From: a virus
Length of the DNA stretch: 32,874 nt
Virus record (IMG/VR): IMGVR_UViG_3300009091_000041
Span: 1-32,874 of that record
Strand: one strand, 5' to 3'
Shown piece by piece: positions 1 through 32,874 of this stretch; positions within the stretch are counted from its first letter, which is position 1; each line of letters starts with the position of its first letter. The notes beneath the pieces are model-generated. The model was not told where the DNA came from and searched no databases. It saw only the letters and a program-made list of their open reading frames with translations. The translations under genes and the position numbers were made by a program.

Positions 1-139
1 TATTCGTGACCACGGAATTGAACCGCCTCTTCACCTATCCACGAATGGAGCTGGACTCACACCAGCCGCCCTGCATATCAGACTATGCGCATTGCGTCAG
101 CTTTGATGTACGCCGCCATCATTGACGGTTTAATACACC

Positions 140-220
140 AAAACGGATGGAGCCTGTACCGTGCTACTCACGCAGAAAGCGACTTACTGCAATTAGTACG
201 ATACAAGCTACATCCGTTTT
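140..220 (-). repeat. Long imperfect inverted repeat (hairpin)
   Basis: Arms 140-166 and 194-220 are complementary at 23 of 27 positions with a 27-base loop. On the minus strand two of the four differences become G-U wobbles, and on the plus strand only one does. The hairpin is therefore slightly more stable as RNA from the leftward operon that ends at 340. The loop holds a further short pair, GCAG with CTGC. There is no T-run on either side, so it is not an intrinsic terminator. It could be part of a non-coding RNA, an RNase III processing site or a remnant of a small mobile element. Confidence 0.6.
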
Positions 221-221
221 A

Positions 222-241
222 ATGCTTTGCTAGTAGAGAAT
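222..241. repeat. CTAG palindrome, copy 1
   Basis: An imperfect 20-base palindrome centred on CTAG (230-233), of the family TTCTYTRCTAGYARAGAA seen six times in the window. One arm has a G where the consensus has T. It lies about 100 bases 3' of the primase stop codon, between the long hairpin and the 249-318 stem. Confidence 0.7.
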
Positions 242-248
242 TATAGGC

Positions 249-318
249 CCGGAGTGTGGCGATAGTTTTTGTGCTGAGTTTTTAGGCTAGCCTTTTAACC
301 TTAAATCCCACACCTCGG
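249..318 (-). other. Stem-loop 3' of the primase gene
   Basis: Bases 249-259 and 308-318 can form an 11-base stem with one mismatch and, in minus-strand RNA, one G-U pair; the loop is 48 bases. The loop contains a self-complementary AGGCTAGCCT. No T-run follows it on the minus strand, so it does not look like an intrinsic terminator. It may protect or process the 3' end of the leftward transcript. Confidence 0.4.
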
Positions 319-339
319 AGTTAACACTTTACACTAATT

Positions 340-1203
340 TCACAACAATGCAATACATTCTCGAATCAATTTTTGAAGCGCAAATATCCCGGCCTTCTGG
401 TGATAATCATTAGCATCCATACCAACTTCAGGAGCCATAGTCCACGGCAATCCAGTTTCTTTTGCCGCCTTTTGTCCAGTCTCTGAAACGTCATTATCAG
501 CAAACACAATTCGCTTACCGCTTACCTTTGATGCAACATAGATTATATTTGAAGCCGCAAAACATACAATCACCTCGCATGGTATGCACAATCCCTTTAT
601 TGACTCATACACACTCAGTCCGGTTGCGTAGCCTTCCACAAGTATTTTTATTGGGTTTTCATAATCCTTCTTCTTGCCAATAACAAACACTGATCCCTTT
701 GCCTTGCCGCCATACATGAACCTTTTATCGCCTTCATGGTTGATTGACTGAATGCTGTTTAATTCATTCGTCAGGCAGTCGCGCATTGGTATTGCCATAA
801 TGTTTCCACTGACCAGAGCTAAGGCATCAGGGAACCGTTTTTTTTCAAGGTACGGGTGTTTGTCTAGCTCGCACTCACTTAACAGCTTGGAGGCGTTTTT
901 ACGGGCTTCTGAATACTTCTTCTCACGATCCTCATGCGCCTTCCTGTTTACCTCCGCCATTTCCTTCGCATACTTTGCCCGATCTTCTGCGCTGAATTCA
1001 TTGCTGTTACGATCTGGATGAGAAGCGCATTCTGTCATGGTGCGGAAATTAATCAGAATTCCATACTTGCCATTATGTTTATATGATCCGTTTTTACTGT
1101 GCGGCTTATCATCTGTTGGAACCCTGTGCCATTGATCGTCACATATCAAGCGCGGTATCTGTAGGCCATGGCATGAAGCGAATGAAATAAAGTCTTGCGT
1201 CAT
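340..1203 (-). CDS. Toprim-domain primase
   Basis: A 287-residue protein resembling phage and plasmid DnaG/TraC-type primases that make RNA primers for replication. The C-terminal half shows the Toprim signatures: the glutamate motif VEGYATGLS (189-197), the DxD motif FADND (234-238), and GMDANDYH (261-268) at the end of the fold. The segment HPYLEKKRF (116-124) followed by an IPM.D strand is typical of the region before Toprim in this family. The N-terminus has C11 and H12 but no full zinc-binding CHC motif, so template recognition may differ from DnaG. A charged helical stretch covers roughly 70-110. The start overlaps the helicase stop by four bases (ATGA), so translation is probably coupled. 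It is the last gene of the leftward operon. Confidence 0.8.
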   Translation of the reverse strand: MTQDFISFASCHGLQIPRLICDDQWHRVPTDDKPHSKNGSYKHNGKYGILINFRTMTECASHPDRNSNEFSAEDRAKYAKEMAEVNRKAHEDREKKYSEARKNASKLLSECELDKHPYLEKKRFPDALALVSGNIMAIPMRDCLTNELNSIQSINHEGDKRFMYGGKAKGSVFVIGKKKDYENPIKILVEGYATGLSVYESIKGLCIPCEVIVCFAASNIIYVASKVSGKRIVFADNDVSETGQKAAKETGLPWTMAPEVGMDANDYHQKAGIFALQKLIRECIALL

Positions 1204-2765
1204 CTCCCAATCCCCTTCTTTACCATATGTCGGTATGCAATCAGGTTGGCTGTAACTTTTCCACGAACCTGTTTACGAGGCTCAACCCCTGAGGCTATGC
1301 TTTGCTCGAATGGCGCTCTATTGCTGGGCCATGATCCGAATATATTCTTAAACTGAGCCAAGGCAAACTTCTCTGCTGAAGCATAATCTTTTTTCATTTC
1401 TCCAGCGATAATGCAAAGCTCTTTCCATACTAACGACTTGTCGGCCATCCACTCATGCTGAACAGCTTTCTTGCCATTCACATCGACCTCAGACATTGAT
1501 CCAGCAACATTATCGACCTTACTCTTCTGCCTTGGGCGCTCCGCTCCGCACGCCGGGCATATTCTCACTGAATGGACAAATCCGCACACATGACATTTAG
1601 ATTTCTTCTTCTCTTCGTCAGTAGGCTCCTTACGCTGCTTTGCATCCATATCAGCCTTCGACAAGTCCTCTACGCCTTCAGAAAACACAGTCTGCATGTC
1701 ATCCAAGAAACGAAGAACATTACCGCTATGGTCAATCCACACTCCAAATTCCTTGCCCGGATGTGGGCGCATGACGCGGCCTATCTGCTGTAGATGGCCT
1801 GACAGAGATTTCCTGTACGGTCTAGCGCCGATACCGATTCGAATATCAGGAACATCGAAGCCTTTTGTAAGAGCTTCACATGATATAAGGCCCATTATTA
1901 ATGAATCAGGCTTTCTGAACTCCTCAATTTTTTCACGCCTACTTTCGTCATCCTTGTCAAGATATGATATTTGCTGGAAGTTATAACCACGTGACTGGAA
2001 CTGTTGGCAAAGCTCTTCTCCGTGCGCAACTGAGGCAGAGAAACAAATAGTTTTAGCCGGGCCACCGAAATACTTGTGAGTTATACCGATCCACTCCTCA
2101 ACTACATCACCGACGATCTTCAGGCACCTATCTTCCATGCCTTTATCTTCCCATTCGCCATCAAACTTTGCCTTGACTCCAGACATATCCGCCTCTTTGG
2201 CAGCATAGTATTTTAACGGGACAAGGAATCCTTCATCTATCAGTTCGTTCGTGGTAATGCTGTTGACGATATTAGTAAATGACTTACCCATCCATTTTGA
2301 GAATGGTGTAGCGGTCAGCCCGATAACCTGAACGTTTGGATTAGCGCAGTATTCCAGCCCGGCAGACGAACTGGCATGGCACTCATCCCAAATAACAAGC
2401 TTTGGTTCCTCGTGCTCTTGGTCAATAAATTTCTTCTTGCCTTTGCGTCTTGATGCGGTCGCAACAGACACAACCTGTATTTTTTCCCAAGGGCGCGCAC
2501 GCCAATGATTGCCTTGGATTACCCCATGTGGCACGCCGTAAAAATCCAACACTTTTGAAGTTTGATCAACAAGCGATATGCGGTCGCAAAGAAAGTGTGC
2601 TGGCTTTCCTTTTTTGTGCGCCTCGCCAAGAATGCTTGCCGCTATGACTGTTTTGCCGCTGCCTGTTGGAGCAACCAAAACCTGTGAATTATGTCCGTCT
2701 AGTACGCCTCTGCGTAGCTTAAGGATGCTGTTTTGCTGATACTCTCTTAACTTATCAAATTCCAT
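1200..2765 (-). CDS. Superfamily II DNA helicase with zinc ribbon
   Basis: A 521-residue DEAD/DEAH-type helicase of the kind found in phage replication modules, expected to unwind DNA using ATP. Visible motifs are Q-like REYQQ near residue 7, Walker A PTGSGKT (33-39), motif II DECH (127-130), motif III TATP (151-154), and motif VI QQIGRVMRP (326-334). A four-cysteine zinc ribbon CxxC-x8-CxxC (391-406) follows the second RecA domain, and a lysine-rich linker precedes it. The remaining C-terminal part is not recognised and may be specific to this phage group. A GAGGT ribosome site precedes the ATG at 2765. The gene lies between the ParB-like gene and the primase, consistent with a replicative or restart role next to the primase. 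Confidence 0.85.
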   Translation of the reverse strand: MEFDKLREYQQNSILKLRRGVLDGHNSQVLVAPTGSGKTVIAASILGEAHKKGKPAHFLCDRISLVDQTSKVLDFYGVPHGVIQGNHWRARPWEKIQVVSVATASRRKGKKKFIDQEHEEPKLVIWDECHASSSAGLEYCANPNVQVIGLTATPFSKWMGKSFTNIVNSITTNELIDEGFLVPLKYYAAKEADMSGVKAKFDGEWEDKGMEDRCLKIVGDVVEEWIGITHKYFGGPAKTICFSASVAHGEELCQQFQSRGYNFQQISYLDKDDESRREKIEEFRKPDSLIMGLISCEALTKGFDVPDIRIGIGARPYRKSLSGHLQQIGRVMRPHPGKEFGVWIDHSGNVLRFLDDMQTVFSEGVEDLSKADMDAKQRKEPTDEEKKKSKCHVCGFVHSVRICPACGAERPRQKSKVDNVAGSMSEVDVNGKKAVQHEWMADKSLVWKELCIIAGEMKKDYASAEKFALAQFKNIFGSWPSNRAPFEQSIASGVEPRKQVRGKVTANLIAYRHMVKKGIGR

Positions 2766-2782
2766 TATTTACCTCGGATAAT

Positions 2783-2802
2783 GAGGGGCGTTTCCACCCC
2801 TC
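2783..2802. other. GC-rich hairpin between parB-like and helicase genes
   Basis: GAGGGG (2783-2788) and CCCCTC (2797-2802) form a perfect 6-bp stem with an 8-base loop. On the plus strand it is followed by TTTGTTT and looks like a weak terminator, but the flanking genes run leftward. On the minus strand no T-run follows. It may moderate read-through or stability within the leftward operon, or stop stray rightward transcription. Confidence 0.5.
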
Positions 2803-2811
2803 TTTGTTTAC

Positions 2812-3720
2812 TTACAATGCAGACTTATCAGCCTCTTTTTTCTTTCCCTTATCATCTGTTTTCTTCTTTCCGGTAAGAGTGCGAATTTGCTTCGCCATTT
2901 CATTACACTTATTTTGCCATTCATCACGGCTCTTGGTAAGCGTAATGACTTGAGCCTGAAGCTGCTTTATTTCCTCGACTCCACCGTCCTCTGCTACCGA
3001 TGCATATGCCTTCAGTTGCAAGGCAATGGAGTCATAGTTGCTGGCAAGTTCGTTGTACTGATCTTCCATCCGAGTGAACTCAGACAACGGAACAGTTTCC
3101 TCTTTTTCCTTCTTTGGCTTAGAAGGCTTATCTGCTTTCGCTGGTTTTTTACCGCTCTTTTTTGCTTCAACGGCTTCATTCTGTTCTTGAGCTGGCATTT
3201 TAGATAATCTTGCCGCTTCTTTAACAGACATAGTGCCATCAACAACAGCTGCCTGTACTGCTGGCTCCGCCTTGGTTGCTTCTTTGGCTGAATCAATTGT
3301 ACTTACACCAACACCGGCCAATCCAGCTGCCTCTTCTCGCGTTAATCCTTTGCTAGTAGAGAATTTATTTGCCGCATCCAAGCTTTTACTTGCTGGCCTA
3401 CCAGCCCCATCCTGCCACTCAACCAGCTTGGCAACAGAGAATGCGCGCTGGCTCTTGTCCATGTGACGACGATGGAAGTTCTTAGATAGCACATAGGCTA
3501 TCGGATCATCACCTTCAAACTCAAGAATTGGTGGCTTCTTTACATTCAATTCCAAGCACGCAGAATACCTGTGCCATCCATCAAGAATCATGCCTTCGAA
3601 TACAACGATTTTTTCACGCACACCGTTCTCATCAATGTCGCTCTTCAGCTCTGCAAAAGCCTCTGGTGACATGGGTGGGAATGCGCTGCTCAATGGATGC
3701 CTTTGGAATGTTTTGCTCAT
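2812..3720 (-). CDS. ParB-like N-terminal domain protein
   Basis: A 302-residue protein with a ParB/Srx-type N-terminal domain (about 5-95): the ENGVREKIVV strand and the LDGWHRYSAC segment (46-55) match the nucleotide-binding core, and KNFHRRHMDKSQRA (80-93) is the usual phage-type arginine box region. A helix-turn-helix-like segment covers about 125-150 (TREEAAGLAGVGVSTI), as in ParB DNA-binding domains. The C-terminal part is lysine-rich (about 188-215), then a predicted coiled coil (about 218-290). Family members serve in partitioning, transcription control or as nucleases; which applies here is unknown. AAGGAG lies 6 bases before the ATG. A copy of the dispersed CTAG palindrome sits inside the gene (codons 119-125), at the linker before the helix-turn-helix. 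Confidence 0.75.
   Translation of the reverse strand: MSKTFQRHPLSSAFPPMSPEAFAELKSDIDENGVREKIVVFEGMILDGWHRYSACLELNVKKPPILEFEGDDPIAYVLSKNFHRRHMDKSQRAFSVAKLVEWQDGAGRPASKSLDAANKFSTSKGLTREEAAGLAGVGVSTIDSAKEATKAEPAVQAAVVDGTMSVKEAARLSKMPAQEQNEAVEAKKSGKKPAKADKPSKPKKEKEETVPLSEFTRMEDQYNELASNYDSIALQLKAYASVAEDGGVEEIKQLQAQVITLTKSRDEWQNKCNEMAKQIRTLTGKKKTDDKGKKKEADKSAL
3345..3364. repeat. CTAG palindrome, copy 2, inside the ParB-like gene
   Basis: The palindrome is embedded in codons 119-125 of the ParB-like gene. One arm has a C in place of the consensus T. The plus strand reads CCTTTGCTAGTAGAG, matching copies 1 and 3. It encodes part of a polar linker (KFSTSKG) between the N-terminal domain and the helix-turn-helix region, a place that could tolerate an imposed DNA site. 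Confidence 0.7.
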
Positions 3721-3756
3721 GCTTATCTCCTTAGTTAATTAAAATTACTACGTTTA

Positions 3757-3915
3757 CTACCCTTCGCAGGGTTGTTTTGAACGCCTTATTGAAGGCTCAT
3801 TTTTTAATAAGACCATGCCACATTTAGAGCAATATACCCAATGGCATACTTTTCTCGTGAAGCTATGGCGAAAATTATTAGGGTCTGGATGCTTTGATTT
3901 AATCACACCCTGCAT
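3757..3915 (-). CDS. Small zinc-ribbon protein
   Basis: A 52-residue protein with a CxH/CxxC cluster: C24, H25, C29, C32 in VCHWVYCSKCGMV, then LLKNE and a final C50. The pattern of a first Cys/His, CxxCG, a LKNE-like turn and a distal Cys is common in very small phage zinc proteins of unknown function. It starts at the ATG at 3915 with a poor ribosome site (TAGG about 9 bases upstream); the frame upstream is closed by a TAA with no other start. It fills what otherwise looks like a gap between the ParB-like gene and the 4017 gene. The residue pattern makes a chance reading frame unlikely. Confidence 0.7.
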   Translation of the reverse strand: MQGVIKSKHPDPNNFRHSFTRKVCHWVYCSKCGMVLLKNEPSIRRSKQPCEG

Positions 3916-4016
3916 ATTGCGCCTATTCTCATTCTTATTGATGAAACATAATTATCTGGCTGGTGTGTACCTACGCGGTCAGATTCTTCATCAAGAATTT
4001 TTTGATCCCTAAGATT

Positions 4017-4343
4017 TTATTCTTTGAATTCCGGGTATAAGCGCCATACTACTGTGCTGCCACAAGGCCACATTGACTGAACATGCTTGATCATCTCTGC
4101 TGCAAGTTTTCTGCATACATTTATATCGTCCAGACGGCCTTCGTATTCGAACTGTAGCGTTACATGGTTAACTCTACCTTGACCACCACCGTCTAGATCA
4201 AATAGCTCGAACGCACTACTAGAACGAACAGGATAAACGACATATTGCTCGCTGACTTTTCTCTCTATAAGTTGAATTAATGCCATTCTAAAGAGAGCTG
4301 GGTTTGGTTCTCTTTTACTAAACTCTTGGATAATGATTTTCAT
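4017..4343 (-). CDS. Unknown early protein
   Basis: A 108-residue protein I do not recognise. It is mixed alpha/beta in character, soluble, with no signal peptide or membrane segment. A glycine-rich turn DLDGGGQG lies near residue 50, and a strand VTLQFEYEG follows. It has a good ribosome site (GGAG about 8 bases before the ATG) and its start overlaps the stop of the Cro-like gene by four bases, so it is the second gene of the leftward operon. Its place next to the regulator suggests an early role, but nothing in the sequence defines it. Confidence 0.7.
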   Translation of the reverse strand: MKIIIQEFSKREPNPALFRMALIQLIERKVSEQYVVYPVRSSSAFELFDLDGGGQGRVNHVTLQFEYEGRLDDINVCRKLAAEMIKHVQSMWPCGSTVVWRLYPEFKE

Positions 4344-4609
4344 TTATTTCTCCTGTTTTTTTGTTTAACTTCAAAGTCCAATTCTGGCCATACTTGACGC
4401 CAAACATCCGGGAACAATCGTTTGCGACTCCACTTGCCTTCAGTGGCCACCTCAAGCGGATATGCCAGCAAGAACAACTTTCCAGCAGGTATATTCTTGA
4501 CTCGCTTCCAGTCGCTTACAGACTGCCAAGCTGAACCGCACAAGTCTGCCGTTTTCTTTGTTCCACCAAGAAGACCAATTATTTCTGCTGCTGAAATTTC
4601 ATCACTCAT
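4340..4609 (-). CDS. Cro/YdaS-like helix-turn-helix regulator
   Basis: An 89-residue small DNA-binding protein. Residues about 8-50 match the Cro/YdaS-type fold, where a conserved GGTKKTADLCG.. helix is followed by SVSDWKRVKNIP, the recognition helix and turn. The C-terminal tail is basic. The ATG at 4609 is chosen because GGAAG lies seven bases upstream; an upstream TTG would add four residues but destroy that spacing. The gene is the first of the leftward operon and lies 30 bases from a perfect 22-bp operator (4639-4660), so it probably represses its own promoter. The same operator at two later promoters suggests a wider role. No paired CI-like gene is seen. Confidence 0.75.
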   Translation of the reverse strand: MSDEISAAEIIGLLGGTKKTADLCGSAWQSVSDWKRVKNIPAGKLFLLAYPLEVATEGKWSRKRLFPDVWRQVWPELDFEVKQKNRRNK

Positions 4610-4632
4610 AATTACTTCCAATCAAATTGTGT

Positions 4633-4660
4633 TTGCATATTATACGGATTTCCGTATAAT
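4633..4660 (+). promoter_or_regulatory. Operator-promoter O1 (bidirectional)
   Basis: A rightward sigma70 promoter has -35 TTGCAT (4633-4638), a 16-base spacer and -10 TATAAT (4655-4660). A perfect 22-bp palindrome (4639-4660; arms ATTATACGGA and TCCGTATAAT around TT) fills the spacer and includes the -10. Because the palindrome begins with ATTATA, a minus-strand -10 TATAAT lies at 4644-4639, with GTTGCT (4666-4661) as its -35 and also a 16-base spacer. It therefore fires both ways, leftward to the Cro-like gene. A dimer bound here would block both promoters. Confidence 0.8.
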
Positions 4661-4691
4661 AGCAACCAGCAAGTTAAATATTTTTTACCTG

Positions 4692-4720
4692 TTGACATGA
4701 TATAGTTGATATGCAATACT
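4692..4720 (+). promoter_or_regulatory. Second rightward promoter
   Basis: TTGACA (4692-4697), a 17-base spacer and AATACT (4715-4720) form a good sigma70-like promoter. It lies 28 bases before the HNH gene start at 4748 and downstream of O1. It lacks the operator palindrome, so it could give repressor-independent transcription of the recombination genes. Confidence 0.6.
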
Positions 4721-4747
4721 AAGTCATGTTTACAGCTTGGATATAAA

Positions 4748-5230
4748 ATGATTACTCATGAAGAATTGGTTTCATCGCTTAGATATGACAAATATACTGG
4801 AGATTTTTTTTGGTTAAAAAATAACAAGAATCATATCGGGCAAGGGACTAAAGCTGGCAATCTAAGTAAGCGAGGATACATAGTAATTCGTGTTTTAGGC
4901 AAGCTTCATAGGGCGCACAGATTGGCTTGGCTTTATGTACACAAGAGCTTGCCGAACGGAGAAATAGATCATAAAAACCACATTAAAAATGACAATAGAA
5001 TTTCTAATTTAAGAGTTGTTGATAGGGTCGGGCAAAATAGAAATGCCACTATACGGAAAGACAATGTAAGTGGGTATGCTGGAATTTGCTTTCATAAAAG
5101 AGCAAAAAAATGGCAGGCAACAATAGGTCGTGGGCAAGGGGTAAAGCACCTTGGTTATTTCATTGACTTGCAAGATGCTATAGCAGCAAGAAAAAAAGCA
5201 GAAATTGATCTTGGATATTATAAAAATTAA
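4748..5230 (+). CDS. HNH homing endonuclease with AP2 domain
   Basis: A 160-residue protein combining an HNH nuclease core and an AP2-type DNA-binding domain, a layout typical of free-standing phage homing endonucleases that cut a specific site and spread by repair. The HNH core spans about 54-95: AHR at 56-58, then EIDHKNHIKNDNRISNLR (72-89), which carries the metal-binding H and N residues. The AP2-like part spans about 109-150 (SGYAGICFHKRAKKWQATI, then LGYFIDLQDAIAARKKAE). The ATG at 4748 is preferred over an upstream TTG because the HNH family start is matched and the upstream part overlaps the promoter. It sits between the early promoters and the ERF gene, so it is transcribed with them. 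Confidence 0.85.
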   Translation: MITHEELVSSLRYDKYTGDFFWLKNNKNHIGQGTKAGNLSKRGYIVIRVLGKLHRAHRLAWLYVHKSLPNGEIDHKNHIKNDNRISNLRVVDRVGQNRNATIRKDNVSGYAGICFHKRAKKWQATIGRGQGVKHLGYFIDLQDAIAARKKAEIDLGYYKN

Positions 5231-5240
5231 GGAGGTTTAA

Positions 5241-5879
5241 ATGAACTTGTATGAAAAAATAAACGAAGTAAGAAAAGTTGTTGGATATATTCAAAAAGAC
5301 AAGAAGGTTTCTACCGGGAGCGGAACTTATACCGCAGTAAGCCATGACTCTGTTACGGCGATACTTCGTCAACATATGATAGAGCAAGGGATTATTTGCG
5401 TTCCTAATTTAATAAAGTCATGCGCCCATCCAAAAGAGGAGGGGGCAAAGCAAGCTAGATATGACGCAACTTATTCATTCGAATTCATCAATGCATCTGA
5501 ACCAGCCGATAGACTCTCTATTGTCATTGAAGCACATGCTATGGATAACGGAGATAAAGCGCCCGGCAAGGCATTGAGTTATGCAAAAAAGTATGCCCTT
5601 TTGAAGCTGTTTGAACTTGAATCAGGCGACGATGATGAAGGTCGTTATCCAGACAATGAGAATGACGACGATCTCACAGGGGTTATAAACGAAGAGCAGA
5701 TTGATGACATTTTGCGCTTGTTCACATCGTCCGGGGCAAAGACAGCTGGCTTCTGCAAATACTTCAAGATCAACAAGCTTGAAGAGCTGCCAGCGTCACG
5801 TTATAAGGATGCAATGGCATTGCTAAGATCGAAAGAAAAGCAACGAATAGCTGAAGCCGCCAAGACTGACAATACTTAA
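5241..5879 (+). CDS. erf: ERF-family single-strand annealing protein
   Basis: A 212-residue recombinase related to P22 Erf, which anneals complementary single strands during phage recombination and circularisation. The start region IQKDKKVSTGSGTYTAVSHD (17-36) and the conserved AMDNGDKAPGKALSYAKKYALLKLF block are characteristic of the family. An acidic segment (GDDDEG.., about 130-150) separates the core from the C-terminal region. A near-ideal AAGGAGGT lies 6 bases before the ATG, implying high expression. It is followed by an exonuclease and SSB, forming a complete annealing-type recombination cassette. Confidence 0.85.
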   Translation: MNLYEKINEVRKVVGYIQKDKKVSTGSGTYTAVSHDSVTAILRQHMIEQGIICVPNLIKSCAHPKEEGAKQARYDATYSFEFINASEPADRLSIVIEAHAMDNGDKAPGKALSYAKKYALLKLFELESGDDDEGRYPDNENDDDLTGVINEEQIDDILRLFTSSGAKTAGFCKYFKINKLEELPASRYKDAMALLRSKEKQRIAEAAKTDNT

Positions 5880-5905
5880 ACAATTTTACCGATGGAGATT
5901 TACTA

Positions 5906-6541
5906 ATGATCCCACATTCCCCCGAATGGTTCGCCTTCAGGCTTGGTAAGGTTACAGGTAGCCGTGTTGCTGACGCTACCTGCAACCCACGCACCAAGGG
6001 CGGCGAATCAGCAACGCGCAATGCATACAAAGACCAGCTTGTGGCCGAAAGACTTACTGGAATTTCGCACGCTCCAGACATAAGCTACCTACCCCATATT
6101 AAATGGGGTATAAAGCATGAGCCTGAAGCAATAAGCTTGCTGGAGTACATGCATGACATTGAGGTGTTGCCGTCAAGATCGGTAAACCATGCCCGAATTG
6201 CCATGTGCGCTGCCACTCCTGACGGCTTTCTTTCTGGTAATGGAGTATTAGAAGTAAAATCTCCTAATACAACAACACATATAAACTATCTAAAGGCCGG
6301 GATAGTGCCTCCAGTCTATCGCAAGCAAATGATATGGCAAATGGCTTGTTGCGGTTGTGAGTGGGGTAATTTCGTGTCATACGATCCGCGTATGGACTGC
6401 TTTGAAAATAGGCTGCTTGTGGTTACATTCATTCCTCCACGGTCAGAAATAGAGGAGCTGGAAGAAAAGGTGCAGGAATTTTTATGTGAAGTTTCTGTTG
6501 ATGTTAACTGGTTTAAAGAACGTAATTTATCTAAGAGGTAA
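5906..6541 (+). CDS. YqaJ/lambda-type exonuclease
   Basis: A 211-residue nuclease of the YqaJ (lambda exonuclease-like) family that resects double-stranded DNA ends to give the single strands used by the annealing protein. The PD-(D/E)XK site is visible: E72 in GIKHEPEA, D106 in TPDGFL, and E116/K118 in LEVKSP; Q141 in [10 protein letters not shown] matches the following conserved helix. The N-terminus [16 protein letters not shown] is the usual family opening. It is preceded by GGAG and lies between ERF and SSB, its expected partners. Confidence 0.85.
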
Positions 6542-6543
6542 TC

Positions 6544-6999
6544 ATGTCAGTAAATAAAGTAATTCTTGTTGGTCGGGTTGGCAAAGACCCTGAAACTAGG
6601 TACATGTCGAACGGCGATGCGGCAACCAATCTTTCTCTTGCTACAACTGAAAATTGGAAGGATAAGAGCGGAGAAAGGCAGGAGAAGACTGAGTGGCATA
6701 ACATTGCAACATTCCGCCGTCTTGCTGAAATAGCTGGCGAGTATCTTAAAAAAGGCTCCCTGATTTATGTTGAAGGCAAGCTGGCCACAAGGAAATGGCA
6801 GGACAAGGAGGGGAATGACCGATACACAACAGAAGTTATTGCACACGAATTGAAAATGTTATCTGGTAAAAAAACTGATAACGATAGCAGCGATGACGCA
6901 GCTCCAGCAGCTCCAGCAGCTTCGCCAGCGCCAGCAAAAAACAGAAGCGCCCCGGCCAAGAAAGCCTTTGACGATTTTGACGAGTCACTCCCGTTTTAA
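6544..6999 (+). CDS. ssb: Single-stranded DNA-binding protein
   Basis: A 151-residue SSB with an N-terminal OB fold (about 1-112): it opens [19 protein letters not shown] and contains the conserved TEWHNIATF and [21 protein letters not shown] low-complexity Ala/Pro linker (about 118-140) leads to the acidic tip DDFDESLPF, the usual docking tail for replication and repair partners. It coats single-stranded DNA during replication and ERF-mediated recombination. GAGGT lies just before the ATG. The gene follows the exonuclease after two bases. Confidence 0.95.
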
Positions 7000-7005
7000 T
7001 ATGAT
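6977..7005 (+). promoter_or_regulatory. Internal rightward promoter
   Basis: TTGACG (6977-6982), a 17-base spacer and TATGAT (7000-7005) form a sigma70-like promoter. The -35 lies in the codons for the SSB C-terminal tip. It would give extra expression of the gene that starts at 7042. No operator palindrome is present. Confidence 0.5.
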
Positions 7006-7041
7006 ATAGTATAATTTTATTTTATTACTATGAGGTATGAA

Positions 7042-7590
7042 ATGGATATTGCAGAAGTTTACAATAGGCATAAAAATTTAAAACTGGCGGCAGCGGAGTT
7101 GGGTATTAAATGGCAAACTTTATATCTTAAGCTAAGAGAATTAAACATACCAGTTACAGGAGACAAGGCGCGTTATGGCTCTGATAAAGATAGGCTTGCT
7201 GCAAGGGCTGAAATGGAATTTAGGCGTCTTGTACCTTTTGCTGTGAATCAGAATGAAATAAAATTTCAATCAAAATTTGACTTTCTTGTAGGCGCAGAAA
7301 AAATTGATATTAAAGCATCAACGTTGAAACCGGGAAGCGCAAGATTCCCGGCTTTAAGGTGGGCTTTTTCGGTAAAAAAACAAGAATTTTGCGCTGATTT
7401 TATTGTTTGCTTTGGGATGATTGAAGATAGCCATAAAATATTCCTTATCCCCGGAGAATGCGTTAGAAATTACCAAACAATAAGCATATCTCAAAACGGC
7501 AAAAGCAAATGGCTTCAATATGAAATATCTCCCAACGAATTGGCTGAATTTTTTATTGATTTGGCAAAAACATGGCAAGATAAACAATGA
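7042..7590 (+). CDS. Putative PD-(D/E)XK endonuclease with HTH
   Basis: A 182-residue protein. The N-terminal 40 residues look like a helix-turn-helix (NLKLAAAELGIKWQTLYLKLREL). The rest shows a restriction-like pattern: a glutamate in EMEFRRL, then FDFLV followed by KIDIKAS, i.e. a D-x(n)-D-x-K arrangement, similar to intron-associated PD-(D/E)XK homing endonucleases such as I-Ssp6803I and to single-chain restriction enzymes. The ATG at 7042 is preferred over 7030 because GAGGT (7032-7036) sits five bases before it. It has its own promoter. It could be a homing endonuclease, a structure-specific nuclease or a phage-borne restriction enzyme. Confidence 0.6.
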   Translation: MDIAEVYNRHKNLKLAAAELGIKWQTLYLKLRELNIPVTGDKARYGSDKDRLAARAEMEFRRLVPFAVNQNEIKFQSKFDFLVGAEKIDIKASTLKPGSARFPALRWAFSVKKQEFCADFIVCFGMIEDSHKIFLIPGECVRNYQTISISQNGKSKWLQYEISPNELAEFFIDLAKTWQDKQ

Positions 7591-7880
7591 TAAACCTTAC
7601 TGAAAAAATGATAGACGCCCCGCGCATATTCTTGCTAGGACTTGAGCTTGAGGCAAAAAATTTAAAGGACATGCGGCGTCACATGAAAAATTGTGGCGCA
7701 TCAATTGAATGCTGGCCTGACTGGGCAAAGATTGAAGACGGTCACATCACAAAGGCTGGTAAGGCAATAATTATTTTCACGATGATGATGTCTGCCAGCG
7801 AGGAGCAGGCAGCAGAAGAAACTCCGCCCGATCCTGCTGAAGGCTTCAATCTATTTTGGGAAAGGTTGCGAAAAAAATGA
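7587..7880 (+). CDS. Unknown small protein
   Basis: A 97-residue soluble protein with no family that I recognise. It is alpha-helical in character with a few polar turns (RRHMKNCGASIECWPDW) and an acidic, Ala/Pro-rich stretch near residues 72-86. Its ATG overlaps the previous stop (ATGA) and its stop overlaps the next ATG, so it is tightly coupled within the operon. Confidence 0.7.
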   Translation: MINLTEKMIDAPRIFLLGLELEAKNLKDMRRHMKNCGASIECWPDWAKIEDGHITKAGKAIIIFTMMMSASEEQAAEETPPDPAEGFNLFWERLRKK

Positions 7881-8476
7881 GAACACAGCAGGAATGGAAT
7901 GCAATAATCTTGGCGGCTCTTGCACACTCAAGTTCCGCCTCTCCTGTGCCTGACGAATACCTATTGGCAGTATATAACGACGAAGGACTGACGGCAAAAA
8001 TACTTGACTCTGCGATAACTTCGTTACTTAACGAAAAGAAGATATGTTTTTGCAGGATTTTCAAAGTACCAGCAAATAAATGGCTAAACGTAATGTATTT
8101 GACCGGGTGCGATCCATCGGCAGCTGGGTCAAGGAAAGCCATCGAGTTTGATGCAAAAAGGGATATAGCTAATTCGAAGAGGGTGAAAAGAAAATGCAAA
8201 ACTTGCTCCAATCATTTAGCTGAAGAAAAGTTCATACACGGCTCCAGAAGGTGCGTAGCGTGCGTTGAAAAAATCAAGCTGGATAAGTTCAAGAAAAACT
8301 CTACAAAGCGGTGTTACACGTGCAGGAGCATTCTTCCGCTTGACAAATTCAATCTTGAGAAGTCAACCAAGCGGTGTTTGTCTTGCATGGCGTTATTCCC
8401 GACAAAAGAGGCGTCAGCAAAGGATCGGAAGGCGCGGCATCTAGCCAAGAAGAGGGCTATTAAATTAGCGGAATAA
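7877..8476 (+). CDS. Tandem zinc-ribbon protein
   Basis: A 199-residue protein. The first 80 residues are helical and lack a known motif. The second half holds two zinc-ribbon-like units, CKTC...CVAC and CYTC...CLSC, each with about 17-21 residues between Cys pairs and a shared LxxEKF/LDKF centre, followed by a very basic tail (KDRKARHLAKKRAIKLAE). Similar ribbons precede HNH nuclease domains in phages, but here no nuclease core follows, so it may be a nucleic-acid-binding protein or a shortened relative. The ATG at 7877 overlaps the previous stop; an in-frame TTG at 7856 is less likely. Confidence 0.7.
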   Translation: MRTQQEWNAIILAALAHSSSASPVPDEYLLAVYNDEGLTAKILDSAITSLLNEKKICFCRIFKVPANKWLNVMYLTGCDPSAAGSRKAIEFDAKRDIANSKRVKRKCKTCSNHLAEEKFIHGSRRCVACVEKIKLDKFKKNSTKRCYTCRSILPLDKFNLEKSTKRCLSCMALFPTKEASAKDRKARHLAKKRAIKLAE

Positions 8477-8480
8477 TTGC

Positions 8481-8508
8481 TTGCACATTGTACGGAAATC
8501 CGTATAAT
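8481..8508 (+). promoter_or_regulatory. Operator-promoter O2
   Basis: -35 TTGCAC (8481-8486), 16-base spacer, -10 TATAAT (8503-8508). The 22-bp palindrome (8487-8508) matches O1 with the central TT replaced by AA and one arm mismatch (G at 8490). It is followed by AAGGAGAT and the gene at 8538. The layout is the same as O1 and O3. Confidence 0.85.
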
Positions 8509-8537
8509 GAACACATCAATTAACCAAGGAGATTTAC

Positions 8538-8861
8538 ATGCCAAAGCTCAACGAAAAGTTCAACGAAAAGTATCACGAAGAAGAATTTCATCCTTATGCA
8601 CGTGAATCAGTAACTCACAGGCGTATTCGTGATGGCCACCTTGAATTTGTCAATACTTTACGTTTTAACTGCCAAGACACATTCTCCGATCTAACCGATG
8701 CTGAATTGATCGAATATAGCGATCTGTGTGCCAAGGCTGATTTCACTGGATTAGCTGAAGATAAAATTGCCGCCTTTGATTACATCAATAACATCAATAA
8801 AAGATACTGGAAAGAAATTGAGCGTGTTACGCGTGAAGAAAGAGCTGGGCACGTTTTTTAA
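8538..8861 (+). CDS. Unknown early protein under O2
   Basis: A 107-residue charged protein of unknown family. It is rich in Glu, Asp and Lys with a basic segment around residues 22-33 and is probably all-helical. It is the first gene after the O2 promoter and has an AAGGAG site 8 bases before the ATG, so it should be made abundantly when the promoter is open. Its stop codon overlaps a copy of the CTAG palindrome, which suggests the transcript is punctuated there. Confidence 0.75.
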   Translation: MPKLNEKFNEKYHEEEFHPYARESVTHRRIRDGHLEFVNTLRFNCQDTFSDLTDAELIEYSDLCAKADFTGLAEDKIAAFDYINNINKRYWKEIERVTREERAGHVF

Positions 8862-8880
8862 TTCTTTGCTAGTAGATAAT
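8861..8880. repeat. CTAG palindrome, copy 3
   Basis: Begins at the last base of the TAA stop of the 8538 gene. Flanking T and A runs (8855-8860 and 8881-8885) extend the dyad beyond 30 bases with one internal mismatch. It sits just before the small reading frame at 8885. Confidence 0.75.
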
Positions 8881-8884
8881 TAAA

Positions 8885-9043
8885 ATGGGATACGAATATA
8901 AAAAATATGATACAGCAAAGATTTTTTTAAATAGAGGATGGTACTCAAAAGAAGAAATTGAGGAGCTATTATCTTCATTAAAAAAACAAAATGAAACTCT
9001 TGAGAAAGCATTTCATGATAAAGAGTCGGATGAAGTAAATTAA
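8885..9043 (+). CDS. Small unknown protein
   Basis: A 52-residue reading frame with a Tyr/Lys-rich N-terminus (MGYEYKKYDTAKIF) and a helical, charged remainder (WYSKEEIEELLSSLKKQNETLEKAF). Its composition is protein-like, and it fills the space between the CTAG palindrome and the gene at 9056. It lacks a clear ribosome site: the region before the ATG is the palindrome itself. It could be translated by coupling from the gene above, or not at all. Confidence 0.45.
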   Translation: MGYEYKKYDTAKIFLNRGWYSKEEIEELLSSLKKQNETLEKAFHDKESDEVN

Positions 9044-9055
9044 CCGGGGGGGAAA

Positions 9056-9400
9056 ATGGACGAACTAAAGTTATTAATTGAAATGGTAGCAAAATTGCCA
9101 GCACTAGCAGTGTGGGTTCTTGTAGGATTTTTAATTTACAAAATTTGCGTAGTAAGCTCGATATATGGGGTTTTGAGGCTTGTTATTTTGAAGGCTCATG
9201 ATGCGTTCGTATGTCCAAAAAAAGTTGATTTTATGATGAATGGTATAGCAATTGATGAGAACGTAGCAAAAAAAATTCGTCATCAAATATCAAGATTGAC
9301 AACTTCAAGTTACCTGCATGAGCATCATATTGCGCACTTGGAAGAGGCGATTGATGAAGTTTTGAAGAAGAGGAAGATACCGGGCGTTCATGTCAACTGA
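9056..9400 (+). CDS. Small membrane protein
   Basis: A 114-residue protein with a hydrophobic stretch at about 14-45 (two closely spaced or one long membrane segment, interrupted by KICVVSS) and a soluble, helical C-terminal part ending in basic residues. There is no recognised family. A strong G-rich ribosome site (GGGGGG) precedes the ATG. The end overlaps the terminase gene by eleven bases. It could act at the cell membrane early in infection; a holin role is not supported, since the lysis genes lie elsewhere. Confidence 0.7.
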   Translation: MDELKLLIEMVAKLPALAVWVLVGFLIYKICVVSSIYGVLRLVILKAHDAFVCPKKVDFMMNGIAIDENVAKKIRHQISRLTTSSYLHEHHIAHLEEAIDEVLKKRKIPGVHVN

Positions 9401-10790
9401 TATATTATCGAAGGCTGCATGGGGTTCAATGTCGCGTCTTGATAAGATTGCGTACATTACTCATGCAGAATGGATGTGCAAGGCCCATCCATACCAAGTC
9501 CCACCCCCTATGGGGCAGGACTGGTTTATATGGCTATTACTAGCCGGGAGAGGAAGCGGTAAGACGGCCAGTGCAGCACAGGCTATGTGGTGGTGGGCTT
9601 GGCGTAATCCAAAATGGAGGCTGCTTGTACTGGCCCCCACAAGCAATGACATCAAGCACACATGCTTTGAAGGCGAATCAGGACTTTTGGCTGTAACACC
9701 AAGCCACTTGATTCACTCATACAACAAGCAGGATCATCAAATATTATTGAAGAATGGATCGTCAATTCGCGGTATCTCTGGCGACTCTTATGAGCGTCTG
9801 CGCGGCCCCCAATTTCACGCTTGCTGGGCTGACGAATTAGCCGCCTTCAATTACCTAGGAGAGGGCGAGGCATGGGATATGATGATGATGGGATTGCGAC
9901 TTGGGGAAACGCCTCGTGTCATCGTCACAACAACACCACGTAACAAAGAGCTGATTAATGAGCTTGTCGCTCGCGAAGGTGATGATGTAGTAATTGACAG
10001 GGCTTCGACATACGCAAACATCAAGAATTTATCTAAAACTTTCTCACGTCAGCTTGAGAAATATAAAGGCTCCAAGCTATACAATCAGGAGGTTTTAGGT
10101 GAAATCATTGATCTTGAGGAAGGCAAAGTAGTTAGCAGGTCAATGTTCAAGCTATGGCCACATGGAAAGGCATTCCCCAAGTTCGAATACATTGTGCAGA
10201 GCTATGACACGGCCTTTACTGACAAGCTATACAATGACCCGACTGCCATGACTACATGGGGTGTGTTCAAGCCACAGGACGGCCCAATGTCGATCATGCT
10301 GATTGATTGCTGGGCAGAGCACCTGACATTCCCTGAGCTGAAGCCAAAGGTGATTGAGGAGTTCAATGTGGTGTATGGAGAAGGTGAAAACGCAATGAAG
10401 CCAAGCATCATTCTGGTCGAGGCTAAGGCTTCTGGAATAAGCTTAATTCAAGAGCTTCAGAGAGCGTTCCTTCCGGTCAGGAGTTGGAATCCCGGCAAGG
10501 CAGACAAGATGCAGCGCTTTCAAATATCTGCCTCAGTATTCAGCACTGGCCGGGTATGGTTACCAGAAAGCTCCACCAAGAAGGGGTATGTTAAGAGCTG
10601 GGTAGAGGGCTTTTTAAGCCAGCTATGCAGCTATCCAGAAGTAACCAATGATGACTACGTTGACAGCGCGTCTATGGCTATCAGGTTCTTATCAGACACT
10701 GGCTGGATCGAAATAAATCTCCCTCCTGAAGGGTATTATGGCGAGGAAGATGATGACCAGCCTAAAAAAGGCAACCCGTATTCAGCATAA
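9390..10790 (+). CDS. terL: Terminase large subunit
   Basis: A 466-residue DNA-packaging motor. The ATPase part has Walker A GRGSGKT (53-59), Walker B with catalytic glutamate in WADE (146-149) and the coupling motif TTTPR (180-184). The nuclease part has D273 in SYDTAF, E344 in VEAKASG and D422/D425 in NDDYVDS, the three acidic positions of the RNase H-like headful nuclease. The length is normal. The start overlaps the membrane protein gene. It is carried on the rightward strand among early genes, not beside the leftward structural genes, and no small terminase subunit is recognisable next to it. Confidence 0.95.
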   Translation: MSTDILSKAAWGSMSRLDKIAYITHAEWMCKAHPYQVPPPMGQDWFIWLLLAGRGSGKTASAAQAMWWWAWRNPKWRLLVLAPTSNDIKHTCFEGESGLLAVTPSHLIHSYNKQDHQILLKNGSSIRGISGDSYERLRGPQFHACWADELAAFNYLGEGEAWDMMMMGLRLGETPRVIVTTTPRNKELINELVAREGDDVVIDRASTYANIKNLSKTFSRQLEKYKGSKLYNQEVLGEIIDLEEGKVVSRSMFKLWPHGKAFPKFEYIVQSYDTAFTDKLYNDPTAMTTWGVFKPQDGPMSIMLIDCWAEHLTFPELKPKVIEEFNVVYGEGENAMKPSIILVEAKASGISLIQELQRAFLPVRSWNPGKADKMQRFQISASVFSTGRVWLPESSTKKGYVKSWVEGFLSQLCSYPEVTNDDYVDSASMAIRFLSDTGWIEINLPPEGYYGEEDDDQPKKGNPYSA

Positions 10791-10808
10791 CTTTAACAGG
10801 ATGAAATT

Positions 10809-11036
10809 ATGACGCCGCAAGTACAGATTCTTACAACGATAGCATCTAGGTATAGTCGTGATGGCATGGTATCAATAAATCCGTTCTTTGGTGCATCAGA
10901 AGACTTTGTACGATCAAATATTGATGAAGCGAAGATTGTTTATGATGATGTATTTAAGCAATTTATAGGTGCGTGGTTTGTTGTTGGAGATAAAAGCGTT
11001 CCGCCTCCATTGTCATGGAAAGTATTTGAAGTTTAA
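10809..11036 (+). CDS. Unknown small protein
   Basis: A 75-residue protein of unknown function that follows the terminase after 18 bases, with an AGGATG-type ribosome site. Visible features are an N-terminal helix, aromatic-rich segments (NPFF, FIGAWFVV) and no membrane segment or cysteines. Its place between terminase and the Cys-rich protein suggests co-expression with them. Confidence 0.65.
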   Translation: MTPQVQILTTIASRYSRDGMVSINPFFGASEDFVRSNIDEAKIVYDDVFKQFIGAWFVVGDKSVPPPLSWKVFEV

Positions 11037-11056
11037 TTTTTTTTAAGGAGATAAAA

Positions 11057-11314
11057 ATGGGAATAGAGGAAGAATTGAGAAAGTTAAGAGGATTCGCAAA
11101 GGCAGCATTAAGCGATGATGCGCTAAAGTTCGGCCTTGATTCAGACAAGCTTCAAGAAATAGCAGTAGAGCATGGCATTCTTGAGGTATACACGCCGCGA
11201 GAGCCATGTGGTGAAGATTGTGATTGTGCTTGCGTTGGAATTAATCATCCAAATGCGTTCACCGATGGTGATGTTTACTGCTATAAGATGATCGACAGCG
11301 TGAAGTCAGCATGA
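11057..11314 (+). CDS. Small Cys-rich protein
   Basis: An 85-residue protein with an N-terminal helix and a cysteine cluster near the C-terminus: PCGEDCDCACVG (about 50-61) plus a further C in VYCYKM. The pattern is shared by small phage proteins of unknown function and suggests metal binding. AAGGAG lies 9 bases before the ATG. The stop overlaps the RuvC-like gene start (ATGA). Confidence 0.7.
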   Translation: MGIEEELRKLRGFAKAALSDDALKFGLDSDKLQEIAVEHGILEVYTPREPCGEDCDCACVGINHPNAFTDGDVYCYKMIDSVKSA

Positions 11315-11778
11315 GCACGATCCTTGCTCTTGACCTTGGGATGAATACAGGGTGGGCAATATATAAGCCATCTGAAGGTATTGAGTTTGGCTCTGAAGAT
11401 TTCAGTGTCAAGAAGCGTAAACGCGGAACTCCACCACGTTGTACTTCATTCATGGATTTCCATTGCTGGCTTGACAACTTAATGAGCATACACGGCATTA
11501 AAACTGTCTATTATGAAGAGGTGATGAGGCACGCCGGGACTAGAGCTGCGCACTGTTATGGCGCTTTTGAATGTCTTATGGAAATTTCAGGTCATACAAT
11601 AGGCATCAAGCCAATTGGAATCCCGGTTGGAACAATAAAGAAGTTTGCCACCGGGAATGGGCACGCAAAGAAACCGGAAATGATCAGTTCGGCCATAAGT
11701 GCTGGCCTAGACGTAACTGACGACGATCAAGCTGACGCAGTTCATTTACTTAGATATGTTTTATATGGGAAGGATTAA
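11311..11778 (+). CDS. RuvC-like Holliday junction resolvase
   Basis: A 155-residue RNase H-fold nuclease expected to cut branched DNA before packaging. Residues that fit the active site are D8 in LALDLG, E69/E70 in YYEEV, and the acidic cluster DDDQADA (137-143). GNGHAKK (about 115-121) resembles the loop before the last catalytic helix in phage and bacterial RuvC. The length suits a phage RuvC. Translation is coupled to the Cys-rich protein. Its closeness to the terminase fits resolution of replication intermediates for headful packaging. Confidence 0.8.
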   Translation: MSTILALDLGMNTGWAIYKPSEGIEFGSEDFSVKKRKRGTPPRCTSFMDFHCWLDNLMSIHGIKTVYYEEVMRHAGTRAAHCYGAFECLMEISGHTIGIKPIGIPVGTIKKFATGNGHAKKPEMISSAISAGLDVTDDDQADAVHLLRYVLYGKD

Positions 11779-11780
11779 TA

Positions 11781-12398
11781 ATGGCAAAAATGAAAAAACG
11801 CAGCGTGACTAAAAACAATATTACTTTTACCGATTTTGAAGGAGTAATGGAGCGATACAGAAAGCCAAGTTCAAAGCAAAAAGAAGATGTGCAGGAGCCG
11901 CATGAGAAACACAATATCTCCGGGAAGTCATTCGCTCCGCTCGATGACTTAGGCCCAAAATGCGAGCTTATCGCCTGCGATAGGAAATACAAGGGAATTC
12001 ATCTTTTGCGTGTGCGCGCTCTTCGAGACTTTGGCGATGTGAAGGCTGGCGATGTTGGTGGATGCGTTCAGGATAGGCGCAACATATCGCAAAATGGTGA
12101 TTGCTGGCTTTCCTATGACTGTGTGATTATTGGTAGAGGAAGGCTTCAGGCCAACGCCAGAATGAGGGGTCGGGCAGTCATTAAAGATAATGCATTCTTG
12201 GGGGCAAATGCATACATGCAGGACAATACTGTTTTATGCGGAAATGCAATAGTCACAGGGACTACCGAACTACTAAACAATGTAATTGTTGGTGGAAACA
12301 TCAAGCTTGGCCATGACATGATATTCAGGAGCCGCGACGAGCTTACTGAGTATCTTGATAGTTGCGGAAGGGAGTCTAGATCATGCAAGCCACTTTAG
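11781..12398 (+). CDS. Left-handed beta-helix protein
   Basis: A 205-residue protein. The first 60 residues are polar and perhaps disordered. From about 70 to 185 it shows short hydrophobic repeats with Gly/Asn turns (CVIIGRGRLQANARMRGRAVI, AFLGANAYMQDNTVLCGNAIV), about six residues apart, typical of hexapeptide left-handed beta-helices such as YdcK-like proteins. Such proteins in phages have no known role; they form trimers and may bind polymers or cap an assembly. The ATG has GAAGGA upstream. The gene is embedded in the early operon. Confidence 0.7.
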   Translation: MAKMKKRSVTKNNITFTDFEGVMERYRKPSSKQKEDVQEPHEKHNISGKSFAPLDDLGPKCELIACDRKYKGIHLLRVRALRDFGDVKAGDVGGCVQDRRNISQNGDCWLSYDCVIIGRGRLQANARMRGRAVIKDNAFLGANAYMQDNTVLCGNAIVTGTTELLNNVIVGGNIKLGHDMIFRSRDELTEYLDSCGRESRSCKPL

Positions 12399-12610
12399 AG
12401 CGCGACCATGTTGCAGACGAAAAGAAACGCCATCGGTGCGAGGTGCGCTGGCTCATACGAGAGCGCCTAGTACGCGGCAAGGACTGGCTAAAAACCTACT
12501 TAAACAGTAAAAATGTCGCTTCACGCAAAGCTGCACTAGAGATGGATATAAAGGCTCAGTGGAGACTCGGGAATCGTGGCGAAACAGGAGAATGGTATGT
12601 CGAACATTGA
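12383..12610 (+). CDS. Small phage protein (Arg/Trp-rich)
   Basis: A 75-residue basic protein. It begins within the end of the beta-helix gene (16-base overlap) with GGGAG before the ATG, and its end overlaps the next gene. The layout CEVRWLIRERLVRGKDWLKTYL, then a C-terminal GNRGETGEWY, recurs in small phage proteins of unknown function. Two amphipathic helices are likely. Nucleic-acid binding is possible given its positive charge, but not shown. Confidence 0.7.
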   Translation: MQATLERDHVADEKKRHRCEVRWLIRERLVRGKDWLKTYLNSKNVASRKAALEMDIKAQWRLGNRGETGEWYVEH

Positions 12611-12926
12611 TCCAAACGAAGCAATAAATTTCATACTAAAAAATGCAAAGTTGTACGCCAAGGCCAGAAGCGAGAGGGTGTATCTTGAAGAATTCAGGAA
12701 GTCATTAAAAGCCAAGCTATTCAATGAATCCGATAGAAAGACGATGGATGAGCGATCAAACTACGCCTATGCTCATGAAGACTACATAACCAACTTGAAC
12801 GGCATCAAGGCTGCTATTGAGGTCGAAGAAACTCTTAAATGGCAGCTGATAGCGGCTCAAGCACGTGTTGATATATGGCGATCAATGGAGGCGTCCAATA
12901 GATTCGTTGATAAAAATACACAATAA
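12597..12926 (+). CDS. Small helical phage protein
   Basis: A 109-residue protein. The ATG at 12597 follows AGGAG with good spacing; an in-frame GTG at 12576 lacks one. It is almost fully helical and charged. A block ARSERVYLEEFRKSLKAKLF followed by AIEVEETLKWQLIAAQARVDIWRS has the look of a widespread phage protein family of unknown role, often next to genes like the one at 12383. It is the last gene before the O3 promoter. Confidence 0.7.
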   Translation: MSNIDPNEAINFILKNAKLYAKARSERVYLEEFRKSLKAKLFNESDRKTMDERSNYAYAHEDYITNLNGIKAAIEVEETLKWQLIAAQARVDIWRSMEASNRFVDKNTQ

Positions 12927-12931
12927 ATAAG

Positions 12932-12959
12932 TTGCGCATTGTACGGAAATCCGTATAAT
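12932..12959 (+). promoter_or_regulatory. Operator-promoter O3
   Basis: -35 TTGCGC (12932-12937), 16-base spacer, -10 TATAAT (12954-12959). The palindrome (12938-12959) is identical to O2. It drives the gene at 12996 and those after it. Confidence 0.85.
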
Positions 12960-12995
12960 TATATCTGCAACATCTGGCAACTTAATTAACTCAAT

Positions 12996-13796
12996 ATGGA
13001 TGCATGTATGTTATTAGCTAAATTTTTCCCTGTTGCAGCATTGTATTTTAAGTCAAAGCAAGAAAACCCAAATCAAGTATGGCAATGGTCATTTGACCGT
13101 CCTGTTGAAGACCAAAAATGGAGCGACATTCCTCCTGAAAGAGAGATGGATAATCTATTCAGGGATGGGTACATTTATCGCATGAAACCCAAGGAGCTAC
13201 CACATGCAGAGCTTCGCAAGAAATGGGAAGAGGATGAAAAAAACGCTCCAAGATGGAAGGTAAGATCAAAAGGGAAGAACGCTCAATGGAAAATGTTTGA
13301 GGTTGGCGAACGTCCCGGATGGTTCGAGCATAGTGAATACGAAAGAATTGCTCCTCAATCAGAGATTGACGCCGCAATCGAGATAAAAACCATTTCTGAA
13401 AAGTTCGCAAAAACAGAGCACACGATCAAATCTCTGCGTGACTCAATTAGCGATCTTCAGCGCGTTATAAGAGATCAAAAGCAGAGCATAGAAGATTACG
13501 AAAAGAGGATTGCATATCTGCGCGGCCTACTAAGCAAAAAAGCTGACTTGGATATTGAAAAAGCGGTGCGTGAAGCCATTGAAAGTGGTTTTGGAAGTTT
13601 TCACGCTCCCGGGTTGACTGCTGTATTTTCAGAGGTCGCTACTGCCGGGGCTGACATTACCAATAAGGATGGGAAAACACTATTCAAAAGTCGTGATTTT
13701 TTCGATTGCGTATCGAAGGCGGCACAGAATAATGATACTGGCACTATGATTTCTCTTCTTGCAGGTCTTGCAAGAACACTCAATAAACCAAAGTGA
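12996..13796 (+). CDS. Unknown coiled-coil protein
   Basis: A 266-residue protein of unknown family. Residues about 20-115 are rich in Trp, Lys and Glu; two WF/W-centred segments (VWQWSFDRP and GERPGWFEHSEY) look like repeated small modules. Residues about 130-180 form a coiled coil (heptads around SEKFAKTEHTIKSLRDSI). The C-terminal 80 residues are mixed. It is the first gene under O3, but no good ribosome site precedes the ATG, so a later start such as the ATG at 13008 cannot be excluded. The stop overlaps the next start. Confidence 0.65.
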   Translation: MDACMLLAKFFPVAALYFKSKQENPNQVWQWSFDRPVEDQKWSDIPPEREMDNLFRDGYIYRMKPKELPHAELRKKWEEDEKNAPRWKVRSKGKNAQWKMFEVGERPGWFEHSEYERIAPQSEIDAAIEIKTISEKFAKTEHTIKSLRDSISDLQRVIRDQKQSIEDYEKRIAYLRGLLSKKADLDIEKAVREAIESGFGSFHAPGLTAVFSEVATAGADITNKDGKTLFKSRDFFDCVSKAAQNNDTGTMISLLAGLARTLNKPK

Positions 13797-14119
13797 GCAG
13801 AAAACCAACTCAAAAAGATATAGTCTTTCGCAGTGAGCAACTGCGAAGGGCTGTAGCAAGTCTAGAATGCATGCATTGCGGTCTGGAAGGCTCCACACAG
13901 GCTTCGCATAGCAATCAGTCTAGGGATGGTAGGGGAATCGGCCATAAGACATCTGACGCGTTCCTAGCTGCTCTGTGCTTCAAGTGTCATCACGAGGTAG
14001 ACTACAGTCACACTCTTAACAGGGAAGAGAAGTTGGATGTGTGGGAGAATGCCTACAGGAGGACAATACGTGCTCTTCTGGAGCGCGGATTACTGATCGT
14101 GGATAGATCAAAAATATAA
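13793..14119 (+). CDS. DUF1364-like HNH-type protein
   Basis: A 108-residue protein starting at a GTG that overlaps the previous stop. The pattern CMHCG (about 27-31), then QASHSNQSRDGRGIGHKTSD, then LCFKCHHEVD matches DUF1364-type phage proteins, which are related to HNH nucleases and bind zinc through the four cysteines. The catalytic histidine could be that of ASHSN. It is probably an endonuclease acting in recombination or packaging; the sequence does not say which. It is co-transcribed from O3. Confidence 0.7.
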   Translation: MSRKPTQKDIVFRSEQLRRAVASLECMHCGLEGSTQASHSNQSRDGRGIGHKTSDAFLAALCFKCHHEVDYSHTLNREEKLDVWENAYRRTIRALLERGLLIVDRSKI

Positions 14120-14128
14120 GGAGGTGTC

Positions 14129-14455
14129 ATGGCCAGAAAGCGCAGTTTCATAAAGAGAAAGGCAGCAATCATCGCTGTTGTTGGGGTTGCGTTGTTATTG
14201 CTTGCTATCGCATCTGGCGCATACACTTTTTTTGTTCAGAGAGGTGATGGACAATATGCAGACCAAGGCGCTGGCCATTACAACACAATAATCCCTCAGA
14301 ATAGCGAGTTGCGTAACAGCGTACAGCAGCAGACTGGTTGCAATGGAGGATTTTCTCCCAATCCGTGCATTCATTCAATCCCTGAACCGGGAACATGGGT
14401 ACTGTTCTTGGCGGGGCTTGTAATAATAATTTTAATCATAAGGAGTAGGAAATGA
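14129..14455 (+). CDS. PEP-CTERM-type surface protein
   Basis: A 108-residue membrane-directed protein. Residues 1-11 are strongly basic, followed by a hydrophobic segment (12-35) that acts as signal or anchor. The short middle part has two cysteines (C71, C80), possibly a disulphide. The C-terminus is a textbook PEP-CTERM sorting signal: PEPGTW (85-90), a hydrophobic segment (90-104) and the basic tail RSRK. In bacteria this signal is handled by an exosortase after Sec export. AAGGAGGT precedes the ATG and the stop overlaps the methyltransferase start. The gene may have come from a host, or it may use host exosortase to place a small protein at the cell surface. Confidence 0.75.
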   Translation: MARKRSFIKRKAAIIAVVGVALLLLAIASGAYTFFVQRGDGQYADQGAGHYNTIIPQNSELRNSVQQQTGCNGGFSPNPCIHSIPEPGTWVLFLAGLVIIILIIRSRK

Positions 14456-15216
14456 ACATAGCTCAAAATGTACTTGAGGTATTAAGCAGCGCAACAGTCA
14501 AGGGCAATAAAGTCATCCTGACCGGAGAACTCGACAGAAACTTATATGTCGCAACAAACAAGGTTCTTGAGGCGGCTGGCGGTAGCTGGAGCCGCAAAGA
14601 CAAGGCGCACGTATTCGAATCTAATCCTGAGAAAATAATCGACGAAATTATTCTTACTGGAAGCATCGACATCCCAAAAGATGACTTTGACTTTTTCCCA
14701 ACTCCAAAGAAGATTGTTGATAAGCTCATATATATTGCAGCACTGAAGGATGGCGACATTGTCCTAGAGCCAGAAGCTGGTCGTGGTGCAATTGCGTTTG
14801 AGTGCCTGAAGGCCGCAAAAGACATTCAGGTTGACTGCTTTGAAATATCACCTGAGAGCTGCGAGTATCTGCGAGAGCATGCAGTATCACGTGTTATATG
14901 TGGCGACTTCCTGTTGATGCAACCAGTGGAAACACATAAGTATGACGCAGTAATAATGAATCCGCCGTTCAGTAATAAGGCTGATATAAAGCACGTTATG
15001 CACGCAACAAACTTCCTGAAGCCATCCGGGATATTGGTCGCCGTCATGTCTTCTGGCGTGACATTCAGGCAAGACAAGATTACAACTGCATTCAGGCAAT
15101 ATGTAACCGATAGCGGAGGATTCTTTGAGCCATTACCTGAAGGTTCATTCAAGGAGTCAGGAACTATGGCAAATACTGTAATTGCTGTTATTTACGGTGC
15201 AGACGCACTAAATTAA
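14452..15216 (+). CDS. DNA methyltransferase, probably N6-adenine type
   Basis: A 254-residue class I SAM-dependent methyltransferase. SAM-binding motif I is LEPEAGRGAIA (105-115), with the acidic motif II residue E131 in FEIS and GDF (151-153). The catalytic motif IV is NPPF (170-173), characteristic of N6-adenine or glutamine-type amino methylation. FFPTP (81-85) is common just before the fold in phage enzymes of this group. Residues 1-75 may be a DNA-contact region. No restriction partner is nearby, so it is an orphan enzyme, perhaps for evading host restriction. It is the last gene of the rightward block, directly before a terminator. Confidence 0.8.
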   Translation: MNIAQNVLEVLSSATVKGNKVILTGELDRNLYVATNKVLEAAGGSWSRKDKAHVFESNPEKIIDEIILTGSIDIPKDDFDFFPTPKKIVDKLIYIAALKDGDIVLEPEAGRGAIAFECLKAAKDIQVDCFEISPESCEYLREHAVSRVICGDFLLMQPVETHKYDAVIMNPPFSNKADIKHVMHATNFLKPSGILVAVMSSGVTFRQDKITTAFRQYVTDSGGFFEPLPEGSFKESGTMANTVIAVIYGADALN

Positions 15217-15234
15217 TCTTCATCAAGAAACAAG

Positions 15235-15260
15235 AAAGCCGAGAAATTCTCGGCTTTTTT
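15235..15260 (+). terminator. Intrinsic terminator between convergent blocks
   Basis: AAAGCCGAGAA and its complement form a stem (15235-15245 with 15247-15257), which continues into a run of six T (15255-15260). It is the strongest hairpin seen in the window and lies 19 bases after the methyltransferase stop. A-runs on the other side could let it act on leftward transcripts as well. Confidence 0.9.
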
Positions 15261-15280
15261 ATTCTCTGCTAGTAAAGAAT
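15261..15280. repeat. CTAG palindrome, copy 4
   Basis: Follows the terminator T-run without a gap and its last base is the first base of the complement of the TAA stop of the leftward transglycosylase gene. It marks the meeting point of the two convergent transcription units. Confidence 0.75.
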
Positions 15281-16545
15281 TATTTCTGATCTTCTGGATT
15301 GTCTCTGAAGTAATCTACAGCGCCAGCCCCGGCTTCAAGCAATGCCCCTCCGATACGCGTAGGAACAGTTGGTATCATCGCCATGACCCCTCCGATTCCT
15401 TGCAGAGCACTAATGACAGCTCCACTTCTGTCTCCCGCCTTATACCGCTCTATGGCGTCATAGATACCCATGCCAGCGCCAGCACCAGCAAGACCTTGCA
15501 CAGGAACCTTCCCGACGATATGGCTAAGTCTAGACGCCATTGGTATCTTGTCTGTTTTTGCTGCCCTTGCAAGCTCGAACTCTTTTAATTTTAATTCATG
15601 TTGCGCTTTCGCTATGCGGTCTGACTTGGCCTTAGCTTCTGCCTTTGCTGCATTTTCAGCATTTAACCGATCCATTTCTTCAGCTGGTATGGCAATGCCA
15701 GAAGGTGTTGCCCCTTGGATTCTTCTACCTTGAAATTCACTAACTGGTTGTTGCCCACGTATCGCCCTAGCCTCATCGCCCGTAGCTCTATTGTATACGG
15801 CCTGCCTTTGTCTTCCGGTAGTGCCTTCTTCCCCCGTTGTTCCTTGCTGAGAGCGCTCGTATGGAGTCCTGTGCAATGCATCTTTTATTTTCTCCATTTC
15901 CTCCCTAACCTGAGCGGCCCGGCCACTTGTTTGACCAACTGGAGGATTATTTAATCCAAGCTTACTTGCTCCATACCCAACCGCTGCGCCAGCTCCTAAG
16001 CCGTACATACCTGCTTGTGCGCGATCCGCAACCCACCCGGGACGTGGCTGCTCCATTGGCTCCGGTAATGGCCGCTCTGTTGCCTCTGGCTCCATGAGAT
16101 TAGGGGCAATATAATTACCTCCAAACCCTCCGTACTGCCTTACTTTATCGACATAATCCTCTGTTTCATCTGACGTTGCATTGCCCTTTGATTGAGCTGT
16201 AGGCCCGGCATTGTATGCGCGTGCAACTGCCTCTGGATCATTGCCAAATCTATCACCGAGTATTCGCATATACACGACACCAAGCTCCGCGTTTTGCTCT
16301 GGATCACTAGGGTCTAGCCTAACGCCTGTCTGGTTGTATACCTCATCAGCTGCAATTTGCCTTACCTGCATAACTCCAGAAGCCCCTTTGGTATTTGTTC
16401 CGGGGTCAATAAGTCTGCTTTCTGCAAATGCCTGAGCAATGGCCTGTTGTGGAGGTACGCCGTGCTTTACGGCAGCGCGATATACTTTCCTTGCGTTTTC
16501 TCGCTGTTCGCTTGTCAGTTTGGTAAAGTCAATCTTATTGGACAT
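15280..16545 (-). CDS. Virion-associated lytic transglycosylase
   Basis: A 421-residue protein. The N-terminal SLT domain (about 10-135) has the catalytic glutamate E42 in AESRLIDP, then GASGVMQV and the ARAYNAGP motif (about 108-115). This enzyme cleaves peptidoglycan and in virions helps DNA cross the cell wall. The long middle is polar and Glu/Arg-rich; the C-terminal 70 residues are hydrophobic with glycine (AGAGAGMG.., GIGGVMAMIP), as in internal virion proteins that insert into membranes. The ATG at 16545 is chosen for GAGGAG eight bases upstream. It overlaps the preceding gene by eleven bases and is the last gene of the late unit. Confidence 0.8.
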   Translation of the reverse strand: MSNKIDFTKLTSEQRENARKVYRAAVKHGVPPQQAIAQAFAESRLIDPGTNTKGASGVMQVRQIAADEVYNQTGVRLDPSDPEQNAELGVVYMRILGDRFGNDPEAVARAYNAGPTAQSKGNATSDETEDYVDKVRQYGGFGGNYIAPNLMEPEATERPLPEPMEQPRPGWVADRAQAGMYGLGAGAAVGYGASKLGLNNPPVGQTSGRAAQVREEMEKIKDALHRTPYERSQQGTTGEEGTTGRQRQAVYNRATGDEARAIRGQQPVSEFQGRRIQGATPSGIAIPAEEMDRLNAENAAKAEAKAKSDRIAKAQHELKLKEFELARAAKTDKIPMASRLSHIVGKVPVQGLAGAGAGMGIYDAIERYKAGDRSGAVISALQGIGGVMAMIPTVPTRIGGALLEAGAGAVDYFRDNPEDQK

Positions 16546-18994
16546 TCCCGCGCTCCTCTTCTTCAAACTGCTTTATCAGTGCCTTCAGGCTTTGTGCCGT
16601 TGGATTGTCCTCTTGCTGTTGTTGCGCCTTCTTTCCTTCGGCTTTTTGCGCAAAATATTGCTTATAGATACGCCCCATTTTCTTATCAAGCTCATTTCTT
16701 ATCTTGTTAAATTCAGGGGAGCTTTCATATTGAGACATTGACTTGCCGGGGTTTTTTTGTTCCCAGTCAGCAAAAACTCTTCTGTTTTCTGCATCAAATA
16801 AAGCCCTGTCTTTTATCAGTTCAGCCTTGACCATTAATGTCTTTGGGCTATCGGATGTTGATGGGCCTACCTTCTTGATTATCTCGCCTTCCATATTCGA
16901 TACAGCTCCCTGCCCTTGCAGATATGTGCGCCTGTACGAAAGCTCAAGCTCCGTCATATATCGTGCTGCGGCCTGACCAGCGTCGATATCAGCCTGAGTT
17001 CCGCCAAGCTTAACGATTGCGTCACTGAGGCCAGATATACCAACCTTGCCTATGCTTCCAAGGCTGATACCTTCCTGAGCTGCGCCAAGTATGGCTGACC
17101 AGAATCCGGGCTTTGCGAGAGGCCCGAAAGCCTTCGGGTGAGACTGTGCCAAGTACATAATTGCCTCTGCATTCTGGCGAGTGTTAAACGAATTCCTCCC
17201 GGCAGCATAAATATCTTCACGCGTTGCTGCGGCAGACTTTCCTCTGGCTTCAGCCTCGGCTTTCTTCTCTGTTGCGCGTATCGTTTTCTCTTCTTCAGAT
17301 AGAACCCCTCCTTGCTCTGGCGGAGCGCCACGAACAGCTTGCGGGACAGCAGCTTCAGCGCCAGAAGACAATGGGCGCATGATCCTGTTGAATTCCTCCT
17401 CCCCACGTCCCTCAGTATTCGCTTGCATAAGCCTGTCATAATCGGCTGGCCTCATCTTAAACGTGCCTTTGCCCGGTATGTTGTATTCCTTCTGCTCTTG
17501 GAATGGAGGTATCTCAGTGATAAATTTACCAGCTCTTTTATCGAACACCATGCCGTTTGCGGATATGCCATATCTCTCCATATCCATCTTAATTGCCGCC
17601 TCAAGAGCCTTGGCCATGCCGGGATTAAACATGGACAATTGAGCTAAGTGCTCTGCCGTCACGTTTTGCAATCCACCCCTAGCCGTCACATTCTCGCCAC
17701 TGGCACTAACAACTGGCGCTCCAGACGTGCTGCGCACTGGGGCCATAAGATCACCCATCATGCTCATGCCGACATCTTCACGGTTCCCGGTAAGATTGGC
17801 CTTCGCCAATTCCATTCTCATCTTCGCCAGTTCTCTGGCTTGTTCTATATTTTTTTCTCGATAATCAGAAAGCGATCCCATTGCGCTGCCGAAAGCATTT
17901 CCAAATGCTCCTGTTTGATTAGGAGCGCCGAACCCCTTGGCAAGCGCAAGCCATGATCCAGAAGGAGAGCCAATTCGATCCTCTAGACCTTTCAAAATTT
18001 CTTCTTGCCTCGATTCAAGAGCTGATTTTTTTTCTCTGTAATCGTTCATTATTTTTTGCATGCCTGTCAAAGGCGCTTCAACTGGCATAGGAGCCGCTGG
18101 AGCAGCTTCAGGCTGCTGTGACACTGGCAAAGCATTTTGCGCTGCCACAGGAGCAATTTGAGCCTGTTGCGTCGATGCTTGAGGCTGTTCCGTGGCCACT
18201 TGCTGCAATGGGCCTTGTATTTGATCTTGCGGTGTCGCTTGGGCATCCTGTTGCAGCGCTCCTGCACGCATATCTGCATTAGGGTCACTATTCGGATTAA
18301 ATACAGGGTCGAGCGGGTCATACGGCATTTCATGCTGACCACCAAGCGATTGCACCATTGTTGGATTGATAGGCTCTTCTGCGCCTGCTTTTAGCTCAAT
18401 ATCCGTTGCAACACCAGCATCCCAGTCCGCATACCTGCGCTTACGGTCTGCGGAGAACTGATCATCAAGCTCCATCTTCCTTTGAAAATCTTCGCGCTGA
18501 GAATCAATATCGGCCTGCATTTCTGGAGTTGATATGCCCTCACGAATCCTTGCCATAGGATCATCTTGCTCTGGTTGCGGAGAATCAATCGAGGCTCTTG
18601 CCTGCAACAATTCAACAAGTTTTGCTTTTGCTGCATCTGCACGGACTTGAGCCTGAGCGACTGCCGCATTAGCATCTTCTGTTTTTTTATGCGCGGCTTC
18701 CTGAGCAAGAGCAGCTGCCTCCTCATGCTGAATCTTGGCCTGCATAGCAGCTTCTTTTATGCTTGCCTCTAGCATTTCCCGCATTCCTCTTGCCCTATCT
18801 GGACTCATGCTTGGAACATACCCATTAGGGTCTTGTAAAGACGGTATGCTTGACGTGTCTCTGCGCGCCGAAGTGTCTTCTGGCAAATCCTCTGACTGAA
18901 CATCAGATACACCAACCGCACCGCCGTTCGCATATCTTCTTGCCATCAATTCCCTGCGCATAATATCCGCTGGTATAGCGTGAGTGCTGTTCAT
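16535..18994 (-). CDS. Large internal virion-like protein
   Basis: An 819-residue protein, second largest class in the late block. Residues about 15-30 (RRELMARRYANGGAVG) resemble the opening of internal or ejection proteins. A helical Ala/Lys/Glu-rich coiled coil spans about 70-130, a Gln/Pro/Ala-rich linker about 240-310, and a second helical region about 315-400. The C-terminal 250 residues include GFWSAILGAAQEG and a globular segment. There is no enzyme motif. Its size, composition and place between two virion-type genes favour an internal or ejection protein of a short-tailed phage, but homology is not certain. Confidence 0.65.
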   Translation of the reverse strand: MNSTHAIPADIMRRELMARRYANGGAVGVSDVQSEDLPEDTSARRDTSSIPSLQDPNGYVPSMSPDRARGMREMLEASIKEAAMQAKIQHEEAAALAQEAAHKKTEDANAAVAQAQVRADAAKAKLVELLQARASIDSPQPEQDDPMARIREGISTPEMQADIDSQREDFQRKMELDDQFSADRKRRYADWDAGVATDIELKAGAEEPINPTMVQSLGGQHEMPYDPLDPVFNPNSDPNADMRAGALQQDAQATPQDQIQGPLQQVATEQPQASTQQAQIAPVAAQNALPVSQQPEAAPAAPMPVEAPLTGMQKIMNDYREKKSALESRQEEILKGLEDRIGSPSGSWLALAKGFGAPNQTGAFGNAFGSAMGSLSDYREKNIEQARELAKMRMELAKANLTGNREDVGMSMMGDLMAPVRSTSGAPVVSASGENVTARGGLQNVTAEHLAQLSMFNPGMAKALEAAIKMDMERYGISANGMVFDKRAGKFITEIPPFQEQKEYNIPGKGTFKMRPADYDRLMQANTEGRGEEEFNRIMRPLSSGAEAAVPQAVRGAPPEQGGVLSEEEKTIRATEKKAEAEARGKSAAATREDIYAAGRNSFNTRQNAEAIMYLAQSHPKAFGPLAKPGFWSAILGAAQEGISLGSIGKVGISGLSDAIVKLGGTQADIDAGQAAARYMTELELSYRRTYLQGQGAVSNMEGEIIKKVGPSTSDSPKTLMVKAELIKDRALFDAENRRVFADWEQKNPGKSMSQYESSPEFNKIRNELDKKMGRIYKQYFAQKAEGKKAQQQQEDNPTAQSLKALIKQFEEEERGNVQ

Positions 18995-19016
18995 TTAATT
19001 CTTTCTTTTGGGCAAA

Positions 19017-19976
19017 TTAAAAAATTGTATTCCCGCTAATTAGGTCATTTATCGTGTCTTGACTGGTGTTATTCGATCCATCACCAGAGAACCAATTATA
19101 AGCGCTTTTTAAAGCGTCCCAACCATCACCAGCAATCGACTGGCCACCATTGTTTGGCGAGAATAACGCGCCAACTCCTGAGCCATACATCATTGCCAGC
19201 TCCAGTGGTGATTTCTGGTATTGTCCGGGCGCACCCGGCCCAACAGTTGTTTGTGTTGTAGATGTTGGTATGTTCAATCCGCTGAACAGAGAGGCGTAAT
19301 CTTTAGTCGCCGCCATCGGCTGATTTAGCCTTGCCTGCTCTATTGCTTGTTCCTGACCGCCAAGCGTAGATAGCACGCCAAGACCTCCAGTGCCTTGGTT
19401 ATATACTGTTTGCCCCAAGTCAGCAAATCCTCTAGCTGTATCAAGGCCAATGCGCTTTTCAGCCTGAGCCGCATCCATTGCGTTCTTATATCCTGATTGC
19501 AACGCACCTGATTGCTGCCCTAATATATTGCTTGCCGCATCCCTCGCGGTATTAGCATAAACCTCCATCCCGCGCCTTGACCCGAACTGCCCTGACCCAA
19601 CAGTTCCTGCTGTCGCTCCGGGGGCAAGCACTTGATTGAAATTTTGCACGCCAAGACGGCCAATCTCATCAACTACATTGCTTGTATACGGATTCATAAA
19701 GCTCTGCATCATTTCAGGCGTTGTAGCTCCTGACACTGCTGCAAGCTCTTGACCAGCCCTTATTGATCCGGGCTGACCCGATCTAACTACCTCCGGGGCA
19801 TTAGCATATGCAGTTTGTTGCAGGTTGGATGGCCCGGCAACTCCGCTTGACGCCAAGGCAGACTGCCCTTTTTGCGCGAGACCGCTTAGATAATCGTTAT
19901 ACCAACTTGGTGCAGTTGTGGTTTTGCTCTGAGTATTTGTTATATCAGGCAGTGCTGAACCTTGCATTATGCTCAT
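19017..19976 (-). CDS. Internal virion-like protein
   Basis: A 319-residue Ala/Gly/Ser/Gln-rich protein with no membrane span or enzyme motif. The middle is helical (NFNQVLAPGA, ANTARDAASNILGQQSG) and the C-terminal half has PTSTTQTTVGPGAPGQYQKSP, a segment seen in phage structural proteins. It is preceded by AAGGA and by a CTAG palindrome in the leader. It lies between the HNH gene and the large internal protein; an ejection or internal-core role is the best guess. Confidence 0.65.
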   Translation of the reverse strand: MSIMQGSALPDITNTQSKTTTAPSWYNDYLSGLAQKGQSALASSGVAGPSNLQQTAYANAPEVVRSGQPGSIRAGQELAAVSGATTPEMMQSFMNPYTSNVVDEIGRLGVQNFNQVLAPGATAGTVGSGQFGSRRGMEVYANTARDAASNILGQQSGALQSGYKNAMDAAQAEKRIGLDTARGFADLGQTVYNQGTGGLGVLSTLGGQEQAIEQARLNQPMAATKDYASLFSGLNIPTSTTQTTVGPGAPGQYQKSPLELAMMYGSGVGALFSPNNGGQSIAGDGWDALKSAYNWFSGDGSNNTSQDTINDLISGNTIF

Positions 19977-19993
19977 GGCTTTTCCTTTTCTTT

Positions 19994-20013
19994 ATTCTCT
20001 ACCAGTAGAGAAT
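19994..20013. repeat. CTAG-family palindrome, copy 5
   Basis: The most regular copy: two perfect 9-base arms (ATTCTCTAC and GTAGAGAAT) around CA. It lies 7 bases after the stop of the HNH gene and about 17 bases before the start of the next gene. The centre is CCAG here rather than CTAG. Confidence 0.75.
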
Positions 20014-20020
20014 TTATTTC

Positions 20021-20644
20021 TTAGTGTTCGTACCTATTTGATTTTGATAGATTATCAACCCATGGAATAACTTGCAAATTTAGAGGAACATGCAGTCCTG
20101 ATACCCTCTTTCCGCGCAATGGTATAATATGATCAACATGCCAAGGGAATCCAAGCGTTTTTGTTCTTAACGCAGCGATGTCATATGCCTGAGCGATCAT
20201 CCAATGATCATCTTCTGTCAACCATTTTGGCGTTCTCTGTATCTTGTCAGCTTTCCGCTTGGCATCATAAGCCATGACTTTGCCGCGATTATTTTTAGCC
20301 CATTTAGCCGTGGCTGCGTTAACTTTGTCTCGATTGTTTATTCTATACTTTTCTTTGGCAAGACGATTCCCTTCGTGGTCTTTATTTTCCGCTCTCCATT
20401 TTGCCGATCTTTTAGCTGCTAATTTGTCTATTTCACCTTTTTTTTCTGGAGTTATTTTTTTACGGAATTCAGCCATTTTAATTCTGCCGCACTCCATACA
20501 GCATCCATTAATTGTTGCTCTATTTGCTATATGACCGTTTTTACATGGCTTGCCAGTAAAGTAATGGGGGCGGCCAGCTTTCTTTGCGGCATTTCTAATG
20601 CCAGTATTATGTGCTGTGCATCCATTGATAAATTTATGTGTCAT
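20021..20644 (-). CDS. HNH endonuclease
   Basis: A 207-residue protein that starts inside the end of the gene above (11-base overlap) with no clear ribosome site. The N-terminal part has a zinc-ribbon pattern, KPCKNGH (32-38) and CCMEC (48-52), the middle is a long basic helical region, and the C-terminus is an HNH core: HVDHIIPL (169-176), HVPLNLQVIP (185-194) with N189, and a final N near 203. This layout is common in phage free-standing homing endonucleases. It sits between two structural genes, a usual location for such elements. Confidence 0.85.
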   Translation of the reverse strand: MTHKFINGCTAHNTGIRNAAKKAGRPHYFTGKPCKNGHIANRATINGCCMECGRIKMAEFRKKITPEKKGEIDKLAAKRSAKWRAENKDHEGNRLAKEKYRINNRDKVNAATAKWAKNNRGKVMAYDAKRKADKIQRTPKWLTEDDHWMIAQAYDIAALRTKTLGFPWHVDHIIPLRGKRVSGLHVPLNLQVIPWVDNLSKSNRYEH

Positions 20645-21863
20645 TTTTTAATTTGCTATATTCATTAATATATTCCAAAGGTGATTTTGCTGGAGGAGGT
20701 ATCTTTCCTATATGAGCTGACCGTTTATGTTTCCTTATCGCCTCACGCATTTTATCTAAAACTTCTGCCCCAGCATCATTTGATCCATCTCCTAATGCTG
20801 CTACTACGTCCGAATCCAGAACATATTCCCCGCGAGCCAGCATTGTAGGTATCTCATCGGATTGCCCTGTTCCGATTCCCTCAACCCTGAATCCTCTCTT
20901 AGCGTGCTTGGCATACATTCTATTTTCAGGGCCTGCTATCATTTCAACGCTCTGCTTTACTTCGCCGCCATCCTTCATTCCTTGAGGAAGGCCGCGCCAC
21001 ATCTCCGATTGACTTGGCGCTGCTCTGTTTTGAATCATATCAGCTTCTAAATAACTTGGCTGCTCAACTGTTCCTGTATGAGGGAATAATGCCGCCATAT
21101 CAAATATACGCGCCCACTGGTTAACTGGCTTTTGCCCTGCTCCACTTAATGCCCCACCTGAACCCTCTGAACCACCTGACCCGCCTAAAGCAGACACCAC
21201 ATTCCTTGCTTTACCTGCAATATCATAGACTTTTTTGGCATTGTCAAAAGTCAGTAAGTCACCAGCACCTCCAAGAGCACCAGCCGCCAATCCTCCATAA
21301 GCACCGCCAGCCCCGGCTGTTGTAAGCGGCAATATTGAAGCCTCAATAGCGCTAGGAGCCATTGTTGTTAATGGGAACAACCCTGACTGCAATCCTCCCA
21401 GCCCAAGACCACCAAGCCCAGTTCCTCCTGTTGCTGTTGCTGTTGCGGCTGCTGGAGCTGCCGCCCCCATTCCGCTCAACCCTCCAAGCGCATACGCTCC
21501 AAGACCAGCACCAATGCCTGCCAATAGTAATTTTCCTCCAAGGCTGACGATCCCATTACCGGCATATACCGCGTTAGGATGCTCTCCCATTGCCACGTGC
21601 TGATCTTTATACAGTGGATTCCATGATCCAAAACCAGTTGCTTGATAACCATTTTTGTCAACAATAACACCACCCGGGATGCCTTGCGCCATTGGATCAA
21701 ATCTATGCTCTAATTGGGTTGGAGTGAGTGTCGCCAGTTGTTCAGGAGTTAGCGCGTATCCTTTTGCTAAACGCTCATCCAGCGTTATATTTTTTGCATA
21801 TTCCTCATCAGGAGTTGCATAGTTTTTATCACCCGGCTGTAAATAGCGTAAAATTTTACTCAT
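20634..21863 (-). CDS. Virion protein with Gly/Ala-rich hydrophobic centre
   Basis: A 409-residue protein. Residues about 110-200 are Gly/Ala/Leu-rich (LAGIGAGLGAYALGGLSGMGAAAP), suggesting membrane interaction. The C-terminal part has GTGQSDEIPTMLARGEYVLDSDVVAALGDGS and DKMREAIRKHKRS, a segment that recurs near the end of several podovirus structural proteins. No catalytic motif is visible. It is likely an internal virion or ejection protein delivered into the host membrane. The gene above ends one base before it. Confidence 0.7.
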   Translation of the reverse strand: MSKILRYLQPGDKNYATPDEEYAKNITLDERLAKGYALTPEQLATLTPTQLEHRFDPMAQGIPGGVIVDKNGYQATGFGSWNPLYKDQHVAMGEHPNAVYAGNGIVSLGGKLLLAGIGAGLGAYALGGLSGMGAAAPAAATATATGGTGLGGLGLGGLQSGLFPLTTMAPSAIEASILPLTTAGAGGAYGGLAAGALGGAGDLLTFDNAKKVYDIAGKARNVVSALGGSGGSEGSGGALSGAGQKPVNQWARIFDMAALFPHTGTVEQPSYLEADMIQNRAAPSQSEMWRGLPQGMKDGGEVKQSVEMIAGPENRMYAKHAKRGFRVEGIGTGQSDEIPTMLARGEYVLDSDVVAALGDGSNDAGAEVLDKMREAIRKHKRSAHIGKIPPPAKSPLEYINEYSKLKNDT

Positions 21864-21864
21864 G

Positions 21865-22104
21865 TTATTGCGCCCCGTTACTTACTGAGTTAACTAAAGC
21901 AGTTGCCCACTTGCTCCAATGATCATACATTGTTGGCATTGGCAATCCTTCTTTGCTTAATGATTGAACGCCAATAAACCGTTCCGCCCATTTTAACCAA
22001 TCGTCCTCATTATCGCTAATCATTAGCTGCTGGTCTGCGTAAGCCTCGCACATTAATGCTGACCACGATTGGAATGTATGGTAACGCGGATCATATACAA
22101 TCAT
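21865..22104 (-). CDS. Small Trp/Tyr-rich structural-block protein
   Basis: A 79-residue soluble protein of unknown role with many aromatics (FQSWSALMCEAYADQQ, DDWLKWAERFIG, DHWSKWATALV), probably helical. GAGGG precedes its ATG by ten bases. It lies between the remnant GIY-YIG frame and the Gly/Ala-rich virion protein, so it is likely expressed late with structural genes. It may be a scaffold or minor virion component. Confidence 0.65.
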   Translation of the reverse strand: MIVYDPRYHTFQSWSALMCEAYADQQLMISDNEDDWLKWAERFIGVQSLSKEGLPMPTMYDHWSKWATALVNSVSNGAQ

Positions 22105-22125
22105 TAGCTATGCCCTCGAACATCG

Positions 22126-22215
22126 CTAGGCAATTTTGTCGGTTATACCAACATATATTTTACCGTTGGCCTTATTCTTTATAACATAAACCGCTATTTT
22201 TTTAAGAGTGTCCAC
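22126..22215 (-). pseudogene. Remnant of a GIY-YIG endonuclease
   Basis: A 29-codon frame from a GTG at 22215 to a TAG at 22126. Its reading includes IAVYVIKNKANGKIYVGIT, i.e. the start of a GIY-YIG domain with AVY in the GIY place and YVG in the YIG place, plus the NKxNGK turn between them. It aligns with the first 25 residues of the intact enzyme at 26684-27301 (TIYIITNKVNAKQYIGMT). The rest of the domain, with the catalytic Arg and Glu, is missing. GGGAG lies seven bases before the GTG, inside the stabiliser gene, so the fragment might still be translated. It is best explained as the truncated remainder of a homing endonuclease gene. Confidence 0.6.
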
Positions 22216-24304
22216 GCGTATCTCCCATGTCAGCGCTAATAAGCAATGCTCCCATCTGATAATTGCCATCTTGAACATCGCTTACGAACTTCAATCTCAT
22301 CTGCCTGCGTTGTTCTCGCAAGTCAATCTTCCCGGTATCGCCATCGAACAGGTATGGGCCAGTGGTAATGTCTTCCTGTTGCGCATACGGCTTGCCGATT
22401 ATGTATAAGTTCATCGCTCCAGATTGTAGGTAATCAGGCTCAATCCGCTGAATGTGAATCCAATGATTATCACCGACAAGCGCTGCTTGTGACGGCCCTC
22501 CGGTGACAAGCCCAATATTGTCAGTCTCAAACATACTGCGGATTGCATTTACATTTTGGCCTTTTATTTCATTGACGCCGAACTCATGCTGCCATACGCT
22601 AATTCTATTTGCTATTGTTGAGAATGTTGCACTGACGGTTCCAGCTGCGGTACATACTTGATCCAAATTCACATCGTACCCGGTGCCTGTCGCAACGATC
22701 TCTGTTATCAACGAACCAACAGGAATTCCAACTCCTGCCACAAGAAGGCCGATTCTTAGATTCATATTTGCAGCAGTGGCAATCACGCTGTTGCCAATCG
22801 CCGTAGTGACATCAGCAGTAAGGACGATCTCGGCCTCTGACAATTCAACTCCTGCGCTCACTGGGTATCTGAACCCCTGAGCTGCATATCCAGCTGACCT
22901 AGCTGACCCGGGGGCTGACCCAGTGTCGTACCATATATCTGCGCGCACGTTATATATGATCACGTCCGTACATTCAGTGGCGCTGCCACGCGGATAGAAC
23001 CACCATATCTCGCCGTATCTTGGAACTTTTGTTGCCCACACTTTTTGGCGCTGTTCAAAGTTCAGGTTATCGAAGAACCAGTTCACATTGAAATCATTAG
23101 GCAGTTCCTTGATAACGCCGTTATAGAGCATGAACCTGTCGATACCACACCAGTAATATATTCCGTCATACTCAATAACCGACTGACTCGAAAGAATAGT
23201 GATTGAGCCAACCGTGTCATACCTCCAGAACACTTGCACAGAGTTGACCACGATAGGGCTATAGCTTACACGTATGAGGCTGTCTAGCGACCAAAATAGG
23301 CCGCTTGGGGAGTTGGAGCCGCCGCGTATCGCAAGCCCCTTAACGATCTTCTGAGCAGACACATTGATCTCATTTGAGTCTGCGCTATTCCAGTCGAACA
23401 TATTCCCGGCAGAGGAATTTTTTATAAGTCCGTTATCGCCATATACAAAGACGTATGGATGCAGCACGACAACGCCACCTGTAACAGAAATCTTAAGGTT
23501 AGTTGGAGTCGACCCTTCTGAATCGACAAGCGGGTAGATAGGAGGGAATATTTCACCCGCTCCACGAACAAGGACTCCAGCTGGATCACATGCCATAACT
23601 GGTGTCTCTGTAGTGTTGTCGATAGAGATTAAATTCTTTCCGGGATGAGCCAACAGAACATTTGATCCGTCACCTGTTGCGTCGAAGAATCCATCAAATT
23701 GCCATAGCGTTTGATCTACTTCAGTGAACCCGGTAGTGACTGAATCAATACTGACATACATACCTGACCCAGTTCCACCTATATCGGCGGCAGCAGCGGT
23801 CAGAAGCCCATCGAATACCATAGCCGCCGTGCTCACTTGATACCCATTACCGAACTTGGTTGGCGTCACGGCTGTAACAACGCCGCCAGCTACCGTAACC
23901 GTAAACTCTGCACGAGAGCCGCTATTCCCGGTCATTGTTACACCAGTGTATGTGCCATTGGTATACAAACTCCCGGCAGCAAATATTGATACGGTCAATA
24001 TGGGGCCACTGCTTGTAACATACTGAGTTATCCCTGAGCCAATTCCATTGGCGTCACATGACAACCTCTCAAGACCTCCACTATGCCCATTGAATATCCT
24101 TACTTCGCCATCAAGCGAATCGACATAGATTCCTCTTGAATACCCATGCATATCAGGGGAAATCTGCCTGTATCCCCCGATCTTACGCGGCCTACCGCGC
24201 TGGAATCGAACCCACTCTCCAGCAGTATAGAACTGCTTGTCTAATGTCGTCCCATCGCGCTGTATTCCAGCCTTGGTATCCAGTGAGAAAACGCTCTTGG
24301 TCAT
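22202..24304 (-). CDS. P22 gp10-like stabilisation (tail hub) protein
   Basis: A 700-residue protein. The start AGIQRDGTTLDKQFYTAGEWVRFQRGRPRK, and the beta-rich body with regular W/Y positions (FWSLDSLIRVSY, YYWCGIDRFMLYN, WWFYPRG), resemble packaged-DNA stabilisation proteins that close the neck in short-tailed phages. Two stretches look inserted: about 105-190 (Gly/Thr/Val-rich, TGNSGSRAEFTVTVAGG) and about 489-562, which separates GFRYPV from RISVWQHEFG. The family has variable insertions at exposed sites. Its ATG overlaps the stop of the previous gene by four bases. Confidence 0.65.
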   Translation of the reverse strand: MTKSVFSLDTKAGIQRDGTTLDKQFYTAGEWVRFQRGRPRKIGGYRQISPDMHGYSRGIYVDSLDGEVRIFNGHSGGLERLSCDANGIGSGITQYVTSSGPILTVSIFAAGSLYTNGTYTGVTMTGNSGSRAEFTVTVAGGVVTAVTPTKFGNGYQVSTAAMVFDGLLTAAAADIGGTGSGMYVSIDSVTTGFTEVDQTLWQFDGFFDATGDGSNVLLAHPGKNLISIDNTTETPVMACDPAGVLVRGAGEIFPPIYPLVDSEGSTPTNLKISVTGGVVVLHPYVFVYGDNGLIKNSSAGNMFDWNSADSNEINVSAQKIVKGLAIRGGSNSPSGLFWSLDSLIRVSYSPIVVNSVQVFWRYDTVGSITILSSQSVIEYDGIYYWCGIDRFMLYNGVIKELPNDFNVNWFFDNLNFEQRQKVWATKVPRYGEIWWFYPRGSATECTDVIIYNVRADIWYDTGSAPGSARSAGYAAQGFRYPVSAGVELSEAEIVLTADVTTAIGNSVIATAANMNLRIGLLVAGVGIPVGSLITEIVATGTGYDVNLDQVCTAAGTVSATFSTIANRISVWQHEFGVNEIKGQNVNAIRSMFETDNIGLVTGGPSQAALVGDNHWIHIQRIEPDYLQSGAMNLYIIGKPYAQQEDITTGPYLFDGDTGKIDLREQRRQMRLKFVSDVQDGNYQMGALLISADMGDTRGHS

Positions 24305-24657
24305 TGCACTAACTTCCCTCTGAGAACATCAAGATCGGCCCTCTTTCGTGACTCATTGTCAATCTCTCTCTGCAATTCAGCAACAGCGGCCTGCTTTGCT
24401 GCAACCTGAGCTGCAATTGCGTCAACCATGGCTTGAGTTCTAGCTTGAACTTTTTCAGGCGTCCATACAGCAAGCGTCATTGCTACCACATGTGGCTGTT
24501 CTCCAGATATGTCGTCACCGGGGGCTATGACCCTTCTGTGTGGCATATCTGGCCCATACTGCACTCCATCTTTCAGAACTCTGGTTACTTTCTTGATCCT
24601 AATATTGCCATTCTCATCAACACCATCAACAAGTGTTATTTCTTGCTCCGTTAACAT
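24301..24657 (-). CDS. Small coiled-coil late protein
   Basis: A 118-residue protein. The N-terminal half is a beta-type segment (VTRVLKDGVQYGPDMPHRRVIAPGDD) as in small proteins next to phage fibres; the C-terminal half is a helical coiled coil (QARTQAMVDAIAAQVAAKQAAVAELQ). GGAGG precedes the ATG. The gene lies directly after the second fibre gene, so it may be a fibre chaperone, connector or assembly helper; nothing proves this. Confidence 0.65.
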   Translation of the reverse strand: MLTEQEITLVDGVDENGNIRIKKVTRVLKDGVQYGPDMPHRRVIAPGDDISGEQPHVVAMTLAVWTPEKVQARTQAMVDAIAAQVAAKQAAVAELQREIDNESRKRADLDVLRGKLVQ

Positions 24658-24668
24658 ATTGCCTCCAA

Positions 24669-26687
24669 TTAAATCTTATACGCAAAAGTAGCCCTTAAAA
24701 CAAATGAATTCCTCATTACCGCACTGCTGCCTGTCATGGAAGCTGCGGCAGCAGCAAGAGTTGCGAATGTTATTGACGATCCACTCGCGGCAACAACACA
24801 CCCCATAACCGTTGTAACAATATTAGAATTTAAGAAATATCCAGCACAAAATGATATTTCAGTAGCGCTATTATTCGCAAACGGCAACCCTGATATTGTT
24901 GTTGTGCTTCCTGTTCCTATTAAATTTATTTCAAAAGATAGCTCTATTATTACCGTATCGCCAATTTTTGTATATTTACCAGTCTGTGTTGTATATGTGG
25001 CAGTTCCACCTACGCTTGGCGTCCATGTTCCTTCCTCATAGTCATCAAGCGTATTGGCATTGGCGATAGCATTCTGCACAGCCGGGAATTGAATTCCAGC
25101 TGTAGGCAATATCGTCGCCCCACCAACATTGCCAGTAGCCGTGAATGATCCTGGAGCTGTGATTGCTCCAGAAGTTGCTATACGCATTGCTTCAGCATTA
25201 TTTGTATAAAATACTAACGGCAAGTACGTCCCAGCCCCGGATATATCAGAAGCTATCCTTGCCTCTGTCGCGCCAACCGCAGATAGAGCAAGCCTAGAGC
25301 TAGTCGTTGGGTCGGCAGTGGAATAAATATGCAATGCTGAAGCTGTTCCTGTTCCGCTAGGCACTATGCCGACTGCTGTTGTCGAGTTTGCTGTTGAAGT
25401 TTGGAATGCCGCCCTATTTGCTAATGTTGCATTTGTAAAGTCAGCAATTATCCTGCGTGCCGCACCCGATATAGTTATCCCGCCGACAACGGTGAGCATT
25501 GCCGCCGATACTTCGATAACCTGCACACCAAGAACAGCTATATCAAACTTCCCGGCCCCGGCCCTATATACCCCTGTTGTTGCTTCAGTGCCGAAATACA
25601 AAGAAGGATTGGTAACGGTTCCGTCTGTCAATGATGATACGGATGACCCGGCAACAATAGTGTTGGCATTGACAATATTAACCGAGTCATTCATCACGGT
25701 AGATTGCTGTCCTGCTGTTATTTGTGCGGTCGATCCGCCCAGCCCGGTGGATATAGTTATCGTGTATCCAGCCGGGCTTGTAGTTGCATTCTGGACGTAA
25801 TAAACCTGAAGTGTAGGCGGGACTATGATCGTTACATTACCAGCCAAATCCCCAGTGCTCACAAACTTCAGCATTGTGTTAGACGCCTCAGAGGGCGTCA
25901 GCGTATAAGTGCCAGTAGATACCGTCTTCAGCAATTGTGAAAAATTGAACTGGGTATTTTTGCCAAGACCTATGGAGTAAAAGGCCGTTCCAGAACACCC
26001 AATGAAGCATGAGTCATCAGGTTGCATACCTATAGAACCTGATCCATTGAGCAAGTCTATCCCGGCGCAATCAACAGTTAGAAGACCTGTACCGCCATTC
26101 CTGAGATTAATAAACCAGTTGTCTCCAAGTGTTGATGCTGCTAATAATGATAGCGTACCAGCTCCACCAGTCCATACAAGCAGCTTTGCCCTGTCACTGT
26201 CTGCAACCGTATAATCAGCGTTGAATGTAGTGACTGGCAACGATTGGTTCAATTTTGTTGCAACAGCCTCCAACCCTTCCCCGGCAAGACTAGCGGCATC
26301 AGCACTCGATGTGCCAGTGCCGAATGCGAATGAACCCCATGTCCCAGTGACGGATGAGTTATCAGTAAGATAAACATACTTCGCCTCACCAGAAGCGATT
26401 GATATTACTGTGCCTGCACCGCCGTAGTCCTTGACCGTGAAAGTATTGGCTCCTGTGTTTCTGATCAATACATCCTCACCAACAGAGGCTTGATTAGCTG
26501 GCGGAAGGTATAGAAAAAGACCAGCTGAAGACGCTGAAACCTCAGTAATCCTTCCGATTGCCGTAAGGTCTGGATCACCATTTATCGGCCATTGTAATTG
26601 CGTATTGGCAGCAAGAGCGATGGTCGCAAGGGAAACGTCAGCAGGATTAACAACGCTACCTGAAAATCTGGATATAAAGCTTGTCAT
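24669..26687 (-). CDS. Tail fibre protein 2
   Basis: A 672-residue beta-rich, Thr/Ser/Gly/Ala-rich protein with few charges, typical of a trimeric fibre. N-terminal 1-60 may attach to the tail. Residues about 402-511 match a region of the other fibre (29937-32141). The C-terminal part TLDDYEEGTWTPSVGG (547-562) followed by YTTQTGKYTKIGDTVIIE is a phage-fibre end domain common in many phages. The start overlaps the GIY-YIG gene stop (ATGA). It should bind the host surface. Confidence 0.75.
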   Translation of the reverse strand: MTSFISRFSGSVVNPADVSLATIALAANTQLQWPINGDPDLTAIGRITEVSASSAGLFLYLPPANQASVGEDVLIRNTGANTFTVKDYGGAGTVISIASGEAKYVYLTDNSSVTGTWGSFAFGTGTSSADAASLAGEGLEAVATKLNQSLPVTTFNADYTVADSDRAKLLVWTGGAGTLSLLAASTLGDNWFINLRNGGTGLLTVDCAGIDLLNGSGSIGMQPDDSCFIGCSGTAFYSIGLGKNTQFNFSQLLKTVSTGTYTLTPSEASNTMLKFVSTGDLAGNVTIIVPPTLQVYYVQNATTSPAGYTITISTGLGGSTAQITAGQQSTVMNDSVNIVNANTIVAGSSVSSLTDGTVTNPSLYFGTEATTGVYRAGAGKFDIAVLGVQVIEVSAAMLTVVGGITISGAARRIIADFTNATLANRAAFQTSTANSTTAVGIVPSGTGTASALHIYSTADPTTSSRLALSAVGATEARIASDISGAGTYLPLVFYTNNAEAMRIATSGAITAPGSFTATGNVGGATILPTAGIQFPAVQNAIANANTLDDYEEGTWTPSVGGTATYTTQTGKYTKIGDTVIIELSFEINLIGTGSTTTISGLPFANNSATEISFCAGYFLNSNIVTTVMGCVVAASGSSITFATLAAAAASMTGSSAVMRNSFVLRATFAYKI

Positions 26688-27301
26688 TTTTGCTTTTCCT
26701 TTTCGGAAATCATCTTTGCTTTTCTAATAACATGAGCTGCCGTCATTTTTGCTCTTGCTTCATCTGTGTGTCTCCATCCATTCTTGCCCATCTTTACTGC
26801 CGACATCTTTGCTTTTGTTTCAGGTGAGTGACCGCCATTAGATTTCCCTATTTTTGACGCAGACATTTTCGCCTTTGATTCTTCTGTATGTCTCCATCCG
26901 ATACGATTACCAGTATTTGATTTTCTATTTTTTTCTTTTGATGCATCAGTATGCTTCTTGCCGCGCATTCCAAAATTTCTTGTATTTCTTTCTTCTGGAG
27001 TCCATGGCCTGCCAATACCACCCTCTCCTCCTCTGGCAATGTTATATCCGTGAGGAGACTTTGTATTGTGTTCAGCGATTAATAGGCGCTCTACGCTACA
27101 AGCAGATTCTCTATCATAAGAGTTTGCAATAACAGTTAATACGAAACTTCCTATGCCATATTTATGTATGGCAGCATGAAGAGCTGGGCACCCACCATCT
27201 GCCTTTATGTGCTCTCTCCATCTCTTGCTTATATTATTAGTCATGCCAATATATTGCTTTGCGTTAACTTTATTAGTAATAATATAAATTGTATATATCA
27301 T
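26684..27301 (-). CDS. GIY-YIG homing endonuclease with NUMOD3 motifs
   Basis: A 205-residue SegE-like enzyme. The N-terminal GIY-YIG domain (about 2-90) shows TIY (4-6), YIG (17-19), R27 and H31 in SKRWREH, catalytic E71, and GYN (85-87). The C-terminal half carries about four NUMOD3-type repeats (GKKHTDASKEKN, GWRHTEESKAKM, GGHSPETKAKM, GWRHTDEARAKM), each a DNA-binding helix unit. The enzyme cuts a nearby site in related phages so as to copy itself. It is wedged between the adaptor and the second fibre, with a four-base overlap to the fibre. Confidence 0.9.
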   Translation of the reverse strand: MIYTIYIITNKVNAKQYIGMTNNISKRWREHIKADGGCPALHAAIHKYGIGSFVLTVIANSYDRESACSVERLLIAEHNTKSPHGYNIARGGEGGIGRPWTPEERNTRNFGMRGKKHTDASKEKNRKSNTGNRIGWRHTEESKAKMSASKIGKSNGGHSPETKAKMSAVKMGKNGWRHTDEARAKMTAAHVIRKAKMISEKEKQK

Positions 27302-27934
27302 TTATGTTCCCTTCACAAAGGCAGAGCGATCCAATATGCGCTCTACGTCCTCTGTTTTTAAGCTGTTAATAAATGCATCATACTTTCCTTGCCACATTGC
27401 AATGCGCTCATCATTCTTTAGGAATGGAGCAGACTGAAGCAGCGCCCCATACAGCAATGCTTGTGGTGCGTGCCTTGTGAAATAGTTGCTTTGATTATCT
27501 GAGGATAGAGGCTCTATACCATAGTATGAAATTTCGAACGCCAGCGCAGAAGGCGGGGTTGGCGCTACTAGCCAATGGTCATAGTCATAGTCAGCATAAT
27601 ATTTTGGGGTGGACGTTACTGTCTGATCTGGAGAGAATGCCCGAAGGAATTCATATTTTCTCAAGAACATTGGCTCTTTTTTCCCGGCCACCGTGACGTT
27701 CATTGATACTGTTTTTCGCCATCCAGCAGGCTTCTCAAGAACAGGCTCTGAAGGCGTGAAGCTCCCGGTAATGACGGCCAAGTTACCAAGGAACTTTATC
27801 TCTGTTGCAATTGTATGCTCGGCAAGGGCAATAAAGCGCGGAATCTGATTTACAGTATCCGTGTCAGTTCTTTCAAGGTAACTCTCAATATCAGTTACCA
27901 AGCTGTCATACGTCATCACTGCCGCTGCCGTCAT
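27302..27934 (-). CDS. Head-tail adaptor-like protein
   Basis: A 210-residue protein. Its opening TYDSLVTDIESYLERTD, then IPRFIALAEHTIATEIKFLGN, is like the SU10-type phage adaptor family that joins the portal to the tail. A middle beta segment (RKTVSMNVTVAGKKEPMFLRKYEFLRAFSP) and a Trp/Tyr-rich stretch (YDHWLVAPTPP) precede a C-terminal helical part (APQALLYGALLQSAPFLKNDERI). GGGGAG precedes the ATG. It lies between the lysis genes and the GIY-YIG gene. Confidence 0.7.
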   Translation of the reverse strand: MTAAAVMTYDSLVTDIESYLERTDTDTVNQIPRFIALAEHTIATEIKFLGNLAVITGSFTPSEPVLEKPAGWRKTVSMNVTVAGKKEPMFLRKYEFLRAFSPDQTVTSTPKYYADYDYDHWLVAPTPPSALAFEISYYGIEPLSSDNQSNYFTRHAPQALLYGALLQSAPFLKNDERIAMWQGKYDAFINSLKTEDVERILDRSAFVKGT

Positions 27935-27948
27935 ATCACTCCCCTCTG

Positions 27949-28158
27949 TTATTCAGCGTGCAATCGCTTACCAAGAGCCTCGATGGAGTCGTTCAACTCC
28001 TTCCATTCTGCATCTGTTGGATTACGCCCAGTAGCCTGCATATCTTTCAGCGCATTATTCCCTTTGTTGATCAAGTCAACAACCTCCTGCCCGGCCATAA
28101 TGAGTGACGGAAGTTGGCTTAACAATTGAATTGCATATACTAGCGCGGCTGGATTCAT
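27949..28158 (-). CDS. Small amphipathic protein
   Basis: A 69-residue protein with a hydrophobic N-terminus (AALVYAIQLLSQLPSLIMAG) and a charged helical tail (EWKELNDSIEALGKRLHAE). Its start overlaps the stop of the lipoprotein gene (TAATG), so the two are coupled. It could be a small membrane-associated lysis helper, though it is near the adaptor too. No known family is recognised. Confidence 0.65.
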   Translation of the reverse strand: MNPAALVYAIQLLSQLPSLIMAGQEVVDLINKGNNALKDMQATGRNPTDAEWKELNDSIEALGKRLHAE

Positions 28159-28505
28159 TATTTTATCTCCAAGGTTTTAGTTATTGCAGTTAGAATAAGG
28201 ACTGCCTGCTTTGCAGCTGTAACGGCCATTTCTGCATTACTGCCACCAACTCGAACAGTTGTCTGAGCGGCAGTCAGCGAAGCATTGGCAACATCGTAGG
28301 CATCCTGCAATTTATGCACCACAGAAGGGTCAGAGCATAGCTTAATGCCCGTTCCGCACTTGGGAAGCTCCTTGTATGCCACGGCGACCACTAAAGCGGC
28401 CCTGAAGTCATTCTGGATCATATAAACAGATTGCGCTGGAGTTTGAGGTGATGCAGCGCATGCCATGAGTAAAATCGACATAACCATCATCAATACATAT
28501 TTCAT
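28158..28505 (-). CDS. Lipoprotein (possible outer spanin or exclusion protein)
   Basis: A 115-residue secreted protein with a lipoprotein signal: hydrophobic residues 3-13 and a lipobox LMAC with Cys 16 as the modified residue; the next residues are Ala, so an outer-membrane fate is expected. Two further cysteines (near 50-57) could pair. The rest is Ala/Thr-rich and helical. Its place directly after the holin in the lysis cassette suggests an outer spanin-like role, but no inner spanin is adjacent. A superinfection-exclusion role is an alternative. Confidence 0.75.
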   Translation of the reverse strand: MKYVLMMVMSILLMACAASPQTPAQSVYMIQNDFRAALVVAVAYKELPKCGTGIKLCSDPSVVHKLQDAYDVANASLTAAQTTVRVGGSNAEMAVTAAKQAVLILTAITKTLEIK

Positions 28506-28789
28506 TTTTGCTCCTTCGTTAATTGTGCATCAACTGCCGAATTTGACAGCGTTGCTATTGTAGCATCCTTGGTGTTGCTTGACCTTGTTGTTCCAAAGTC
28601 ATAAGCATAAACCTGATCTGTGTAGCTCAAATATTTTCCAAGAACAACAGTCAGGACTCCTTGAACATATTCACTCATATCAGATACCCATACCGTGACA
28701 CCTAGGCACACAAGCACCGTTATGTATGCAGTAGTTGACAGCACTGATATTCGCCTGTTTTTATATGCACCAATATCCTGTTGATCCAT
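28502..28789 (-). CDS. Holin
   Basis: A 95-residue protein with two hydrophobic segments (about 14-35 and 40-56) and a charged, polar tail, the layout of a two-span (class II-like) holin. The segment GKYLSYTDQVYAYDFGTTRSS after the second span is typical of phage holins. Its ATG shares a base with the endolysin stop (TAATG), so it is coupled to it. An in-frame earlier start inside the endolysin gene is unlikely. It should form the membrane lesion that releases endolysin. Confidence 0.75.
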   Translation of the reverse strand: MDQQDIGAYKNRRISVLSTTAYITVLVCLGVTVWVSDMSEYVQGVLTVVLGKYLSYTDQVYAYDFGTTRSSNTKDATIATLSNSAVDAQLTKEQK

Positions 28790-29253
28790 TATTTCATTAC
28801 CGATGAGATTGCCTTTTTTACTGCCGTCACCGCTTTGGCGTACCACTTCTCCTTGGGAATTGGAGCGGGGGTCTTAAATAAAGCGCTTTGGAAGTGCGCC
28901 ACCTCCCTTAGCTTGCCAGTCCACCTGCCAGCCCACCGCAAGCCAAGCCTCTCGCCTATGACGCCAGCCATCTTATAGTGCGGGTCATCGCCATTACCAA
29001 CATAGCGTCCGTGCCTTATTACCCCTATATCGAACCCCTCTGCTGCTGGCCGACCGTTTTTGTCACGCGCATTATGCGCAGACTGTCCCGGCCTAGCATT
29101 CGTCAGTTTTTTATCGAAAAGAATCTGCTGTTCCTCATAGCTGCGGTCAGTGCAAATTATCACAATATCCAGCTCATTTTCCCTGCATTCATCAAGGAAT
29201 GCTAATGCCTTCATTTTCATGTATGGGGACAGATTAGATAGTTCTCTGCTCAT
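28789..29253 (-). CDS. M15-family endolysin (peptidase)
   Basis: A 154-residue zinc peptidase similar to L-alanyl-D-glutamate endopeptidases such as T5 endolysin. The zinc ligands are H60 in GQSAHN, D75 in GFDIGV and H120 in EVAHF, with E117 as the likely catalytic acid or base. It cleaves the peptide cross-links of peptidoglycan at lysis. No signal peptide is present, so it relies on the holin. AAGGG precedes the ATG; it overlaps the 3' end of the gene above. Confidence 0.85.
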   Translation of the reverse strand: MSRELSNLSPYMKMKALAFLDECRENELDIVIICTDRSYEEQQILFDKKLTNARPGQSAHNARDKNGRPAAEGFDIGVIRHGRYVGNGDDPHYKMAGVIGERLGLRWAGRWTGKLREVAHFQSALFKTPAPIPKEKWYAKAVTAVKKAISSVMK

Positions 29254-29638
29254 TTTTTTCCCTTTGTAGTCTGCTTCTAGTTATGTTGTTAAGTATCTCA
29301 TTGAGGAACAGGGCGTTTATTATACTGTCGTCCTTTCTTTTTTTTGCCGCTCCAGTCTCCTTTTCGCGCTCATCCGGTATCAAAAGCAATAGCGCATGTT
29401 TATTTACAAGCTTATATTTGACTATATTGTGACCACCGCTACCTGTTGGGATGCTCCCGCACGCTTCAATTATCTTTTGCTTGGCAAGATAATTTAATCT
29501 TACCGTGATGTCGTTGAACGGCCTTTCGCATAGCTTTGCAATGTCATTAAAATTACGAGATGTAAATTTTATTCCATCATCAAATTCTTCATTTATTCTT
29601 TTCTTTAGCAATAAATACAGTGAATCTGTAGCTCTCAT
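29234..29638 (-). CDS. Small winged-helix-like protein in lysis cassette
   Basis: A 134-residue basic protein of unknown function. The first 75 residues look like a winged helix: helices LYLLLKKRINEEF, RNFNDIAKLCERPFNDITVRLNYLAKQKIIEACG, and then a beta-hairpin. The C-terminal part is very charged. A small DNA-binding protein between two lysis-related genes is odd. It may regulate late genes or simply be a passenger. Its start overlaps the stop of the coiled-coil membrane protein (ATGA). Confidence 0.55.
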   Translation of the reverse strand: MRATDSLYLLLKKRINEEFDDGIKFTSRNFNDIAKLCERPFNDITVRLNYLAKQKIIEACGSIPTGSGGHNIVKYKLVNKHALLLLIPDEREKETGAAKKRKDDSIINALFLNEILNNITRSRLQREKNEQRTI

Positions 29639-29883
29639 CGTTTATCCATCTTTTCATCAAGTTTTGCAAACATCCTGTTCAAAATACTTTCCAGCCTTAT
29701 GAATCCCTCCTTCACCTCTTCCTTGCGAGAATATATTGTCGGAAGGTCTACTTCTATTTTACGAATGTCTGCGGCTATATCGTCTACCAATTTTATTGCT
29801 CTACGAACAATGAAGCCCATAAATGCCAAGAATACGCCAAGGGCAAAGTTTACAATAACCTGAATATCCACTGTAAATTCCAT
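29635..29883 (-). CDS. Small membrane coiled-coil protein
   Basis: An 82-residue protein with one N-terminal membrane span (about 8-27) and a basic, helical coiled-coil remainder (FIRLESILNRMFAKLDEKMDK). The shape is that of an inner spanin, but the length is short and similar proteins of unknown role are widespread in phages. It is the first gene of the lysis cassette, after a CTAG palindrome in its leader; no clear ribosome site is seen. Confidence 0.6.
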   Translation of the reverse strand: MEFTVDIQVIVNFALGVFLAFMGFIVRRAIKLVDDIAADIRKIEVDLPTIYSRKEEVKEGFIRLESILNRMFAKLDEKMDKR

Positions 29884-29908
29884 TTTTTATTTATACGCCT
29901 ATAAATTA

Positions 29909-29928
29909 ATTCTCTACTAGCAAAGAAT
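29909..29928. repeat. CTAG palindrome, copy 6
   Basis: In the leader between the first tail fibre and the lysis cassette, 8 bases after the fibre stop. It is the reverse orientation of copies 1-3 (plus strand reads CTCTACTAGCAAAG). Flanking bases extend the dyad to 24. Confidence 0.75.
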
Positions 29929-29936
29929 TAAAAATA

Positions 29937-32141
29937 TTAATTCCCTGTCATTATGATCCAGTTAGTCCCGTCACTAACTAACGTGGCCCACTTACCAGCT
30001 GTCGCGGCCAAGATTGCAGTACCCAATCCGCCGCCGGCCAGTGGATACACATTAGAGCTTGCTGATACCACTGTAAAGGCAGCTGTTGTTTTTATTGTAA
30101 TCTCGCGCCCTGAGTAGGATGCTCCCGATGGCAGCGTAACCGTAATGGTCGCTGATCCAGCACAAATAATCCAATTCTCAGTGGCGGCTACAGAAAAGCT
30201 TGTGGTTTTTGATACTGGGAAGTTACGCCCAAAACTACCATCCATATTAAGATGTAATGTCCCAGTTGGGTTGCTCATTAGCTTTGTACCGCCTGCGCTA
30301 AACAGAGTAAAATCACGTATTGATCCAGCAACCCCCCTGAGAACCAATCCACTGTCTGTGCTTTTCCATATACTGCCATCGGCTGCTGTAGTTATCGGCC
30401 CACTGAGAGTTAATCCCAGCGGGATGCTTACCACGCCTGACGTTGCTATGGACATTGCTAGAACATCACTTGTATAGAACTCAATCGGATAAAATGTTCC
30501 GGTTCCTCTTCTGGATGATCTGATAGATGCATTAGCAGTGGCAGAAGATATCTGGAACCTGAATTCTGAGCAATCAATTGTGCCTGAATTAGCAGACGCA
30601 ATGAATTGACTGGATGTTCCAGTGCCATTTGGGATCAAATGCAGATGGCTTGCGCCATCAACAGTTGATGTTTGCATTATCGTCCTGTCAGCGATAGTGG
30701 CAGCTGAGAAGTCTCCAATTAACCTGCTTCCAACCCCTGTAAATGTCATGCTTCCACTGGCAGACAGATTTACGAATGTAGCCGTACCAAGGAATGCAGG
30801 AGAGGTTTTACGTGCAAATACACCAGTTCCTGTCCCGGTATATTCAGCAGAGGTCAAGTGATAGTATTCATTTGATGTGCCACCCTGCAAGCCAACTATG
30901 TCGTTATGCAACACTGATAGCGGAGTTTCTACTCGCGTATTATGCTGCGTGCCATTGTACGATGTAGTAACAGTCCTTGTGGCCGTGGACGTTACGAATG
31001 ATATCATCCCAAGGCTTGCCGTGGTATCTATCGTGAATGCCGACTGAACAGAAGTTGCTGTTATTGAATCATAGATAGGTGTTACCGCATTAATGTCTGG
31101 TGTTGTTGCGCCAAACAGCTTCTTCCATACAACTCCAGCAACAGCTGCCTCATTGACGTACCCGGCTGGAACGATAATGGTTACAACAGTATCTGAAGTG
31201 CGTGCAGATATTTGATATATACCAAGCGGAGTCTCAAGGTATGATGCATCCGTATTAACGGCAGAAGCATCAATCTTAGCAAGCGCAAACGGGGTTCCTG
31301 CTGAAGCTGTGGCAGTTCTTGTAGTCCCGGCTCCAGTGACTGTTATTGTCGCACCTGAAATAGGTAGCGCATTATACGCATTGCGAGTTATGGTTGTTGT
31401 TCCGCCAGCATTATCCACTCCCGCGAAGAACTCGAACGCCCACGATCCAGCGTCAATTTGCGTGCGCCCCAATGCCGCTGATTTTGCCGCCAAGAAAGCA
31501 ACTGTATTAGATACCGCCGTTCCTGATACAGTTAATTCAGCGGTCGTAACCGGGGTGCGCGATAAGGTAAGCATGACAATGCTATTACTTGCCCCGGCAG
31601 CGATTAGAGTTGGGCTGGCATTGTAGAATGTTATCCCGGAACTAGCAGAAGCAGAGGTCGCTGTAGCGTTTGTCCACGAACTCCCATTGTATTTTATAAC
31701 CTCACCAAGGGCTGGTGTGCTAATCACTACGTCCGAAAGGTTGTCTAATGAAAGGTCAATATTTGCTGTCCCATCGAACGAAACGCCAGCGATTGTCCGT
31801 GGCGTCTGTAGGGCGGCTGCTGTACTTGCCTGAATGGATGCGGTGGCAGAGGCAGCGGTTATTCTTCCCTGTTGATCAATGGTTAAAACTGGTATCGCTG
31901 AAACCGATCCATAAGCACCGGGAGTGACTGCCGTATCTGCCAGTGCAATAGTGCCAGTCCCGGTTATAGGCCCACCAGTGAGGCCAGTCCCAGTATCTAC
32001 CTCCAGCACGCCCCCGGCCAAGATAGCGAACTCGCTCCCGGCCACCTGCTTCGCTTGCCCACCTTGGAAGATTAGAACAAGCTCTGACCCGACAAGAGGT
32101 GTTGTTGCGAACGGTAAATCTACAATTCTTCTCTGTACCAT
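29937..32141 (-). CDS. Tail fibre protein 1
   Basis: A 734-residue beta-rich protein, low in charge. Residues about 45-100 have DTGTGLTGGPITGTGTIAL and VLTIDQQGRITAAS, a repeat typical of fibre shafts. Residues about 461-570 are related to the second fibre. The C-terminal 100 residues (RDFTLFSAGGT to ATAGKWATLVSDGTNWIIMTG) end in the W-containing motif frequent in fibre tips. The N-terminus RRIVDLPFATTPLVGSELVLIFQGG resembles fibre anchoring domains. It probably recognises the host surface. Confidence 0.75.
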   Translation of the reverse strand: MVQRRIVDLPFATTPLVGSELVLIFQGGQAKQVAGSEFAILAGGVLEVDTGTGLTGGPITGTGTIALADTAVTPGAYGSVSAIPVLTIDQQGRITAASATASIQASTAAALQTPRTIAGVSFDGTANIDLSLDNLSDVVISTPALGEVIKYNGSSWTNATATSASASSGITFYNASPTLIAAGASNSIVMLTLSRTPVTTAELTVSGTAVSNTVAFLAAKSAALGRTQIDAGSWAFEFFAGVDNAGGTTTITRNAYNALPISGATITVTGAGTTRTATASAGTPFALAKIDASAVNTDASYLETPLGIYQISARTSDTVVTIIVPAGYVNEAAVAGVVWKKLFGATTPDINAVTPIYDSITATSVQSAFTIDTTASLGMISFVTSTATRTVTTSYNGTQHNTRVETPLSVLHNDIVGLQGGTSNEYYHLTSAEYTGTGTGVFARKTSPAFLGTATFVNLSASGSMTFTGVGSRLIGDFSAATIADRTIMQTSTVDGASHLHLIPNGTGTSSQFIASANSGTIDCSEFRFQISSATANASIRSSRRGTGTFYPIEFYTSDVLAMSIATSGVVSIPLGLTLSGPITTAADGSIWKSTDSGLVLRGVAGSIRDFTLFSAGGTKLMSNPTGTLHLNMDGSFGRNFPVSKTTSFSVAATENWIICAGSATITVTLPSGASYSGREITIKTTAAFTVVSASSNVYPLAGGGLGTAILAATAGKWATLVSDGTNWIIMTGN

Positions 32142-32142
32142 T

Positions 32143-32475
32143 TTATATTTCCAGACTGTCTAAGTTTCCGTTGGTTGATGGTGTATCTGTTGTCTCAACA
32201 GCTATCTCGAACCCGCCATAAGTGTGGTCTATCAATGTCGACTCAGTCACTCCAATATCAACATCTGGACGTGGGAATCTTACCGCAATCTGCTCTGTTT
32301 GACGAGCTGGTAGTTTCCAAGGGTCTTTTAGGTCATTGCACCCCTTGTCACATACACGAAGCCCCGGGATGTTCCTGTCGGAGCTAAGTGTGGCCAATGG
32401 CCTCTTCATGCGGCACCTATCGCAGATTGCAACCGCAAGCGTTGAGTACCCTCTCGTATTTAGGAATCTAGGCAT
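32143..32475 (-). CDS. Small zinc-binding structural-block protein
   Basis: A 110-residue protein. The N-terminal half has two pairs of cysteines, CDRC (about 18-21) and a CDKGC pair (about 42-46), that probably bind zinc; the rest is beta-rich. The ATG at 32475 shares a base with the previous stop (TAATG). An in-frame GTG at 32490 is less likely. It lies between a neck-type protein and the first fibre; a minor neck or tail component is the best guess. Confidence 0.65.
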   Translation of the reverse strand: MPRFLNTRGYSTLAVAICDRCRMKRPLATLSSDRNIPGLRVCDKGCNDLKDPWKLPARQTEQIAVRFPRPDVDIGVTESTLIDHTYGGFEIAVETTDTPSTNGNLDSLEI

Positions 32476-32874
32476 TATCTGTTGTAGCACCCGATTGCCG
32501 GGGCAATGTAGACCGGACTGTTATCACGCTCCTCATCCTCTGCCTCAGCTATGAATTTAGTTGCTTGCGCTTCAAGATACACTATTCGATCCATTTCAAC
32601 GCCCGGCAGCTCCATTGACATTTCGTGTGCCAGCGCCAGCATAATCGCCTTGTACCACCTCTGCGGTATCTCAAGTTCGCCGTTCAAATCACCAACATCC
32701 ATGATGTACCTTGAGCACCTGACTACTATCTGGATAAAGTCATTGTTTGGTACTGGCCACACATTCATTGCTGGTTGCGGTATTGTCCTGTCGAACCAGA
32801 ATTGCAATGGTTGTCCAGACACGAAGTTTTTATTCGGAAGGTTCGTATAGTCATCCCGGTTCAGCCTTGAAAGA
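32475..32874 (-). CDS. Neck-type structural protein (partial)
   Basis: The C-terminal part of a protein that continues beyond the right edge; the frame is open to 32874 and no start is forced inside the window (the in-frame GTG at 32822 is internal to a longer similar stretch, ..NRDDYTNLPNKNFVSGQPLQ). Segments such as FWFDRTIPQPAMNVWPVPN and ELEIPQRWYKAIMLALAHEMSMELPGV are typical of small neck or tail-completion proteins of short-tailed phages. The stop overlaps the next start. Confidence 0.6.
   Translation of the reverse strand, partial: LSRLNRDDYTNLPNKNFVSGQPLQFWFDRTIPQPAMNVWPVPNNDFIQIVVRCSRYIMDVGDLNGELEIPQRWYKAIMLALAHEMSMELPGVEMDRIVYLEAQATKFIAEAEDEERDNSPVYIAPAIGCYNR

Follow-up and report, generated by a model that had tools for sequence, protein, structure and literature searches.

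A short PEP-CTERM protein gene in an operator-headed gene block of a tailed phage

The gene block and its operators

The window, that is, the whole stretch of 32,874 nucleotides analysed here, is a virus record of IMG/VR (IMGVR_UViG_3300009091_000041) that codes for a terminase, for virion and tail proteins, and for lysis functions, and has conserved genes common to related phages. Scanning of the contig genes brought up neither a portal nor a major capsid gene, and the named relative nearest to it by terminase measures 57 kb, so that the contig is probably incomplete. The gene of interest lies on the plus strand at 14129..14455, begins with ATG and codes for a protein of 108 amino acids (MARKRSFIKRKAAIIAVVGVALLLLAIASGAYTFFVQRGDGQYADQGAGHYNTIIPQNSELRNSVQQQTGCNGGFSPNPCIHSIPEPGTWVLFLAGLVIIILIIRSRK), described here from the open reading frame and its translation, profile matches, hydropathy, and a structure model.

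The gene belongs to a block spanning 12996-15216, headed by the third copy of a promoter-operator (TTGCGCATTGTACGGAAATCCGTATAAT; 12932..12959, plus strand), a palindrome lying over a TATAAT-type promoter. The palindrome is found in three nearly identical copies (4633-4660, 8481-8508, and 12932-12959), with none expected by chance, and each copy lies upstream of a plus-strand gene block. The earlier placement of the gene under an operator-controlled block thus agrees with the position of the third copy. The block opens with a gene for a coiled-coil-like protein of 266 amino acids with no assigned function (12996..13796, plus strand), followed by one for an HNH endonuclease (13793..14119, plus strand; phrog_131; conserved to 64% in the related phage G001), whose start overlaps the upstream stop. 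Next comes the PEP-CTERM gene and then a DNA methyltransferase-like gene (14452..15216, plus strand). Relatives of this last gene and of the 266-residue protein were searched for and none were found. A likely candidate for the regulator of the block is the Cro/YdaS-like repressor gene located beside the first operator copy (4340..4621, minus strand), which matches PF15943 at 30.4 bits (cut-off 30) and phrog_35, a family of transcriptional repressors. A simple palindrome test found no similar operator repeats in the two nearest relatives, G001 and G002, and an Rfam scan of 12000-16000 gave no match.

Another near-palindromic repeat (consensus AATTCTCTACTAGTAGAGAATT) is present in six copies (217-243, 3340-3366, 8856-8882, 15256-15282, 19989-20015, and 29904-29930), against 0.01 expected by chance, mostly located within intervals that separate transcription units or next to them. 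It is distinct from the three promoter-operators and may be the site of a second regulator. Elsewhere in the window, a long tail-like open reading frame has beside it a GIY-YIG endonuclease-like one (26684-27301, minus strand), whose C-terminal part contains imperfect repeats of 60 bases.

The PEP-CTERM gene is preceded by a ribosome-binding site with its spacer (AAGGAGGTG; 14117..14128, plus strand), whose Shine-Dalgarno sequence matches at nine of nine positions and is the best among the 43 genes of the window, while its stop overlaps the start of the methyltransferase-like gene (ATGA). These two features and the position downstream of the third promoter-operator copy mark 14129-14455, at the sequence level, as a real gene in a phage operon. 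Its G+C content of 0.453 is normal for the phage and the same as that of its neighbours. Such a phage setting had been assumed in the preliminary description and is borne out by the ribosome-binding site, the G+C content, and the operon position. An origin as host DNA or a prophage edge was ruled out by the mid-contig position, G+C content, and gene overlap. Identity as a lysis gene was likewise ruled out, an endolysin-like gene and its neighbours occupying about 28.2-29.9 kb of the opposite strand.

The 108-residue protein and its C-terminal tail

The C-terminus of the protein (SIPEPGTWVLFLAGLVIIILIIRSRK) carries the complete tripartite tail of PEP-CTERM proteins, exactly as first described from the open reading frame: PEPGTW at residues 85-90, a hydrophobic helix (VLFLAGLVIIILII), and the basic RSRK at residues 105-108, the extreme C-terminus. 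The sorting domain (PEPGTWVLFLAGLVIIILIIRSRK; 14381..14452, plus strand) is recognised above the curated cut-offs by both PF07589 of Pfam (residues 83-108, 26.6 bits, cut-off 20.7) and TIGR02595 of NCBIfam (residues 84-106, 20.9 bits, cut-off 16), and the mean hydropathy of residues 90-104 is 3.29 (15-residue window). The tail is a genuine PEP-CTERM tag.

A second hydrophobic span, at residues 12-31 and preceded by six basic residues, is found near the N-terminus, where the hydrophobic stretch as a whole is about 25 residues long (helix at ca. 12-36). The top hydropathy windows are solely 12-32 and 86-106, with no further membrane helix between the N-terminal span and the PEP-CTERM domain, and the predicted periplasmic stretch of about 48 residues between the helices holds Cys71 and Cys80. 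In a single-sequence AlphaFold model, which has low confidence (mean pLDDT 63) and was consulted for the helices alone, residues 5-51 form one long helix, residues 59-67 a short one, and residues 87-107 a third. Possible signal-peptide cuts in the N-terminal span follow AIA or SGA. Given its length, the span may be an uncleaved anchor that would keep the product in the inner membrane, so the export to the cell surface put forward in the preliminary description is weakened.

The protein resembles the known substrates of the exosortase EpsH, recognised by PF07589/TIGR02595, in ending with the PEP motif followed by a hydrophobic helix and a basic cluster, as well as in its hydrophobic N-terminus and the lack of homology outside the domain (PMC1569441). 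It differs from them in being phage-encoded and very short and in lying on a contig sequence without an exosortase. The possibly uncleaved N-terminal helix would also set it apart from the ca. 97% of known PEP-CTERM members that have a cleavable signal peptide (PMC1569441).

In shuffled tails of the proteins encoded by the 43 genes of the window, the tail architecture arises 0.00025 times per genome. The specificity of PF07589 was assessed against the presence of exosortase (PF09721) in a control set of 40 Burkholderiales genomes, of which ten have an exosortase. The profile exceeded its cut-off in all ten, and was silent in 28 of the 30 genomes without a detected exosortase; the two exceptions (G178 and G280) have a PF07589 match, incomplete assemblies being a possible cause. 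A chance origin of the tail is unlikely, because the 28 silent genomes (ca. 76 Mb) gave no match, as against matches in ten of ten exosortase-positive ones. Among 40 terminase-related virus records, PF07589 passed its cut-off in the present contig alone; the related phage G020 scored weakly, at 14.6 bits and so under the cut-off, which was taken as chance.

Relatives, other phages and the host

No whole-protein homologue of the 108-residue protein was found in IMG/VR, INPHARED or GTDB contigs. Short tail queries run with tblastn against phages gave no match either, a weak negative, since the same tail query gave only weak matches against plasmids. The two nearest relatives share with the window, in the same order, genes named from sequence as primase, helicase, ERF, exonuclease, ssb, terminase (75%), and RuvC, and neither has a PF07589 match in its available sequence. 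The position of the gene was compared among relatives after the HNH gene or after the homologue of x12576, two genes upstream. In G001 (L317), which has neither a PEP-CTERM nor a methyltransferase gene, the HNH gene is followed by one for a basic single-helix protein of 47 amino acids and then by a convergent virion gene. In two other related phages (L318 and L319; HNH 65-66%) the HNH gene precedes a gene for an exported protein of 83-84 amino acids with conserved cysteines, and in three more (L070, L076, and L081) lipoproteins of 86-93 amino acids are encoded after the x12576 homologue. The slot is thus occupied in related phages by small envelope proteins of unrelated sequence, which suggests, from a few genomes, a fast-changing accessory position with the pattern typical of conflict genes.

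PEP-CTERM-like genes also occur elsewhere among phages. When IMG/VR was scanned for the PEPGTW pattern, 43 contigs came up, 18 of them with a PEP-CTERM-like C-terminus, and in a PEPATW scan 28 of the 80 fetched contigs, among the matches listed, had such an end. At least nine of these genes adjoin phage genes, namely those for portal proteins (L110 and L249), terminase (L121), RecT and replication initiation (L116), DNA polymerase (L088), DNA polymerase and primase (L239), a repressor (L090), Sak4 and SSB (L202), and head and tail (L199). Seven of the nine contigs were scanned with PF07589, and five (L110, L116, L121, L202, and L090) passed the Pfam cut-off; L239 and L088 gave no match despite the motif. 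The PEP-CTERM signal is therefore uncommon in phages but not unique to this one, and the class recurs. The rarity first claimed holds only in part, given the scan counts and the neighbouring phage genes.

Like these proteins, that of the window has a PEP-CTERM-like C-terminus and is encoded beside phage genes; unlike it, they are about 180-275 amino acids long and belong to different phage modules, with no sequence relation found. Contig L110 has two PEP-CTERM-type genes (994-1821 and 3573-4274), and the portal gene comes immediately after the second. The L239 gene (7616-8413, minus strand), located 3 bases upstream of the phage DNA polymerase gene, codes for 265 amino acids with an anchor-like N-terminal helix and an I/L-rich PEPATW tail, a layout resembling that of the window protein. 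TIGR03118 proteins with a putative domain for exosortase interaction have been described from Yellowstone viruses, as a family of unassigned function that has spread by horizontal transfer (PMC11003980). They are likened to the present protein by description only, as proteins of viral contigs with an exosortase-type C-terminal domain. No paper on phage-encoded PEP-CTERM proteins was found in a search outside which most subscription papers lay, and this is weak evidence of novelty.

No exosortase was found in the phage contig, and the virus probably borrows the sorting enzyme of its host. The nearest terminases in bacterial assemblies belong to Burkholderiales or Betaproteobacteria MAGs (50-55%). 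Among five Burkholderiales MAGs with a related terminase, one (G044) has an exosortase and also four PEP-CTERM matches. A DNA search of 399 Burkholderiales genomes for the host returned almost only ssb, at up to ca. 75% identity. A host call from these ssb matches was rejected as reflecting common ancestry, and genomes with the best ssb matches had an exosortase no more often than the others did.

Proposed role and alternatives

The reading that we favour, and hold to be rather probable, is that of an accessory gene expressed by a tailed phage, with a product that would serve the host PEP-CTERM/exosortase system as a substrate. It is favoured by both profile matches, the association of PF07589 with exosortase in the Burkholderiales control, the scarcity of such tails among shuffled ones, the leading Shine-Dalgarno sequence with the phage-like G+C content and ATGA overlap, the operator repeats with the adjoining Cro/YdaS-like gene, the variable slot, and the PEP-CTERM genes beside phage genes in other contigs. 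In the model that Haft et al. proposed, PEP-CTERM proteins pass through the inner membrane and expose the PEP motif at the periplasmic face, where exosortase (EpsH) acts (PMC1569441). By analogy, the 108-residue protein would insert with its N-terminus inside and with a short stretch in the periplasm that a disulphide between Cys71 and Cys80 probably closes, and the host exosortase would cut or transfer it at the PEP motif. If the N-terminal helix stayed uncut, the product would stay fixed in the inner membrane, a short tail extending into the periplasm, whereas a signal peptidase cut near residues 27-31 would leave a peptide of about 55 residues to be sorted outward. To our knowledge, the outcome of exosortase action (cut, transfer or anchor) is still poorly worked out.

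A plausible use, compatible with either membrane outcome, would be to alter the envelope of the infected cell against competing phages. Such superinfection exclusion, in line with the blocking of other phages offered as an example in the preliminary description, appears the most likely use because the occupant of the slot differs from one phage to the next, as is the case for arms-race genes. T4 Imm, P22 SieA, and HK97 gp15 are small membrane proteins by which phages exclude superinfection, and the present protein is likewise a small phage-encoded envelope protein with a (here predicted) periplasmic part; we know of no PEP-CTERM tail in any of the three. Searches of PHROGs and PADLOC gave no match of the 108-residue protein to an exclusion or phage protein family. 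Counted against the favoured explanation are the failure to find whole-protein homologues, the single record above the PF07589 cut-off among the 40 terminase-related ones, the lack of PEP-CTERM in the available sequence of the two nearest relatives, the exosortase in just one of the five Burkholderiales MAGs with a related terminase, and the presence of a single PEP-CTERM gene, in contrast to the several usual per host genome (PMC1569441).

The exosortase could also be irrelevant, the protein being a two-helix inner-membrane protein of exclusion or lysis control with PEPGTW as a relic or a chance motif. The long N-terminal hydrophobic span, the model with its two terminal helices, and the positional counterpart in G001, single-helix and without the motif, all fit such a protein, but the very low chance of the tail speaks against it, as does, for lysis control, the presence of the likely lysis genes elsewhere; we regard it as unlikely.

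Where the tag is taken to be used, the main rival is that the short protein acts as a decoy, occupying the host exosortase and blocking the sorting of host PEP-CTERM proteins and with it the exopolysaccharide-linked surface, so that the envelope would change by loss of host proteins and not by gain of a phage protein. Such a role would suit so short a protein, given its complete tail and strong ribosome-binding site, and in flocs PEP-CTERM proteins attach exopolysaccharide to the cells (PMC9850573). The PEP-CTERM genes of other phages, however, mostly code for larger secreted proteins (180-275 amino acids), with which a cargo fits better, and the decoy seems to us quite improbable. Very improbable is a recently captured, functionless fragment of a host PEP-CTERM gene or host DNA at a contig edge, which would agree with the absence of the gene from the nearest relatives and of homologues from phages, but not with its intact frame, leading ribosome-binding site, ATGA overlap, neighbour-like G+C content, and location inside a phage operon in mid-contig, and no bacterial homologue was found either.

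Returning to the gene as a source of an exosortase substrate, a broader view can be offered tentatively, as a possibility open to considerable doubt: phages of exosortase-bearing bacteria might repeatedly recruit the PEP-CTERM/exosortase system to place surface proteins during infection, or to block their placing, and the 108-residue protein would be a minimal, operator-controlled version at a position that lipoproteins or other exported proteins occupy in related phages. So far, work on exosortase sorting has treated it as a bacterial house system linked to exopolysaccharide, flocs, and biofilms; should its substrates also be encoded by phages, it becomes part of the phage-host conflict. Phage PEP-CTERM genes would then be markers for exosortase-bearing hosts, the tag being absent from 28 of the 30 Burkholderiales genomes without a detected exosortase, and proteins of the 108-residue type would provide small, testable substrates for exosortase.
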